Origin: Desulfobacula sp.
Lineage (GTDB): Bacteria; Desulfobacterota; Desulfobacteria; Desulfobacterales; Desulfobacteraceae
Direction of reading: 5' to 3'
Length of the DNA stretch: 64,000 nt
NCBI GenBank assembly: GCA_023701135.1
Contig: JAMPXP010000002.1
Coordinates: forward strand, 124,001 to 188,000
Positions 1-64,000 of this stretch are shown one piece after another. The notes under the pieces are model-generated. The model saw only the letters and a list, made by a program, of their open reading frames with translations, made no database searches and was not told where the DNA came from. Position 1 is the first letter of the stretch. Each line of letters opens with the position of its first letter. Position numbers and translations under genes: made by a program.

Positions 1-622
1 GGGTTGCCCCGGACCTGTGTTCAAGAATAATCTCCCGGGCCCGCCTGAGCTGCCAATCCCTTTTTTTGCTTTTCGGGTTGTAGATTACAATGACAAAATC
101 TGCCATGGCTGCGCAGGACAACCTTTTTTCAATGGTTTCCCAGGACGTGAGCAGATCACTCAGGGAAATGGCTGCAAAATCATGGGTCAGGGGCGCACCG
201 GCCAGTGCGGCTCCTGCTGCCAGGGCCGGAATTCCGGGAACAATCTCAATCTGGAGAAAAGATTCTCCGGCAGCCTGATTTTCGGAGCCCTGATTTTTTT
301 CACTCCCGGCCCTGGCAAGCCTTATCCCCCGGTTTTTGCAGATCTCGAAGACAAGACCGGCCATGGCATAAATGCCGGGATCTCCGCCGGAAACCAGGGC
401 GCAGGATTTTCCAGAAAGGGCCTTTTCGATGGCCTTTTCAACCCTTTCAACCTCTTTCATCATGCCGGTGGAAATGATTTCCTTGTCCTTGATGAGATCT
501 GCGATCATGTCCATATAGGTGGTATATCCGGCCACGCAATCCGCGTCCCGGATGACCTCCACAGCCCTTCCCGACATATGGGCCTGGCTTCCCGGCCCTG
601 TTCCGATGATGTACAATGTCAT
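1..622 (-). CDS. cobJ: precorrin-3B / cobalt-factor III C17-methyltransferase (partial)
   Basis: Corrin-ring methyltransferase of the CobJ/CbiH family, which methylates C17 and contracts the ring using SAM. The reverse strand translates from an ATG at 622 to a start typical of the tetrapyrrole methylase fold (MTLYIIGTGPGSQAHM), with later motifs VSGGDPGIYAMAG and EIVPGIPALAAGAAL. About 207 codons are visible and the frame runs off the window edge without a stop, so the C-terminus is missing. The ATG overlaps the cbiG stop codon (ATGA), which points to translational coupling. It is the last visible gene of the riboswitch-led cobalamin operon. Family is certain; the choice between CobJ and CbiH naming is not important for function. 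Confidence 0.9.
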   Translation of the reverse strand, partial: MTLYIIGTGPGSQAHMSGRAVEVIRDADCVAGYTTYMDMIADLIKDKEIISTGMMKEVERVEKAIEKALSGKSCALVSGGDPGIYAMAGLVFEICKNRGIRLARAGSEKNQGSENQAAGESFLQIEIVPGIPALAAGAALAGAPLTHDFAAISLSDLLTSWETIEKRLSCAAMADFVIVIYNPKSKKRDWQLRRAREIILEHRSGAT

Positions 623-1701
623 TTTTCAATTGCCACCGCAATGGTGACATCCTTGTTCTTTTTTTTGGTGACGATCAGGCGGCCATGGCCGGCCGAAAGG
701 ATGGCCGATGCCTCGGAAACGCTTTTGACACCCACATGTTTTTCAACCATGGGTGACGGGGTCTCAATGGCAGTTACGGCATTCAGGGCCTCACGGGTAT
801 GAAAATCCAGGGGCAGGTCCATTTTTTCAGCAAGGGACAAAAGTCCCGGCTCATTTTTTTTCAAATCAATACTGGCAATCCGTTTGATGCTGTTCATGGA
901 CAAATTGCCTTCCTTGAAAACCAGGGTCAGGAAATCATGGATATCCTCAACACCGGCTCCCCTGTTACAGCCAATTCCTACGCTTAATACCGACGGTCTC
1001 AAAACCATGGTTTCACGTGAAACTGGTTCGATCTCGTGGGAGCAGTAAATCTTTTCAAGGGACTGGTCATTGGAAGATCCTTCTACCAATGATACACCGT
1101 GCAGCTCATTTTCGATTAACCCCAGGGGATCATGGATATAAACGGGCTTTCCCATGAGAAAGGCCATATTGATGCGTTTGATATTCCGGGGGGTTTCAAT
1201 ATAAAGCTTTTTTTCTTTTGCGATAACGTCGATGGCTGGGAGGCCGTTGGTGTCCGTTGCCGTGGTAATCACAGGGGTTGCACCAAGGATGCCGGCAATT
1301 TTATACGCAAGGGCGTTGGCACCGCCGACATGGCCGGAAATGAGGCTGATGGCATGGGTCCCGTTATCATCCACAACCACCACGGCCGGGTCAGTCATTT
1401 TTGAGTTTAGGAGTTGCGCGATGAGCCTTACGGCAATACCGGTGGAGAAAATGAAGACATGGCCGGAAAAATGATGAAAGTGGCGGTTGATTTCAAGCCT
1501 CAGCGTGTCAAACCCGAATATATGACTTTCAGGAGCGTTTCCTTGATTCACCCTATTGGATATAAACAAGGAGGAGTCCTGAACACTATTTTTAATCCTT
1601 AGTCCCAGGCCCCTTCCCTTAGGCGTGATGACCCAGACGGCCAGGCTGTCCGGTCCGGCACTATTTAGCGGTTCGATATCCATGGGAAAATCCGGAATCA
1701 T
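619..1701 (-). CDS. cbiG: cobalt-precorrin-5A hydrolase CbiG
   Basis: CbiG opens the delta-lactone of cobalt-precorrin-5A and releases acetaldehyde in the anaerobic (early cobalt insertion) B12 pathway; its presence marks that route. The 360-aa protein has an N-terminal domain near SLAVWVITPKG, the central SGHVGGANALAYKI and PVITTATDTNG segments, and the C-terminal CbiG domain beginning SVGIGCNRGAG near residue 240. The start overlaps the upstream cbiF gene by about 41 bp; a second Met at 1683 would shorten the overlap only slightly. Its stop overlaps the cobJ start. Confidence 0.93.
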   Translation of the reverse strand: MIPDFPMDIEPLNSAGPDSLAVWVITPKGRGLGLRIKNSVQDSSLFISNRVNQGNAPESHIFGFDTLRLEINRHFHHFSGHVFIFSTGIAVRLIAQLLNSKMTDPAVVVVDDNGTHAISLISGHVGGANALAYKIAGILGATPVITTATDTNGLPAIDVIAKEKKLYIETPRNIKRINMAFLMGKPVYIHDPLGLIENELHGVSLVEGSSNDQSLEKIYCSHEIEPVSRETMVLRPSVLSVGIGCNRGAGVEDIHDFLTLVFKEGNLSMNSIKRIASIDLKKNEPGLLSLAEKMDLPLDFHTREALNAVTAIETPSPMVEKHVGVKSVSEASAILSAGHGRLIVTKKKNKDVTIAVAIEK

Positions 1702-2440
1702 ATAATTTTGATGACAGGATATGCGTTGGATCTAAGCTTGCTTCAACGGATTTGCCCGCAATAATCAGGGCGTGCCTTGTAATCCGGTTTTCTTCGCAGG
1801 TTTTTACAAGCCCGTCTACCCGGGTGTAAATGATTTTTTCGTCGGGATGGCTGACCTTAAAGGCCACGGCACAGATGCTGTCTTTCCCGTAATGGGTTTC
1901 CAGAATAGTTTGAACCCGCCCTATCTGGCCCAGGCTCAGATAAATGGCCAGGGCGGACCGGTGGGCCGCCAGCTTGTCAAGATCTTCCGTATCGGGGACA
2001 GGAGTTCGGCCCGAAATCCGGGTCAGAATCAGGGTCTGGGTTTTTTCCGGAAGGGTGTATTCCATCCGCATTTTTGCCGATGCTGCAAAGGCGGCGGTGA
2101 CCCCGGGGATGACTTCGTAGGGGATATTCAATGCCTGAAGTTCCCTCATCTGTTCAAATATGGCACCATACAAAGCCGGATCTCCGGTATGAAGACGAAC
2201 CACCTTTTTTCCCATGGAAAATGATAGTTGGATGGTGTTGATGATCTGGGCCAAATCCATATTTTCGCTGGAAAGGGTCTTTGTATTCTCCCCTTTCCAG
2301 CACAACACCGCCTCGGGCACAAGGGAGCCCGCATAAATGATGAGGTCCGCCGAGCCCAGGGCCTTCATGGCCTTAACCGTTATCAGTTCCGGATCTCCAG
2401 GACCTGCACCTGCAAAAACGACCTTGTTTGTATCTTCCAT
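1661..2440 (-). CDS. cbiF: cobalt-precorrin-4 C11-methyltransferase
   Basis: SAM-dependent methyltransferase that adds the C11 methyl group to the corrin precursor (CbiF/CobM). The 259-aa product begins with the family glycine loop (VVFAGAGPGDPELITVKA), then IIYAGSLVPEAVL, the HTGDPALYGAIFEQM segment and VIPGVTAAFAASA, all in the family order and at the usual length of about 255 aa. It sits 12 bp downstream of cbiET, and its 3' end lies inside the start region of cbiG. Ring methylation at C11 precedes the CbiG step, so gene order follows pathway order. Confidence 0.94.
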   Translation of the reverse strand: MEDTNKVVFAGAGPGDPELITVKAMKALGSADLIIYAGSLVPEAVLCWKGENTKTLSSENMDLAQIINTIQLSFSMGKKVVRLHTGDPALYGAIFEQMRELQALNIPYEVIPGVTAAFAASAKMRMEYTLPEKTQTLILTRISGRTPVPDTEDLDKLAAHRSALAIYLSLGQIGRVQTILETHYGKDSICAVAFKVSHPDEKIIYTRVDGLVKTCEENRITRHALIIAGKSVEASLDPTHILSSKLYDSGFSHGYRTAK

Positions 2441-2452
2441 AAATGATTCCCT

Positions 2453-3700
2453 TTATCCTTGCTTGGCACCTGAAATAATCCAGACCGGATTTATGGCTTC
2501 CAGCCGATCCCCATAAGGCATGGCCTTTGATCTGGACACCTGGATCTGGACCACCTCGGTTAAAAATCCGTGTTTTTCAAAACAGGCCAATGTGGTTGCA
2601 ATGGTTTGCAAAAGAACTGTATTGACGACGATCCTGCCGGAGGGCATCATTTTTTCACAGCAGGATTCCAGAATCTTGGCCATGTTTTTGCCGCCGCCGC
2701 CGATAAAGATCCTGTCCGGGGTTTTGAGGTCTTCGATGCCGTCCGGAAATTCAGAATTGACCACTTTCACGTTGGAGCAGTTAAAATTTTTAATATTGTG
2801 AACCAGATCCGAAATCCGGCCCGGATGTTTTTCAACGGCATAAACAAGGCCCCAGGGAATCAGAAAGGAGGCCTCGATTCCGACGGACCCGGAGCCCGAG
2901 CCGATATCCCACAATACATGATCTTTTTTGATGAATTTCAATTTGGATAGCGTCACGCACCGGATTTCAGATTTGGTGATGAGGCCCTTGGAATGCTTGA
3001 ACAGGGAATCTTCCATGCCGATATATGTTTCCCGTGAAACAGCCGGGCTTTTTTGTAAACTCCGCTTTAAAAGAATGACGATATTGGGCTCTTGAAAGGT
3101 CTGCTGACGCACAAGATCCATATTGTCAAACCATGAAATTCTTTCCTGATCACCGGCGCCTAAATTTTCCAGGACACAGACGCTGAAATCATAGATGCCC
3201 GCCTTGATAAACACTTCTGCAATAACCCCGGGATTCATTTCAGGAGAGGTCAGAAAGGCAATTTTATTTTCCGTGGAAAGCTTTGAAAAGGATAGGGTTT
3301 CGATCTCTTTTTGACCGTGGAGGCTGATAACCGCGGCATCATGCCAGGGCTCCTTAATGGCGGCAAAGGCGGCGGATACAGAAGATATATTGGAGTGGAT
3401 ATTCAATTGGACCTTGTCAAAATAGTGAATCAGGGTGGACCCGATCCCATAAAAAAGAGGATCTCCCGAGGCCAGGACAACAATTCTGTTCCTGCCTATT
3501 TTTTCCCGGATGGCCTCAACAACTTTGGCAATGGGGCCTTTGATGGGAATTTTCTGCTTGCCGAGGTCATCAAACCATTTGAGATGCCGGTCTCCGCCCA
3601 CAAGAACATCACAGGCCCGGATCAGGTCAAGGTGTTTTTGGGTCAGGTCCTGTTTCCCAAGACCGGTTCCGATAATGTCTATTGCATTCATATCAGGCAT
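2453..3700 (-). CDS. cobL: fused precorrin-6Y C5,15-methyltransferase / C12 decarboxylase (CbiE-CbiT)
   Basis: A two-domain fusion. Residues about 1-200 are a CbiE-type tetrapyrrole methylase (IIGTGLGKQDLT, LVGGDRHLKWF, LASGDPLFYGIG). Residues about 220-415 are a CbiT-type Rossmann methyltransferase with the SAM-binding loop DIGSGSGSVGIEAS and IFIGGGGKNMAKIL. Together they methylate C5 and C15 and decarboxylate the C12 acetate. Many anaerobic-pathway organisms carry cbiE and cbiT apart; the fused CobL arrangement is common in this lineage. Spacing to cbiL is 12 bp and to cbiF 12 bp, consistent with one transcript. Confidence 0.94.
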   Translation of the reverse strand: MPDMNAIDIIGTGLGKQDLTQKHLDLIRACDVLVGGDRHLKWFDDLGKQKIPIKGPIAKVVEAIREKIGRNRIVVLASGDPLFYGIGSTLIHYFDKVQLNIHSNISSVSAAFAAIKEPWHDAAVISLHGQKEIETLSFSKLSTENKIAFLTSPEMNPGVIAEVFIKAGIYDFSVCVLENLGAGDQERISWFDNMDLVRQQTFQEPNIVILLKRSLQKSPAVSRETYIGMEDSLFKHSKGLITKSEIRCVTLSKLKFIKKDHVLWDIGSGSGSVGIEASFLIPWGLVYAVEKHPGRISDLVHNIKNFNCSNVKVVNSEFPDGIEDLKTPDRIFIGGGGKNMAKILESCCEKMMPSGRIVVNTVLLQTIATTLACFEKHGFLTEVVQIQVSRSKAMPYGDRLEAINPVWIISGAKQG

Positions 3701-3712
3701 TCAAAAAGTCTT

Positions 3713-4417
3713 TCATTTTGAGGCAAGGATCAAGGTCCAGTAATCCGGCTCCCTGTTTTCAAGCTCGCAGATATCATGGATAATTTCTTCCCTGTCACGG
3801 CCGCATTTTGCCACGGCCACGCTTTTATTGTAAAGGCCTGCATCCTTTAAGGCCTGGTTGATATCTTTGATGTTTTTATAGGCCTTTACAATGGCCACAT
3901 TTTCCACACCGTCCACATTTCTGATCCGGTCCCCGCCAAAGGCGCCTGAGGTGACCAGCAAAGATTCCTCGCCTTCCACCAGTATGCGGTTCAATCGGGC
4001 AGAGGCGGCATGAAAAGAGGTGATGCCGGGAATGGTTTCAATCTTTGCCCCGGGCATGACGCAGTTCATTTTTTTGAGGATATACCCGAAGGTGGAATAG
4101 GTCATGGGGTCTCCCAGGGTCAGAAACGCTGCATTCAGACCTTTTTTCAACGTGTCGGCGATGATCCGGGCATTTTCAACCCAGGCATTTTCAACAGTCC
4201 GGACATCTTTGGTCATGGGAAAGGAGAGAATGTTTACAGGGACATCGGTGGAAATATAGGGGGCTGCAATTTCAACGGCAAGGCTGTAAGCGTTCTTGGA
4301 TGAGGCCGCCGTAAATATCACGTCAGCGGTTTTAATGACCCGAACGGCTTTCATGGTCAAGAGTTCAGGGTCTCCGGGGCCGACACCCACCCCGAAAAGT
4401 TTTCCGGTTTTAGTCAT
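3713..4417 (-). CDS. cbiL: cobalt-factor II / precorrin-2 C20-methyltransferase
   Basis: First C-methylation of corrin synthesis after factor II, adding the C20 methyl from SAM. The 234-aa protein has the CbiL/CobI features GVGVGPGDPELLTMKAV at the N-terminus, a TAASSKNAYSLA segment, LTLGDPMTYSTFGYIL near residue 100 and ETIPGITSFHAASARL near 125. The start codon overlaps the stop of the upstream periplasmic-binding-protein gene by 4 bp (ATGA). Coupling of a transporter gene directly to a biosynthetic gene supports a corrinoid or cobalt substrate for that importer. Confidence 0.93.
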   Translation of the reverse strand: MTKTGKLFGVGVGPGDPELLTMKAVRVIKTADVIFTAASSKNAYSLAVEIAAPYISTDVPVNILSFPMTKDVRTVENAWVENARIIADTLKKGLNAAFLTLGDPMTYSTFGYILKKMNCVMPGAKIETIPGITSFHAASARLNRILVEGEESLLVTSGAFGGDRIRNVDGVENVAIVKAYKNIKDINQALKDAGLYNKSVAVAKCGRDREEIIHDICELENREPDYWTLILASK

Positions 4418-5376
4418 TCCATTTCCTTATTCAAATTTTTTTCAGTGAAAATATCGGGGTAAAGTATTCGTCCAACGGTGACCATGCCTTGATAAAGCCT
4501 TGGGACCGGCCTGGAAATGATATTTTCATCGATCAGATAGATCTGGTTATCTTTTATGGCTTTAATGATATCAAAGCCGGGCTCGTTTTTAATCGTTTCA
4601 ATGCTTACGGAATTCATCACGCCGCTCTGGGATAGGAATACGTCTATTTCCGGAGCTTTTGAAAGCAATTGTTCCTTGCCATAGACGGCAATATTGGTAT
4701 CTCTTGATGCAAGGGCATCCGAGGCGATATTGATACCGCCGGCGGCTTCAAGGACAAGGATGGGCATGGCACCCCTGGTAAAGGTTTTCATCTTGGTATG
4801 GATGGCTTCAAAATAGACCTTTTTTTTAGAATGAAGATCCTGGGTCAGAGACCGGATATGATCGGTTTTCTCTTTGAATTCCCGTATCATTCCTTCCGCA
4901 GACTCGGTCTTGCCGGTCAAAAGGCCCAGCTTTCGCCAGTAATCAAACATTTCGTCGATGTTCGAAGGTTGAAGGGAAACAACCGTGATGCCGGATTTTT
5001 CAAGCTGCCGGATCAATTCCGGATAACCGTTGTCAATCATAGGCCGGATCAGAACGAGGTCCGGTGCAAAGGCCATAAATTTTTCAGGATCATCATGATA
5101 GGAGAATTTTTGCTTTTCGACAACTGTTGAAGGATAGGTGTCGTTTATGGAAACGCCTAGGATCTGCTTGTCAAGGCCGAGATAATAGAGGTTTTCCGTG
5201 TGGGCCCCATATAACGAAATAATGCGCTGAAACGGTTTGTCAAAAACGATTTGGCGTTGGCCGTCATCGGTCAGCGTCATGGCCGGACAGACCCCGGCAA
5301 AAATGCAAAGAACAAGGAAAACCAATCCTGCTATGAGATTAATGAATCGGATAATACACCTGCTTGGCTTGAACAT
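4414..5376 (-). CDS. btuF: periplasmic corrinoid-binding protein, BtuF-like
   Basis: Substrate-binding component of a FecCD/BtuCD-type ABC importer. The 320-aa protein starts with a basic stretch and a hydrophobic segment (about residues 12-32) typical of a signal peptide. The mature part resembles class III binding proteins: RIISLYGAHTENLYYLGL near residue 52, APDLVLIRP near 105, then the long linking helix and the C-terminal lobe with GRILYPDIF. It overlaps the ATPase gene upstream by 38 bp, an unusually long overlap. Family members also bind heme, siderophores or other metal chelates; the riboswitch and the fused cbi operon make corrinoid the best guess. Confidence 0.82.
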   Translation of the reverse strand: MFKPSRCIIRFINLIAGLVFLVLCIFAGVCPAMTLTDDGQRQIVFDKPFQRIISLYGAHTENLYYLGLDKQILGVSINDTYPSTVVEKQKFSYHDDPEKFMAFAPDLVLIRPMIDNGYPELIRQLEKSGITVVSLQPSNIDEMFDYWRKLGLLTGKTESAEGMIREFKEKTDHIRSLTQDLHSKKKVYFEAIHTKMKTFTRGAMPILVLEAAGGINIASDALASRDTNIAVYGKEQLLSKAPEIDVFLSQSGVMNSVSIETIKNEPGFDIIKAIKDNQIYLIDENIISRPVPRLYQGMVTVGRILYPDIFTEKNLNKEME

Positions 5377-6130
5377 GTTGGCTATACTCTACAATGGAAT
5401 TCACCTCGAAAGCCTGTTTTATGGTTTCTGCCGTCAAAACCGCTGCTGAATTTCCAAAGGCCTTGATTTCTCCTTTTTTCAAGACAAGAATGTCATCGGA
5501 CCAGGCAGAGGCCATGTTTAAATCGTGGAACACAGAGATCACCAGCCTGTTTTTTTCTTTAACGGATTGCCTGACCAAATGAAGCATATCCAGAGTATGG
5601 CGAATATCCATATTGGAAAAGGCCTCGTCCAGAAGAAGAATGGGCGTGTCCTGGCACAGGGCCCTGGCTAACACACACCGTTGTCTTTCCCCTCCCGAAA
5701 GCTCATTGATTTTTCGATCCTGCAGATGACGCATGCCGCAGATCTCCATAACCGTTTCTGCCCTGTTAAGGTCCGCAGTCGAAGGAGGAGAAAATCTCGG
5801 AATATAGGGATGACGGCCCATCAAAACAATATCTTTTACAGAAAAGGGGAAATTGACGGTATGATCCTGGGAAACTACGGAGATAAGCCTTGCCAGGGCT
5901 TTTTTTGAAAAAGAGAATACCGGGGCACCGTCGATTTCAATGGCTCCGGACAGGGGTTTCAAAAAACCGGAAATCAAATCAAGAAGCGTGGTTTTGCCGC
6001 TTCCATTGGGACCGATGACGGAATAAAAAGCGCCGGCTGTGAAAGATCCCCTGAAATCCTTAATAATCATATCGGCATAGCCGGCATCGGCGTCATAGGA
6101 AAAGGATATATGATTGAGGGAAATTTTCAT
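5339..6130 (-). CDS. btuD: ABC transporter ATP-binding protein, BtuD/FecE-like
   Basis: ATPase that powers the BtuCD-type importer at the inner membrane. The 263-aa sequence shows Walker A GPNGSGKTTLL (about 40-50), a Q-loop in VVSQDHTVNFPF, the HPYIPRF segment typical of the iron/B12 importer ATPases, the signature LSGGERQR (about 142), Walker B ILLLDEAFSNMD and the switch His in VFHDLNMAS. It lies 7 bp downstream of the permease gene. The last 12 codons overlap the binding-protein gene. Confidence 0.9.
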   Translation of the reverse strand: MKISLNHISFSYDADAGYADMIIKDFRGSFTAGAFYSVIGPNGSGKTTLLDLISGFLKPLSGAIEIDGAPVFSFSKKALARLISVVSQDHTVNFPFSVKDIVLMGRHPYIPRFSPPSTADLNRAETVMEICGMRHLQDRKINELSGGERQRCVLARALCQDTPILLLDEAFSNMDIRHTLDMLHLVRQSVKEKNRLVISVFHDLNMASAWSDDILVLKKGEIKAFGNSAAVLTAETIKQAFEVNSIVEYSQHVQAKQVYYPIH

Positions 6131-6136
6131 GGCACC

Positions 6137-7189
6137 CTATTTAAACCGGTTCTTTTTAAATATCCAGCAAAAAACAGGGCCCCCGGTCAAGGCGGTCAAA
6201 ACCCCGATGGGGATCTCATGGGGAAGAACGGCCCGGGTGATGGTGTCGGCAAAGAGAAGAAGGAAGGCCCCGGACAACATGGACAGGGGGATCAGCTTCC
6301 GGTTGTCGGGTCCGGTGATAAACCGGACCATATGGGGCACCAGCAGGCCGACAAAACCGATAATCCCTGAAATCGACACGCACACGGCAGCCAGCAGGGA
6401 GCCTGAAACCAGCAGAATAAAGGTGACCTTTCGCAAATCGACACCAAGGCTTGCAGCGGATTTAGGCCCCAAGGAGATGAGGTTGAGGTCCCTGGCGAAA
6501 AACATGGAGATAAAAAAGCCGATTCCGAGGAAGGCGGTTATAATCCATACATTGGACCAGGTTTTGGAAGCAAAGCTTCCCATGAGCCAGAAGATAATGA
6601 CGGACACCTGCTCATTGGCAATAAATTTTAAGAAACTGATTCCGGCGGAAAGGATGGCGGCCACAATCACCCCGGATAAGATCAGGTTATTGGAGGAAAG
6701 CCCTGCCATGGGATTTTTAGCTGAATAGGAGAGGAAAACGACCATAAAAAGGGTAAGGGAGGCACCGGCAAAGGCGAACAGGGGTACTGAAACAAAGGCG
6801 TTGCCCAGGTTCAGCAGAATGGCAATGCTGGCGCCAAAGGCAGCCCCGGCGGAAACACCCAGCGTATAGGGATCGGCCAGGGGGTTCAGCAATATCCCCT
6901 GGAACAACACGCCGGAGAGGGCCAGGGCGGCGCCGACGCCGGCACAGGACAATATCCTCGGCAGGCGGACATCCATGATAACGGCCAGGTGGGTTTCGTT
7001 CATTGTTTGAAGGCCATGAACAGACAAGGCTGCCTTTGCCAGAAAAATTTGCAAAATATCGGTTATGGGAATCCGGATATACCCCATGGAAAGGGAAAGA
7101 AAAATCATTGAAACAAGGAAGAGGGAGAACAGGACCACCAGAAATCCTGTTCTCCCCTTTACTATGGCGCCCGGTATACTCAATGCCAT
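6137..7189 (-). CDS. btuC: ABC transporter permease, BtuC/FecCD family
   Basis: Inner-membrane permease of the corrinoid importer. The 350-aa protein has around ten hydrophobic segments and FecCD landmarks: RLPRILSCAGVGAALALSG near residue 75, LNPLADPYTLGVSAGAAFGA near 103, and GFVGLLVPHMVRFITGPDNR near 280. It starts 3 bp after the stop of the small upstream ORF and has no clear ribosome-binding site of its own, so it is probably translated by coupling to that ORF. Confidence 0.9.
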   Translation of the reverse strand: MALSIPGAIVKGRTGFLVVLFSLFLVSMIFLSLSMGYIRIPITDILQIFLAKAALSVHGLQTMNETHLAVIMDVRLPRILSCAGVGAALALSGVLFQGILLNPLADPYTLGVSAGAAFGASIAILLNLGNAFVSVPLFAFAGASLTLFMVVFLSYSAKNPMAGLSSNNLILSGVIVAAILSAGISFLKFIANEQVSVIIFWLMGSFASKTWSNVWIITAFLGIGFFISMFFARDLNLISLGPKSAASLGVDLRKVTFILLVSGSLLAAVCVSISGIIGFVGLLVPHMVRFITGPDNRKLIPLSMLSGAFLLLFADTITRAVLPHEIPIGVLTALTGGPVFCWIFKKNRFK

Positions 7190-7192
7190 AAT

Positions 7193-7444
7193 CTACAGGC
7201 CTGCGCCTGAAGCTCTTACCACATCCCCCAGGGAGAAATGAGACGCGGTCTTATGATGTGATCCATGGCCCCTGGGAATTATTTCATCCTGAAGCCCGGT
7301 TTTTATCGAGCGGGTATGAAAGGGGGCGGTTTCATGGCAGGGATATGAGTCTTTGCACTGTTTCATGTGAAACAAACCAAAACGGCGGGATTCTGAAAAC
7401 ATGCCCGGATAGAGACCCCCTGGGGTAAAACCAGATTTTTTCAT
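7193..7444 (-). CDS. small His-rich protein of unknown function, first ORF after the B12 riboswitch
   Basis: An 83-aa frame with a good Shine-Dalgarno sequence (CGAGGAG about 6 nt before the ATG). It is the first ORF behind the cobalamin riboswitch and its terminator and ends 3 bp before the permease start. The product has seven His (around residues 26, 37, 43, 60, 63, 64, 69) and two Cys (30, 36), no membrane segment and no obvious signal peptide. I do not recognise the family; it is not the membrane-bound CbtB. It could bind cobalt, or could act as a leader whose translation delivers ribosomes to btuC. Coding status is supported by its RBS and position, not by homology. Confidence 0.5.
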   Translation of the reverse strand: MKKSGFTPGGLYPGMFSESRRFGLFHMKQCKDSYPCHETAPFHTRSIKTGLQDEIIPRGHGSHHKTASHFSLGDVVRASGAGL

Positions 7445-7490
7445 AACACTCCTCGGTTATAAGGTTACCAACGCGGGACCGGGCATCAAT

Positions 7491-7524
7491 AAAAAATCCC
7501 ATATCAGAACCAGTCTGATATGGG
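7491..7524 (-). terminator. intrinsic terminator of the cobalamin riboswitch
   Basis: On the minus strand a 10-bp perfect stem (CCCATATCAG / CTGATATGGG) with a 7-nt loop is followed at once by six T residues. It lies between the riboswitch aptamer and the first ORF, so it is likely the expression platform: B12 binding would favour termination and shut off the transport and cbi genes. Confidence 0.85.
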
Positions 7525-7579
7525 AACCGTTTTTATCCTCATTTTATTGATCCGTCCCTTGTCCTCGCAAGCAACACGA

Positions 7580-7750
7580 CCAAACATCCAGGCAGGTTTT
7601 CTGGCTTCCGGATCATTTTACGGGTCACACCTTCCCGTTCATCAGCCTATCAACAGTGGTATCTGTGACCTTCATCCCCGGTTACAGCGGCGGGTCCGTT
7701 CCTGATTCTCACAGGATTCCCTTTTATCTGCGCCTGCAGCACCTGAATTA
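7580..7750 (-). promoter_or_regulatory. cobalamin (AdoCbl-type) riboswitch
   Basis: The minus strand carries the conserved cobalamin aptamer elements in order: GGTG near 7743, AAAAGGGAATCC near 7720, the CCGCCGCTGTAACCGG core near 7690-7675, and the B12 box GAAGCCAGAAAACCTGCC at 7591-7608. The aptamer begins only a few bases after the predicted transcription start and is followed by a terminator hairpin. It controls the btu/cbi operon below it. Exact ends are approximate. Confidence 0.95.
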
Positions 7751-7757
7751 TCAAGCT

Positions 7758-7786
7758 AAAATAGAAGCTTATCCTTAAGCTGTCAA
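7758..7786 (-). promoter_or_regulatory. sigma70-like promoter of the cobalamin operon
   Basis: Reading the minus strand, TTGACA (7786-7781) is followed after exactly 17 nt by TATTTT (7763-7758). Transcription would begin near 7751, right at the 5' edge of the riboswitch aptamer. The remaining bases up to the helicase start at 7878 hold no other clear element. Confidence 0.75.
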
Positions 7787-7877
7787 GAAAAACTTTTACG
7801 GTTTCCCGTAAGCTTGTTGCATTATTCCGGATTCGCCTGTATCTTAAAGCCTTAATGTTAACAGCAGTGAAGGTTCC

Positions 7878-9116
7878 ATGAAATTTGAAACATACCATAT
7901 CTCATCAGATATAAAGAAAAATTTATCAGGGCTCGGGTTTAAGCGCCCTACCGATATCCAGTTTAAGGCCATTCCATCCATCCTTAAAGGAGAGGACGTC
8001 CTTGCCGTTGCCCAGACCGGGACAGGGAAAACAGCCGCCTTTGCAATCCCCGTCATTGACAGGATTCACAGGATGAAAACCTCCAAAAAATCCTTCGGCA
8101 TAAAATGTATTGTCATGGTGCCCACAAGGGAACTGGCGGCCCAGATCGGCGAGGTGCTGAATGAGCTTTCAAGACACACAAAAGTAAAGGCTTTTGCTGT
8201 TTTCGGCGGGGTCGAACAGGACCGGCAGATAGAAAAACTGGCAGACGGTATTGATATCCTGGTGGCCACCCCCGGCCGGATGTTTGATTTGATCAGCCAG
8301 GGCGCCATCCGCATCCACCAAGTGGATACCCTTGTTCTGGATGAGGCGGACCGGATGCTGGACCCGGGATTCATCAAGGATATTCAGGCCGTTAAGAAGA
8401 TGCTGGTCCAGAAACATCAGACGCTTTTCTTTTCGGCAACCATCAACAAAGAAATCAAAAAACTGGCCTTTTCCCAGGTTAAAACCTCGGCCATCAGAAT
8501 CCAGATCTCTCCGGAAGATCCGGTTTCAAAGAATGTGACCCATTTTATCATGTTTGTGGAAATGGATGACAAGCGGTTTTTTTTAAGGCGGTTCATCACC
8601 GACCACCCTGAGGCCAAGATCATTGTTTTTGTAAGAACCCGGGTCAGGGCCGAACGGGTTGCCAAGGCCCTTGACCGGGGAGGAATTGTGTCGGTCACCC
8701 TCCATGGGGAAAAGGACCAGAAGGACAGAACCCTTGCCATGGAAGGGTTTAAAGAGGGAGTGACCCGCATTCTCATTGCCACGGATATCAGCGCCCGGGG
8801 AATTGATATCCCGGATGTCAATTATGTTATTAATTATGATCTCCCGGATAAGGATGAAAATTATGTCCACCGGGTGGGAAGGACAGGCCGGGGCGTAAAA
8901 AAGGGAATCGCCCTTTCCTTTTGCAGCACAGAAGAAAAGGACCGGTTTGAATCCATTCAAACCTTTTTGAATAAAAAGATCCAGGTCATTCCAATCCGTA
9001 AAAAAGACTATGATTATACGGTGTCCCTGTCCCATGAAGAGGCGAGCATCCAGGAGATGATCCGTGAACAGGAAGAATGGGAAAAGGGCAGAAAGAAAAG
9101 AAACAAAACAAAATAA
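7878..9116 (+). CDS. DEAD-box ATP-dependent RNA helicase (RhlE-like)
   Basis: Unwinds RNA duplexes, probably in ribosome assembly or cold response. The 412-aa protein has a Q motif region (KRPTDIQFKAIP, about 22-33), motif I AQTGTGKT (45-52), Ia PTRELAAQIG, motif II LDEADRML (about 153), motif III FSATI (about 184), motif V ATDISARGIDIP and motif VI HRVGRTGRG (about 330). A short basic C-terminal tail rich in Lys/Arg follows, as in RhlE-type helicases. It is a single gene, divergent from the cobalamin operon and convergent with the peptidase gene. Confidence 0.93.
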   Translation: MKFETYHISSDIKKNLSGLGFKRPTDIQFKAIPSILKGEDVLAVAQTGTGKTAAFAIPVIDRIHRMKTSKKSFGIKCIVMVPTRELAAQIGEVLNELSRHTKVKAFAVFGGVEQDRQIEKLADGIDILVATPGRMFDLISQGAIRIHQVDTLVLDEADRMLDPGFIKDIQAVKKMLVQKHQTLFFSATINKEIKKLAFSQVKTSAIRIQISPEDPVSKNVTHFIMFVEMDDKRFFLRRFITDHPEAKIIVFVRTRVRAERVAKALDRGGIVSVTLHGEKDQKDRTLAMEGFKEGVTRILIATDISARGIDIPDVNYVINYDLPDKDENYVHRVGRTGRGVKKGIALSFCSTEEKDRFESIQTFLNKKIQVIPIRKKDYDYTVSLSHEEASIQEMIREQEEWEKGRKKRNKTK

Positions 9117-9133
9117 AGCCCGTCAAAGCAGGC

Positions 9134-10240
9134 TTATTCTTTGATGATGATGATATCCCTTGTAAATTGATTTAACACCTCTGTTCCATCCTGATGATTG
9201 ATGACCACGATATCTTCCACCCGCATGCCCACCCGGCCCGGAATGCAGATGCCGGGTTCAATGCTGAAGGCCATGCCGCGTTCAAGACATCTTTCATTGT
9301 TCCCGCTGATATAGGGGGCCTCATGGACATCAAAGCCGATACCGTGGCCGGTCCGGTTCAGAAAATAGTCTCCCATCCCGCTTTGTTCAATCCGGTCCCG
9401 GGCCGCCCTGTCCACATCACAGCAACGGACCCCTTCCCTTGCCGCAGCCACGGCGGCAGCCTGGGCCTCCCGGGCAAGGGTGTAAATTTCTTTTTCTTCT
9501 TCCGAGATGCCGCCGATAAAAAAGGTCCTGGAAATATCGGAACAAAAGCCCTGGTAACGGCATCCGAAATCCAGAAGCAGGACATCCTTTTGGGCGATAA
9601 CGCCGGCATCCTCCCGGTAATGGGGCCTGGAATTATTGGCCCCGCAGGCCACAATGGGAGAAAAGGAAAGGCCGTCGGCCCCCTTTGCCATGAACAGGTC
9701 TTCAATTTTAACCTTGATCTCTTTTTCGGTCATGCCGGGCCGGATGAACCGGACCAGATCCTCCATGACGCCGTCGGCCAGACGGGCCGCCGTTCTCATC
9801 TTATCCAGGTCATCTTCCGTTTTGATGATGCGCAGTTCTTCCAGAAGAGCGACGCCATTTAAGAATTCACAGGAAAAAAGACCCTCCATATCCATAAGGT
9901 CCACGGCCCGAATGGTTTCCCCAAGGGCCATCCGTTTGTGGACCAGGCCAAAGTCGGCAACGGCTTTTTTCAGGGTTTCATGAAACCCCTGGCCGTCATT
10001 CCAGACATAAAAGGGAGCATTGTCCGGAAACCAGCGTTTCATGTCTTCGGCATAGATCAGGTTGCAGATATAGAAATATCGTCTATCCCGGGCAATGAAA
10101 AGGGCCTGGAACCGTTCACAGCCCACGGGATTAAATCCGGTCATGAATTCAAGGGTATTGGACGGGCCGACAACCACCCCATCAAGGTGATTCTCTTCCA
10201 TCAGCCTAAAAAGTTTATCCATTTTTGAAAGGTCAAACAT
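9134..10240 (-). CDS. M24 family Xaa-Pro peptidase
   Basis: Cytoplasmic metallopeptidase that removes N-terminal residues next to proline. The 368-aa protein has the creatinase-like N-terminal domain (residues about 1-135) and a pita-bread catalytic domain with the metal ligands visible: two Asp in LLLDFGCRYQGFCSDISRTF (about 225-245), His in TGHGIGFDVHEAP, Glu in FSIEPGICI and Glu in MRVEDIVVI. The start at 10240 follows a strong GGGGGG Shine-Dalgarno. It lies 14 bp below the GNAT gene and is likely the last gene of the car-pur run. Confidence 0.9.
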   Translation of the reverse strand: MFDLSKMDKLFRLMEENHLDGVVVGPSNTLEFMTGFNPVGCERFQALFIARDRRYFYICNLIYAEDMKRWFPDNAPFYVWNDGQGFHETLKKAVADFGLVHKRMALGETIRAVDLMDMEGLFSCEFLNGVALLEELRIIKTEDDLDKMRTAARLADGVMEDLVRFIRPGMTEKEIKVKIEDLFMAKGADGLSFSPIVACGANNSRPHYREDAGVIAQKDVLLLDFGCRYQGFCSDISRTFFIGGISEEEKEIYTLAREAQAAAVAAAREGVRCCDVDRAARDRIEQSGMGDYFLNRTGHGIGFDVHEAPYISGNNERCLERGMAFSIEPGICIPGRVGMRVEDIVVINHQDGTEVLNQFTRDIIIIKE

Positions 10241-10254
10241 CGATCCCCCCTTTA

Positions 10255-10737
10255 TTATAATGTGCCCATGTTGTTTAAGGGTTTGCCCGATAACCGGTAT
10301 CGAATCCAGTCTGACAGGGGTTCCGCCCCCAGGGCGTCATAAAACCCAATGGCCGGGGTGTTCCAGTTCAATACAGACCATTCCACCCTGCCGCAGTCTT
10401 TTGCCAGGGCCAGGTGGCAGAGATATTTCAGGATTTTTTTACCTGCCCCAAAATTTCTGAATTCCGGCAGGATATAGAGGTCTTCGATATAAAGCCCGTT
10501 TTTCCCCTGCCAGGTGGAATAATTAAAAAAATAAACGGCAAAGCCGATGGGGCATTCACCTTCCTCACAGATGACGGCATGGCAGGTGGAATCCCCGGAA
10601 AACATGGTTTTCACAAGCTGTGAGGGGTCAGCCTCAACCTCGTGGCCGGCCTTTTCTTCCGTTGCAAGCCTCCGGACAAAGGAAAGGATGGTGTCGGCAT
10701 CACAGGCCTCGGCCCTTCGGATGGTGAATGGGGTCAC
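10255..10737 (-). CDS. GNAT family N-acetyltransferase (diamine acetyltransferase-like)
   Basis: Acetyl-CoA-dependent N-acetyltransferase of 160 aa. The fold is recognisable from IRRAEACDADTILSFV at the N-terminus, the beta-4 strand LYIEDLYILPEFR and the pyrophosphate loop RNFGAGKKILKYL, then WNTPAIGFYDALGAEPL. The pattern resembles spermidine/thialysine acetyltransferases (SAT-type), but the substrate cannot be read from sequence. Its ATG overlaps the stop of the radical SAM gene (ATGA), so the two are probably translated together. Confidence 0.85.
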   Translation of the reverse strand: MTPFTIRRAEACDADTILSFVRRLATEEKAGHEVEADPSQLVKTMFSGDSTCHAVICEEGECPIGFAVYFFNYSTWQGKNGLYIEDLYILPEFRNFGAGKKILKYLCHLALAKDCGRVEWSVLNWNTPAIGFYDALGAEPLSDWIRYRLSGKPLNNMGTL

Positions 10738-11738
10738 AGGGTTGTCCTCGACGGCATGATTTCTTCTTTCAGCATGCAGCAGGCAATCCGGTGTTCAGGT
10801 TTTCCGTCCCTATCATAGGCCAGGTTCCGGGGTTGAAGGAGTTTGTTCATGACGCAGCCTTCCGGGATATTAAGGCTAAACAGGTCTTTTTCATTGAGTC
10901 TCGGCATGGGAACCAGCCTGTTCTGCCGGATTTCATGGGAATGAAGGGGAAAGTCTTCACAAATGGGACATTGGTAGACCCGGCCGTTGGGGAAGACAAA
11001 AAAATTCTCAGCCACGTTTCCGGCGCATTCAAATTTGTCTTCCGGGTCGAGGAACACCTTGGGATAGGTGACGATAATGCCCTGGCCGGCAATTTTTTCC
11101 GCCGTTTCCGGAATGGTTCCCAGCCAGTCCTTTTTGGATACCTGGAGGGGATGTCCCGCCGAGGCCCCCCGGATACCGATGACCTGGATGAAAAAGCGTT
11201 TGATGCCGAGATTCCGGACCAAACCGGGCATCTGTTTCAGCTCATGGCGGTTCCGCGCCGACACCGTATAGATCATGGAACAGGAAAAGCCTTTGCCCAC
11301 GGCCTTTTTTATTCCTTCCAGGACCTTGTCATAGCTCCCCTTTCCCCGGACGGCGTCATTGGTTCCAGGTGTGGCCCCGTCCAGGGAAAAGGACAGATAA
11401 TCAATGTCGTCGCTGGAAATCCGGTCCAGGATATCATGGAAGAGATAGCCGTTGGTATCAATGGTAATGGATTTAAAACCAAACCTCTTGGCTGCTTTAA
11501 CAGCCAGGGATAGGTCCTGGTGAAGGGTGGGCTCCCCGCCCAGAAAGATGAGGTTGGTGGAGGGAGCCTTAGCGGAAAAAAGGCCCAGCCAGGCTTCGAT
11601 GGTCTCTATATCAAGGGTGTCTGCCCCGTGCTGGTCCTGATTGATATAGCAGTGGCTGCAGGAAAGATTGCATTTTGTCAGGATATGAAAAAAGAGATTG
11701 GAGGACTCCCTGGAAAAGGCAACGGTTTGCTTTTGCAT
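10734..11738 (-). CDS. radical SAM protein with extra C-terminal cysteines
   Basis: A 334-aa radical SAM enzyme of unknown reaction. The SAM cluster motif CNLSCSHC is near residue 24, followed by FLGGEPTLHQD, TIDTNGYL and SLDGATPGTND, as in the anaerobic-maturase/SPASM branch. The C-terminal third carries CAGN, CPICEDF, GCVMN and a CC pair that could hold auxiliary Fe-S clusters. I chose the start at 11738 because the longer frame would run back through purF; this ATG lies 1 bp after the purF stop. It sits between purF and a GNAT gene, which hints at a role tied to nucleotide or amine metabolism, but that is only context. Confidence 0.8.
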   Translation of the reverse strand: MQKQTVAFSRESSNLFFHILTKCNLSCSHCYINQDQHGADTLDIETIEAWLGLFSAKAPSTNLIFLGGEPTLHQDLSLAVKAAKRFGFKSITIDTNGYLFHDILDRISSDDIDYLSFSLDGATPGTNDAVRGKGSYDKVLEGIKKAVGKGFSCSMIYTVSARNRHELKQMPGLVRNLGIKRFFIQVIGIRGASAGHPLQVSKKDWLGTIPETAEKIAGQGIIVTYPKVFLDPEDKFECAGNVAENFFVFPNGRVYQCPICEDFPLHSHEIRQNRLVPMPRLNEKDLFSLNIPEGCVMNKLLQPRNLAYDRDGKPEHRIACCMLKEEIMPSRTTL

Positions 11739-11739
11739 G

Positions 11740-13159
11740 CTATCCCATACATTGCTTGGTGAATTTGGGGTCAAAGGGAACCGGGTAGTTTCCGTCAAAA
11801 CAGGCCTTGCAGAAATTCCGGTCCGGATTTTCAACTCCCGTGGCCTCCAGCATGCCTTCAATGGACAGATAGGCCAAAGAATCCAACCCCAGATAATCCC
11901 GGAGTTCTTCCACGGTCTTCTGGGCTGCAATGAGTTCCCCCTTGCTGGAAAAATCAATCCCGTAATAGCATGGGAACCGATGGGGCGGGCAGGAGATGCG
12001 CATATGCACTTTTTTTACCCCCAGTTCCCTCAGGGCCTTGACCCTGGTTTTGGCCGTGGTGCCGCGGATAATGGAATCCTCGATAATAATGATGTCTTTG
12101 CCTTTGATGAGTTCCCTGACCGGGTTGAGTTTCACCCGCACGGTAAAATCCCGCATGGACTGGGTGGGCTGGATAAAGCTTCTGCCCACGTAATGGTTCC
12201 GGATCATCCCCATTTCAAAGGGGATGCCCGATTCCCGGGCATAGCCGATGGCGGCATAATTGCCGGAATCCGGAAAGGGCATGACCAGATCGGCGTCCAC
12301 ATGGGATTCCTGGGCCAGCCGCTTGCCGTGGGCCTTTCTCATTTCATAGACATTGAGCCCGTCAATGGTGGAATCGGGCCGGGCAAAATAAATATACTCG
12401 AAGATGCACAGGGTCTTGTGCTTGGCCGCCTTGGGGTGGCGGATGGTTTTAATGCCGTCTTCATTGATGATGACGATCTCCCCGGGCTCCAGCTCACGGA
12501 TATACTCCGCCTGGATGAGATCAAAGGCGCAGGTTTCCGAGGCCAGGACATAATGGCCGTTGAGTTTTCCCAGGGCCAGGGGTCTGAACCCGTTGGGGTC
12601 CTTCATGCCGATGATCTCTCCCTTACAGGTCAGGAGGATGATGGAATAGGCCCCTTCAATTTTTGAAACGGCCTTTAAAACCGCATTCTCAATATCGCCC
12701 TTAATGAGGTTCTTGATGAAGAGATGAAGAAAGACCTCGGAATCCATGGTGGTCTGGAAAATGGAGCCCTGCTCTTCCAGTTCCGCCTTGATCGTATGGG
12801 CATTGACCAGGTTCCCGTTGTGGGCCACGGCATAGGAGCGGTGCCGGTGGTTAACGACAAAGGGCTGGGCATTGGTCAGGACCGAATCCCCGGTGGTGGA
12901 ATACCGGACATGGCCCACGGCGGACCCCCCTTCTATTCTTTCCAGGTCCGCCATATCAAAGATTTCCGGGACCAGGCCCATGCCCTTGTGGGAATAGATG
13001 GCATCGTTGATTCCCCGGTTGACGGAAATGCCGGCGCTCTCCTGGCCCCGGTGCTGGAGGGCATAAAGGCCGAAATAGGTTATTTTTGCAGCCTCGGGGT
13101 GTTTGTATAGCCCAAAGATACCGCATTCATCCTTTGGCCGTTCTCCGGCCGTAAACAGA

Positions 13160-13167
<8 letters not shown>
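11740..13167 (-). CDS. purF: amidophosphoribosyltransferase
   Basis: First committed step of purine synthesis, converting PRPP and glutamine to phosphoribosylamine. The 475-aa protein starts with a short propeptide and the catalytic Cys at about residue 15 (DECGIFGLY), so the enzyme is processed to expose the N-terminal Cys as in Bacillus-type Pur[23 protein letters not shown] and the PRPP loop [12 protein letters not shown] (about 362) follow. C-terminal cysteines ([18 protein letters not shown]) could bind the Fe-S cluster of this class. It overlaps carB by 8 bp. Confidence 0.95.
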
Positions 13168-16376
<3,209 letters not shown>

Positions 16377-16390
<14 letters not shown>

Positions 16391-17519
16391 CTTTAATCAC
16401 TTTTGCAAACTGGTTAAAAAGATAGGCTGAATCATGGGGGCCGGGAGAGGCTTCGGGATGATACTGGACGGCAAAGGCCTGAATGACGTCGCTTTTAAGG
16501 CCTTCCAGGGAATCCTCGTTCAGGTTGATATGGGTGATGGCGGACTGATCCCGGCCAAAGGTCTTCATATCCACGGCAAAGCCGTGGTTCTGGGAGGTGA
16601 TTTCCACCCTTCCCGTGGACAGGTTTTTAACGGGTTGGTTGGCGCCCCTGTGCCCGAATTTGATCTTCATGGTTTTTCCGCCCATGGCAATGCCCAAAAG
16701 CTGCATGCCGAGACAGATCCCGAAAACGGGAACCGTGCCCAGAAGCTGCCGGATGGTGTCAACGGCATAGGTCAGGGGTTCCGGGTCTCCCGGCCCGTTG
16801 GAAAGGAAGATGCCTTCGGGTTTCAGGTCCTGGATGGTTTTGGCGGCGGTTTTGGCCGGAACCGTCAGGACTTCGCACCCTGCCCGTTCCAGGCTCCGGA
16901 TAATATTGTATTTGATGCCGAAATCCAGGGCCACCACCGAATGCTTCTTGCCCCGGTGACGCCAGATCAGGGGATCATTCAGCTTGGCCGCGTCAATATA
17001 ATCGGGCTGATTGTATTTCCAGAAATAGGGTTTTCGGGTGGTCACCTTTCCCACAAAATCACTTCCCAGCATGGAAGGGATCTGCCTTGCCCTTTGGACC
17101 AGGGAATCGGGAGCCAGGTCCGAGGTGGAAATCATGGCTCTCATGGCCCCGGATTTCCGGATATGCCGGGTCAGGGCCCGGGTATCAAGGTCTTCGATGC
17201 CCAAGACATGGGATTTGATGAGGTAGTCGGCAAGGGTTCCCCTGGATCTGTAATTGCTCGGATAATCCTGGTATTCCTTAACGATAAAGGCGGCCACCTG
17301 GACCCTGTCCGACTCTACATCTTCAGGGCAGACCCCGTAATTACCGATCAAAGGATAGGTCATGGTGACCATCTGGCCGTAATAGGAAGGGTCCGTCAGA
17401 ATTTCCTGATAACCGGTCATGCTGGTATTGAACACGATTTCTCCCTTTGCCTCACCAGGTCCTGTGAAACTTCTACAAGGGAAAACCCTGCCGTCTTCAA
17501 GGGCTAATAATGCTTTCAT
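16377..17519 (-). CDS. carA: carbamoyl-phosphate synthase small subunit
   Basis: Glutamine amidotransferase subunit feeding ammonia to CarB. The 380-aa protein has the CarA N-terminal domain ([20 protein letters not shown]) and a class I glutaminase domain with the nucleophile in [11 protein letters not shown] (about 268) and the His in [12 protein letters not shown] (about 352). It is the first gene of the carA-carB-purF run. The predicted promoter lies about 95 nt upstream. No strong Shine-Dalgarno was seen before the ATG. Confidence 0.97.
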
Positions 17520-17619
17520 AACAATTCACACCTGTTTGCCGTTCTATTGATGTTCACTCTCCAAGGTCTTCCCGAGTCACTAGAACCCATAACTTATTTC
17601 CCTGCAAATCGGACCTATT

Positions 17620-17648
17620 TAGATAGCAAACCCAAGGGATTTTGGCAA
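17620..17648 (-). promoter_or_regulatory. sigma70-like promoter for carA-carB-purF
   Basis: On the minus strand TTGCCA (17648-17643) is followed by a 17-nt spacer and TATCTA (17625-17620). This would give a leader of roughly 95 nt before carA at 17519. No riboswitch or attenuator was recognised in that leader. Confidence 0.5.
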
Positions 17649-17733
17649 GCGACTTCTTGCCCTCAGACTGGGCCAATGCACGTAAAATTTAAAAAGCCCC
17701 CATGTTCTGCCATATTACAGGCGTCGGTAATTT

Positions 17734-19260
17734 TTAAACTTGATTCAAAGGCCGCATGCAGCGTTCAAGTTCGAGATATTGAGAGTAGATATCCCGGTAA
17801 AGGGAAGCGGTTGCTTTCGCTGGTTCGGTTCGGCGTGTATCGTCCAGAAGGACAAAGGAAGCACACAGATCTTCAAGATCTGTTTTGCCCTCGGTTTGGT
17901 TGCAATAACACCACATGGCCTGCAGGCCGGCGCCCAGGGCGCCGGCCTCCGCGTCCTTGGGCAGGACGACCGGTTTTTCGAAGATATCGGCAACCATTTG
18001 CCGCCAGATGGGGTTGTTGGAACCGCCGCCGATCAACCGCAGCTCTTTGAGAGAAATACCGTTGCGCTCAATTATGTCCAGACCGTAGCGCAACCCCAGG
18101 GTGGCCCCCTCCATACCTGCGCGGCACAGATTCTGTGCACTCAAATTCATTGGGGTCATGCCATGCAGGGTGGCCTTTGCATCCGGCAGGGCCGGCGTGC
18201 GCTCCCCATTGAAATAGGGCAGCAGCAAGAGACCTTCTGCGCCGGGGGGTGCTGTTGCAACCAGCGAGGTGAACTTTTTTAAGTCAAGCTTGAACAGAGA
18301 ACGCAGAAGTTCCGTGGTTACCGTAACGTTCATGGTGCAAACCAGGGGAAGCCAGCCGCCGCTGCTTGAGCAGAAGGCCGCCAGTTCACCTTTGGAATCC
18401 ACGATGGGCTTGTCACTGTATGCGTAGATGGTGCCGGAAGTTCCAAGGCTGACCGTGATGACACCCGGTTTAATGTTGCCCGTCCCAATGGCGGCTATCA
18501 TATTGTCACCACCGCCGGCTGCCACTATGGTCTTTTTTGGAAGATCAAATTGCCGGGCAATTTCCGGTTTCAGAATACCGCAGGGATTGTGGGCATCAAT
18601 TAACTCCGGCAGGCAGGTTTCGAGCTTCCCGGAAGCATCGATGGCATCGAGCAGTATTTTAGACCAGCATCGGTTTTCAACATCGAAATAGGCCGTACCC
18701 GAGGCATCCCCGCATTCAGTCCTGCGCTCGCCGGTCAGCCAGAAGTTGATGTAATCATGGGGCAAAAGGACAGTGGCCAGGCGGTCATAGTTCTGTGGTT
18801 CATTCTCTTTGAGCCAAAGCAGTTTCGAAGCGGTGAATCCTGCTGCCACATCATTGCCGATGGCGCTCCGGACCGCCTGATCACCTCCCACCCGCTCCGT
18901 CAAGGTTCTGCATTGGGATTTTGTTTCCGTATCGCACCAGAGTTTTGCCGGACGGATGACGACACCGTCGGCATCCAGGGGCACCATGCCGTGCTGTTGT
19001 CCGGACACGGAGATGGCCTTTACCAATTTGCGATCAACAGAGCGATTTCCCAGTACCTTTTCCAGGGCCAGCTTGCAGGCATCAGTCCACCAATGGGGAT
19101 GTTGCTCCCTGCCGCCCCGTTCGTTTTCGATCATACCGTGGGGCGCATTTGCCTGGGCCAGAATCCGACCCTTTTGACGGCTCAAAACAATAGCCTTGGT
19201 ACCCTGAGTGCCACTGTCCAAACCGATGAACAATTGATCGCCGGCCATGCTGATCCTCAT
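17734..19260 (-). CDS. xylB: xylulokinase
   Basis: Phosphorylates D-xylulose to xylulose 5-phosphate with ATP. The 508-aa FGGY-family kinase has the N-terminal phosphate loop [14 protein letters not shown] (about 13-26), [11 protein letters not shown] near 107, the second ATPase motif [23 protein letters not shown] near 347, and the C-terminal [17 protein letters not shown] and [12 protein letters not shown]. Its ATG overlaps the xylA stop by 4 bp. Downstream of it (17520-17733) lies only the carA promoter region. Confidence 0.95.
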
Positions 19261-20567
19261 ATATAGCTGTTGATAATGTTTTCCAGATATTCCTGCCTTC
19301 CGCTTTTGAGGGAGGGTTCCCCGGTTTTGAGGATATACTCCTCCAAGGTCTTAAAATTCATTTTGCCGGCCATGATGTCTTGGCCCACTCCGGACGCATA
19401 ACTGGCATAGCGGTTGCTGACAAACCCGGACAAAACCTTGTCGTCGATGATCTTCCGGGCGATCAAAAGACCCCGGGCAAAAGCATCCATACCGCCGATG
19501 TGTGCATGAAAAAGATCGATGGGGTCTGTGGAACCCCGGCGCAGTTTGGCATCGAAATTGAGACCACCGCTTCCCAGCCCGCCTTGATTAAGGATGACGA
19601 GCATGGCAGCAGTGGTTTCATAAAGGTCCACGGGAAATTGGTCCGTATCCCAGCCCAAAAGGGGATCTCCGCGGTTGACATCGACGCTGCCCAGCTTTCC
19701 TACACAGGAGGCCACGCTGAGCTCGTGTGCAAAGGTGTGACCGGCAAGATTGGCATGGTTGGCTTCGATATTCAGCTTGAAATGATCCATCAGATGGTAG
19801 GTTTGCAGAAAATTTAAAACAGTGGCCGCGTCAAAGTCATATTGATGTTTGGTGGGTTCCATGGGCTTGGGCTCAATGAGGAATTGCCCTGTGAACCCGA
19901 TCGTCCGGGCATAGTCCACGGCCATGTGGAAAAAGCGCGCCAGTTGTTCCTGCTCCTGTTTCATGTCGGTATTCAGCAGGGTGTCATATCCCTCCCGGCC
20001 TCCCCAGAAAACATAATTTTCACCGCCCAGCTCTTTTGTGGCCGCAATGGCATGCTTCACCTGGGCGGCAGCATAAGCGAAGACGTGGGCATCGGGATTG
20101 GTGGCTGCCCCGTGGGTATAGCGGGGATGGCCGAACAGATTGGCTGTTCCCCAGAGAAGGTTCACACCCGTATCCTTCTGCAATTTTGCGGCAGATTGAA
20201 CCATCTGTTCAAGGTTACGGCAGGATTCACTGAAGGTTTCCCCTTCCGGGGCAATATCCCGGTCATGGAAACAATAATAATCAACTCCCAGTTTTTGAAA
20301 GAATTCAAAGGCAGCTTCCAGAGTCGCTTTGGCCCTGGTCATTTTGTTTTCCGGGGCATCCCAGCTCCGGTCATAGACTTCCGCTCCAAAAATATCTCTG
20401 CCGGTTCCTTTGAACGTATGCCAGAAAGAGACGGCGAATCGAAGATGTTCTGCCATGGACTTGCCGGCCACCTGCTGTTGGGCATTGTAATATTTAAATG
20501 CCAGGGGATTGTTGGATCCGGCTCCCTCGAAGGGGATGGTAGCGATCCCTTTAAAAAAATCAGTCAT
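19257..20567 (-). CDS. xylA: xylose isomerase
   Basis: Interconverts D-xylose and D-xylulose with divalent metal. I set the start at 20567 (protein begins [15 protein letters not shown], 436 aa) because a clear AAAGGAG lies 7 nt upstream and the family starts here; the frame is open 17 codons further. Active-site pieces are [49 protein letters not shown] and [19 protein letters not shown], holding the metal-binding Glu, Asp and His. It is coupled to xylB by ATGA overlap and lies 47 bp downstream of the ROK regulator. Confidence 0.96.
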
Positions 20568-20614
20568 CTGTGTCTCCTTTACCAAAAAGTCAAATGCATC
20601 TTTGAAAGATGATA

Positions 20615-21856
20615 TCACCCGGGTGGCGACATCGTTTTTCCCAGGCCGGCCATCCGGCTCATAGGTGATTTATAAAGTTCCCCCAAAACAAGGGTTCCAG
20701 CTCCTCTGGCCCAATCTTTCTCATTCCAATGTTTAATGACGATCTGTGTCTGACTGGGACCGAATTTGGTCGAGAGATGCAGCTTCATTTGTGCATCCAT
20801 GCTGTCGAACATCAAGGCTCCCGCCCGCACACCCCTGCCCGTAAAAATGATTTTAGCCGGATTAAAGAGGGTGATCAAATGGGAGATGCCCAGTCCAAGC
20901 TTTTGCCCGGCGGTTTTAAAAATATCGATCAGGCAGGTATTGCCTGCAAGGGCCGAGTTAAGAACATCGTCATAAGTGATGTCCGGATGTTGCGGTTTCC
21001 AATCCCCATTTTGTGCGGCAATCCGCGCTGCCCGAAGTATGGATATATTACCGGCGTATGATTCCACACAGCCGTTTTTGCCACAGCGGCAGGGTGGTCC
21101 GCCGGGATCAATGGTGATATGACCGAACTCACCGGCCGTTCCGCTCTGTCCCCGGTATAAATGTCCCTGGATAACGATCCCCAGTCCGACCCCGTTCTCC
21201 AGGGTCACCACCAGAAAGTTTCCCACGCCTTTGCCCTCGCCTAACCATTGCTCGGCAATGGCGAGGGTGTTGGAACTGTTTTCGATGTAAATCGGATGCT
21301 TGAGTTGCATCTGTACCAGGTCTCTCAGGTTGACGTTTTCCCAGTTATAGTTGGGCATAAAACGGATGATGCCGGAATCTGAATCCACCAGGCCGGGAAT
21401 GCCGATTCCCACTCCGGATATCTGTTCCTTTGAAAAATTGGCCTCCCATATACACGCCTGCACGGCCCGCACAATACCGTCGGCAATATCCGCCACTGAA
21501 TGGCGGTTTTTCTCAATGGGCGTCCGTTGGATGGCCAATACTCTGGCTTCCATATTGATAATGACCGCAACGATGGTGTCGAAAGTGATATTGACCCCAA
21601 CCACATAGGCTCCGTCCGGATTCAAAGAAAGCAGCATGGGAGGCCGGCCGCCCTCATACTCGCCGACTTTTTTTTCTATGATCAACTGTTCCCTGATCAG
21701 CTCGGCGGTCAGTCCGGTTACCGAGGACTGGCTGAAACCGGTTGTTCTGGCGAGGTCGATTCTTGATATCAAGCCTGCATTCCGGATGGCATCAAGAATG
21801 GTTGAGCGGCTCATGGCACGCATGAAGTCTCGGACAGGTATGGGCATATTTTTCAC
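20615..21856 (-). CDS. xylR: ROK-family xylose repressor
   Basis: Transcriptional regulator of 413 aa with an N-terminal winged helix ([21 protein letters not shown], about 29-49) and a ROK sugar-kinase-like domain. The ROK part has [16 protein letters not shown] and the zinc motif [14 protein letters not shown]. This is the XylR type known from Gram-positive bacteria, not the AraC-type XylR of E. coli. It heads the xylR-xylA-xylB run and lies divergent from xylFHG, so it likely represses both sides from sites in 21857-22263 and is released by xylose. Confidence 0.88.
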
Positions 21857-22103
21857 CTAGGGCTGATTGCTAAAATTCCACTTAATAATATAAATGCCAA
21901 AATGGTTATTTTAAAATCGTGAATGTATATAATATTTTATTAAATGAAATATTATCTTTAAGTCAACTCAAAAATAATAACCTCCACAAATATATTTTAA
22001 TTTTGAATCTGAATCTGGTTTGTTTGTAATGGTTTATATCCTGAAATTATTAAATTTTATTGATTATTTAGAGGGTCAATACTGGCAAATGTAGAAAAAA
22101 CTC

Positions 22104-22133
22104 TTGACATCGTATGATAGTTGTGAATATAGC
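22104..22133 (+). promoter_or_regulatory. candidate sigma70 promoter of xylFHG
   Basis: TTGACA at 22104-22109 is followed after 18 nt by TATAGC at 22128-22133, giving a start near 22140 and a leader of about 120 nt before xylF. The -10 hexamer is imperfect, which fits a regulated promoter. Confidence 0.5.
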
Positions 22134-22154
22134 TTGTGCTATGAATAATTCACA
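22122..22154. promoter_or_regulatory. nested palindrome overlapping the xylF -10 element, candidate XylR operator
   Basis: Outer arms TGTGAAT (22122-22128) and ATTCACA (22148-22154) match perfectly, and inside them ATAGC (22129-22133) and GCTAT (22138-22142) form a second perfect pair. The site covers the -10 region and start point, the position expected of a repressor operator. Assignment to the ROK protein is inference. Confidence 0.45.
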
Positions 22155-22263
22155 TTATAAATTAATAGGATTTTTTAATTATATGCACCAAAGTTAAATG
22201 GAGATTTGTTCTTTAGCCTTATTTGTTAATCTCACTCAATATTATCAAAAAGGAGGAAGTAAC

Positions 22264-23310
22264 ATGAAAAATCGCTTAAAGGGTATATTCTGTATTTCTC
22301 TTGCCGTAACCATGATGTCGGCATTCAGCGGCGTTGCTTTTGCAAAATCCCTGACGGTTGGCGTGAGCTGGTCAAATTTTCAGGAAGAGCGCTGGAAAAC
22401 AGACGAGGCGGCGATCAAAACGCAGTTGGAGAAGCTGGGCGCAAAATATATCAGCGCCGATGCCCAGGCCGATTCCAGCAAGCAGATTTCCGATGTTGAA
22501 AACCTGATTTCACGAGGTTGTGACGCGCTTATCATCCTGGCATACGATGCGGATGCCATCTCTCCGGCCATTGCCAAGGCCAAGGCCGAGGGAATTCCTG
22601 TTGTCGGCTATGATCGCCTGATTGAAGATCCCTATGCCTTTTATTTGACCTTTGACAACAAGGAAGTCGGCCGGATGCAGGCGGCTGCGGTATTCAAAGT
22701 CAAACCGGCAGGCAACTATGTTTTTATCAAGGGTTCCCCTACGGACCCCAATGCCAACTTTCTGCATGAGGGTCAGCTTGAGGTCTTGAAATCGGCCATG
22801 GATGCCGGCAAAATCAAGAACGTGGGCGAGCAATACACCGAGGGGTGGAAGCCTGAAGTTGCGCAGAAGAATATGGAGCAGATCCTGACGGCCAACAATA
22901 ATAAAGTCGATGCCGTTGTGGCGTCCAACGACGGCACCGCCGGTGGTGTTGTTGCAGCCCTTACCGCCCAGGGTATGGAGGGTATCACGCCGGTATCCGG
23001 ACAGGATGGTGACCACGCCGCCCTGAACCGTGTCGCCAAGGGTATCCAGACCGTTTCCGTTTGGAAGGACGCCCGTGATCTGGGAAAAGCGGCGGCCGAT
23101 ATAGCGGTGGCATTGGCCAACGGCAAGGCAGTCCCCAACGCCATTAAATGGTCGGGAGGACCCAAAGGGATTGAAATGAACGCGATCCTGCTGAAACCGG
23201 TGCCGATTACCAGGGACAACCTGGATACCGTCATCAAAGCCGGATGGGTTAAAAAAGAGGTGGTGTGCCAGGGTGTTAACGGTGCCAATGCACCTGCGGC
23301 CTGTAAATAG
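22264..23310 (+). CDS. xylF: D-xylose ABC transporter periplasmic binding protein
   Basis: Binds xylose in the periplasm and hands it to XylH/XylG. The start at 22264 follows a strong AAAGGAGG, giving 348 aa with a signal peptide ([18 protein letters not shown]..., cleavage near AFA-KSL). The mature part matches type I pentose-binding proteins: [64 protein letters not shown] and [14 protein letters not shown]. It is the first gene of xylFHG and is followed by a stem-loop that could raise its level over the membrane parts. Confidence 0.93.
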
Positions 23311-23322
23311 GACTTGATTTTC

Positions 23323-23357
23323 AAAGGGCGTTCCATATAAATTTTGGAACGTCCTTT
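23323..23357 (+). terminator. stem-loop between xylF and xylH (attenuating or mRNA-protecting)
   Basis: AAAGGGCGTTCC (23323-23334) pairs with GGAACGTCCTTT (23346-23357) across an 11-nt loop, with one G-U pair. No long U run follows, so it is more likely a partial terminator or 3' end stabiliser, as often found behind binding-protein genes. Confidence 0.5.
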
Positions 23358-23390
23358 CTTATTTGAAGACAACCATACGGGAAAAACGAA

Positions 23391-24620
23391 ATGCCCGACC
23401 TGATGCAACAAACACCTGTAGAGGAGCAAGCACTGTCTCGATGCCTCAAACAGGCTGAAATCGACACCCGCATGCTGGCCATGGTCATCGCCCTCATAGC
23501 GATATGGGTAACACTGAATTTTTTGACCGATGGTATCTTTTTTACTGCCAGAAACATGTACAATCTGGCAGTCCAATCCAGCGTCGTCGGGATTATGGCG
23601 ACGGGCATGGTCCTGGTGATCGTTTGCCGGCAGATTGATCTATCCGTGGGGTCTGTGCTGGGTTTCACAGGAATGGTCATTGCCTTTCTGCAGGTGCACG
23701 TATTTTCTCTCGGCGCGGCCTGGAACTGGCCCTTGACAATTCTTTGCGGACTGGTCTTGGGCGGGATAATTGGATTGTGGCAGGGGTGGTGGATCGCCTA
23801 TCGCGGTGTACCCTCCTTTGTCACTACCCTGGCAGGCCTTTTGATGTTCCGCGGCGCAGCCTATCTGGTCACCGACGGCCGCACCGTGGCGCCCATGGAC
23901 AAAACCTATCAAATCCTGGGGGGCGGCCTTGACGGCTCCATTGGAGCGCGGTGGAGTTGGATCTTTGCCATTGCGGTCATCGCCTGGATGCTTATCCACT
24001 GCATGGTGTCACGCAGAAGCTGCATAAAATACGGGTTTAAAGTCAAACCCATGTGGATTCAAATACTTTTACTGGCCATTGGAGCTGCCCTGGTCTGCGG
24101 TTTTGTCATGTTGATGAACGCATACCACAAACCCAGAACCGAAATTTCGCGCGGCATACCCGTGCCGGTCCTGATCATGATCTGTGTTGTGGTGGCGATG
24201 AACCTTCTGACCAAAATTACCCGCTTCGGCCGTTATGTCTTTGCCATTGGCGGTAACCCTGAAGCAGCCGAGCTGTCCGGTATCCATGTTAAAAAAATCA
24301 CCGCCTTTGTGTTTATGGTCATGGGTATCCTCTGCGCTGTGGCAGCCGTGATTACCACGGCGCGTTTAAACGCCGGGGCCAACTCCATGGGCACCCTGGC
24401 CGAACTCAACGTCATTGCCGCGGCCGTCATCGGCGGCACTTCCCTGGCAGGCGGACAGGGAACCATTATTGGCGCCATCCTGGGTGCCGTCATCATGCAA
24501 AGCCTGGACAGCGGCATGGTACTGTTGGGTATATCCAGCGCCATGCGCCAGGTCGTTATCGGCACCGTGCTGATCCTTGCCGTATGGTTTGACGTCGTTT
24601 ATAACAGGAACAGGCCTTAG
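23391..24620 (+). CDS. xylH: D-xylose ABC transporter permease
   Basis: Inner-membrane channel of the xylose importer, 409 aa with about ten hydrophobic segments. Family landmarks are [21 protein letters not shown] near residue 50, [20 protein letters not shown] near 80, [20 protein letters not shown] near 140 and [19 protein letters not shown] near 283, followed by [19 protein letters not shown]. Motif order and length match XylH. It is 11 bp from xylG. Confidence 0.93.
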
Positions 24621-24631
24621 GGAGAATCGGC

Positions 24632-25381
24632 ATGAATCAAACCCCGTTGGTAGAGATGATCAATATCCACAAGCGCTTCGGCGGTGTCCATGCGGTTAAA
24701 GGGGTGAATCTGGATCTTTACCCCGGCGAGGTCGTCGGTATTGTCGGTCACAACGGTGCCGGCAAAACCGTCACCATAAAGGCGCTTTCCGGGGCTATCC
24801 CCTGTGATGAAGGTGAAATCCGCATCAGCGGAGAAAAGGTCAGCATCCGGTCACCCCGTGATGCCCGAAAATACGGCATCGAAACCATCTATCAGACCCT
24901 GGCCCTGGCCGACAATCTGAACGCGCCCGAAAATCTGTTCCTGGGCCGTGAAATCATGACAGCTTACGGGACCCTCAACGATCGTGCCATGGAGAACGAG
25001 GCCCGCAAGGTTATTGATCGGCTGAATCCCAATTTTAAAAACATCACGGATGCGGTTAAGAACATGTCGGGCGGTCAGCGGCAATCCGTGGCCATTGCCA
25101 GGGCCATTTATTTTAACGCCAAAATCCTGATCATGGATGAGCCAACCGCAGCGCTTGGCCCCCAGGAGACAGCCATGGTCGCCAAGCTGATCAAGCAGCT
25201 TAAAAGCGAGGGTATCGGCATATTTTTGATCAGCCATGATCTGCATGACGTATTTGACCTTTCGGATCGTGTCGCGGTTATTAAAAACGGCCGGCTGATC
25301 GGTACGCGGCGAACCTGTGAAGTCACTAAGGAAGACGTCCTTGGCATGATCATCATGGGCAAGCTTCCTGAAACGGCATGA
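24632..25381 (+). CDS. xylG: sugar ABC transporter ATP-binding protein, single-domain
   Basis: ATPase for xylose import. It has Walker [15 protein letters not shown] (about 43), signature [14 protein letters not shown] (about 146), Walker [13 protein letters not shown] and switch His in [11 protein letters not shown]. At 249 aa it is one nucleotide-binding domain, whereas E. coli XylG is a tandem of two (about 510 aa). The stop at 25381 is clean and the next gene converges on it, so this looks like a natural half-size form (FrcA-like), working as a homodimer, rather than a truncation. Confidence 0.88.
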
Positions 25382-25405
25382 TTTATCGTAAGGAATTGGT
25401 GACCA

Positions 25406-26458
25406 TCAGGCTGAAAATTTCAAAATGAGCTGGTGGCGATAGCTCCTGCCCGGCTCAAGAAGGGTTGACGGAAAATCAGCCCTGTTGGGTGAGTCTGGAA
25501 AATGCTGCGCTTCAAGACAGAATCCGTGCCGAACTTGAATCGGCTCTCTGTTTTTTCCGATTTGTTTTTCATCAAGGGTGTTGCCTGAATAAAACTGAAG
25601 ACCCGGCTGGGTGGCGAAAAGATCCATTTTCCTGCCTGAAAAAGGATCATAGACGACGGCTGCCGGAATATCCGGACTGCCATTAGAATTCAATACATAG
25701 TTATGGTCATATCCGTGACCAAAGATGAGCTGGTTATGATCATGGCCGATTCTTTTTCCAATGGCACACGGCTGCCTGAAATCAAACGGGGTATCTTCAA
25801 CCTCTATCATGTTGCCTGTGGGAATACAGTCCTGATCAACTTCGGTAAAAGCGGCTGCATTGATGGTCAACTCATGGTCAAGAATAGATTTTTGACTGTC
25901 CCCGGTCAGGTTAAAATAAATATGGCTGGTGAGATTGATATGGGTTTTCTTATCGGTCACAGCCTTGTAATCAATGATTAGTTCATCCCTGTCGGTTAAC
26001 GAATAGATGACCTGAGTATCAAGATTTCCCGGAAACCCCTCTTCCCTGTCAAGGCTATGATACCTCAGTTCCAGGCATTCCTGACCATTTTTGTTTATCA
26101 TCCCGGCTTTCCATATTTTTTGATCAAATCCGCACGTTCCGCCGTGAAGATGATGGTTTCCATGATTTTTTGATATCCGGTATTCCGTGTTGTCCAATAC
26201 AAATCTTGCATCCTTTATCCGGTTGGCATATCTGCCGATGATTGCGCCGAAATACTGGTTGTGGTTCCGGTATTGTTCCAGGGTATCGTATCCAATGGTT
26301 ATTTCACCGATCTGTCCGTTTTTGTCCGGGGTTTTGATGGAATGAACAATTCCCCCATAGTTGAGAATCTCTATTTCAATATGATTGGTATTTTTTAACC
26401 GATAAAGGGTTACGATGCGGTCCTGATCAATCATCCCGAAAGGTTGAGGTGTTATCAT
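25406..26458 (-). CDS. galM: aldose 1-epimerase (mutarotase)
   Basis: Interconverts alpha and beta anomers of aldoses, feeding the correct anomer to xylose isomerase. The 350-aa protein has NRIDARF-like [10 protein letters not shown] near residue 75, the catalytic His in [14 protein letters not shown] near 98, the second His in [12 protein letters not shown] near 234 and the Glu region [18 protein letters not shown] near 288. It converges on xylG with a 24-bp gap and probably belongs to the xylose module. The 206 bp between it and glnE hold no other gene. Confidence 0.92.
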
Positions 26459-26664
26459 CCAATAATCTCTTTTTTTTAAAAAGTGAAGTGCCGGTAAATC
26501 ATAACAGAGCAGGTGATATTTTCAAGTTCCGAATAAACATGAATATAAAAAGCGGGACCGGTATGCCATGTAAACGAACCAGGAATCCATTTTCGTCTAT
26601 TCCTTGATAAAAATTCCATCCGATATTATGGTGGGATTTTAAAATTTTAATTCCAGGTGGAAAA

Positions 26665-29556
26665 TTGAATCATCCCGACATAGCGTGTATCTTCCCGAAG
26701 GTGGGCGAACCCCTTGCAGCATCTATTCAGAACCGGCTTGACGCCATAGCCGGAAGCATTAAACAGCAGGGCCTTGATATCACCCTTTCCCCAGCCCTGG
26801 CCCCTGATTTGATCAAGGCTGTTTTTTTCAGCGAGTATATTGCCTCTCAACTGAGCCGGAACCCTGGTATCTTGAAAGCGTTCATAGACTCACGGGACCT
26901 GGAAACCGCTTATTCCGAAGAGACCTACGCCCTGAGGCTTGAAAAATTAATTTCAAAGGATATGGATACGGCAAGGGTCAGGGAAATCCTGCTTCAGGCC
27001 AAGGTCTATGAAACCATCCGGATCGCATGGCGGGACCTGACCGGAAAAGCCCCGCTTGAGGAAACCCTCCGGGATCTTTCCGGCCTTGCCGATGCCGTGG
27101 TCTCCAAGGCCATGGGCAGCATTTATGACGCCCTTTGCAGCCGCCACGGCCTGCCCGCGGACCCCGATGGAAATTTCCAGAGACTCATTGTGCTGGCCAT
27201 GGGCAAACTGGGGGCAGGAGAATTGAATTTTTCCTCGGACCTGGATCTCATCTTTGTCTATCCCAGGGAAGGCCATACCACCGGCCAGGACAGGATTTCC
27301 AACGAAGAATTCTTCGTTAAAGCCTGCCGTCTGTTTTTAAAATTTTTTTCCTCGGGGTCCCATGAAAATACCCTTTACCGGATTGACACCCGGTTGCGGC
27401 CCTTTGGCGATGGCGGCCCCCTGGTCATGAGCAGCTTTTCCTTTGAAGAATATTACCAAGCCCAGGGCAGGGAATGGGAAAGATATGCCATGATCAAGGC
27501 AAGGCCGGTGGCGGGCGATATCGAGGCAGGGCTCAGGCTTTTGAAAAATTTGAATGCCTTTATCTACAGGCGCTATTTTGATTATGGCTCCTTTGATTCC
27601 TTCCGGGATATGAAAAACAGGATCATGCTTCAGGTCACCCATAAAAAATTAAAACACAATATCAAGCTGGGGGCCGGCGGCATCCGGGAGATTGAATTTT
27701 TCGGGCAATTGTTCCAGCTCATCCGGGGAGGGGTTGAACCCACATTCCAGGAGCGAAGCATTCTCAAGGTCCTGGACCTGCTGGAATCCCATCAATGTAT
27801 CAATGAAACCACAAAAAACGACCTCAAAACCGCCTATTGCTTTTTGAGAATGGTGGAAAACAGGCTCCAGGCCTATGCAGACCTCCAAACCCACGATATC
27901 CCGGAAAAAGAAGACCAGCGGACGATTCTGGCCCTTTCCATGGGATATGACGAATGGGAAGGGTTTCTCAAGGATCTCCAGTATCATATGCAACGGGTTC
28001 ACCATCATTTCAACCAACTGCTGTTGACGGAAGAAGCTGAACCGCCTGACAAACCCGCCCAGGCCCTGAAAGAATTGTGGATCAATATCAATGACCCCCA
28101 GTTCACGGCGGATGCCGTGGCCGTCCAGGGGTTTAAGGACCCGGACCGGGTTCTGGACATCCTCAGATCCCTTGAGGAACATCCCAATACCCGGCGGTTG
28201 ACATCCAATGGAAGAAAAAAACTGGCACGGCTCATTCCGGTGATGGTCCGGAAAATAGGGGCCCAGGATGACCCTGAGCCCCTATTGATCAAACTGGTTG
28301 ATCTGATCATCACCATTGAAAGAAGAACCTGCTACCTGTCTCTTCTGATTGAAAATAAAACCGCCCTGGATACCCTCATCACCCTTGCGAAAAAAAGCCC
28401 CTGGATCATCCGGTTTCTTTCAAAACATCCGGCCCTGCTGGATGAACTCATGCATCCGTCCACCCTGTACTCTCCGCCGGGCAAAAAAGCCCTGGAAAAT
28501 GAGATGGAAAGACGTATGGCCGGAATCCCTTCCGGTGAAACCGAATTCCTGCTGGAGGAGGTGTGTATTTTCCGCCAGGTCAATATGCTGAGGGTTGCTG
28601 CCGCCGATGTCAGCGGGAATTATCCCTTGATGAAGGTCAGTGACCATCTGACCTATATTGCGGAAACCGTTCTCGACCGGGTGCTCCGCATCGCCTGGGA
28701 TATTGTGGCGCAAAAATATGGAATTCCCGGCGGCGTATCCGGGCAAAGCATGGATGACTGCGGGTTTGCCATTGTGGCCTACGGCAAGGTGGGCGGGCTG
28801 GAAATGGGGTATAAATCGGATCTGGACATTGTTTTCCTTCACAAAGGGGAGTCCGGTGTCACCAAAGGCCAGGCCAAGGGCATCGACACCCTCCGGTTCT
28901 ATTCAAACCTGGGCCAGAGAATCGTCAATGCCCTCACCGTACACACCCCGGCCGGCACCCTCTATGGGGCGGACATGAGGCTCAGGCCCGGAGGGGCCTC
29001 GGGGATGATTGTGTCCCATATCGAGGCCTTTGAAGACTATCTGAAACACCAGGCCTGGACCTGGGAACACCAGGCCTTGATCCGGGCAAGAGTTGTGGCC
29101 GGGGATCAAACCCTGGGGTCACGATTTGATGACATCAGAAAAGCGGTTCTGATCGAAAAAAGGGATGCTTTGGTGCTAAAAAAAGAAGTGGCTGAGATGC
29201 GGGAAAGGGTCAGGGAAGAGCATTTGAAAGCCTCAAAGGGCTTTTTTGATTTAAAGCAGTCCCGGGGGGGAATCGTGGATATTGAATTTCTGGTTCAATA
29301 CCTGATCTTAAAACATGCCCATGACTGCCCGGATCTGACAATCTGGACGGATAATATGAGACTTCTTGAAAGCCTGAACGCCGAGGAGATCATTACGGAC
29401 TGCGAGAGTGAAAGGCTTCAGAATGCCTACCTGTCCATGCGAAAATCCATACACAGCCTGAGCCTCCAGGAGAAAAACCCTGTGGTCCCGGTCTCCTCGT
29501 TTTCAGAGACCGGAAAACAGGTCACACAAATCTATGATAAATACCTGGGAGATTGA
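26665..29556 (+). CDS. glnE: bifunctional glutamine synthetase adenylyltransferase/deadenylylase
   Basis: Controls glutamine synthetase by adding or removing AMP, in response to PII state. At 963 aa it has the usual two-lobed structure: an N-terminal nucleotidyltransferase domain with GELNFSSDLDLIFVYP (about 187-202) and a C-terminal one with GYKSDLDIVFLHKG (about 713), each followed by a helical regulatory domain (GGIREIEFFGQLFQLIRGG; RGGIVDIEFLVQYL). The start is TTG at 26665 with AGGTGG just upstream; no better ATG lies near. It converges on dctM with a 15-bp gap. Confidence 0.95.
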   Translation: MNHPDIACIFPKVGEPLAASIQNRLDAIAGSIKQQGLDITLSPALAPDLIKAVFFSEYIASQLSRNPGILKAFIDSRDLETAYSEETYALRLEKLISKDMDTARVREILLQAKVYETIRIAWRDLTGKAPLEETLRDLSGLADAVVSKAMGSIYDALCSRHGLPADPDGNFQRLIVLAMGKLGAGELNFSSDLDLIFVYPREGHTTGQDRISNEEFFVKACRLFLKFFSSGSHENTLYRIDTRLRPFGDGGPLVMSSFSFEEYYQAQGREWERYAMIKARPVAGDIEAGLRLLKNLNAFIYRRYFDYGSFDSFRDMKNRIMLQVTHKKLKHNIKLGAGGIREIEFFGQLFQLIRGGVEPTFQERSILKVLDLLESHQCINETTKNDLKTAYCFLRMVENRLQAYADLQTHDIPEKEDQRTILALSMGYDEWEGFLKDLQYHMQRVHHHFNQLLLTEEAEPPDKPAQALKELWININDPQFTADAVAVQGFKDPDRVLDILRSLEEHPNTRRLTSNGRKKLARLIPVMVRKIGAQDDPEPLLIKLVDLIITIERRTCYLSLLIENKTALDTLITLAKKSPWIIRFLSKHPALLDELMHPSTLYSPPGKKALENEMERRMAGIPSGETEFLLEEVCIFRQVNMLRVAAADVSGNYPLMKVSDHLTYIAETVLDRVLRIAWDIVAQKYGIPGGVSGQSMDDCGFAIVAYGKVGGLEMGYKSDLDIVFLHKGESGVTKGQAKGIDTLRFYSNLGQRIVNALTVHTPAGTLYGADMRLRPGGASGMIVSHIEAFEDYLKHQAWTWEHQALIRARVVAGDQTLGSRFDDIRKAVLIEKRDALVLKKEVAEMRERVREEHLKASKGFFDLKQSRGGIVDIEFLVQYLILKHAHDCPDLTIWTDNMRLLESLNAEEIITDCESERLQNAYLSMRKSIHSLSLQEKNPVVPVSSFSETGKQVTQIYDKYLGD

Positions 29557-29571
29557 AAGGGGCGCGCCGGA

Positions 29572-30852
29572 TCAGGAAATAAACACCAGGCTGAGCCAGG
29601 GCCAGTAGGTAATGATGAGGACGGCCAGCAGCAGCACCATCATAAACGGGACCGTGGCCCTGTAAATTTCAATAATGGGTTTGTTAAACCGGTATCCGGC
29701 AATGAAAAGATTCATCCCCACCGGTGGGGTCAGGTATCCGATCTGCATATTGGCCAGAAAAACAATGCCCAGATGAACGGGATCAACCCCATACTCCTGG
29801 GCGATGGGCAATATCAGCGGCACCATGATGATGATGGCCGAAAAGATATCCAGCATGGTGCCGAGAATCAGGAGGAAAATATTCAGAAGAATCAGGAAAA
29901 CAAATTTGCTGCCGATGAAAATTTTACACAGATTGAAAATTTTCATGGGAACTTCGGCATCAATGAGAAAATTTGTAAATGCCAGGCAGACCCCGAGGAT
30001 CAGAAGGATACCCCCCACCATGATCATGGATTCCCGGATGATGCCGGGAAGATCCCTGAGTTTCACTTCCCGGTAGACCAGGACCTCTATGACCAGAACA
30101 TACATGGCCGTTACGGCGGCGGCTTCTGAAACGGCAAAATACCCGGAATAGACGCCGCTGAACACAAAGATCGGCAGGGGAATCTCCCAGACGGATTCCC
30201 GGAGGGCTGCAAGAACGTTTTCCAGGGTAAACGGTGTCAGGGGAATCGGATTTTTCCGGTTTTCCCAGATACTCCACACCGAGAGAAGAACAACCATCAA
30301 AATCGCCGGTAATATTCCTGCAATGAACAGCTTTTCAATGGTTACCGCCTGTCCTGCATCCATCTGCTGGGCAATGACCCCGTAGAGGATGAGGGGAAGG
30401 GAGGGCGGCAGCAGCAGGCCCAGGCTCCCGGAGGTGGTCACCAGCCCCAGGCTGAAATTGTCCCTGTACCCCACCTGTTTCAGGGCAGGATACAAAAGGG
30501 CGCCCATGGCCACAATGGTGACGCCGGAGGCGCCGGTCAATGCCGTAAAAACGGCACAGACCACGAAAGCGACAATGGCAAGCCCGCCCGGTACCCATCC
30601 CAGCAGGGCCTGGGTCAGCCGCACAAGACGTTCCGAGGTCCTGGTCCGGCTCAGGATATAGCCTGCAAAGGTGAACAGGGGCAGGGCAATCAGGATGGGG
30701 GTGTCGGCAATGCGGTAAAGCTCTATGGCCATGACGGACAGATCAATATCACCGGCATGGAATCCCAGCATGGCTCCGGCAATGATGACGGAAAACAGCG
30801 GAGCCCCGAGAAAGGCAAAGACAAGGATGATGCCGGTCAGGAAAAGGGTCAT
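29572..30852 (-). CDS. dctM: TRAP transporter large permease (DctM)
   Basis: Large membrane subunit of a tripartite ATP-independent periplasmic transporter, driven by an ion gradient. The 426-aa protein has about 12 hydrophobic segments and DctM landmarks such as IALPLFTFAGYIL, LTGASGVTIVAMGALLYPAL, TSGSLGLLLPPSLPLILYG near residue 145, and MQIGYLTPPVGMNLFIAG near 373. It overlaps dctQ by 4 bp. Substrate is unknown. Confidence 0.93.
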   Translation of the reverse strand: MTLFLTGIILVFAFLGAPLFSVIIAGAMLGFHAGDIDLSVMAIELYRIADTPILIALPLFTFAGYILSRTRTSERLVRLTQALLGWVPGGLAIVAFVVCAVFTALTGASGVTIVAMGALLYPALKQVGYRDNFSLGLVTTSGSLGLLLPPSLPLILYGVIAQQMDAGQAVTIEKLFIAGILPAILMVVLLSVWSIWENRKNPIPLTPFTLENVLAALRESVWEIPLPIFVFSGVYSGYFAVSEAAAVTAMYVLVIEVLVYREVKLRDLPGIIRESMIMVGGILLILGVCLAFTNFLIDAEVPMKIFNLCKIFIGSKFVFLILLNIFLLILGTMLDIFSAIIIMVPLILPIAQEYGVDPVHLGIVFLANMQIGYLTPPVGMNLFIAGYRFNKPIIEIYRATVPFMMVLLLAVLIITYWPWLSLVFIS

Positions 30853-31358
30853 GGGATCTTCTTTCTGACTGGATTGGAAAGGGTGGTAACGGATAAGAGC
30901 AGGTATCTGAGGCAGATGACGGCAAAGGCCAGGGGGATGATGCTTTCACAGACCCAGGCCGGGATGCCGGAAAAGGCAATGATCCCTTCCGATTTTTCCA
31001 GCATGACAAAGTCCAGGCTGAAATAGGCCATGGCGGCGCAGATAAGGGCGGTGAAAATCCCCACCAAAACCGTTGAAAATTTTTTGACAGGGTGTGGAAG
31101 ATATCGCGAAACCAGGTCGATATTGATATGGTTGTTGTTCCGGCTGGCCACCATGGCTCCCACAAGGCTTATCCACAGCACCAGGATACGGATCAGCTCA
31201 TCCCCGAAATTCATGCCCGAATCAAAAAGATTTCTTAAAATGATTTGAAAAACGGCAATAAATATCATGACCAGAAGAAGGCCGATGAGGACGCTGTCTT
31301 CAATTTTTTGAAGAATTTGGATGCCTTTCCGGAGGCTGTCTGTGGTTTTATTGGCCAT
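30849..31358 (-). CDS. dctQ: TRAP transporter small permease (DctQ)
   Basis: Small four-helix membrane subunit of the TRAP transporter, 169 aa. It has the DctQ pattern MIFIAVFQIILRNLFDSGMN near residue 36 and ELIRILVLWISLVGAMVASR near 60, followed by HINIDLVSRYLP. It overlaps dctP by 11 bp and dctM by 4 bp, so P, Q and M are probably made together. Confidence 0.9.
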   Translation of the reverse strand: MANKTTDSLRKGIQILQKIEDSVLIGLLLVMIFIAVFQIILRNLFDSGMNFGDELIRILVLWISLVGAMVASRNNNHINIDLVSRYLPHPVKKFSTVLVGIFTALICAAMAYFSLDFVMLEKSEGIIAFSGIPAWVCESIIPLAFAVICLRYLLLSVTTLSNPVRKKIP

Positions 31359-32388
31359 TGGCTTTGTTGGAATGGAAAGCCTCCAGAAGGCCGTTTAATT
31401 TGTCCACGACATCCCTGGGGAGAACTCCGGAGTCCACCATTTCCTGGGAGGCCTGCCCGGCAATCCTGTACCATTCCTCCAGATTCTGTTTTGAAGGGGT
31501 GGTAAAGGTAATGCCGCGGCTTTTAAGGGTCTCAACGGCCTCAATATCATCTTTCCGGTTCTGGATATCAATTTCATTTAAGGCCGAGGTCATGACCCGG
31601 GTGATGATCCCGCGGTCGGCCTCATTGATCTTCATAAACTGGGGTTTATCAATGGCCAGCACGGCGTAAAGATAAATCAGGGGAATATTCATGACATATT
31701 TGATCTGGGTGTGCCATTGAAGGACAACGGCGCCCATGGGGGAGGTGCCGATGGTGTCGATGAGGCCTGCCTGAAGGCTGGTTCTGACGTCGGAAATGGG
31801 CAGGGGAATCGGGGTAATGCCGAAGACCTTGATGGAATCCTGGCTGATATGGTCATTGTCGGGAATCCAGACCTTTCGTTTTTTCAAATCCGCCACCGTC
31901 TCAACGGGCTCCTTGGACATGATATAGGCAAATCCGCCGCCGATGATGCCGAAAACAACGAATCCGGCATTGTCGAGGCCTTCAATGATATAGGAATCCA
32001 TAAATTGCCGGATATGGTCCACTTCCTCAAGGCTCTGAAATTTAAAGGGCTGGGCATAGATCTGGTTGGCCGGGAAAAACTGGGAAAGGCTGCCGGCCAC
32101 AAAGGCGCCTCCCTGCAACTGGCCGATGCGGACCTTTCTTAACACCGCATTGTCGTTTCCCATGACACCGCCGGGATAAAATTTGATGGTGACCCGGTTT
32201 TCGGTTTCTTTTGCAACCTGGTCTGCGCCCTTCCGCATTTTTTCCATCCACATGGACCCTTCCGGGGAAAGGGTGGCGATCTTTAAGGTGGCGGCAGATG
32301 CCGTTGCGGTCAAAAATATGAACAACAGCAGCAACCCTGCCGGACGGGCAATCCATTTTGAAACCATGGGCCTCTTCATTTCAATCAT
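31348..32388 (-). CDS. dctP: TRAP transporter substrate-binding protein (DctP)
   Basis: Periplasmic solute-binding subunit, 346 aa, with a signal peptide (hydrophobic residues about 17-31, cleavage near ASA-ATL). The mature part has LKIATLSPEGSMWMEKMRKG, KFYPGGVMGNDNAVLRKV and the conserved substrate-clamp region KRKVWIPDNDHISQ. Its immediate upstream neighbour is a TatT lipoprotein, which defines a TPR-associated TRAP system. The substrate cannot be read from sequence; carboxylates are usual. Confidence 0.9.
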   Translation of the reverse strand: MIEMKRPMVSKWIARPAGLLLLFIFLTATASAATLKIATLSPEGSMWMEKMRKGADQVAKETENRVTIKFYPGGVMGNDNAVLRKVRIGQLQGGAFVAGSLSQFFPANQIYAQPFKFQSLEEVDHIRQFMDSYIIEGLDNAGFVVFGIIGGGFAYIMSKEPVETVADLKKRKVWIPDNDHISQDSIKVFGITPIPLPISDVRTSLQAGLIDTIGTSPMGAVVLQWHTQIKYVMNIPLIYLYAVLAIDKPQFMKINEADRGIITRVMTSALNEIDIQNRKDDIEAVETLKSRGITFTTPSKQNLEEWYRIAGQASQEMVDSGVLPRDVVDKLNGLLEAFHSNKANGQ

Positions 32389-32390
32389 GT

Positions 32391-33293
32391 CTAAAAATAG
32401 TCCTCTGCACTGATGATAAGTTCCTGGGCCTGTTTTTGGGCCCAGGTATTGACTAGGGTATATCCCGGGACCCGGGGGTCGGCGGCAAGGACCTCCCGGA
32501 GCAGTTGATCGTGAAGCTCCCGGTCAAATATAGTTCTTGCATAAAGCTTGGCATAGAGAACCTTGACCATCAGGTTCTTGCCCCGGGACAGAAGAACGGC
32601 TTTTTCAAAATGCGCCTTTCCCTCTTCCGGCCTGCCGCCCATGGAAGGCGGCAGAAAGGTGGATAAGGTGCCCAGATAAAGGTGGGCCGCCCCGTCCCGG
32701 TAGGTCTCTTCCAGTTCGATCACCCGCTGCATGATCAGTTCGATATGAGAAATATCGGCAATGGCATTGAGATTGTTTTTATTGGCCATGATCCAGGACG
32801 CCCAGGCATTGCCCAGGGCAAACAGAACCGGGACCTCCTTTTGTTTCATCCGGGAAAGAATAATTTTCAGCTCATCAAAGGACCGGGATCTGAGATCGCA
32901 GGCCTCCTTTTTTTCAAGGCACACCGCTTTACCGGCATAATCCAGGGCCTTATCCGCCATTTTCCGGGACCTTTCCTGGTCTTTCACAAAAACATCTGCA
33001 TAGGCCGTGTATAAAAGGGCTGCCGTGGAGAGCAGGTCTGAATTCTTTGGGTCTTTGGCAATGAGGCTGTCGATCATGAGCAGATAGGCCGGGGCCCCGC
33101 TTTCCACCAGGGAGAGATCATCATTGTTCAATATGGTCTGGGAAAGATGTCCCATCATGTCTGAGGTGGCTGATTTCACCATCATGGCGCACCCGGAAAG
33201 GGAAAAAACGCCCATGACAGCTACCCACAGCAGGGCGGCAGCAGACATCAAAGATTTTCCGTCACGGGTCCATGGTCGGCCGAAAATCATCAT
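32391..33293 (-). CDS. tatT: TatT-type TPR lipoprotein of a TRAP transporter
   Basis: Periplasmic lipoprotein resembling TatT (Tp0956) of Treponema pallidum, which forms a trimer with tetratricopeptide-like repeats around a pore and binds the DctP-like partner TatP. The 300-aa product has a signal peptide ending in the lipobox LSGC, then helical repeats including LLSTAALLYTAYADVFVKD, VPVLFALGNAWASWI, AHLYLGTLSTFLPPSMGGRP and KVLYAKLYARTIFDRELH. I start at ATG 33293, 11 nt after AAGGA. It ends 2 bp before dctP starts. The combination suggests outer-membrane-linked capture of a hydrophobic or scarce ligand. Confidence 0.85.
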   Translation of the reverse strand: MMIFGRPWTRDGKSLMSAAALLWVAVMGVFSLSGCAMMVKSATSDMMGHLSQTILNNDDLSLVESGAPAYLLMIDSLIAKDPKNSDLLSTAALLYTAYADVFVKDQERSRKMADKALDYAGKAVCLEKKEACDLRSRSFDELKIILSRMKQKEVPVLFALGNAWASWIMANKNNLNAIADISHIELIMQRVIELEETYRDGAAHLYLGTLSTFLPPSMGGRPEEGKAHFEKAVLLSRGKNLMVKVLYAKLYARTIFDRELHDQLLREVLAADPRVPGYTLVNTWAQKQAQELIISAEDYF

Positions 33294-33495
33294 GCAGGGC
33301 AAGTCCTTTATCGGTTTGGGCGTCTCAATCCCGGTAAATCCATATCGATCTGGAAATTATCTTGTTTATGGAAAAAATGCAACTAGGATTCACCGTCTAA
33401 TTATTTTTAAATACAGCCACATAGGGCTTGCTTTTTTTCCATGAACAGGACACCTTGCCAAGGGTATGACCCTGCATGGGGTTTCAGGGGGAAAG

Positions 33496-34371
33496 ATGGG
33501 CCATTTACTGGGGATAGGATTAATATTGATTTCAGCCGCCTGCTTCGGCGCCATGGCCATTTTCGGCAAATTTGCCTCTGCCTCGGGCATCTCCACCCAT
33601 TCCCTCCTGTTTTTCAGATTTCTCATCGCCGCCCTGGTCATGACCCCCATTGCCCTGTTGCAGAAAAGAAAATTTCCCAGGGGCCGGGACCTGGCCATCC
33701 TCATGGCCATGGGTTTCATCGGATACGCGGGCGTTTCCTTCTGCTATTTCACGGCTCTGAACCATATTTCACCGGGGCTTCTGGCCATCCTCCTGTATTT
33801 ATACCCGGTCATGGTGGCCGGCCTGTCCTTTTTTTTCCTGAAGGAATCCTTTACAAGAAATAAAGTCCTGGCCCTGGTCCTGGCCGTTTCCGGGGCCGTC
33901 CTGGTCATCGGTCTGGATACGGGGGGAAACCGGACCGGGGTCCTTCTGGGAATCGGCGCGGCAGTGATTTATGCCTTTTACAACGTCGCCGGCGGCAGGG
34001 TCATGGGCAGGAACGACGCCTTTACCGCCAGCCTGGTGGTCATCGCCTCCTCCGGGTGTTTCTATTTGATCTATAATCTCAAGGCCGGGTTTTTCATCCC
34101 CGGCCCCGGCATGGCCTGGCTCCACATCCTTGCCATTGCCGTCCTTTCCACGGCCCTTGCCATTTATACCTATTTTCTGGGCATGAAACTGGCCGGGGCC
34201 GTGAACGCTTCCATGCTGTCCACCTTTGAACCGGTCACCACGGTGGGCCTCGCCGCCGTCTTCCTGGGGCAGCCCATCGGTTGGATGCAGGCGGCGGGCA
34301 CGGCCCTGATTCTTTCCTCGGCCATCCTCGTGGCTCTCCGGCCGAAAACAGATTTTGGTACAGATTGTTAA
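33496..34371 (+). CDS. EamA/DMT family transporter
   Basis: Inner-membrane drug/metabolite transporter, 291 aa with ten predicted helices formed by two EamA repeats. Visible pieces are GIGLILISAACFGAMAIFGK at the N-terminus, AILLYLYPVMVAGLSFFFL near residue 102, and ASMLSTFEPVTTVGLAAVFL with GQPIGWMQAAGTALILSSAI near the C-terminus. I chose ATG 33496 because GGGGGAAAG lies directly upstream. Its stop codon falls inside a long inverted repeat. Substrate unknown. Confidence 0.87.
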   Translation: MGHLLGIGLILISAACFGAMAIFGKFASASGISTHSLLFFRFLIAALVMTPIALLQKRKFPRGRDLAILMAMGFIGYAGVSFCYFTALNHISPGLLAILLYLYPVMVAGLSFFFLKESFTRNKVLALVLAVSGAVLVIGLDTGGNRTGVLLGIGAAVIYAFYNVAGGRVMGRNDAFTASLVVIASSGCFYLIYNLKAGFFIPGPGMAWLHILAIAVLSTALAIYTYFLGMKLAGAVNASMLSTFEPVTTVGLAAVFLGQPIGWMQAAGTALILSSAILVALRPKTDFGTDC

Positions 34372-34393
34372 TTGAATTGACAATCTGTACCAA
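34355..34393 (+). terminator. 14-bp perfect inverted repeat at the end of the EamA gene
   Basis: TTGGTACAGATTGT (34355-34368) and ACAATCTGTACCAA (34380-34393) are perfect reverse complements around an 11-nt loop, followed by TTGATTTTT. The EamA stop codon lies in the loop. It may act as a terminator, though the stem is AT-rich; it also marks the left edge of the accessory island. Confidence 0.55.
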
Positions 34394-34441
34394 TTGATTT
34401 TTCCTCCCGGAGCAGACGGAAAGCGCCGCCAAGGGTTTTGA

Positions 34442-34983
34442 GTCATAAAGAAACCCATTTACAGGGTCTTGGCCGTCTTCCCGGACATGACCGGGTTTTC
34501 ACCCCGCAATCTCAAATACATGCGCAAACTTGCCGAATCCTGGCCGGACCCATCAATTGTACAACGCACCGTTGCACAAATTCCCTGGCGCAGCAATCTG
34601 ACCCTGCTGGATAAACTGAATAATCCGGAAATCCGGCTGTGGTACGCAGAAAAAACCCGCGCCGCGAGGCTGAACTGGAACAGAAACTCATTGACCATAT
34701 CCAGCGGTTTCTGCTGGAGCTGGGCAATATCAGCCAACTCAATTTTTATCTCAATGTGGTGGATGATCTTTTGCGGCATCCGGATGACAAACCGTCCATC
34801 GGCCTCCTGCTGGTCAGGGACAAAAACCGGACCGTGGTGGAATACGCCCTGGCCGGATACACCAAACCCATTGGCGTGGCCCAGCGGGAACGGCAAATCA
34901 CCCAATCCCTGCCCGATGAACTGAAATCCAGCCTGCCCACGGTGGAGGAGATTGAGGCGGAATTGGAAGGGGAATTGGGATGA
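34442..34983 (+). pseudogene. decayed YhcG/DUF1016 PDDEXK nuclease gene
   Basis: Three pieces of a DUF1016-family nuclease are visible. Frame one (34442-34650) reads FPDMTGFSPRNLKYMRKLAE, IVQRTVAQIPWRSNL and RLWYAEKT, the usual N-terminal DUF1016 region. A different frame (34650-34983) reads AELEQKLIDHIQRFLLELG, then jumps to QLNFYLNVVDDLLRHPDDKP and YALAGYTKPIGVAQ, the C-terminus. The start, a stretch between the two pieces, and the catalytic core that should lie between LLELG and QLNFYL are gone, and there is a frameshift. The gene cannot make an active nuclease. Family members are common in defence and mobile islands. Confidence 0.82.
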
Positions 34984-35147
34984 CTACACCGGGCTGGAAA
35001 ATCACAGCGCTGGGAGATGCTGGCGTGATTCTAATTGAAATATATTTACAGTCTTCTAAGATATTGATATGGATTTCCAGAATGTATCTTAATATTTGGC
35101 CGGATAGCATTCAAATTCATATGATACACGGAACCACACATTAACTG

Positions 35148-35154
35148 GTTAGGT
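35148..35154 (+). other. GTTAGGT core site at the left edge of the DUF4238 cassette
   Basis: This heptamer fits the integron recombination consensus GTTRRRY exactly and stands 23 bp before the DUF4238 start codon, where the left boundary of a gene cassette is expected. No full attC could be folded directly to its left. Confidence 0.4.
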
Positions 35155-35176
35155 GAGAAAAGACAACACAATACCA

Positions 35177-36124
35177 ATGGCTTTAGATCATTACATTTCC
35201 CAAGTTCATCTTAAAAATTTTTATTCTCCTCAGTTAGGCGAAAAAATGTATGCAATAAGGAAATCTGATCAAAAATTATTCACTCCAAACTCAAAGTCTG
35301 TATGCAGAATCCAAGAAGGAAGTACGAATAAGTATCTTCATGATGAGCGAATCATTGAAGAGTTCTTAAAAGAGATTGAACCCAAATACAATGTATCAGT
35401 ATCGAAAGCACAGAACGGTGATTTCAACTTAGAAAGCATCTATGTGATCGCTGGCTTCTTATCCTACGTTATTTCTTGCTCTCCCGGCGGTATGCGAATC
35501 CAATCAGAGCGATTTAAAAGTTCAGTAGAAGAAAGCTCAAACATATTAGATAAAACAAAAGCCTTCCCTCCACCCCCAAGGGTGTTGGGTGGAGAGACAT
35601 TTACAGAACTGTTGGAAAGCGGGCATATCTTTATCAATATTGATAAAAAGTACCCACAGGCACATGGGATAGCCTCTATTCTATCAGTTGTTGCAACTTT
35701 CGGTAATTCACATTGGGAAGTCCTTTCAAATCCCTATTCTGATAGTCCATTTTTTACTAGTGATTATCCTGTTGCTATAGAACTTTCAAAAAATCCAATG
35801 GTGTTTAATAGAATTTTTCCACTAACTCCAACGCTCGCAATCAAAATTAACCCGAATATACATGTGGATAGAGAAAACCCGGATTTTGAATTCCGAGATT
35901 TTTCATACAAGAAGATCTCGCTTTCTCGCCATCAAGTTAGGGCAATTAATCAACTGCTTGTACGTTGTGCTGAATCTGTAGTTTTTTTCAGTCGGATGGA
36001 ACCTTGGGTCCCCGGTTTCGTAAAAAAGAATTCAGGCTATCGAATTGAACCTAAAACACATAAAATACCTAATGGTAATGGGACATTGATGTGGTTTACG
36101 CAAGAAATTACAAGGAACACCTAG
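35177..36124 (+). CDS. DUF4238 domain protein, probable integron cassette gene
   Basis: A 315-aa protein of the DUF4238 family (HYISQVHLKNFYSP at the N-terminus, FFTSDYPVAIEL near residue 195, FPLTPTLAIKIN near 215). Function is unknown; no membrane segment or signal is seen. The gene is clearly more AT-rich than its neighbours and uses codons unlike them, a sign of transfer. It is framed by a GTTAGGT core site and an attC-like fold, the layout of an integron cassette. I chose the ATG at 35177 because the family begins there; a GTG 24 bp upstream is an alternative. Confidence 0.75.
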   Translation: MALDHYISQVHLKNFYSPQLGEKMYAIRKSDQKLFTPNSKSVCRIQEGSTNKYLHDERIIEEFLKEIEPKYNVSVSKAQNGDFNLESIYVIAGFLSYVISCSPGGMRIQSERFKSSVEESSNILDKTKAFPPPPRVLGGETFTELLESGHIFINIDKKYPQAHGIASILSVVATFGNSHWEVLSNPYSDSPFFTSDYPVAIELSKNPMVFNRIFPLTPTLAIKINPNIHVDRENPDFEFRDFSYKKISLSRHQVRAINQLLVRCAESVVFFSRMEPWVPGFVKKNSGYRIEPKTHKIPNGNGTLMWFTQEITRNT

Positions 36125-36191
36125 CAAAACGCTTTGCTCGGAAATGTGCTCCTCCTTGCTCCACACATTCCGGTAAGCTTCATCGTTAGAA
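36119..36191 (+). repeat. attC-like recombination site (59-base element)
   Basis: The segment right after the DUF4238 stop folds like an attC. CTAGC (36121) faces GTTAG (36185-36189) with one mismatch, GCTT faces AAGC, and CGGAAATGTG faces CACATTCCG with one extra unpaired A, around a central loop. The short mismatched spacers and extrahelical base are typical of attC strands recognised by integron integrases. No integrase gene is in the window. Confidence 0.6.
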
Positions 36192-36210
36192 CAGGTAAAG
36201 GAATAAAAGA

Positions 36211-37299
36211 ATGAAGACGGAAGGGAAGTCAAAGGGAACATGGATTCATCGTTTTGCCATACGGTTGTTCACCCTCGTTCTTGCGGTGCTGATCTTCTGG
36301 GTGCTTGGCTTTTTTGTGGACGACATCCGATCCGTCCGCGGCCCCAGCTATGACACCATCGAGAAAAAATATCAGGACAAGGACCTTGTGGCAAATCGCA
36401 TGGCGCTTGAAAAGCAGATCGCGGACCTGACCCGTCAGATTGAAAACCAGACGGAGCAACAGCGGGTGGTGGGCGACAGTTCCCGCAATTTGCAGCAAAC
36501 GATCAACCAGCTTATCGAACTCCGGAAACTCGGCATGCAGAAAAGCATTGCCTTCTCCGAAACGGAACAGGCGAATTTCACGAGCAGCCTGAACCTCTTT
36601 CTGGACAACCAGCAGAAATACCAGGAGTTGAGCCGGACGATATCGGACATGATAGATCGGAAGCAGGGGCTGGTCCGGGAGAAGGAACAGGCGGAACAAG
36701 AAATCAAAAAGCAAGGGCAGCCGGCCAGGGATGAGTTCGACACCCTCAGCCGGAAACACCGGCTCAAGCTCGCCTTTCTTCAACTGGCGATTCTGTTGCC
36801 GATTCTCGCCGTGGCTGCGGTGGTCATCATCAAAAAACGTTCCAGCATCTATTTCCCGCTGTTTCTTGCCTTCGGCGCAGCAACCCTGATCAAAGTCGGG
36901 CTCGTGGTTCACGAGTATTTCCCCAGCAAATACTTCAAATATATCCTCATCGGCGGCCTTTTGATTGTGGTGGCGCGGCTGTTGATCTATTTCATCCGCA
37001 CCATTGCGTTTCCAAAAACCCAGTGGCTGGTCAAACAGTACCGGGAGGCATACGAGCGGTTTCTGTGTCCGGTGTGTGAGTATCCCATCAGAATCGGCCC
37101 GCGTCGTTTTCTGTTCTGGACCCGCCGGACGGTCAACAAGATTGTGGTGCCGGGTGATGGCGGCGTTCCGGAAGAAAACTACACTTGCCCGTCCTGCGGC
37201 TGCAACCTGTTCGAGGAATGCCCGTCTTGTCATCAGGTCAGGCATGCGATGCTTCCAAACTGCTCGCACTGCGGCGCCGAAAAGGAAATCAACGCCTGA
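36211..37299 (+). CDS. membrane protein with coiled coil and C-terminal zinc ribbons, unknown function
   Basis: A 362-aa protein I do not recognise. It has one N-terminal transmembrane helix (about 16-36), a long charged coiled-coil region (about 50-180: repeated Glu/Gln/Lys heptads such as EKQIADLTRQIENQTEQQ), then a cluster of three hydrophobic helices (about 188-270). The C-terminus has Cys pairs: CPVCEYP near 286 and CPSCGCNLFEECPSC with CSHCG near 325-356, fitting two zinc ribbons. It begins 20 bp after the attC-like site but has neighbour-like GC content. It may be a second cassette or resident gene. Confidence 0.65.
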   Translation: MKTEGKSKGTWIHRFAIRLFTLVLAVLIFWVLGFFVDDIRSVRGPSYDTIEKKYQDKDLVANRMALEKQIADLTRQIENQTEQQRVVGDSSRNLQQTINQLIELRKLGMQKSIAFSETEQANFTSSLNLFLDNQQKYQELSRTISDMIDRKQGLVREKEQAEQEIKKQGQPARDEFDTLSRKHRLKLAFLQLAILLPILAVAAVVIIKKRSSIYFPLFLAFGAATLIKVGLVVHEYFPSKYFKYILIGGLLIVVARLLIYFIRTIAFPKTQWLVKQYREAYERFLCPVCEYPIRIGPRRFLFWTRRTVNKIVVPGDGGVPEENYTCPSCGCNLFEECPSCHQVRHAMLPNCSHCGAEKEINA

Positions 37300-37357
37300 A
37301 AATCCTGTGACGTCCGGGCATGGCAAAACCGCCGGTCAACGGATCAATGCGCCAGGA

Positions 37358-37401
37358 GAGGCGGCAAGGGTGTCCAGCAGGGAAAGGGTTTCGGGATAGG
37401 G
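37358..37401 (-). pseudogene. 44-bp remnant of a HAD phosphatase gene
   Basis: These 44 bases match 39809-39852, inside the intact HAD gene of the phenol operon, with 40 identities. In the same orientation they read PYPETLSLLDTLAAS against PYPDTLSLLGTLAAS in the intact gene. The remnant abuts the stop codon of idi. It marks a lost HAD copy or a recombination scar at the border between the accessory island and the operon. Confidence 0.7.
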
Positions 37402-37402
37402 T

Positions 37403-37954
37403 CTACCCGCTATCTCTTAAGGCATATTGGCCTGAGGCCAGGATCAGGGTCTCTTCCACACACCAGGGGGAATAGAGATGGGGTCGGCAGAGTGTTTCTT
37501 CAAGCCATTGCTTCCAGCCGATCCATTGTACAGCATGGATTTCATCCGGGTTGGGGGTTACGGAACCGCTGCAATAAGCCATATAGATGGGACAGATTTC
37601 GTTTTCCATAATGCCGTCTTTTGAAAAACAATATCGGTAGTCAGATACTTTTTTAACAGCAACCGGTTCTATTCCCAGCTCGAACCGCGTTCGGCGGATC
37701 ACCGAATCTTCGTAGGATTCTCCGGGCAGGGGATGGCCGCAGCAGGAATTTGACCAGACCAGGGGCCAGGCTTTTTTTCCTGCTGACCTCTGCTGAATCA
37801 GCAGCTTTTTGGAAGCGCTGAAGAGAAAAAGAGAGAAAGCGCGGTGGAGGGGGGTATCTGATGAATGAACACGGGACTTTTTTTCAATGCCGACTTCCCT
37901 GTCTTTTTCATCCACCAGCACAACATATTCTTCAGGGTTCATAAAATCAGCCAT
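37403..37954 (-). CDS. idi: isopentenyl-diphosphate delta-isomerase, type I
   Basis: Nudix-fold enzyme that converts isopentenyl diphosphate to dimethylallyl diphosphate (DMAPP). The 183-aa protein carries LHRAFSLFLF near residue 37, the active-site Cys in WSNSCCGHPLPGE near 67-77, the RRTRFELGIEP Nudix segment, and the Glu pair in MENEICPIYMAY near 116. The start overlaps the riboflavin kinase-HAD gene by 8 bp, so it is translationally tied to the operon. In a UbiD/UbiX operon its likely purpose is to supply the prenyl donor for prenylated FMN rather than general isoprenoids; that purpose is inference. Confidence 0.92.
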   Translation of the reverse strand: MADFMNPEEYVVLVDEKDREVGIEKKSRVHSSDTPLHRAFSLFLFSASKKLLIQQRSAGKKAWPLVWSNSCCGHPLPGESYEDSVIRRTRFELGIEPVAVKKVSDYRYCFSKDGIMENEICPIYMAYCSGSVTPNPDEIHAVQWIGWKQWLEETLCRPHLYSPWCVEETLILASGQYALRDSG

Positions 37955-39053
37955 AGAGTTTCAGCACCCTGGGCAGATCGGAAATAGAATCAAGGATGCA
38001 ATCCGGGTTTTTCCGCAACAGATCTTCATGGTTGTCAAACCCGGTCAAAACCCCGATGGTTTTCATGCCCGCGGCTTTGCCGGCAACCATATCAACGGAA
38101 GTATCCCCCACATAGGCACAGACATCACCTTGAAGCCCCATTTTTTCACAGCAAAGAATCAAAGGATCCGGATAAGGCTTTTTCCGGGCGGCATCCCCGG
38201 CTGAAATCACTAGTTCCACAAGACCGTCAACCCCGGCCTGTTCCAGGATTTTCATCTTATCTTTTATGTTTTTCTGCGGGGTCGAGGTCACAATGCCGAT
38301 CCTGACACCGCAGGCATGAAGCAGCCGAAGCACGGCCCCGGTATTGGAAAACGGCCGGACGTTTTCCAAAAAAAACTCCGAATAAGCCTCCTCAATGATC
38401 TTCCAGGCCTTTGCTTTGGTTTCTTCCAGGGTTTTACCCGTTGCTGCCGTAAGGATTTCTTCCCATTGGAATGAGTCATTCTGTGCGGCCTTTAAAATCT
38501 TTAATCGCGGCACCTTTGGCAACCCCAAACGCTCCAGAGCGATTTCCACGATTCGGTAATAGGATTCAATGGAATCAATAAGGGTGCCATCAAGATCAAA
38601 GATTACCGCTTCCAGGTCAAAAAGAGGATAAGTCCCGGTCAGAGAAGCTTCCAATCCGCTGCAAAGCGTCACTTCCACCCGATCCCCGTCCGTCAGGGCC
38701 AGGATATCCCTGAGCCGCAACGGCGCCAGGATTTCCATGACATGGCGGCCGTGAATGGCCACATGATCATTTGGCCTGATCCATGCCCCTTTTACGGGAC
38801 CAATCCATACCGGCAAAGCCCGTGATGAACAAAAAGTCTCATCCGGCGGAACCAAGTCTTTCCATTCTTTGCTTGAAAGCGTGTCAAGACATTCAATATC
38901 ATCCGATTCAATCTCAAGATTGAGGGTTCCGGGAAAAGGGGTGAACCCGAATTTTTCCCTGCACCGCTTTATAACCCAGGGAAGCGCTGTAAAAAAAGCG
39001 GCCTTGTTTGCCCCTGAAAACACTTTGCCGGATATCACAACCATATTATTCAT
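37947..39053 (-). CDS. fusion: CTP-dependent riboflavin kinase (DUF120) + HAD phosphatase
   Basis: A two-domain protein of 368 aa. Residues about 1-135 match archaeal-type riboflavin kinase, which makes FMN using CTP: ISGKVFSGANKAAFF, the diagnostic GFTPFPGTLNLEIE, and HGRHVMEILAPLRLRDIL with DGDRVEVTL. Residues about 150-368 are a HAD phosphatase with intact VIFDLDGTLIDS, IGIVTSTPQKN, the Lys in ARKKPYPDPLIL and YVGDTSVDMVAG. I use ATG 39053; the frame is open 13 codons further up. A kinase and phosphatase in one chain next to UbiX suggest FMN supply plus a dephosphorylation step (possibly DMAPP to DMAP). The phosphatase substrate is not known. Confidence 0.88.
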   Translation of the reverse strand: MNNMVVISGKVFSGANKAAFFTALPWVIKRCREKFGFTPFPGTLNLEIESDDIECLDTLSSKEWKDLVPPDETFCSSRALPVWIGPVKGAWIRPNDHVAIHGRHVMEILAPLRLRDILALTDGDRVEVTLCSGLEASLTGTYPLFDLEAVIFDLDGTLIDSIESYYRIVEIALERLGLPKVPRLKILKAAQNDSFQWEEILTAATGKTLEETKAKAWKIIEEAYSEFFLENVRPFSNTGAVLRLLHACGVRIGIVTSTPQKNIKDKMKILEQAGVDGLVELVISAGDAARKKPYPDPLILCCEKMGLQGDVCAYVGDTSVDMVAGKAAGMKTIGVLTGFDNHEDLLRKNPDCILDSISDLPRVLKLYG

Positions 39054-39387
39054 GTTGATTTTTCTGAAACCATTTCTTTTTTTGAAAATCATCCGGAGTT
39101 AAGGCTTCCCTCTGACCGATCATGGTATGCAGCCGCTTTAAAATCTCATGATCTTTTTCAAGAAAGGCCTCAAAGGAACTGATGGTCCGGTTCAAAGTCA
39201 AGTCAAGCCGGGGCCGGATTTCTTTCATCACACCCTCAGGTAAAAGCCTGTAAGCCACAAAAAGATTTTCAGTCCAGATATCCAGGGCTTTTTGATCCAT
39301 CTCCGCCATACTTTTTTTCTGATACACATAGCCCTCAAGAGCGCCAATGGATGCGGAAAATTCATAAAGCTGAGTATATATATGCAT
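39046..39387 (-). CDS. small protein of unknown function in the phenol operon
   Basis: A 113-aa charged, mostly helical protein with no Cys, signal or membrane segment that I can see; I do not recognise a family. Features include YEFSASIGALEGYVYQKK near residue 8 and LDLTLNRTISSFEAFLEKDH near 67. Its end overlaps the start of the riboflavin kinase-HAD gene, and it follows the HAD gene by 57 bp. That gap contains a long T/A homopolymer tract on the coding strand side and no good ribosome-binding site. Its fixed place between two phosphatases suggests a helper or subunit. Confidence 0.6.
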   Translation of the reverse strand: MHIYTQLYEFSASIGALEGYVYQKKSMAEMDQKALDIWTENLFVAYRLLPEGVMKEIRPRLDLTLNRTISSFEAFLEKDHEILKRLHTMIGQREALTPDDFQKKKWFQKNQHE

Positions 39388-39444
39388 GCTTTTTTTCTTT
39401 TTTTTTTAAAACCTATCGGATACCCCGACCTGTGTCAAGTCGGA

Positions 39445-40134
39445 TCACCGATCTTCATTGAATTCAACAAGAATATGAGCAAGACCGGACAAAGAAGATA
39501 TCCGGAACCTGGCCATACTGCCATCTTCACCGGTCACCCGGCTTTCTCCGCCTGAAAGAAAGCAGGAGTGCATGGGGACGGCCTGGGCCGCCCGGATATC
39601 ATTGACGGAATCGCCGATGAAAAGGGCCCGGTCCGGGGGCACCCCGAGCCGTTCAAGGGCCAGGATCAGTCCTTCCGGAGCGGGCTTGATGCGGGAGACC
39701 TCATTTCTGGATAAGATGATGTCAAAATAGTCTGAGAGCCTGAATTTTGACAGGACCCCATGGACGGCGCTGGCTCCGCAATTGCTGACCACGCCCAGGC
39801 GGTATCCGGAGGCGGCAAGGGTGCCCAGCAGGGAAAGAGTGTCGGGATAAGGAGCCCAGCGGCTAAGAGCATCCCTGTCATATGTGTCATAGATAACCCC
39901 GAGCTGGTCAAACAATTGGGCGGATTTTCCGGAATCCCAGTCCCGGGTCAGGTCCCGGGTGGTGTTGAACAGGTCGGCATAATCGGGGGAAGGGCTGTAT
40001 CGCCGGGTATCAATGCCCGAGGCGATAAGGACGGGAAGGATTTCCCGGACGGCCTCATCCAGACGCCATTGAAAATCCACCAGGGTTCCTTCAAGATCAA
40101 AAAGGATAAGGTCAAACCTCCTGTTTTTTGTCAT
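39445..40134 (-). CDS. HAD-superfamily phosphatase, possible phenylphosphate carboxylase delta-like subunit
   Basis: A 229-aa haloacid dehalogenase-type hydrolase. Motif I is LILFDLEGTLVDF with nucleophile Asp13, but the second Asp of the usual DxD is Glu15. Motif II GVVSNCGAS, the motif III Lys in RIKPAPEGLILAL and motif IV FIGDSVNDIRAAQ are present. The delta subunit of Thauera phenylphosphate carboxylase is also a HAD-type protein, so this could be its counterpart; a role in making DMAP for UbiX is the alternative. It lies 8 bp downstream of the TIGR04076-like gene. Part of its sequence is duplicated at 37358-37401. Confidence 0.8.
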   Translation of the reverse strand: MTKNRRFDLILFDLEGTLVDFQWRLDEAVREILPVLIASGIDTRRYSPSPDYADLFNTTRDLTRDWDSGKSAQLFDQLGVIYDTYDRDALSRWAPYPDTLSLLGTLAASGYRLGVVSNCGASAVHGVLSKFRLSDYFDIILSRNEVSRIKPAPEGLILALERLGVPPDRALFIGDSVNDIRAAQAVPMHSCFLSGGESRVTGEDGSMARFRISSLSGLAHILVEFNEDR

Positions 40135-40142
40135 GAGAGGTC

Positions 40143-40457
40143 TTACAGTTTTTCAATTTTAAACAGAACCGGCCTGAACCAGTCGGTACAGCCTGACACC
40201 GTTACCCCTCTTTGGCCTATCCAGGGGAATTGGGCGCCGCTGATAATGGCCAGGATGTCCTGCCGGATATCGGCCCAGGCCCAGGGGCAGAAATTTTCCG
40301 GCATGTCCCACTCGGAATAGATCAGGAATTCATCCCCTTCCTTGACCTTGGTGCACAGGGCATGGTGTTTCATTTCCGGAGTCATATAGGCGTCAATGAT
40401 GTCCTTGTTCAGGGACCGTTTGATGACGGTGATTTTGGCCTTGGGCTGAAGTGTCAT
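40143..40457 (-). CDS. TIGR04076-like small protein
   Basis: A 104-aa protein resembling the TIGR04076 family: KAKITVIKRSLNKDIIDAY at the start, then CTKVKEGDEFLIYSEWDMPENFC split by a short linker, CPWAWADI-type aromatic patch and a late Cys in VTVSGCTDWF. No function is established for the family that I know of. It sits between UbiX and the HAD gene, 13 bp from ubiX, in the position of the small gamma subunit gene of phenylphosphate carboxylase clusters. It could be an accessory subunit of the UbiD enzyme. Confidence 0.7.
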   Translation of the reverse strand: MTLQPKAKITVIKRSLNKDIIDAYMTPEMKHHALCTKVKEGDEFLIYSEWDMPENFCPWAWADIRQDILAIISGAQFPWIGQRGVTVSGCTDWFRPVLFKIEKL

Positions 40458-40470
40458 GATTTCCTCCCTG

Positions 40471-41106
40471 CTATTTCATGGCAATAACCTTGGACCCGTT
40501 TTTTTTACCGGGCGTTTGAGACACCGTCTCCAGTTTTTCCAGTTCCGAATTGTCCCAGCGTTTGAAAAGATCATGCTCGATGCCCATATAGTCCAGGACC
40601 TTGCCCACGGACTGGTTGATGATATCGTCAATGGTCTTGGGATGGTGGTAAAAAGCCGGGATGGGCGGCACAATATGAGCCCCCATTTCCGCCGCCTGGG
40701 TCATAAGCCTGAGATGACCGACGTGGAGCGGGGTTTCCCGGAACATGAGGGCCAGTTTCCGTTTTTCCTTGAGCTGGACATCGGCGGCCCGGATGAGCAG
40801 GTTTTCATTATAGGAATTGGCGATGCCCGACAGGGTCTTCACCGTACAGGGGGCGATGACCATGCCCATGGTCTGGAAGGACCCGCTGGCCACGGAGGCG
40901 GCCATCTGTTTGTTGCTGTAAGTGATATCGGCCATGGCAAGGACCTCGTCCACATCATAGTCGGTTTCGATCCTGATATTGAGTTTTCCGGCCTCGGAAA
41001 TGATGAGATGGGTTTCAATGCCCCGATTTTTAAGCACCTCCAGCATCCTGACCCCATAGATCACCCCGCTTGCCCCGGCTATTCCTACGATCAATCGTTT
41101 TGTCAT
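40471..41106 (-). CDS. ubiX: UbiX flavin prenyltransferase
   Basis: Joins a dimethylallyl group to FMN to make prenylated FMN, the cofactor of UbiD decarboxylases/carboxylases. I start at 41106 (MTKRLIVGIAGASG), with GGAGAG just upstream, giving 211 aa. Family marks are GIAGASGVIYGVRML, the Ser/Thr patch in APCTVKTLSGIA, RKLALMFRETPLHVGHL and PPIPAFYHHPKTIDDII near the C-terminus. It lies in the same run as the UbiD gene, so cofactor and enzyme are likely made together. Confidence 0.93.
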   Translation of the reverse strand: MTKRLIVGIAGASGVIYGVRMLEVLKNRGIETHLIISEAGKLNIRIETDYDVDEVLAMADITYSNKQMAASVASGSFQTMGMVIAPCTVKTLSGIANSYNENLLIRAADVQLKEKRKLALMFRETPLHVGHLRLMTQAAEMGAHIVPPIPAFYHHPKTIDDIINQSVGKVLDYMGIEHDLFKRWDNSELEKLETVSQTPGKKNGSKVIAMK

Positions 41107-41140
41107 ACCGCTCTCCTTCCCGGTTTTCAATAAACCCCTG

Positions 41141-41791
41141 TTAGGGTTCGTTTTTCGTCGCTTCCACCAGATGATAGCCCTTTTCTTCAATCAAAGAGAC
41201 AATTCGTTTAAAACATTTGGCCTCAAACCGGATAATGAGCCGGTTTTTACCGGTATCCGGATCCTTCAGGGTAAACAGGCCCTTGATGTCCATACCCATC
41301 ATGAAAATATCCTCAAGGATGTTCCGGATGGTGGTTTTGGAATCTCCGTTCAGCTCGATGGAAACCCCGTGGAGCCCTTCATCTCCGCCCAGGAGCCGGC
41401 TGAGGGCCTTGGCCAGGTCCCGGTTGGACAAGGTTCCCACCAGTTTGTCCCCGTCCATGATGGGCAGAAAGGTCCGGCCGAACTGTTTGCCTTTCTGGAT
41501 GGCGGTTTCAACCGTATCATTGACATTCAGGGTGACGGGTTTCCGGACCATGATGTCCTTGACCTTGAGGCGTTCGTTAAAATATTGGACCTCGTAAATA
41601 TCCTGGGTGGAAATGGCCCAGGAGGCGGCTTCCCTCAAATCCCGCCGGGCCAGAAAGCCTCTGAATTTGTTGTTATCCACCACGGACAGAAAAGGGACTC
41701 TTTTTTCTTCAAAAAGGTGCATGGCCTCTTTGGCCGTGAGGTCGCTTGAAATGGTGTCGGGATTTTTACGCATCCAGTTTTTGACAATCAT
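41141..41791 (-). CDS. ppsC: phenylphosphate synthase gamma-like subunit (CBS domains)
   Basis: A 216-aa (about 24 kDa) protein with two CBS domains (MIVKNWMRKNPDTIS..., residues about 1-58; DIMVRKPVTLNVNDTVETAI, about 77-135) and a C-terminal ACT-like region. The 24-kDa third subunit of Thauera aromatica phenylphosphate synthase is a CBS protein that stimulates the reaction, and size and context match. Start 41791 is set by GGAGG 8 nt upstream. Unlike in Thauera, the gene is separated from ppsAB by three other genes. Confidence 0.75.
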   Translation of the reverse strand: MIVKNWMRKNPDTISSDLTAKEAMHLFEEKRVPFLSVVDNNKFRGFLARRDLREAASWAISTQDIYEVQYFNERLKVKDIMVRKPVTLNVNDTVETAIQKGKQFGRTFLPIMDGDKLVGTLSNRDLAKALSRLLGGDEGLHGVSIELNGDSKTTIRNILEDIFMMGMDIKGLFTLKDPDTGKNRLIIRFEAKCFKRIVSLIEEKGYHLVEATKNEP

Positions 41792-41883
41792 TGATTTTTC
41801 CTCCGCTTTCTGGGTTGTATCACAATACCCTGGTCTGTGAACAGGGCAGACCGTTTTCATCTGAAAGATTTATGTGTCCGGCA

Positions 41884-43101
41884 TTAAAACATCTCCAGGG
41901 CCATCCGGGTGACCTGCTCGCTGAACAAGGGATCTTCCATATTGGCATCCACTTCAATGATTTCTATATTTGAATTCAGCAGGCCCTTCAAGGCCTCGGT
42001 AAAGATCCGGTCTTCTCCGGGATCATAGGTCGGGTTTCCCTTTGCATCCACCGAGGACCAGCCTTGCAGGGGAACCATGATTTTGACTGGAGCCTTGGCC
42101 TGGTTGAGCTTTCTGGCGAATTCCGAGGCCACCTGCTTCAATTCCTCCGGGGAAAGCCTGATCCAGGTCCGGTATTTGTCCAGGTCATATTTCCGGCGCT
42201 CGTAAAATTCTTTTTTGTATTTGGACCGGGAGGGGGTCATATGGTTCACGGAACAGGTGGAGATGATCTGGGGAATTCCGGCCTTTCCGGCGGATTCCAG
42301 GCGATGGGGTCCCCCGTCCCGCATATAACCGAAATAATGCTCCCCCACCCCGCCGGGGGCCAGGTCAATGACCCCCTGGAAAAAGCCTTCGGCAATCATT
42401 TTTTCCATGGCCTGGTCCCCGACGCCGGCGGCGGAAAACCCCGTGATCTGGTATCCCTCTTTTTCAAGGGCGGTCCGGACCGTACCGGCGCATTGTTCGC
42501 AGGGCCCCAGCATGGTCATGGCAATGGTTTTTTTGCTGTGGACGGCCAGATCGTTTTTCACATATTTGATCATGCCTTTCATGGCATAGCAGGCACGGTC
42601 CATGACGTTTTTCAGCATATCCGTCACACCGGAGATTTCGATGACGGAATGAAACAATAGAATGTCGCCGGTGCCGATATATTTGGTGGAAAGTCCGGGA
42701 AGGGCCGCCGTGGAGGAGATCATGAGTTTCGGGATGCCGAAGGGCAAAGACCGCATGACGTCCGTGGCCATGAGGGACCCGGTGGACCCGCCGATGGCCA
42801 TGACCCCGTGGATTTTTCCGGCCGCATACAGGTCCTTGGCGATTTTGGTGGCCCCGTCAATGATGATATTGGTGATGGTGGACCTCTCCCTGGATTGGTT
42901 GATTTCCTCAATGGAGCTTCCGCCGGCCGTGGCCACATGGGCCGGGGTCAGCTCGGCCCGGGAAGGTTCCTTGCCCCGCATGGACAGATCCATGAGCAGG
43001 GGCAGGACCTCGATTTCCTTGAATTTGTATTTCAGATACCGGGTTTCTTCCCTTTTGGTATCCAGGGTGGAAATAATTAAAACGGTTTTGGGTGTATTCA
43101 T
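41884..43101 (-). CDS. Tm-1-like / UPF0261 family ATP-binding protein
   Basis: A 405-aa protein of the Tm-1-like family, named after a plant resistance protein with an ATP-binding N-terminal domain. Visible are VLIISTLDTKREETRYLKY at the N-terminus, GVMAIGGSTGSLMATDVMRS near residue 100, IGTGDILLFHSVIEISG near 142 and LAPGGVGEHYFGYM in the C-terminal half. Bacterial members have no firmly known reaction. It sits between the aryl-CoA ligase and the CBS subunit, so it may take part in aromatic handling, but nothing in the sequence says how. Confidence 0.82.
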   Translation of the reverse strand: MNTPKTVLIISTLDTKREETRYLKYKFKEIEVLPLLMDLSMRGKEPSRAELTPAHVATAGGSSIEEINQSRERSTITNIIIDGATKIAKDLYAAGKIHGVMAIGGSTGSLMATDVMRSLPFGIPKLMISSTAALPGLSTKYIGTGDILLFHSVIEISGVTDMLKNVMDRACYAMKGMIKYVKNDLAVHSKKTIAMTMLGPCEQCAGTVRTALEKEGYQITGFSAAGVGDQAMEKMIAEGFFQGVIDLAPGGVGEHYFGYMRDGGPHRLESAGKAGIPQIISTCSVNHMTPSRSKYKKEFYERRKYDLDKYRTWIRLSPEELKQVASEFARKLNQAKAPVKIMVPLQGWSSVDAKGNPTYDPGEDRIFTEALKGLLNSNIEIIEVDANMEDPLFSEQVTRMALEMF

Positions 43102-43166
43102 GGGTTTTGCCTTGGATAAAGCGGTGCGGCAGGGTCAATGATCATCCCCGCCGCCCGCTTCAGGGT

Positions 43167-44822
43167 TTATGCCAGACCGAGTCTTTCCCGGATATCCTTT
43201 TTCAGGGTTTCCTTGTTGATCTTGCCGGAATCCCCCACCGTGGGGAATTCAGCCACGATTTCCAGGTGTTCGGGAAGCTTGAACATGGCGATTTCCTTGG
43301 CTTTCAAATGATCTACCATGTCTTTAAAGGTAAAGGTCATGCCGGCCTTGGGAATGACATAGGCGGCGCAGCGTTCCCCCATTTCCTTGTCCGGATAACC
43401 GACAATGGCTACGGAGCCGATGGCCGGGTGATCGGCCAAAAGCCCTTCCACTTCAGCCGGGTAGATGTTCTGCCCCCCGCGGATGACCATGTCCTTGGCG
43501 CGGCCGAGAATCCAGAGGCAGCCCTGGTCAAATTTGACAATGTCTTCCGTGGTGGTCCAGCCGTCCCTGTCAAATACCGTGGAGGTCAGCTCCTCATCCC
43601 GGTAATACCCGGCCGGTGCATGGGGCCCCCTGAAATAAAGGATGCCGGGCTCCCCGTCCGGAACGTTCAAGGCCCTGTTTTCCTGGTTGGCGAGACGGAC
43701 CTTGTTGCCTGGCAGCATTCTGCCCACGGTTCTTCGTCTCAAATCCTTTGAATCCTCCACCCGGCATCCTGAAACCGACCCCATGTCCTGGGTCCCCAAG
43801 TCACTGGTGATGGAGGCGCCAAAGGCGGCTTCGGCTTCTTCCGCCACCTGGGGCGGCAGATAGCCGCCGGCGGACCGGATAAACCTGAGGGAACTCAGAT
43901 CGTATTTGGATACGTCGGCCTCCAGCATGCGGATGAGGTGGGTGGGTACAACGCCGATGGCCGTGGCTCTTTCCTTTTCGATCAGGGCCAGGGCCGCTTC
44001 CGGTGAAAATTCTTCCAGCATCACGGTTTTGGCCCCGGCAATGGGGGCGGCAAAATAGGTCAGGGTCCCGGCGGCCCCGCCGGCATGGGGGGCAATGGCC
44101 ATGGTGATATCATCCTTGGTCAGGCTCCAGATATCCACCCGCCCCTTGGATGTGCAGATGCGGGGAGCGGCCGGCCATTCCACCAGCTTGGGAATGCCGG
44201 TGGTGCCCGAGGTGGTGGTGAGGATGGCCACGTTTTCAATGGCGTCCAGCCGCCTTTTGGCCAGGACGTCCTTGTCAATGGGCAGCCGGACCCGTTTTTC
44301 AACCATGGCGGTCAGGGAAAAGGTGCCGGCCGGTGCTCCCGGCGGAACCAGGTCGTCAAACAGAAAAATATTCTTTAAATGGGGAAAATCCTTCTGAAGA
44401 TCCTCATACATTTCAAGATAATTAAATTTGTTGTAGGTATGAAGAATGATGACGGCCGAGGCCTTGGTCCTATCCACCATATAGGTCAGCTCTTTTTTCC
44501 TCAGATAGGGGTAAACCGTCAGGGAAATGAGCCCTGCCCGCTCACAGGCGATCCGGGCCAAAAAGCCGTATACGCTGTTGGGGGACTGGATGATGATCCG
44601 GGAATGCTTTTCAATTCCCATCTCCACAAAGGAGACGGCCATGGCATCCACAAGCTCCACCGCCTGTTTCCAGGTGAGCCTGTATTTTGAGTCCACCAGG
44701 GCCTCCTGGTCCGGGATGTCCCTGGCGTTTTTTTCCCAGAAATCATAAAAGGTTTCCTGGGTCCAGTAGCCGTCCCTGACAAATTCATCGGTCATTGCCT
44801 TTTTATATCGAATGGGTTTCAT
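43167..44822 (-). CDS. aryl-CoA ligase (4-hydroxybenzoate-CoA ligase-like)
   Basis: AMP-forming ligase of 551 aa that would activate the carboxylation product to its CoA thioester. It has the AMP-binding P-loop TTTSGTTGIPKLVEW near residue 206, the A5 motif DLGTQDMGSVSG near 338, DGWTTTEDIVKFDQG near 422, LGRAKDMVIRGGQNIYP near 438 and the catalytic Lys in DSGKINKETL near 537. It resembles 2,3-dihydroxybenzoate-AMP ligase relatives as well as hydroxybenzoate-CoA ligases, so the substrate may be 4-hydroxybenzoate or a dihydroxybenzoate such as protocatechuate. It is 15 bp below the UbiD gene. Confidence 0.82.
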   Translation of the reverse strand: MKPIRYKKAMTDEFVRDGYWTQETFYDFWEKNARDIPDQEALVDSKYRLTWKQAVELVDAMAVSFVEMGIEKHSRIIIQSPNSVYGFLARIACERAGLISLTVYPYLRKKELTYMVDRTKASAVIILHTYNKFNYLEMYEDLQKDFPHLKNIFLFDDLVPPGAPAGTFSLTAMVEKRVRLPIDKDVLAKRRLDAIENVAILTTTSGTTGIPKLVEWPAAPRICTSKGRVDIWSLTKDDITMAIAPHAGGAAGTLTYFAAPIAGAKTVMLEEFSPEAALALIEKERATAIGVVPTHLIRMLEADVSKYDLSSLRFIRSAGGYLPPQVAEEAEAAFGASITSDLGTQDMGSVSGCRVEDSKDLRRRTVGRMLPGNKVRLANQENRALNVPDGEPGILYFRGPHAPAGYYRDEELTSTVFDRDGWTTTEDIVKFDQGCLWILGRAKDMVIRGGQNIYPAEVEGLLADHPAIGSVAIVGYPDKEMGERCAAYVIPKAGMTFTFKDMVDHLKAKEIAMFKLPEHLEIVAEFPTVGDSGKINKETLKKDIRERLGLA

Positions 44823-44837
44823 AGCGCATCCTTATTC

Positions 44838-46244
44838 TTAAAATCCGAGTTCAGACCATCTTTCTTTGACTCTTTCCACCATCTTGGGATCCAGTTTGAT
44901 CTGGATGGGTTTTGGATCCCATTCATAGGGAATCGTGCAATCCATGAGAAGCCTTCCGGTTATCCATCTTGCATTGATGGGCAAGGACGGATCCAGGGGG
45001 GTGGAGCGGCCCCTCTTGATAATCTGGCAGCGGTTGGGCTGGAACCTGAAACTCATGGCATACATGACCCTGGGGATATCCCAGGAATCAATGTCTTCAT
45101 CCACCACAATCACGGTTTTAAGACCATAGGCTCCCATTTCCGTGGAAATGGCGGCCGTTAATACCTGGTCCACATGGCCGGGATACATCTGTTTCATGGA
45201 AATGATGGCCAGGAACCGGCCGGCTCCTTCCGGCGGGCAATAGCAGTTTTTCAAGCCGGGAATATTCATTTCATTAAGCTGTTGCCAGAGGGTGGCGCCA
45301 TAGGACAGGGCCATGACCATGTGAGAGTCGGTTACCGCCCGGCCGACGGTTGTTCCCCAGTGAATCGGGTTGTTTCTGTATGTCACGCATTTGACGTCAA
45401 TGAAATTTCTGGGGTCGGTCCCCACACCGGAATAGTATCCCGTGTATTCGCCGAAGGGCCCCTCTTCCATGAATTTTTCCGCATCCACAAAGCCTTCCAC
45501 AACGATTTCCGCGTGGGCCGGAATGGGCAGATCCACCACTTCCCCTTTGACCACTTCAACGGCTTTGCCACGGAAGGCGCCGGCCACATCATATTCACTG
45601 GTGAAGGCCCCAACCCGGGCGGCGCCAAGGATGAACAATATGGGGTCGCAGCCTGAAATGGAAGCACAGGGCATGGGTTTTCCAAGGGCCTGGTATTTTT
45701 TGAGCATGATGTCGGCATGTTTTCCTTTGATAAACTGGGTGCCGATCTTGTCTTTGCCCAGAAGCTGGCTTCTGTAGGTGCCCAGATTTACCCAGCCTGA
45801 ATCAGGGTCTTTTGTGATGATAAAATGGGCGGTTCCATAATATTTTCCGCCATCCAAAGGATAATAATGGGGAATCGGGAATTTGTTCAAGTCTATATCA
45901 TCGCCCATCATGATATTTTCCTTGCAGGGGGCCTTTGACCGGTCAACATACACTGGCGGGATGGGTTTTTTTGCTTTTTCAGCCCAGGCGCCATAAAGGT
46001 CGGTCAGGCTTGAATTTTCAGGCTCGCCCATGATAATGGCAAGCCTTTGCACGGTGGTGGCGGCGCTTGTGATAACCGGTGAGCTATACCCTTTGCAATT
46101 TTCAAACAGCAATGCAGGGCCCTGGGCTTCTTCATTCAATTTTGCAATATGGGACAGTTCCAGATGAGTATCGACTTCTGCAGTGATGCGCTTTAAAAGA
46201 CCTTTTTCCTCACAGATTGCAATAAAATCCCTCATGTCTTTCAT
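44838..46244 (-). CDS. UbiD-family (phenylphosphate-type) carboxylase
   Basis: A 468-aa prenyl-FMN-dependent decarboxylase/carboxylase. It has the UbiD pattern: AQGPALLFENCKG near residue 40, NLGTYRSQLLGKDKIG near 155 with the catalytic Arg, GPFGEYTGYYSG near 265 with the catalytic Glu, and AISTEMGAYGLKTVIVVDED near 365. In the presence of phenylphosphate synthase it is expected to carboxylate phenylphosphate (or a related aryl phosphate) at the para position. Thauera uses two UbiD-like subunits; only one is encoded here. It is separated from ppsB by 132 bp with a strong GC-rich stem-loop. Confidence 0.88.
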   Translation of the reverse strand: MKDMRDFIAICEEKGLLKRITAEVDTHLELSHIAKLNEEAQGPALLFENCKGYSSPVITSAATTVQRLAIIMGEPENSSLTDLYGAWAEKAKKPIPPVYVDRSKAPCKENIMMGDDIDLNKFPIPHYYPLDGGKYYGTAHFIITKDPDSGWVNLGTYRSQLLGKDKIGTQFIKGKHADIMLKKYQALGKPMPCASISGCDPILFILGAARVGAFTSEYDVAGAFRGKAVEVVKGEVVDLPIPAHAEIVVEGFVDAEKFMEEGPFGEYTGYYSGVGTDPRNFIDVKCVTYRNNPIHWGTTVGRAVTDSHMVMALSYGATLWQQLNEMNIPGLKNCYCPPEGAGRFLAIISMKQMYPGHVDQVLTAAISTEMGAYGLKTVIVVDEDIDSWDIPRVMYAMSFRFQPNRCQIIKRGRSTPLDPSLPINARWITGRLLMDCTIPYEWDPKPIQIKLDPKMVERVKERWSELGF

Positions 46245-46324
46245 GATTTTCTCTCCTTTTTCAGTTGCTCCCCTTTTGGCATAAGAATAGGGTTGCCTGC
46301 GCCATGCGCACGGGTTATATTTTG

Positions 46325-46352
46325 GCCGGGCCCCGGATATTCGGAGCCCGGC
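46325..46352 (-). repeat. GC-rich stem-loop between ppsB and the UbiD gene
   Basis: GCCGGGC (46325-46331) and GCCCGGC (46346-46352) pair perfectly, extended inward by CCGG/TCGG. No U run follows on either strand, so it is not a simple terminator. In the transcript it would sit just after ppsB and could stabilise the ppsAB message or divide it from the rest. Confidence 0.5.
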
Positions 46353-46376
46353 GGTTAAACAAGGGTATGGGTTAAA

Positions 46377-47462
46377 TCAGGGATTAATCCTCCGGCCCGC
46401 CAGAAGCCCTGCGCAGATATGTTCCAGGGCCGATGACCGGGACGCCATCACCGGTTCCACTTTTTTGTCACTCCAGACCGTTTCCGGCCGGCTCTGAAGA
46501 ATCATGATTTTGGCCTGGCCGGGGGTATCCTTGTCAATGGCCCATTCAATGTCCATGGCCTTGCCGTAATGCTTTTCAATCCGTTTGCCGATTTTCGCAA
46601 GCTCAATGACATCCTTATCCACCACACACTGGATATCGGACCGTTCGGCAGGAACCGTCTGCTTGACGACGGAATGGCTGACCGGTTCCCGGGTGTACAG
46701 GATGGTTTTGTGGGATACCTTTTTTTTGATGATTTCGTCCGTGATTTTGTTGACCAGGAAATTGTCCGGCGTGCATTCGCCGCTGACAACGCTTTCCCCG
46801 AATCCCCAATTGGCGTCAACGGCGATGGTGGCCCGGTCCCCGGTGGCCGGATTCAAGGTGAACATGACCCCGGCCACCCAGGCATTGGCCATCTTCTGCA
46901 CTCCTACGGAGATTTCCACGGCTTCGTGGGGAAAGCCCATTTTTGCCCGGTAATAGATGGCCCTTGAGGTAAAAAGACTGGACCAGCATTTTTTCACATG
47001 GGTGAGAATGCCGTCCATGCCCCTGATCCAGAGAAAGGTGTCCTGCTGCCCGGCAAAACTGGCGCCGGGCAGGTCTTCTGCCGTGGCGCTGGACCGCACG
47101 GCCGCAGGAACGGCAGGAACATTGCACCGTTTGGACAATCTTCGGTAAAATTCTCCGATATAGTCCTGGAGATCATCGCACACTTCCGTGTTTTCAATCA
47201 TGGCCCGGATGGCCTTGCTGGCGGCTTCCCCGGAATCCATGTCGTTTACTTTGATCTCCTTGAGAATCTTAAAAATATCCTTTTTGATGCCTCCCTGCTC
47301 AAGAAACAGATTATAGGCTCTGGTGGTTACGGCAAAACCCGGCGGGACCGGAATCTGGGCTTTCAACAGTTCTCCCAGGCTGGCATTTTTGCCCCCCACC
47401 AGGGGGATGGAGTTCATATCGCATTCTTCAAACCAGAGGACATAGTCAGATCTTTTTTCCAT
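46377..47462 (-). CDS. ppsB: phenylphosphate synthase ATP-binding subunit (PEP synthase N-domain)
   Basis: A 361-aa (about 40 kDa) protein matching the N-terminal ATP-grasp half of phosphoenolpyruvate synthase: VGGKNASLGELLKAQIPVPP near residue 23, RSSATAEDLPGASFAG near 120, AIYYRAKMGFPHEAV and ANWGFGESVVSG near 215, and the Glu in AMDIEWAIDKD near 302. In Thauera a 40-kDa subunit of this kind works with the 70-kDa histidine-bearing subunit to form phenylphosphate from phenol and ATP, releasing AMP and phosphate. It is 9 bp below ppsA. Confidence 0.88.
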   Translation of the reverse strand: MEKRSDYVLWFEECDMNSIPLVGGKNASLGELLKAQIPVPPGFAVTTRAYNLFLEQGGIKKDIFKILKEIKVNDMDSGEAASKAIRAMIENTEVCDDLQDYIGEFYRRLSKRCNVPAVPAAVRSSATAEDLPGASFAGQQDTFLWIRGMDGILTHVKKCWSSLFTSRAIYYRAKMGFPHEAVEISVGVQKMANAWVAGVMFTLNPATGDRATIAVDANWGFGESVVSGECTPDNFLVNKITDEIIKKKVSHKTILYTREPVSHSVVKQTVPAERSDIQCVVDKDVIELAKIGKRIEKHYGKAMDIEWAIDKDTPGQAKIMILQSRPETVWSDKKVEPVMASRSSALEHICAGLLAGRRINP

Positions 47463-47471
47463 GATAATCTC

Positions 47472-49313
47472 TTACCTTTCGATGTAAACTCTTCCTGTAT
47501 CGCCGTTCAGTTTGATTTTCATGCCGGATTTGATAATGGTGGTGGACTGGCCCGTGCCGACAACGGCGGGCATGCCGTATTCACGGCAGACAATGGCGGC
47601 ATGGCTCATGATCCCGCCCACATCCGTGATAACCCCTTTGATTTTCTGGAATACCGGGGCCCAGGAGGGGGATGTGGTGGGGGCCACAAGGATTTCGCCT
47701 TCCCTGAGCTGGCCTATATCTTCGACGGATCGGCATACCCGGGCAATGCCTTCCACCACACCGGGTGATCCTGCAAAGCCTTCTATTTCATTGACCTTGT
47801 CCGGGTCCCCGATTTCCTTTAATTTGGCCCAGGCCGCCATGCTTTCATTGGTGACGCCCCAGAGAACAACGGTAAAGGGCTCGGCAATGACTTCCGGAGG
47901 GGTTCCATAGGCCGGCAGGGGACGGTGTTCCTTGAATTTCTGATACACCCCTTTTCTCCAGGCGATTTCTTCGGGCCAGTGCAGGGGACCGTATCCCTTT
48001 GTGCCCGTGGCCCAGGCCGTGACCAGGTCCCAGAGGGCTTCCTTGATTTCGCTCCTGGACAGGAACCAGATGTCTTCCTGGCCCTTGAGGAATTTGTATT
48101 CCGTCATGATGGCGGCCACTTCCCTCATTTTATTCCAGAAGACGGAATGGAACCAGTGTTCCACATAGAACATATGATTTTCAACATAGGGAAAAACTAG
48201 CTCAGCCGTTCCGTGGAGCTGGTCAAAGGTCTTCCGGTCCTCATCGGTTTTCAGAAGGCCCCGGTATTCGGTAATCAACCGTTTGCGTTCTTCTTTGACG
48301 GCATCCACGGGCCGGTCAATATTATGGCCCCCCTTTATTTTTTCAATATAAATCCGGACGGAACTCATGGGGATATTCAGGTTGTCATTCCAGGAAATAT
48401 CCTGGTGATACCATCCGGTGCCGGTGGAAATGTTAAACCAGGGATTTTTGGCCCCTTCCCAGGCCGTGATCCATTTTTTCCCGTTTTCAGAACCCTGGAG
48501 CGAAGCCATGACGTCTTTGACATCTTTGCCGTCCTTGCCGATCTGGTCCGTGAGGTTGAATTCAACGGCCAGTTTGGCCAGTTTTTTAAGCTCGTCATCG
48601 GGCCGGTACAGGAGCACATCAATCCCGGCCACCATCTGGGTGATCTTCTGTAAGGGGATGTCCGGGAAGGCCTTGGTGCAGAAATCCACAAAGATGACAT
48701 AGGAGGCATAGCCCAGGTTTAAAAATTCAAAATGATATTGCCAGCAGCGAATGCCCAGGTCGATGAGCTTGTCGTAATTTTTGATCAATTCATAGCCCGA
48801 TGAGGTGCCGACCCCGTTCTTGACCACGGAGATATCTTCCATGGCCGGGAGTTTGGTGATTTCAAGGGCTTCAAGATCGGAAATGATGGCCCTCATCTTT
48901 TTTTCCCAGTTGGCCTGGAGCTTGTCCCAGTTTTCAAAATAATAGCCTGCCCTTTCCATGAACAGGGGAACCCTTTTCTGAACCTCTTCGGGGTCCGTGA
49001 CCGGAACCGGGGTAATATACACATTGCCGTTGATGATCCGGTGGTCCACACCATACACCGGCGGGATCATGAAAATCCGGGTATTGAACTGGGACAGGGC
49101 CAGGAACCAGGCTTCATCCCAGATGATGTCAAAGGGATACATGGGTTCGGGGTAATGAAGGGCGTCATTGAACCAGAACATATTGTTTTCATAGGTTTCC
49201 CTTTCCTTGTCCTTGGTCGTAAAAAGATAATGGTAGGGATACATGCGCTCCCATCCTTCTGTTCCGGGGATTACTTCTATCTCGTGGGGATTGGGGAAAC
49301 TCTTGTCAGCCAT
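47472..49313 (-). CDS. ppsA: phenylphosphate synthase catalytic-histidine subunit
   Basis: A 613-aa (about 70 kDa) protein. Most of its length is a family-specific domain (FNDALHYPEPMYPFDIIWDE near 44). The C-terminal 90 residues are a swivelling phosphohistidine domain as in PEP synthase: GFAGSPGVVEGIARV, VAPTTSPSWAPVF, and GGIMSHAAIVCREYGMPAVV with the phosphorylated His at about residue 571, very near the His-569 described for Thauera aromatica PpsA. I start at 49313 because TTGGAGG stands 7 nt upstream; an in-frame TTG lies four codons before. First gene of the 12-gene run. Confidence 0.9.
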   Translation of the reverse strand: MADKSFPNPHEIEVIPGTEGWERMYPYHYLFTTKDKERETYENNMFWFNDALHYPEPMYPFDIIWDEAWFLALSQFNTRIFMIPPVYGVDHRIINGNVYITPVPVTDPEEVQKRVPLFMERAGYYFENWDKLQANWEKKMRAIISDLEALEITKLPAMEDISVVKNGVGTSSGYELIKNYDKLIDLGIRCWQYHFEFLNLGYASYVIFVDFCTKAFPDIPLQKITQMVAGIDVLLYRPDDELKKLAKLAVEFNLTDQIGKDGKDVKDVMASLQGSENGKKWITAWEGAKNPWFNISTGTGWYHQDISWNDNLNIPMSSVRIYIEKIKGGHNIDRPVDAVKEERKRLITEYRGLLKTDEDRKTFDQLHGTAELVFPYVENHMFYVEHWFHSVFWNKMREVAAIMTEYKFLKGQEDIWFLSRSEIKEALWDLVTAWATGTKGYGPLHWPEEIAWRKGVYQKFKEHRPLPAYGTPPEVIAEPFTVVLWGVTNESMAAWAKLKEIGDPDKVNEIEGFAGSPGVVEGIARVCRSVEDIGQLREGEILVAPTTSPSWAPVFQKIKGVITDVGGIMSHAAIVCREYGMPAVVGTGQSTTIIKSGMKIKLNGDTGRVYIER

Positions 49314-49473
49314 TTTTACCTCCAATTAAAAAATTAAGTGTTAAAAAAAACTAAACAAAAAACCTGACACCGAACCATACTTGCGGACAAAGGAGAGCAA
49401 CGGTAAGATAGAAGCCGCCAACGTACAAAGGCAGACCCGGCCATGAAATACAAACTGCAAGTATCCTGGTCCG

Positions 49474-49512
49474 GTAATAGGACTTGACAAAAAAACTGTC
49501 AATTCATATAAA
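49474..49512. promoter_or_regulatory. two overlapping divergent sigma70 promoters sharing one palindrome
   Basis: TTGACA (49484-49489) with TATAAA 17 nt later (49507-49512) forms a near-consensus promoter toward the LysR gene. The mirror half TGTCAA (49497-49502) reads TTGACA on the minus strand, and 17 nt further lies TATTAC (49479-49474), a promoter toward ppsA. The two -35 boxes form the inverted repeat TTGACA-N7-TGTCAA, so polymerase could occupy only one at a time. Confidence 0.6.
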
Positions 49513-49524
49513 ATTATGAGTCGT

Positions 49525-49539
49525 ATAAGATTTTCTTAT
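49525..49539. promoter_or_regulatory. candidate LysR-type regulator box
   Basis: ATAAGA-TTT-TCTTAT is a perfect 15-nt palindrome of the T-N11-A type recognised by LysR regulators. It lies between the LysR promoter and its start codon, the usual place for autoregulation. A second, weaker palindrome (CATATAAAATTATG) lies just upstream. Confidence 0.45.
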
Positions 49540-49577
49540 GGTTGTCCTGGGGGAACCCGTTATCAAGGATGCAAGCC

Positions 49578-50537
49578 ATGATCAATTTAAATCAATTTCG
49601 GGCCTTCTATTACGTCGCCAAATATGCGAGCTATACGGTTGCCGCGGAAACCCTCTGTATTTCCCAGCCTGCCGTGACGGCCCAGATCAAGCTGTTTGAA
49701 AACCATTACGATATGAAATTATTCAGAAAACAGGGCCGGGAGCTTTCCCTGACCCATGCGGGGAAAATATTGTTTGAAAAGGCGGAAAGGATATTCAGCA
49801 TTGAAGATGAGGTGGAGTCCACCCTGGTCGAGATCAAGGAGCTGAACCAGGGCCTTCTGGAAATCGGGTGCACCAAGGCCTATGCCAACCATATCATGCC
49901 TTCCATCATTTCCGTATTTCACAGGGCCTACCCCAATATCAAGATCATTCTTGAAGAAGGCAGTTCCATGGCCATGATCAACAGCCTCAGGGATTTTAAA
50001 AACGAGGTCATTGTGGTGGCCCAGATGGATGTCAATGATTCCAGACTTCAATTTGTCCCTTTCAGCCAGGAAGAAATCGTGGTTGTCCTTTCTGCAGATC
50101 ACCCCCTGACCCGGAAAAAAGAGATTGAATTTCACGACATTGTAAAGGAACCGGTCATCCTGAAAGGAACAGGATCAGGAACACGGAAAAAGGTCGTGGA
50201 TCTCTATGAAAAACAGAACATCATTCCCAATGTTTTTATGGAATCCAACAATACTGAATTTATCATTGACCTGGTGGAAAGGGGAGAGGGTATCTCCTTT
50301 CTTGTAAAACCATCGGTTGAGCACAAGGTCAAAACAAAAAAGATCGCTGTCCGGCGGTTAAAGGGCATCCGGCTGTTTCTGGACGTCAGCCTGGGATTTT
50401 CAAAAAACATCCCCCTTTCTCCGGCGGCCACGGCTTTTTACGATGTGGTCAAACGCTCCTTTCTTGAAGAATCCCCTCAAAACGGCATCAGGTCCATTAT
50501 GGCCAAAATCCTGGCCGGCCAATGGCAGAAAGAATAG
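49578..50537 (+). CDS. LysR-family transcriptional regulator
   Basis: Likely regulator of the divergent phenol operon. The 319-aa protein has the LysR helix-turn-helix (FRAFYYVAKYASYTVAAETL, CISQPAVTAQIKLFE) and an effector domain with KGTGSGTRKKVVDLYE near residue 200 and VERGEGISFLVKPS near 232. It is close to CysB/CbbR-type regulators in pattern. Start 49578 is chosen because AAGGA lies about 9 nt upstream and the family begins MxxLNQFRAF. The inducer would be phenol or a downstream aromatic, by inference from position. Confidence 0.87.
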   Translation: MINLNQFRAFYYVAKYASYTVAAETLCISQPAVTAQIKLFENHYDMKLFRKQGRELSLTHAGKILFEKAERIFSIEDEVESTLVEIKELNQGLLEIGCTKAYANHIMPSIISVFHRAYPNIKIILEEGSSMAMINSLRDFKNEVIVVAQMDVNDSRLQFVPFSQEEIVVVLSADHPLTRKKEIEFHDIVKEPVILKGTGSGTRKKVVDLYEKQNIIPNVFMESNNTEFIIDLVERGEGISFLVKPSVEHKVKTKKIAVRRLKGIRLFLDVSLGFSKNIPLSPAATAFYDVVKRSFLEESPQNGIRSIMAKILAGQWQKE

Positions 50538-50607
50538 GTCTGCGGGTTTACAGAGCCGGATCAGGCCTTATTTTGAAATCTGTTGTTTTCTTAGGATAAG
50601 GATTAAT

Positions 50608-51267
50608 ATGAAATTAGCTGTTTTTTCAGATGTCCACAGCTCCTATACAAAGATGCTGGCGGTCTTCAATGATATGGAAAGATACGGGATCGACCGGTAT
50701 ATCTGTCTGGGGGACATCATCGGGTATGGCAGTCAGGCCGAAGAAACCGTCCGGCTTTTGATGTCCAAAAATGTGGTTTCCGTCCGGGGGAACCATGAGC
50801 TGGCCATGTTTGACCCGGAGTATCTTGAGCTTTTCCCCAAAAGAATTAAACAGCCGCTCCTGGATAATATGGCGGCTCTTTCCACGGCATCGGTCCGGTA
50901 TCTTGAAAATACCCCGGCCTATTTAACTCTTGAAAACTGTCATTTTGTCCATGGCACGCCTCCCGATAAAATCACCACCTATATCCACGATGTGACGGAC
51001 TATTATTTAAAATCGCTTTTCAATAATTCGGACAAGCAGATTTTTTTCACAGGCCATACCCATGAGCTGGTACTGATTACCTACACGGACAGAAATTTTT
51101 ATCGCCGGAGGATCAGGGAAAACTGCACCATTCCCCTGGACCCTGGCCGGAAATATCTGTTGAATGTGGGCAGTATAGGGTTTTCACGGGATGATTTTAA
51201 CGAATCAAAATATGCCGTTTATGATACCGATAAAAAAGAGCTTATGATCCGCATGGTGAACGCATAA
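50608..51267 (+). CDS. metallophosphoesterase (YfcE/MJ0936-like)
   Basis: Dinuclear-metal phosphodiesterase or phosphatase of 219 aa. All core motifs of the calcineurin-like fold are present: FSDVHSSYTKML (residues about 6-17), LGDIIGYGSQ near 37, RGNHELAMFDP near 59, HFVHGTPP near 113 and FFTGHTHEL near 147. I start at 50608 (MKLAVFSDVHS), with AAGGATTAAT upstream. Substrate unknown; no partner gene stands out. It follows the LysR gene by 70 bp on the same strand. Confidence 0.88.
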   Translation: MKLAVFSDVHSSYTKMLAVFNDMERYGIDRYICLGDIIGYGSQAEETVRLLMSKNVVSVRGNHELAMFDPEYLELFPKRIKQPLLDNMAALSTASVRYLENTPAYLTLENCHFVHGTPPDKITTYIHDVTDYYLKSLFNNSDKQIFFTGHTHELVLITYTDRNFYRRRIRENCTIPLDPGRKYLLNVGSIGFSRDDFNESKYAVYDTDKKELMIRMVNA

Positions 51268-51279
51268 ATTGTTAAAAAC

Positions 51280-51318
51280 AGGCGTCCGGTGAAGAAAGTC
51301 TGGCCGCCTCACCCTTTT
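51280..51318 (+). terminator. probable terminator after the metallophosphoesterase gene
   Basis: AGGCGTCC (51280-51287) pairs with GGCCGCCT (51302-51309) with one mismatch, and CCTTTTT follows. The facing EamA gene ends right here on the other strand. Confidence 0.5.
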
Positions 51319-52223
51319 TAATCAGGCTTTTTTCTCCGGGGCAGCAGCCGCCCGTCAATGAAGATGAGCCCCGAAAAGATCAGGATCATGCCGGCAAAGG
51401 CATTCCAGCCGGGAGTCTCGCCCAGCACCGCCATGCCGAGGAAAAGGGCGCTGACAGGAATCAAAAAGGTGACCAGAAGAATATTGGTGGCCCCGGCCCT
51501 GGCCAGCACATAAAAATAAATAATATAGGCCAGGGAGGTTGAAACGGCGGCCAGCCCGAAAAGGGCGGCAAAGGTCTTGGCCGTCGGGTGAAGGCCCAGG
51601 GGCTGTTCAACGATAAAGGCCAGGGGGATCATGAGAAAGGATGATCCCGTGAGCATGCCCGTGGCCACCACCACGGGATCGAGGTCCCTGAACCGTCGGC
51701 CGAAAATGGCGGCCAGGGAATACAAAAAGGCGGCACCCAGAACGGCGGCCTGGCCCGCGGTCTTCATGCCGACGCCGTGCAGGGAATCGATGCCCATGAG
51801 GACCGCAACCCCGGCCCATCCCAGGAGGACCCCGACCAGACGGTTTTTGGTCAAGGGCTCGTCCCGGGTCAGAAAATGGGCCAGGATGACGCTGAAAACC
51901 GGAGTGGTGGCGTTAAGGATGGCGGCCAGGCTGGAGTCGATATGGGTCTGGCCCCAGGTGATGAGGGAAAAGGGAAGGACATTGTTCAGTGCCCCGAGAA
52001 CAAGGAGGGCTCCCCAGGTCCGGGGGCTTTGGGGCAGTTTCCGGCCGGTGATGATGACAAAGACCAGGAGCAGCAGGGCCGCGGTTCCTACCCGGCAGGC
52101 CACCACGGTTAAAGGCGTCATGTGCTCCACGGCAATTTTGACAAAGAAAAAAGAGGCCCCCCAGATCAGGGCCAGAAAACCGATCAGTGCCCATTCTTTG
52201 AATCCCATTACCTTGTTCATCAT
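51318..52223 (-). CDS. EamA/DMT family transporter
   Basis: A second ten-helix drug/metabolite transporter, 301 aa. Typical pieces are ALIGFLALIWGASFFFVK near residue 10, AAILNATTPVFSVILAHFLT near 96, the end of repeat one GWAGVAVLMGIDSL, and LLVTFLIPVSALFLGMAVL with GMILIFSGLIFIDGRLL at the C-terminus. Start 52223 follows AAGGAC by about 9 nt. It differs in sequence from the EamA protein at 33496, so it is not a recent duplicate. Substrate unknown. Confidence 0.87.
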   Translation of the reverse strand: MMNKVMGFKEWALIGFLALIWGASFFFVKIAVEHMTPLTVVACRVGTAALLLLVFVIITGRKLPQSPRTWGALLVLGALNNVLPFSLITWGQTHIDSSLAAILNATTPVFSVILAHFLTRDEPLTKNRLVGVLLGWAGVAVLMGIDSLHGVGMKTAGQAAVLGAAFLYSLAAIFGRRFRDLDPVVVATGMLTGSSFLMIPLAFIVEQPLGLHPTAKTFAALFGLAAVSTSLAYIIYFYVLARAGATNILLVTFLIPVSALFLGMAVLGETPGWNAFAGMILIFSGLIFIDGRLLPRRKKPD

Positions 52224-52438
52224 TTTTTTTGTCCTTTGCATGTCATTTTATTATCGGTTGCTCTTCCCTCAACACCGGGTACCATAAACCAGAGTAAAAA
52301 AATTTGCCACCCGAATCTTGCGGGGCCCTGCCCTTTGGGATAAGGCAGCAGGCTGCGAATTTCCCAGGAAAACCGCCATATTGAATTTTCCGGCAATACC
52401 TGTTATGAAAGGGCTGAAATTTGAAAAGGAAGCTATTC

Positions 52439-53308
52439 ATGCACTATGAAGGGATGATGATACGGCCGCCCAGCGAGGCCGACAGTATTTTGTTACAGGT
52501 GACCCTGGGCTGTTCCCATAACAAATGTACGTTTTGCGGCACATTCAGGGACAAGCGCTTTGATATCAAAACCGATGCGATCATCTTTGAAGATATTGAA
52601 TTTGCCCGGCAATACTGCCGGCGGCAGAACCGGGTTTTCCTCTGTGACGAGGACGTCATGATCATTCCCCAGAAAAGGCTGGTCCATATCCTGGAACGGA
52701 TCAGGGAGAGGCTGCCCTGGGTGGAAAGGGTCGGGCTTTACGCCAATACCAAGGGCATCGTGATGAAGACCGATGAGCAACTGAAGGAACTTCATGACTT
52801 TGGTGTAAAAATCGCCTATATGGGCCTTGAAAGCGGAGATGACCGGATTTTAAAAGACATCCGCAAGGGCGCGGATTCCGAAAAGATGATCACCATGGGA
52901 AAACGGATCAAAAAAGCCGGGATCAAGCTGTCCGTAACGGTTCTCATCGGCCTTGGCCAGAGGGAACGGTCCGCCGTCCATGCCGGGGAAACCGGCCGTG
53001 TGTTGAGCGCCATTGACCCGGATTATGTGGGCGCCCTGAGCCTCATGCTGGTGCCGGGAACAGAACTCAACGATGCGTACGAAAGGGGTGAATTCATTCT
53101 CATCGGGCCCGAAGAAATGTTGAAAGAACTGGGCCTCATGATTGCTTCCACCCATCTGTCCGATGGCTGGTTTCACGCCAACCATGCATCCAATTATCTT
53201 CCCATCCGGGCAAAGCTGCCCCAGGATAAAGAAAAAACCCTTGACCTCATATCCCGGGCGCTTAAAGGGAAGGTGGCCTTGCGGCCGGAATTTCTAAGGG
53301 CCTTGTAA
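52439..53308 (+). CDS. radical SAM protein of unknown function
   Basis: A 289-aa radical SAM enzyme with the cluster motif in LGCSHNKCTFCGTFRD (about 24-39), then RVFLCDEDVMIIP, GLYANTKGIVMKTDEQL, and YMGLESGDDRILKDI near 125. It looks like the COG1032-type Elp3/coproporphyrinogen-oxidase-like group without a B12-binding domain. Start 52439 follows AAGGAAG. It lies 31 bp before transketolase on the same strand, and the two may be co-transcribed. No reaction can be assigned. Confidence 0.83.
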   Translation: MHYEGMMIRPPSEADSILLQVTLGCSHNKCTFCGTFRDKRFDIKTDAIIFEDIEFARQYCRRQNRVFLCDEDVMIIPQKRLVHILERIRERLPWVERVGLYANTKGIVMKTDEQLKELHDFGVKIAYMGLESGDDRILKDIRKGADSEKMITMGKRIKKAGIKLSVTVLIGLGQRERSAVHAGETGRVLSAIDPDYVGALSLMLVPGTELNDAYERGEFILIGPEEMLKELGLMIASTHLSDGWFHANHASNYLPIRAKLPQDKEKTLDLISRALKGKVALRPEFLRAL

Positions 53309-53339
53309 CCGAGAATTTATCATAACAGGAGACAAACCA

Positions 53340-55346
53340 ATGGCAAAAGCTGAAACAACCCTTGATCAACTCACCGTCACCACCATCCGGACCCTTTGCA
53401 TGGATGCGGTTCAAAAAGCGAATTCAGGACATCCGGGTGCACCCATGGGCCTTGCGCCCGCAGCCTATACGCTGTTTAAATATCTTTTAAAACACAATCC
53501 CAAGAATCCGGCCTGGATGGACCGGGACCGCTTTGTCCTTTCCGGCGGCCATGGATCAGCCCTGCTTTACAGCCTGCTTTACCTGTTCGGGTACGGCCTT
53601 GACCTGGAAGACCTGAAAAATTTCAGGCAGTGGGGGTCCAGGACCCCGGGACATCCGGAATACGGGGAAACCCCGGGCGTTGAAACCACCACCGGCCCCC
53701 TGGGCCAGGGCATTGCCAACGCCGTGGGTATGGCCATGGCTGAACGCCATCTGGCCGCCCGCTTTAACAGGCCGGACCAGGCCATCATCGACCATCATAC
53801 CTATGTCATGTGCGGCGACGGAGACCTCATGGAAGGGGTGGCCCTGGAGTCGGTTTCCCTGGCCGGGCATCTGGGTCTTGGCAAGCTCATCCTGATCTAT
53901 GACGACAACGGCATCACCATTGAAGGAAAGACCGATATCGCATTTACGGAAAACGTGAGAACAAAATTTGAAAGCCAGAATTGGCATGTGGTGACGGTGC
54001 AGGACGGCAATGATATGGATGAGATACAAGAAGCCCTCCAGGCCGGGAAGGACGAGACCGGCCGGCCCACCCTGGTTCAGATCAAAACCCATATCGCCTA
54101 CGGCAGCCCCCATAAACAGGACAGTTCCGACGCCCACGGCTCCCCCCTGGGGGCTGAAGAAATCAAACTGACCAAGAAATTCTACGGCGCGCCCGAAGAC
54201 AAGGATTTTTACGTGCCTGACGAGGTTCTGGAAAACTGCCGCCGGGCATTGTCCGCAGGCCAGGCCCTTGAACACGCCTGGCAGGAAGGCTTTGATGCCT
54301 ATAAAACACAATATCCTGAACAGGCCGGGCAATTTGTGGATGCGGTCAGCGGGTTTCTGACCCAGGGCTGGGATTCCAAAATTCCCGCGTTTAAACCCGA
54401 AGACGGGCCTGTGGCAACCCGGTCCGCCTCGGGCAAGGTGCTGAACGCCATTGCCGACAACCTGCCCACCCTCATGGGCGGGTCCGCCGACCTGGCCCCG
54501 TCCAACAATACCTATATCAAGAATGCAACGGATTTCCAGAAAGGGGCCTGGGAAGGCCGCAATATCCGGTTCGGGGTGAGGGAGCATGCCATGGGCGCTA
54601 TCCTGTCCGGAATGTATCTTCATTCCGGGGTCCGGCCCTATGGCGGAACCTTTCTGGTCTTTGCCGATTATATGCGGCCGGCCATCCGGGTGGCTTCCCT
54701 GATGAAACTGCCCCTGATCTATGTGTTCACCCATGACAGCGTGGCCGTGGGAGAGGATGGGCCCACCCACCAGCCCGTGGAGCACCTGGCCTCCCTGCGG
54801 GCCATCCCCAACCTGACCGTCATCCGGCCGGCCGATGCCAATGAGACGGCCCTGGCCTGGAAAAAGGCCCTCACGACCCTGGATTCGCCCACGGCCCTGA
54901 TCCTGAGCCGCCAGAACCTGCCGACCCTGGATGTGTCCAAACGGGACGGGGAATTCATGTACGGGGCCTATACCGTGGAAAATGTGACGAATCCCGAACT
55001 GATCCTCATTGCCACAGGTTCTGAAGTCCATATTTGTGTGGAAGCGGCCAAAATGCTTGAAAAGGATCACCGCATCAGAACCGCCGTGGTTTCCATGCCC
55101 TCCTGGGAGCTGTTTGAAAAAGCCCCGGCGCCCTACAGGGAAAGAATCCTGCCCTCTGATGTGAAAAAGCGGCTGGCCGTTGAAGCCGGGATCTCCATGG
55201 GATGGGAAAAATATGTGGGTGAAGGCGGCAGGATCATGGGCATCAACCGGTTCGGGGCCTCGGCGCCGGGCGGGAAGGTGTTGAAGGAATATGGTTTCTC
55301 ACCGGAAAATATTGTACAAAACGCCCTGGAGATGTTTAAAAAATAG
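53340..55346 (+). CDS. tkt: transketolase
   Basis: Thiamine-diphosphate enzyme of the non-oxidative pentose phosphate pathway, moving two-carbon units from xylulose 5-phosphate. The 668-aa protein has ANSGHPGAPMGLAPAAYTLF near residue 27, GPLGQGIANAVGMAMAERH near 120, the TPP/Mg motif GDGDLMEGVALES near 157 with DDNGITIEG near 189, and FGVREHAMGAILSGMYLH near 412. A clear AGGAGA precedes the ATG. It links to the xylose module, whose product is xylulose 5-phosphate. A hairpin follows the stop. Confidence 0.96.
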   Translation: MAKAETTLDQLTVTTIRTLCMDAVQKANSGHPGAPMGLAPAAYTLFKYLLKHNPKNPAWMDRDRFVLSGGHGSALLYSLLYLFGYGLDLEDLKNFRQWGSRTPGHPEYGETPGVETTTGPLGQGIANAVGMAMAERHLAARFNRPDQAIIDHHTYVMCGDGDLMEGVALESVSLAGHLGLGKLILIYDDNGITIEGKTDIAFTENVRTKFESQNWHVVTVQDGNDMDEIQEALQAGKDETGRPTLVQIKTHIAYGSPHKQDSSDAHGSPLGAEEIKLTKKFYGAPEDKDFYVPDEVLENCRRALSAGQALEHAWQEGFDAYKTQYPEQAGQFVDAVSGFLTQGWDSKIPAFKPEDGPVATRSASGKVLNAIADNLPTLMGGSADLAPSNNTYIKNATDFQKGAWEGRNIRFGVREHAMGAILSGMYLHSGVRPYGGTFLVFADYMRPAIRVASLMKLPLIYVFTHDSVAVGEDGPTHQPVEHLASLRAIPNLTVIRPADANETALAWKKALTTLDSPTALILSRQNLPTLDVSKRDGEFMYGAYTVENVTNPELILIATGSEVHICVEAAKMLEKDHRIRTAVVSMPSWELFEKAPAPYRERILPSDVKKRLAVEAGISMGWEKYVGEGGRIMGINRFGASAPGGKVLKEYGFSPENIVQNALEMFKK

Positions 55347-55365
55347 GCGTTCACGTTGGATATCC

Positions 55366-55397
55366 GCCGGGTGCAGGAATTTCTTTCACCCGGCTTT
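55366..55397 (+). terminator. hairpin between tkt and yjbQ
   Basis: GCCGGGTG (55366-55373) and CACCCGGC (55387-55394) form a perfect 8-bp stem with a 13-nt loop and only three T residues after it. It is probably a leaky terminator for tkt. Confidence 0.5.
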
Positions 55398-55414
55398 AAA
55401 AGAGGAGGCAGGCC

Positions 55415-55807
55415 ATGCAGATCAGTGTCAAAACCACGGACAGGACCCAGATGGTCGACATCACCGCCGAGGTCCGGGCCGCAGTGCGGGAATCCGGCAT
55501 AGAAAACGGCCTGGTCCATGTCTTTTCCATGCACACCACGGCCGCCGTCACCATCAATGAAAATGCAGACCCGGCCGTAACCGCGGATATGCTGGCCTTT
55601 ATCAACAAGGTGGTCCCCTGGGACGACCATTTCAAACACATGGAAGGTAATTCCTCAGCCCATATCAAGGTCAGCCTTTTCGGGCCGTCGGAGATCATAC
55701 CGCTGGAAAAGGGCTCCCTGGTGCTGGGGACCTGGCAGGGAATTTATTTTTGCGAGTTTGACGGGCCCCGGACCCGCCGGGTCCATATTACCGTCATGCC
55801 CGGTTAA
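55415..55807 (+). CDS. yjbQ: YjbQ family protein (secondary thiamine-phosphate synthase enzyme)
   Basis: Small 130-aa protein of the YjbQ/UPF0047 family, which shows weak thiamine-phosphate synthase activity in some members. Motifs VFSMHTTAAVTINENADPAV near residue 41, NSSAHIKVSLFGPSEIIPL near 80 and GTWQGIYFCEFDGPRTRR near 105 include the conserved His and Glu set. A strong AGAGGAGG lies before the ATG. It follows tkt, a ThDP enzyme, which is suggestive but may be chance. Confidence 0.92.
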   Translation: MQISVKTTDRTQMVDITAEVRAAVRESGIENGLVHVFSMHTTAAVTINENADPAVTADMLAFINKVVPWDDHFKHMEGNSSAHIKVSLFGPSEIIPLEKGSLVLGTWQGIYFCEFDGPRTRRVHITVMPG

Positions 55808-55824
55808 CGTTTAATGGACGGCCC

Positions 55825-56310
55825 TTAATTGTCTTCCAGCTCTTTTTTAAGCTCTTCCGGGGACATGGTCCAAAAGGGTTTTCCGTTGCTGGTCAACCTG
55901 ACCTTGACGGCTTTTTCGCCTTTTTTGATCTTGGCGGCCATGATGACTTCTTTCCCGTCAATTTCAACCAGACAGCCTCTCAGATCGATTTTATCCCCTT
56001 TTTTAAGCCCGATGGACCCCGCATCTTTATAGGCCAGGGGGCAGATATGGACCAGATAACGGTCCCCGCTCTTCTCTTCAATCTCCATGCCCAGCCCCGG
56101 CGCCATTCCGGGGAGGGGGGTTATTTCCTTGATGTCGCGGATAACGCCCTTGACCGTGTCTACTTCCTGAACATCATACAGGCGATTGTAGGGGTCATCC
56201 ATCCCCCAGCCGGCCATGTTTTTTTCCTGGGCCGGGCACGTAAGGCTTGAAAAAAACAGCGATAAAATCAGTATGGAAACCATCAGACCGTATTTTTGAA
56301 ATTTTTTCAT
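55825..56310 (-). CDS. secreted protein of unknown function
   Basis: A 161-aa protein with a signal peptide (KKFQKYGLMVSILILSLFF..., cleavage near CPA-QEK). The mature part reads VDTVKGVIRDIKEITPLPG, RYLVHICPLAYKDAG and KGDKIDLRGCLVEIDGKEVI, a beta-rich pattern like small periplasmic OB-fold proteins that may bind metal or nucleotide; I do not recognise a named family. AAGGAG precedes the ATG at 56310. It converges on yjbQ, and the Cache sensor gene lies 36 bp upstream on the same strand. Confidence 0.75.
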   Translation of the reverse strand: MKKFQKYGLMVSILILSLFFSSLTCPAQEKNMAGWGMDDPYNRLYDVQEVDTVKGVIRDIKEITPLPGMAPGLGMEIEEKSGDRYLVHICPLAYKDAGSIGLKKGDKIDLRGCLVEIDGKEVIMAAKIKKGEKAVKVRLTSNGKPFWTMSPEELKKELEDN

Positions 56311-56346
56311 GGGTTTTCTCCTTGGTTATTCTGTAAAGAGTGTCTT

Positions 56347-57498
56347 TTAGACGGTTTTATTTCCCCTTTTTTTCCTTTTTTCCTCGGCATATTTGAATTC
56401 TTCAGGATAATGCTTTTCCATGCAGGACGGACAGACGGAGTGGCTGAACTTTGCATCGGTATATTTGGCCACATAGGCTTCAACCCGGTTCCAATACCCC
56501 TTGTCATCCCGGATCTGTTTGCAGAAGGAACAAATGGGGACGATGCCTCTCAGGGTTTCAATTCTCTGCTGATAGGCCGTTACGGCCATATTGACAAGGA
56601 TCAGAATCACCAGGGTAACGGCAAGGCAGACGGCAAGGTTCATCAAAAGAGTGGAATGGATCTGCTTCAGGGTTTCTTCTTCTGCTTGTTCGACCACCAG
56701 ATACCAGCCGAATTCTTTGATATAGCGGATATTGGCATGTATGATGTGACCATCTCTGGCATAGGAAAAGGAGGTTTCCGATGTTTCGTTGAGCCGGTCC
56801 TTGAAAAGGGAATCCTGTCCAAGATGGGAGATATTGGTAATGGTTTTGTCAAATCCCGGACCGGTCAGTTTGATATCCCCTTTTTTATCGACAAAATAGA
56901 TGGTCCTCTTATATTTTTCCTGGTAACTTTCAATCCGCTCATTAACGGCATGAATGGTCAGGCCCACGCCGGTTGCCCCGATATACTGGTGGTCATAGTC
57001 AAAGACCCGGTAATTGATGAAGATGGTCATGTTGTCTTTGTTGGCCAGATCCGGATCAAAATTGATCTCGTAATTTTCTTTCATGTCCCGGACCCTGAAA
57101 TACCATGCGTCCCTTTCCTCTTTTTCAGATACCCGTTTGAGTATGCCGTCAAAATGATAATAGGTCCTGGTTTTTTCCGAAACAAAGAAACTGGTAAAGG
57201 TATTGTATCTGGTCTTGATCTCCTTCAAATACCTTGTAATCTGCGTTTCATCGGTTTCCCCTGCCATGACCCAGTCCCGGAGAAAGGTGTCGGAGGCCAT
57301 GAGAGAAGAAATGAAAATCGGGGAGAGAAGATCTCTCTGGATTTCCGAATAAATATTATCACTGGTCATAGGCAATTCATTGAGGGAGATTTCAGCCCGG
57401 AGGGATTTTCTGGAGACGAAATAGCTTGCAAGGCTTGTGATTAAAAATCCCGCCACCAGGAGGGCGCCCACGGCGGCCATGAGTTTGGCTTTTTTCAT
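56347..57498 (-). CDS. membrane Cache-domain sensor ending in a Cys motif, no output domain
   Basis: A 383-aa inner-membrane protein with an N-terminal helix (about 8-28), a large periplasmic Cache-type ligand-binding region (about 30-275, with DMTIFINYRVFDYDHQYIGA-like strand NMTIFINYRVFDYDHQ and GVGLTIHAVNERIESYQ), and a second helix (about 285-307). The cytoplasmic end is only the motif LRGIVPICSFCKQIRDDKG and HSVCPSCMEKHYPEE. That motif normally closes PAS-histidine kinases or diguanylate cyclases, but here no kinase, GGDEF or methyl-accepting domain is present. It lies 5 bp below the DUF1178 gene. Confidence 0.82.
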   Translation of the reverse strand: MKKAKLMAAVGALLVAGFLITSLASYFVSRKSLRAEISLNELPMTSDNIYSEIQRDLLSPIFISSLMASDTFLRDWVMAGETDETQITRYLKEIKTRYNTFTSFFVSEKTRTYYHFDGILKRVSEKEERDAWYFRVRDMKENYEINFDPDLANKDNMTIFINYRVFDYDHQYIGATGVGLTIHAVNERIESYQEKYKRTIYFVDKKGDIKLTGPGFDKTITNISHLGQDSLFKDRLNETSETSFSYARDGHIIHANIRYIKEFGWYLVVEQAEEETLKQIHSTLLMNLAVCLAVTLVILILVNMAVTAYQQRIETLRGIVPICSFCKQIRDDKGYWNRVEAYVAKYTDAKFSHSVCPSCMEKHYPEEFKYAEEKRKKRGNKTV

Positions 57499-57503
57499 GG
57501 TGT

Positions 57504-57938
57504 TTAATTCAGGTCCTCATGGGGTTTTTTCACCATGGGCACCTTGAGCACAGGGACGCCTTCTTTGGCGAGGATCTTGTCTTCTTCCGCCGTTGTGGTG
57601 CCCCGGATGCTTCTGTATTCTTCAGCTCCATAGTGCATCTTCAGGGCTTGATTTGTGAAATCCGTGCCCACATTCTCAAAGTTTTTTTCCACATATTCGG
57701 CCACTTTTTCCACAAATTCCGTCATGGCTTCCCGGCCGGCCTGCAAGGCTTTCCGGGAAACAGGGCAGGCGGATGATTTTCGAATGGAAATGGCGTGAAG
57801 TTTCTGCACCACCTCGGTTGTTTCACAAATCGGGCAGGCCAATATCCCTTGTTCCTGCTGTCTTTTCAAATCCTCCTTGTCTTCGAACCAGCCTTCGAAG
57901 GAATGACCATTCAAGCATTCAAGATCAAATACAATCAT
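57504..57938 (-). CDS. DUF1178 family protein
   Basis: A 144-aa cytoplasmic protein matching DUF1178: MIVFDLECLNGHSFEGWFED at the start, a Cys pair in ACPICETTEV near residue 43, a variable middle helix (EFVEKVAEYVEKNFENVGTD) and the C-terminal EEYRSIRGTTTAEEDKILAK. An N-terminal zinc ribbon (C8, C43, C46) is likely. No function is established. I start at 57938, 1 bp after the nptA stop; the longer frame would lie inside nptA. Confidence 0.85.
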   Translation of the reverse strand: MIVFDLECLNGHSFEGWFEDKEDLKRQQEQGILACPICETTEVVQKLHAISIRKSSACPVSRKALQAGREAMTEFVEKVAEYVEKNFENVGTDFTNQALKMHYGAEEYRSIRGTTTAEEDKILAKEGVPVLKVPMVKKPHEDLN

Positions 57939-57939
57939 T

Positions 57940-59613
57940 TTATAGGATCCGGTCCACTCCGGTGGCGATATTGTAACAATAATCCCCCATTTTTTCATAG
58001 TGGGAAACAAGGGAGATAAAAAAGACCCCCACATCTACGGAACAGTCTCCTGCCCTGAGCCTTTCAATATGCTGGTGTCTCATGTTTTCCCGCATCTGGT
58101 CAATCAAATCCTCAAAGGCCAGGGCTTTTGGATAAAACCCGTCGGTTTTTTCATGCAGTTCCGCTACAATCAGGCTCATAAATTGGTCCACCTGTTCGGA
58201 CATGGCCACCAGATCCTCTTTGGCTTTTTCGCTGAATTCAAATTTATTGTCATATATCCGTTCAAGGAGCTTGGACACGCTTTCCATGGAATCGCCGATT
58301 CTTTCAATATTATTGGTGATTCTCATGAGTTCGGAGATTTCATTGGCCTCGGGTTCATTGACTTCACCCTGGTAAACGGTGGTCAGATATTTGATAATGA
58401 CTTTTTGCGAATCATCCAGATGCTGCTCTATGGCCTCCCTTTCCCCTAGAATATCATCATCCCGCTTGATCAGGCATTTGGAGGTCTTTTTCAGGTTCAT
58501 CTGGGTAAATTCAAGAATTTTAATGATCTCCCCCTTCACCTTTGCAAGAGCGGCGATGGTGGAATCAATATACCCTGAATCAAATTTCGGGAGAGCGTAT
58601 CTTTCCTTTGATTTTGAAAGCTTGGGGGAAATCAGGAGGGTCAGTTGAATCAGGCGGGGGAGAAAGATGAGAAAGATCACTGCATTGATCACATTAAAAA
58701 GGCTGTGGCCGTTGGCAATATATCTTCCGGCATTGATATATTCCCCGTTCACCGTCTCGGTCACACCGCCGGCGCCGATTCTCAGGGTGACGGCCTCGAC
58801 AATCTCCACAAACCAGGGAAATATCAAAAGGATGATACAGACGCCGATGACGTTAAAAAGGGTATGGGCGTTGGCCGTGTTGTGGGCGTCTTCATTATTG
58901 GAACCGATGGTGGACAATTGGGCCGTTATGGTGGTGCCGATATTTTCGCCCAGCACCAGAGCCAGTGCCGTGGGATAGGTTAAGAGGCCCGATGTTGCAA
59001 GGGCCATGGTCAACCCGATGGTGGCGGAAGAGGATTGAATAACAACCGTTACCGCTGTCCCCATGAACACGCAGAGCAGCACACCGCCCAGGCTGTCCGT
59101 ATTAAAGGTGGTGAAAAACCGGATAAACTCGGGATCGGATTTGACGGGCGCAAGACTGTCTTTCATGAGTTCCATGCCGTAAAACAAAAGTCCGAACCCC
59201 AGGATGATTTCACCGATATACCGGTAATTTCTCTTATTTGAAAAACATTTCAGGATAACGCCAACCGTAATCGCCGGCAAAGCCGCATCCGATAGGTTAA
59301 AGGCAATGAGCTGGCCTGTGACCGTGGTGCCCACATTGGCCCCGATGACCACGCCCACGGCCTGCTGGAATGACATGATGCCGGCGCTCACAAAACCGAC
59401 CAGCATGACCGTGGTGGCCGATGAAGACTGGATGATGCCGGTAACCCCCACACCGGTCAGAAATCCCATGAACCGGTTGGAAGAAATGGCTTCCAGGATG
59501 CGCCGGATTTTCTGCCCGGCCGTGGCCTGAAGTCCGTCGCTCATCATTTTCATCCCAAGAATAAAGAGCCCGAGACCGCCGAGGGTTTGAATAATCATAC
59601 CTGCTATGTTCAC
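57940..59613 (-). CDS. Na/Pi cotransporter with C-terminal PhoU domain
   Basis: Phosphate transporter of the NptA/PNaS family, 557 aa. It has two inverted transport repeats, each with the QSSSA motif: GVTGIIQSSSATTVMLVGFV near residue 57 and TAVTVVIQSSSATIGLTMAL near 188, and helices up to about 330. The remaining part is a PhoU-like helical bundle (EISELMRITNNIERIGDSME near 435). Start is GTG at 59613 with AGAGGA upstream. A promoter with a perfect -10 lies 25 bp upstream. Confidence 0.93.
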   Translation of the reverse strand: MNIAGMIIQTLGGLGLFILGMKMMSDGLQATAGQKIRRILEAISSNRFMGFLTGVGVTGIIQSSSATTVMLVGFVSAGIMSFQQAVGVVIGANVGTTVTGQLIAFNLSDAALPAITVGVILKCFSNKRNYRYIGEIILGFGLLFYGMELMKDSLAPVKSDPEFIRFFTTFNTDSLGGVLLCVFMGTAVTVVIQSSSATIGLTMALATSGLLTYPTALALVLGENIGTTITAQLSTIGSNNEDAHNTANAHTLFNVIGVCIILLIFPWFVEIVEAVTLRIGAGGVTETVNGEYINAGRYIANGHSLFNVINAVIFLIFLPRLIQLTLLISPKLSKSKERYALPKFDSGYIDSTIAALAKVKGEIIKILEFTQMNLKKTSKCLIKRDDDILGEREAIEQHLDDSQKVIIKYLTTVYQGEVNEPEANEISELMRITNNIERIGDSMESVSKLLERIYDNKFEFSEKAKEDLVAMSEQVDQFMSLIVAELHEKTDGFYPKALAFEDLIDQMRENMRHQHIERLRAGDCSVDVGVFFISLVSHYEKMGDYCYNIATGVDRIL

Positions 59614-59637
59614 GTTTTAGTCCTCTTTATGATGCTC

Positions 59638-59643
59638 ATTATA
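59638..59643 (-). promoter_or_regulatory. -10 element of the Na/Pi transporter gene
   Basis: The minus strand reads TATAAT at 59643-59638, giving a start near 59631 and a leader of about 18 nt. The -35 region (around GTTAGG) is poor. No Pho box was recognised. Confidence 0.4.
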
Positions 59644-59702
59644 ATACCGTCTTTGATGCCCCTAACACAATTCCAACAAAGCAAAAGGGTTATAGCTTAG
59701 TT

Positions 59703-61043
59703 CTATAAATTTTTCAATTGTGAAATGCGTATCAGATCCTGGTCTGACCCCACACATGGAAAGAGCGTATTGTTTGTAAAAACAGGATGTTGGATAAGAT
59801 CATATCTTGAACTTTGAACCGCTTCCGCCCACAGCGGGGTATGGGGGATGGGGGTATAATAGGCTAGGATGGGCTGGATACCTGTTTTTCTCACAAATTT
59901 TATGGAAGCTTCCAGTTTGTCAAGATTCTGACCCGGCAGGCCGCATAATAAATAGGCCCCGATCTGCCGTCCGTCAAATCCGGCGGCCTTGAGATGCTCA
60001 ACGGCAAGACCAAATTCCCTTTCCGTCACCTTGGCATCATAGGCCCTTTCTTTGGAAAAGTCTGCGGTTTCAAGGCCCAGCCGGATGGTTTTAAACCCGG
60101 CCCGGAACATAAGCTCAGCCGCCTTTTTTGTAACGGCCCGGATATGGAGGGCGTTGGGGGTATGAAAATAAAGATCCAGGCCGGAGGCAATGATCCTTTC
60201 AAACAGGAGGAAGGCATGGTCTTCGGCATTGACCAGGAGGGCGTCATCATAAAAGGCGAAATTTTTCACCCCCTGGGTTTCACACCAATGGACAAGTTCA
60301 TCATATACGGCTTCCGGCGACCGCTGTCTCAGGACCGGCTCAAGATAGGAGGAGGCGCAGTATTCACAGGAAAAGGGGCAGCCCCGGGAGGTTAGCACCG
60401 GGGCATAGGTGATCCCGTGCTGGAGGTCCAGGGCGGGAAAGGGCAGGGAGTTCAGGTCTATGGGCGACCTAAGAAGCCGTTCATCCTCTAAATCAAATCC
60501 GGTATACTCCTTTAATAGACCAGCTAACAGCGGTTCGCCGGGCCCCATGACCACCCGGTCGGCCCCGCTGGTCCCGACGGCGTGGTCATGGCAGAGGCCG
60601 GCATAAATCCCGCCCAAGACAAGGGGAACATCCGGATAAACCGTTTTAATGAGGTCAATGGTTTCTTTCACACCCGAAGCCCAATAGGTCATCAGGGAGG
60701 TGACAAAGATGAGGTCCGGTGCAGAAATCCGGGTCAGATCTGCCAGGAACCATTCCGGAAGAATGCCATAGCGGGAAAATTTTCGGCTGATATGTTCAAG
60801 TCCCTGGGGCAGCGGGATCGGTGTCTTTCGAAAAGGCCCCCTCCCATCCCACAGGACTTTCGGGGCCCGGGGCTCCTTGGGGTGAAAGCGGTCCAGGCAA
60901 TCGATATAACTGATTCTTACCCCGTTTTCCCTCAGGATGGCGGCCAGGGACAGAAGGCCCAGGGGTTTTGCCCAGAAATCAAAGGCGGCAAAATCATGGA
61001 TCCAGGGATTGACACACAGAATATGGGGCGGATCAGTCTTCAA
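59703..61043 (-). CDS. B12-binding-domain radical SAM protein
   Basis: A 446-aa enzyme with an N-terminal cobalamin-binding-like Rossmann domain (WAKPLGLLSLAAILRENGVR near 24, VPLVLGGIYAGLCHDHAV near 138) and a radical SAM core with LTSRGCPFSCEYCASSYLEP near 215, YDDALLVNAEDHAFLLFERI and TIRLGLETADFSKERAY. It belongs to the COG1032 type. Its start overlaps the ahbB stop by 11 bp, so the two are translationally linked. It is not a clear AhbC or AhbD, which lack the B12-like domain, so its step is open. Confidence 0.82.
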   Translation of the reverse strand: MKTDPPHILCVNPWIHDFAAFDFWAKPLGLLSLAAILRENGVRISYIDCLDRFHPKEPRAPKVLWDGRGPFRKTPIPLPQGLEHISRKFSRYGILPEWFLADLTRISAPDLIFVTSLMTYWASGVKETIDLIKTVYPDVPLVLGGIYAGLCHDHAVGTSGADRVVMGPGEPLLAGLLKEYTGFDLEDERLLRSPIDLNSLPFPALDLQHGITYAPVLTSRGCPFSCEYCASSYLEPVLRQRSPEAVYDELVHWCETQGVKNFAFYDDALLVNAEDHAFLLFERIIASGLDLYFHTPNALHIRAVTKKAAELMFRAGFKTIRLGLETADFSKERAYDAKVTEREFGLAVEHLKAAGFDGRQIGAYLLCGLPGQNLDKLEASIKFVRKTGIQPILAYYTPIPHTPLWAEAVQSSRYDLIQHPVFTNNTLFPCVGSDQDLIRISQLKNL

Positions 61044-61530
61044 AATAATTCATGGAGGTTTTTTTCAGCTCTTTCCTGCTAAAGAGGATCTCATAATCCT
61101 CTTCTTCCACGGCTTCTGAAATCCTTTTCACAATGGCATGGACAGCCTCTTCGCTGGCGGCGTGAACCATGGTGTATAGATTATACCGCCATCCCGGAGC
61201 CGGATTCCTCCGGTAGCAATGGGTGATCTCCTGAAAACCGGCCATGATGGTCCCGGCCTGTTCCACCCGTTCTTCCGCCACTTTCCAGGCCACCATGGCA
61301 TTGGCCTTGAATCCGGATTTCTGGTGTTTCAGGGTGGCGCCGAACCGCCGGATCATCCCTCGGTCATTGAGGTCCCTTAAGACCCTTAGAAACTCCTCTT
61401 CCGAGATCCCGATCCGTTCCGCCATTTCAAGAAAAGGCCGTTCCACCACCGGAATATCGGTCTGCAAAAGGGCGATGATTTTTTTCTCAAGGTCCGTGAA
61501 CTCTGGTGGGGTTTTGCTTTCATGTGTCAT
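61033..61530 (-). CDS. ahbB: siroheme decarboxylase subunit (AhbB-like)
   Basis: Lrp/AsnC-like protein of the alternative heme pathway that decarboxylates siroheme to didecarboxysiroheme, used by sulfate reducers and archaea. The 165-aa product has the winged-helix part DLEKKIIALLQTDIPVVERP and LNDRGMIRRFGATLKHQKSG, and the substrate-binding motif HCYRR at 104-108 with GWRYNLYTMVHA. I start at 61530, 7 bp after the preceding stop; the longer frame would overlap the upstream gene. The partner AhbA is not in the window. Confidence 0.85.
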   Translation of the reverse strand: MTHESKTPPEFTDLEKKIIALLQTDIPVVERPFLEMAERIGISEEEFLRVLRDLNDRGMIRRFGATLKHQKSGFKANAMVAWKVAEERVEQAGTIMAGFQEITHCYRRNPAPGWRYNLYTMVHAASEEAVHAIVKRISEAVEEEDYEILFSRKELKKTSMNYFED

Positions 61531-61537
61531 AGGGGTA

Positions 61538-62677
61538 TCAGATGTCCTTTGAAATTTTATGGAGTGCGGCATCCAGGTCCTGTTTTAAATCCTCTGCGTC
61601 CTCAAGTCCCACCGACAGCCGTAAGAGCCCGTCGGTTACCCCCACCCGCTTTCTTTCCGCTGCCGACATTTTTGCATGGGAGGTCCGGGCCGGCGGACAG
61701 ATGGTGGATTCGACCCCGCCAAGGCTCACGGCCGGGCGGATGAGGCAGAGGCTTTCAATAAACCGGTCCGGATCATGGCCGCAAATCTCAAAGGAGAGCA
61801 TGGCCCCGAACCCCGTCATCTGCCGTTTGGCGATCTCATGGCCTTCACATTTTTCCAGCCCCGGATAATAGACCTTTGCAACGGCCGGATGGGTCTCCAG
61901 GAAGCCGGCGACGTCCATGGCGGTTTGAGTCTGGGCCGTCACCCGGAGAAAAAGGGTTTTCATGCTTCTTTCCAGCAGATGGCAGAGCCTGGGGTCCAGG
62001 CTGGGCCCCAGGACTTTGGCAAGGCTCAGTATCCGGGCCATTTTCTCCTTGGAACAGGCCACCATGCCGCAGCAGAGATCGGAATGGCCGCCCAGGTATT
62101 TGGTGCCGCTGTGAACCACGATATCAATGCCCAGATCCAGGGGCGTCTGGTTCACCGGGCTGGCAAAGGTATTGTCGATGATGGTGGTGATCTTTTTCTC
62201 CCGGGCGAATTGGGCGATTTTTTCAATGTCCACCACGGCCAGAAGCGGGTTGGTGGGGGATTCGATCACAATCACCCGTGTCTTGGGCGTCACCTTTTGG
62301 ATCACGTCTTCGGCGGAAGTCAGTGTGAACGTGCAATCAATACCGAAATGGGAAAACCATTCCGTGGCAAAATGATGGGTGCCGCCATAGAGGGCGTCCA
62401 GCATGACCACATGGTCCCCGCTCCCGGCATAGGCCAGGATGGACGTGGACATGGCGCCCATGCCCGAACTGAAGACCAGCCCGGCTTCGGCATGTTCCAG
62501 GGCTGCCAGTTTCCGGGCCACGGCATCCTGGTTGGGGGCGTTGAAATAGCGCGGGTACACAGCCTCTCCCCGGTCCATATAATTGCAGGCCGAAGAGGTA
62601 TACAACGGGGTGTTCACCCCGCCGGTGACCCTGTCTTTTAATGTGCCTTCATGAATGGCCAGGGTATTTGATTTCAT
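61538..62677 (-). CDS. PLP-dependent Cys/Met metabolism enzyme (methionine gamma-lyase / cystathionine lyase-like)
   Basis: A 379-aa trans-sulfuration family enzyme. It shows TPLYTSSACNYMDRGEAVYP near residue 22, GLVFSSGMGAMSTSILAYAG near 65, IESPTNPLLAVVDI near 142, the PLP lysine in VVHSGTKYLGGHSD near 195 and SLGGVESTICPPA near 330. Substrate within the family (methionine, cystathionine, homocysteine or O-acetyl/succinyl-homoserine) cannot be fixed from sequence alone. Start 62677 is chosen for AGAAGGAAG just upstream. Being next to mtnA favours sulfur-amino-acid salvage. Confidence 0.87.
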   Translation of the reverse strand: MKSNTLAIHEGTLKDRVTGGVNTPLYTSSACNYMDRGEAVYPRYFNAPNQDAVARKLAALEHAEAGLVFSSGMGAMSTSILAYAGSGDHVVMLDALYGGTHHFATEWFSHFGIDCTFTLTSAEDVIQKVTPKTRVIVIESPTNPLLAVVDIEKIAQFAREKKITTIIDNTFASPVNQTPLDLGIDIVVHSGTKYLGGHSDLCCGMVACSKEKMARILSLAKVLGPSLDPRLCHLLERSMKTLFLRVTAQTQTAMDVAGFLETHPAVAKVYYPGLEKCEGHEIAKRQMTGFGAMLSFEICGHDPDRFIESLCLIRPAVSLGGVESTICPPARTSHAKMSAAERKRVGVTDGLLRLSVGLEDAEDLKQDLDAALHKISKDI

Positions 62678-62698
62678 TTGCTTCCTTCTGTTCATGGG

Positions 62699-63814
62699 TT
62701 ATTTTGTCACGGGTGTCTTTTCCGGAAACAGGGACAGGATGCCTTCCTCGGTGGCCCGGCAGACCCCTCTTTCCGTGATAAACCCCGTCACCAGCCGGGC
62801 CGGGGTCACATCAAAGGCATGGTTGGCTGTCGGGCTGTTTTCCGGGGGCACCAGGACTTTTTCCGATCGGCCGTTGCAAAGCCCCTGGACATACCGGATT
62901 TCATCGGGGTCCCGCTCTTCAATGGGGATGCCCGTGATTCCGTCGGTGAGGCGCCAGTCAAAGGTGGAGGACGGCAGGGCCACATAAAAGGGAATCCCAT
63001 TGTCTTTTGCCGCCAGGGCCTTTAAATAGGTCCCGATCTTATTGGCCACATCCCCGGTCCGGGTGGTCCGGTCCGTCCCCACAATGACCAGGTCCACCCG
63101 GCCGTGCTGCATCAGATGGCCCCCGGCATTGTCCGTGACGATGGTATGGCTGACCCCGTGTTTTCCGAGTTCCCATGCCGTCAGGCGGGACCCCTGGTTC
63201 AGGGGCCTTGTCTCATCCACCCAGACATGAACCGGGATACCGGCATCAAAGGCCGTATAAACGGGCGCCGTAGCCGTTCCGTATTCAATGCAGGCCAGCC
63301 ACCCAGCATTGCAATGGGTCAGAATGTTGACGGGCTCGCCCTTTTTTTTCCGGCTGAGGGCCTCAATCAGGGGCAGGCCGTATTCGCCGATTTTCCGGCA
63401 ATTGACCGCTTCTTCCTCGATAATGGTCAAGGCCTCGTCCAGTGCGGCCTGAACTCTTTTTTCGTGGGCCTCGTATTTGAGGGCCGCGGCCATGACCCGG
63501 TCCACCCCCCAGGCCAGGTTCACGGCCGTGGGCCGTGCATCTTTGAGCCGCCGGCATTCGGATAGAAGATAGTCATTGTCTGCGCCTTTATGATCCTTCT
63601 GAACCAGGCTGATATAAACCCCCAGGGCGCCGGTGGCGCCGATGAGGGGCGCTCCCCTCACCACCATTTCTTTGAGGGTAAAAATCGTCTCATCCACTGT
63701 GGCCAGGGTATTGACCACCAGTTCATGGGGAAGAAACCGCTGGTCCAGGACCTGAACCCTTTGGGAGTATGGATCAAACCAGATGGGCCTCATGTCTTTT
63801 CCGTCTACTTTCAT
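62699..63814 (-). CDS. mtnA: methylthioribose-1-phosphate isomerase
   Basis: Converts 5-methylthioribose 1-phosphate to 5-methylthioribulose 1-phosphate in recycling of methylthioadenosine. The 371-aa protein has VRGAPLIGATGALGVYIS near residue 52, the catalytic Cys in ILTHCNAGWLACIEYGTATA near 167, the catalytic Asp in VIVGTDRTTRTGDVANKIGT near 247, and FDVTPARLVTGFITERGVC near 336. It lies 17 bp below the partial DUF2959 gene and 21 bp above the PLP enzyme. Later methionine-salvage genes are absent from the window. Confidence 0.94.
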   Translation of the reverse strand: MKVDGKDMRPIWFDPYSQRVQVLDQRFLPHELVVNTLATVDETIFTLKEMVVRGAPLIGATGALGVYISLVQKDHKGADNDYLLSECRRLKDARPTAVNLAWGVDRVMAAALKYEAHEKRVQAALDEALTIIEEEAVNCRKIGEYGLPLIEALSRKKKGEPVNILTHCNAGWLACIEYGTATAPVYTAFDAGIPVHVWVDETRPLNQGSRLTAWELGKHGVSHTIVTDNAGGHLMQHGRVDLVIVGTDRTTRTGDVANKIGTYLKALAAKDNGIPFYVALPSSTFDWRLTDGITGIPIEERDPDEIRYVQGLCNGRSEKVLVPPENSPTANHAFDVTPARLVTGFITERGVCRATEEGILSLFPEKTPVTK

Positions 63815-63831
63815 TGCCGGATACTCCGAGG

Positions 63832-64000
63832 TTAAAACCGGTTGATAAAGGCTTCCGCTTCGTCAACGGAGGCATTCATGTCAAAGATGAGTTTTTCCAC
63901 ATCCTGCTCAATGGAATCAACCTCGCCGCCCATGACCCCCACGGCTTTTGCATTCAGGTTATGCTTCAGGTAGAGAACAGTATCCCTCAACTTGGCCAGG
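63832..64000 (-). CDS. DUF2959-like protein (partial, C-terminal end)
   Basis: The last 55 codons of a gene entering from the right edge: LRDTVLYLKHNLNAKAVGVM followed by EVDSIEQDVEKLIFDMNASV and a final AEAFINRF. The LRDTVLYLKHNLNA segment is what I know from the C-terminus of DUF2959 proteins, which are short helical, often secreted proteins of unknown function. The start is outside the window. Confidence 0.6.
   Translation of the reverse strand, partial: LAKLRDTVLYLKHNLNAKAVGVMGGEVDSIEQDVEKLIFDMNASVDEAEAFINRF

Follow-up and report, generated by a model that had tools for sequence, protein, structure and literature searches.

A probable phenylphosphate-type activation operon of Desulfobacula with probable cofactor-supply genes for its UbiD carboxylase

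In the window (the whole stretch of 64,000 nucleotides of Desulfobacula DNA that was analysed), the ORF list places 12 minus-strand genes in one run from 49325 to 37403, with gaps of at most 132 bp (the largest between ppsB and ubiD). This run is fairly probably an anaerobic phenol-type (phenylphosphate) activation operon to which dedicated cofactor-supply genes have been added, a reading made from gene content, family assignments and conserved linkages, which were observed directly; the pathway steps given below are deduced from them. The genes are, in the order of the run:

47472..49325, minus strand: PpsA-like subunit, 617 aa (NCBIfam PRK08296.1-4, 1016 bits for a cut-off of 723)
46377..47462, minus strand: PpsB-like subunit, 361 aa, a free-standing counterpart of the N-terminal half of PEP synthase, whose models it matches in that part
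44838..46244, minus strand: UbiD, phenylphosphate carboxylase beta type (TIGR02724, 479.1 bits for a cut-off of 468.95)
43167..44822, minus strand: AMP-binding acyl-CoA ligase (PF00501/PF13193)
41884..43101, minus strand: UPF0261 protein (PF06792/PF23189), recurring in pps and DUF120 loci
41141..41860, minus strand: CBS-domain protein (PF00571, two stretches), recurring in pps loci
40471..41190, likely start 41106, minus strand: UbiX flavin prenyltransferase (TIGR00421, 249 bits for a cut-off of 108.9)
40143..40457, minus strand: TIGR04076 family protein (57.3 bits for a cut-off of 33)
39445..40134, minus strand: HAD phosphatase with a DLEGT first motif, here HAD2 (PF13419)
39046..39387, minus strand: 113-aa protein, an ORF without Pfam or NCBIfam match
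37947..39092, likely start 39053, minus strand: DUF120 riboflavin kinase (PF01982, 92.1 bits) fused to a HAD domain with a DLDGT motif, here HADf (PF13419, 112.5 bits)
37403..37954, minus strand: type I isopentenyl-diphosphate isomerase, IDI (NF002995, 206.9 for a cut-off of 127; TIGR02150, 143.8 for 105.8; PDB relatives)

The fusion gene overlaps the 113-aa gene on one side and the IDI gene on the other, by 8 bp in each case, and HAD2 is separated from the 113-aa gene by 57 bp. All plus-strand ORFs listed across the run overlap minus-strand genes. The three terminator-like matches on the minus strand each lie within a gene, and a single transcript across the run is therefore plausible. ORFs and domain matches agree with an earlier note on this DNA as to the position, strand and domains of UbiD, UbiX, HAD2, the DUF120-HAD fusion and IDI, as well as to the uninterrupted run, which actually starts at ppsA (49325); the overlap of the last three genes was also confirmed, with the 113-aa gene, which that note had omitted, among them. 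The near relative G013 keeps the run at 85-99% identity (78% for one ligase piece), its ubiD aligning in two pieces and its ligase in three, which may reflect draft frameshifts or disrupted genes. Since the run is kept in G013 and parts of it are also found together in more distant genomes, the grouping was considered to exceed chance. The search of genome contigs for related loci returned only L032, which is a closely related Desulfobacula MAG, and a single distant HAD. A full-text search of open-licence papers found no description of a locus grouping all these steps, which leaves a corresponding statement of the earlier note uncontradicted, and no open-licence paper was found on DUF120 with UbiX, on a CTP-dependent riboflavin kinase with a HAD, or on dimethylallyl monophosphate with UbiX and a phosphatase.

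Assignment to the phenylphosphate type is based on UbiD and on PpsA and PpsB, which are encoded as separate PEP-synthase-like subunits, as in phenylphosphate operons. The PpsA gene is the first of the cluster in relatives too, and PpsB relatives (67-96% identity) adjoin PpsA and usually UbiD. The UbiD protein belongs to the carboxylase beta (PpcB) family, by a narrow margin over the TIGR02724 cut-off. It is the only UbiD of the operon and reaches 216.5 of 564.6 bits on the alpha (PpcA) model; no gamma (PpcC) match occurred among the operon's 12 scanned proteins, and no protein of the genome exceeded the delta (PpcD) cut-off, the best one (127 of 281.95 bits, on another contig) being rejected as a PpcD homologue. 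In Geobacter metallireducens and Desulfatiglans anilini, the cluster itself holds only the beta subunit according to the part of PMC6114531 consulted. By position and domains, the CBS protein may be PpsC/gamma-like. A ligase 65-98% identical to that of the operon is present in many pps loci, and the operon ligase would activate the carboxylated product.

The start of UbiX is probably at 41106, an ATG two residues ahead of the family match, and this is the only UbiX over cut-off in its genome. When aligned with the structures 1SBZ and 6QLG and with relatives, its Gln193 corresponds to Phe181 of the Pseudomonas enzyme and Gln203 of the Aspergillus enzyme, of which the former is described as DMAP-using and the latter as DMAPP-specific in the sections of PMC6541611 that were available. 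The Phe that blocks the beta-phosphate of DMAPP is thus replaced by Gln in the window, and the same position holds 32 Gln, 13 His and no Phe in the 45 UbiX examined; Gln and His are the residues of DMAPP-accepting UbiX (PMC6541611, same sections). By this published residue rule, the window UbiX would take DMAPP itself; in the same source, a single-residue swap at that position did not convert the enzyme.

IDI exceeds the cut-offs of both type I isomerase family models. An IDI over cut-off is found in 12 of 389 genomes of the class (53 more have weaker Nudix-like matches only), and in 7 of these 12 it lies within 10 kb of ppsB, where random placement would give 0.07; G348, whose PpsB is about 50% identical, leaves the count of 7 unchanged. 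In the window and in G013 IDI closes the operon, and it stands on the upstream side, beyond LysR, in G008, G147, G009, G003 and G020, with a partial below-cut-off match in G006. IspH is over cut-off in the genome, so that the cell presumably makes IPP as well as DMAPP, and IDI would alter the balance between them. The earlier proposal that IDI gives DMAPP gains support from this linkage, against which 21 of the 29 pps loci whose PpsB is 67% or more identical are without IDI within 10 kb, some of them stopping at contig ends.

The kinase domain exceeds the PF01982 cut-off of 25, contains the core motif GFTPFPGTLN and matches the MJ0056 riboflavin kinase (E=3e-11), while the methanogen ribK model is not reached (68.9 of 168 bits). 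At class level DUF120 (PF01982) occurs in 22 of 389 genomes, at phylum level in 40 of 395. A UbiX, UbiD, PpsA or PpsB homologue lies within 10 kb in 35 of 63 DUF120 loci (all except that of the window; many are cut off by the end of a contig, which may make the linkage counts too low), and ubiX lies within 250 bp in 17. Within the class, 8 of 23 DUF120 loci are near such genes; 7 of 22 loci have a UbiD at 20 kb or less, for 0.34 expected, when G341 (2 of the 24 loci, 87 UbiD matches) is left out, and 18 of the 22 class genomes with DUF120 hold UbiD. Canonical RibF, which 36 of the 39 phylum genomes with DUF120 also have, served as a control: none of 20 RibF loci (those with the highest-scoring matches among the 36) is near UbiX/UbiD/Pps, compared with 11 of 21 DUF120 loci in the same 20 genomes (Fisher p=1.6e-4, a value that overstates independence owing to kinship and draft contigs). 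The claim that a riboflavin kinase feeds FMN to UbiX is supported by these linkages (35 of 63 versus 0 of 20).

The kinase tree (62 rows: the window and 61 of the 63 loci) is compatible with a single origin of the kinase-ubiX pairing, a point to be set against the linkage counts. One kinase-motif pattern, whose matches are no count of active enzymes, missed 20 of the 62 kinases, in part where the first Gly varies and in part where the DNA is masked or cut; with another pattern, 29 of the 62 were matched. The AlphaFold single-sequence model of the fusion (mean pLDDT 41.6) was too poor for a fold search, as was that of the 113-aa protein (all helical, mean pLDDT 67.2). Relatives of the latter are close neighbours of DUF120 (250 bp or less) in 23 of the 63 loci, and in G036 the alignment indicates a fusion of the two.

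The HAD proteins are distributed differently. In 31 of the 63 loci the kinase is fused to a HADf-type HAD or lies next to one, and 24 of these 31 have no UbiX/UbiD/Pps within 10 kb; in all 17 loci with ubiX adjacent to the kinase no HAD of either type stands beside the kinase. The refuting outcome named in the earlier note, idi and DUF120-HAD mostly away from ubiD/ubiX, is half borne out: HADf-type kinases are near these genes or Pps in 7 of 31 loci and so are mostly away from them, and the other kinases are near in 28 of 32. Among the same 29 pps loci, the fusion adjoins the pps operon only in the window and G013. In G008 roughly 18 kb separate the two, in G001 and G009 the fusion is on another contig, and in these three genomes the kinase-HAD module is surrounded by unrelated genes. 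HAD2 relatives follow UbiX directly in G147, G217 and G162, and six genomes from other classes have one behind DUF120, with PpsA/PpsB nearby.

These distributions bear on the full route of the earlier note, in which a HAD, fused or separate, makes DMAP from DMAPP for UbiX and the operon encodes all steps from riboflavin and IPP. The linkage of kinase to UbiX and of IDI to the operon was supported, and the HAD step was not. The fused HAD does adjoin IDI, models of PpaX pyrophosphatase and inorganic diphosphatase are among the HAD's below-cut-off matches, and E. coli Nudix enzymes are reported, in the excerpt of PMC12359138 used here, to hydrolyse DMAPP to DMAP. The UbiX position is nevertheless Gln or His in 45 of 45, the type accepting DMAPP (PMC6541611, in part), the removal of DMAPP would compete with a DMAPP-using UbiX, and the neighbour counts above run against it, so that DMAPP trimming was set aside and the full route was judged very improbable. 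Required trimming of DMAPP is an unlikely role for either HAD, and the kinase-fused HAD probably acts on a flavin phosphate or another phosphate. The fusion could be a general flavin-balance enzyme (riboflavin kinase plus phosphatase of FMN or a related flavin phosphate) whose position in the operon is incidental, as the 24 kinase-HADf loci away from UbiX/UbiD/Pps and the unrelated surroundings in G001, G008 and G009 would suggest. Its design resembles the plant riboflavin kinase/FMN hydrolase (FMN/FHy), which carries a HAD phosphatase and a riboflavin kinase in one chain, although in opposite domain order and with an unrelated kinase fold. We regard this as unlikely, given the overlap of the fusion with IDI in the operon, the proximity of same-family kinases without HADf to UbiX/UbiD/Pps and the 18 of 22 class genomes in which DUF120 and UbiD coexist.

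For HAD2, the most likely role is that of a phosphatase linked with aryl-phosphate or flavin chemistry. More specifically, it may tentatively be proposed as the phosphatase part of the carboxylase, replacing the missing PpcD and freeing phosphate during phenylphosphate carboxylation: PpcD is a phosphatase-family subunit (PMC6114531, as far as consulted), the genome has none over cut-off, and HAD2 relatives recur behind UbiX and behind DUF120 near PpsA/PpsB as described. Against this, TIGR02726 is absent among the best 25 of 36 HAD2 matches, L230 and L257 have riboflavin kinase and a HAD2 relative joined in one protein, which points to flavin rather than aryl phosphate, and L153, L155, L156 and L158 have no HAD2 relative. 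As regards the substrate, the operon might serve aniline or another aromatic instead of phenol. In the portions of the two papers available, aniline is activated with a similar gene set in D. anilini (PMC7500099), its aniline cluster is annotated with an AMP-binding acyl-CoA synthetase like the operon ligase (PMC7500099), and its phenol cluster instead has a phenylacetate-CoA ligase (PMC6114531), this comparison with the operon resting on annotation words. The refolded carboxylase of D. anilini was reported there to work with FMN alone (PMC7500099). As the operon UbiD matches the phenylphosphate carboxylase beta family, the aniline reading appears rather doubtful.

In the preferred reading of a phenylphosphate operon with its own cofactor supply, phenol or a close analogue would be phosphorylated by PpsA/PpsB and the CBS protein, the phosphorylated ring would be carboxylated by UbiD with prenylated FMN (prFMN) as cofactor, and the acyl-CoA ligase would act on the carboxylated product. 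UbiX would combine reduced FMN with DMAPP into prenylated FMN; extra FMN would be made by the DUF120 domain from riboflavin and CTP, alongside housekeeping RibF, and IDI would convert IPP to DMAPP, usable directly by a Gln-type UbiX without trimming to DMAP. The pps-ppc clusters of Thauera aromatica and D. anilini share with the window PpsA/PpsB, a beta-type UbiD, a UbiX-like gene and a CoA ligase (PMC6114531, in part); neither riboflavin kinase nor IDI, both present in the window, is mentioned there, the terms riboflavin and isopentenyl being absent from the main text of that paper, and T. aromatica has alpha, gamma and delta carboxylase subunits whereas the window has no recognised ones. As in the LpdB/LpdD system (PMC10865409, in part), an extra gene would aid cofactor acquisition by UbiD, but the scanned operon genes gave no LpdD family match and encode precursor-supply enzymes instead; some relatives of the operon do carry LpdD homologues. 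The window kinase shares the DUF120 family and the PGTLN core with archaeal RibK (MJ0056), and differs in its fused HAD domain and in a bacterial host that also has RibF.

Across Desulfobacterota, it is about an even chance that UbiD/UbiX and phenylphosphate pathways carry a second, archaeal-type riboflavin kinase as a dedicated FMN source for prFMN. On this reading the kinase comes in several architectures (next to ubiX, next to ppsAB together with a HAD2-type domain, or with the second HAD type) and is accompanied by a dedicated IDI in Desulfobacula and one further genus of the same family, and by an LpdD-like chaperone or a flavin reductase elsewhere; such prFMN supply lines would be specific to lineages, and the HADs would perform a step of prFMN making or repair. 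UbiD made in foreign hosts can be inactive, the cofactor being short or badly loaded (PMC10865409, same part). Genomes in which such pathways adjoin an LpdD homologue, a DMAPP source or an FMN kinase would reveal which supply steps limit UbiD in nature, and these neighbour genes would be candidate enzymes for CO2-fixing biocatalysis. The archaeal-type riboflavin kinase would acquire a possible role in bacteria that already own RibF, and the two HAD types and the 113-aa protein become testable as prFMN-related.

The earlier note placed UbiD, UbiX, a DUF120-HAD fusion, a second HAD phosphatase and isopentenyl-diphosphate isomerase (IDI) in one minus-strand run with overlapping end genes, and both points were confirmed by ORF listing and family models. 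The run extends over 12 genes from 49325 to 37403, with no gap above 132 bp and with 8-bp overlaps joining the last three genes (113-aa gene/DUF120-HAD and DUF120-HAD/IDI), and the terminator-like matches on its strand are all intragenic.

Genes of the run, in order (assigned by family model search, except gene 10)
47472-49325, minus: gene 1, PpsA-like
46377-47462, minus: gene 2, PpsB-like
44838-46244, minus: gene 3, UbiD
43167-44822, minus: gene 4, AMP-binding ligase
41884-43101, minus: gene 5, UPF0261
41141-41860, minus: gene 6, CBS protein
40471-41190, minus: gene 7, UbiX
40143-40457, minus: gene 8, TIGR04076
39445-40134, minus: gene 9, HAD phosphatase (HAD2)
39046-39387, minus: gene 10, 113-aa protein of no family, also a frequent DUF120 partner in other loci
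37947-39092, minus: gene 11, DUF120 kinase fused to a HAD domain (HADf)
37403-37954, minus: gene 12, IDI

A related locus is carried by a Desulfobacula MAG, and in one surveyed genome (G036, L044:6089-6856) the 113-aa protein family is fused to DUF120. UbiD scored 479.1 bits against the phenylphosphate carboxylase beta model (cut-off 468.95) and is accompanied by a split PEP-synthase pair (PpsA/PpsB), as in phenylphosphate synthase. Roughly the same set (PpsA, PpsB, UbiD, ligase, UPF0261, CBS, UbiX, with LysR upstream) recurs in relatives of the genus and family. Alpha, gamma and delta carboxylase subunits were not recognised among the operon genes by family models; for the clusters of G. metallireducens and D. 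anilini, PMC6114531 likewise reports beta only. HAD2 may take the place of the missing phosphatase subunit. The operon was classed as a variant form of known operons for phenylphosphate carboxylation, with all steps assigned putative functions. Since a similar set is reported to serve aniline in D. anilini (PMC7500099), the substrate may be phenol, aniline or another compound. A calcineurin-like phosphoesterase (50443-51267) lies beside the LysR gene and adjoins the pps operon in many relatives too. At one locus an HD-domain protein (L153:3794-4396) stands between the UPF0261 and CBS genes; other pps loci have like-sized genes at this position (size match), and the window has none.

DUF120 (CTP-dependent riboflavin kinase family) is present in 22/389 class genomes and 40/395 phylum genomes, and, in addition to the window, the surroundings of 63 loci were read (23 from the class, 40 from other classes). 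UbiX, UbiD, PpsA or PpsB lay within 10 kb in 35 of them (tblastn; class 8/23, other classes 27/40). For the control, the 20 strongest of 36 loci of the housekeeping kinase RibF in DUF120-bearing genomes, the count was 0/20, versus 11/21 for DUF120 in the same genomes (Fisher p=1.6e-4). UbiD was found within 20 kb of DUF120 in 7/22 class loci against 0.34 expected, leaving out G341, a class genome with 87 UbiD matches (loci L075, L088); in L075 the DUF120 gene overlaps the start of one of these.

Three non-overlapping arrangements were distinguished among the 63 loci: ubiX within 250 bp of DUF120 (17), a HAD2-type domain no more than 300 bp away (6) and the HADf type found in the window (31), with none of these in 9. 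The HAD2-type loci (L230, L240, L242, L249, L257, L260) carry this domain right behind DUF120 and all have PpsA and PpsB within 10 kb; in L230 and L257 the two domains share one open frame. L226, a ubiX-adjacent example, encodes PpcB and PpcA that pass their cut-offs, a gamma-like protein that falls short of its own, and a further UbiD, plus UbiX and the kinase. In the kinase tree, ubiX-adjacent kinases form two starred clades and one lone row, and a single origin is possible, being compatible with the starred branches.

Type I IDI exceeded its cut-off in 12/389 class genomes, 53 more having weaker matches only. In 7 of the 12 (G000, the window's own, its near relative G013, G008, G147, G009, G003, G020) a PpsB homologue stands no more than 10 kb from it, versus 0.07 expected by random placement. 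IDI is unlinked to pps in G260, G278, G287 and G348, and in G363, where pps is on a different contig, it lies at the end of its contig beside a LysR homologue. In G278 and G348 the IDI-like domain lies within open frames of ~950 aa (loci L178 and L180). The operon ends with IDI in the window and in G013, and IDI stands upstream of it in G008, G147, G009, G003, G020 and G006, the last having a partial match below cut-off 5 kb from ppsB. As all linked genomes belong to one family, the linkage may represent one or two events. Of the 29 loci whose PpsB is at least 67% identical, 21 show no IDI within 10 kb, some of them ending at contig ends, and this speaks against a necessary role. G008 contig 1 (~3163000-3266000) shows a tandem amplification: five IDI matches with identical scores recur every 19-24 kb, each with its own UbiD match ~11 kb away, and these five UbiD matches score alike too; the copy read (L181) also has UbiX, AMP ligase and transposase-like genes.

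The trimming of DMAPP to DMAP by a HAD, also proposed, was left unsupported. Pseudomonas UbiX, a DMAP user, carries Phe181; the equivalent residue is Gln203 in the DMAPP-specific enzyme of Aspergillus and His164 in E. coli O157 UbiX, which uses both (PMC6541611). The window UbiX has Gln193 there (alignment to 1SBZ and 6QLG), and among 45 distinct UbiX of the loci read (21 and 27 from two sets, 3 shared) there are 32 with Gln, 13 with His and 0 with Phe. A swap of this residue did not convert the enzyme, the authors report (PMC6541611), and a single residue is a weak predictor of substrate. HADf-linked kinases lie near UbiX, UbiD or Pps in 7/31 loci versus 28/32 for the remaining kinases, so HADf is a genuine kinase companion and seldom a UbiX companion. 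D-x-D-G-T is kept in 30/31 HADf loci and D-x-E-G-T in 12/13 for HAD2; because DUF120 fusions of both types occur in some lineages, a role in flavin phosphate chemistry or cofactor repair may be indicated, and for HAD2 that of the missing carboxylase phosphatase subunit is equally possible.

LpdD, a prFMNH2-binding chaperone (PMC10865409), has homologues in pps/UbiD/UbiX clusters of the phylum. In the G114 cluster a PF21758 protein (L183:10571-10960) matches LpdD in PDB (E=3.8e-6, this copy only being run against PDB), a like-sized gene occupies its position in G174 and G243 (size and place match), and LpdD-like matches occur in three DUF120 loci of other classes (L241, L247, L254). In 8/63 loci, DUF120 has a flavin reductase-like match no more than 10 kb away. 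Both kinds of neighbour would agree with lineage-specific sets for prenylated FMN supply. Within the supply line of the earlier note, it is the FMN and DMAPP supply, and not the trimming, that is supported: conserved linkage speaks for a kinase that would supply FMN and an IDI that would supply DMAPP.
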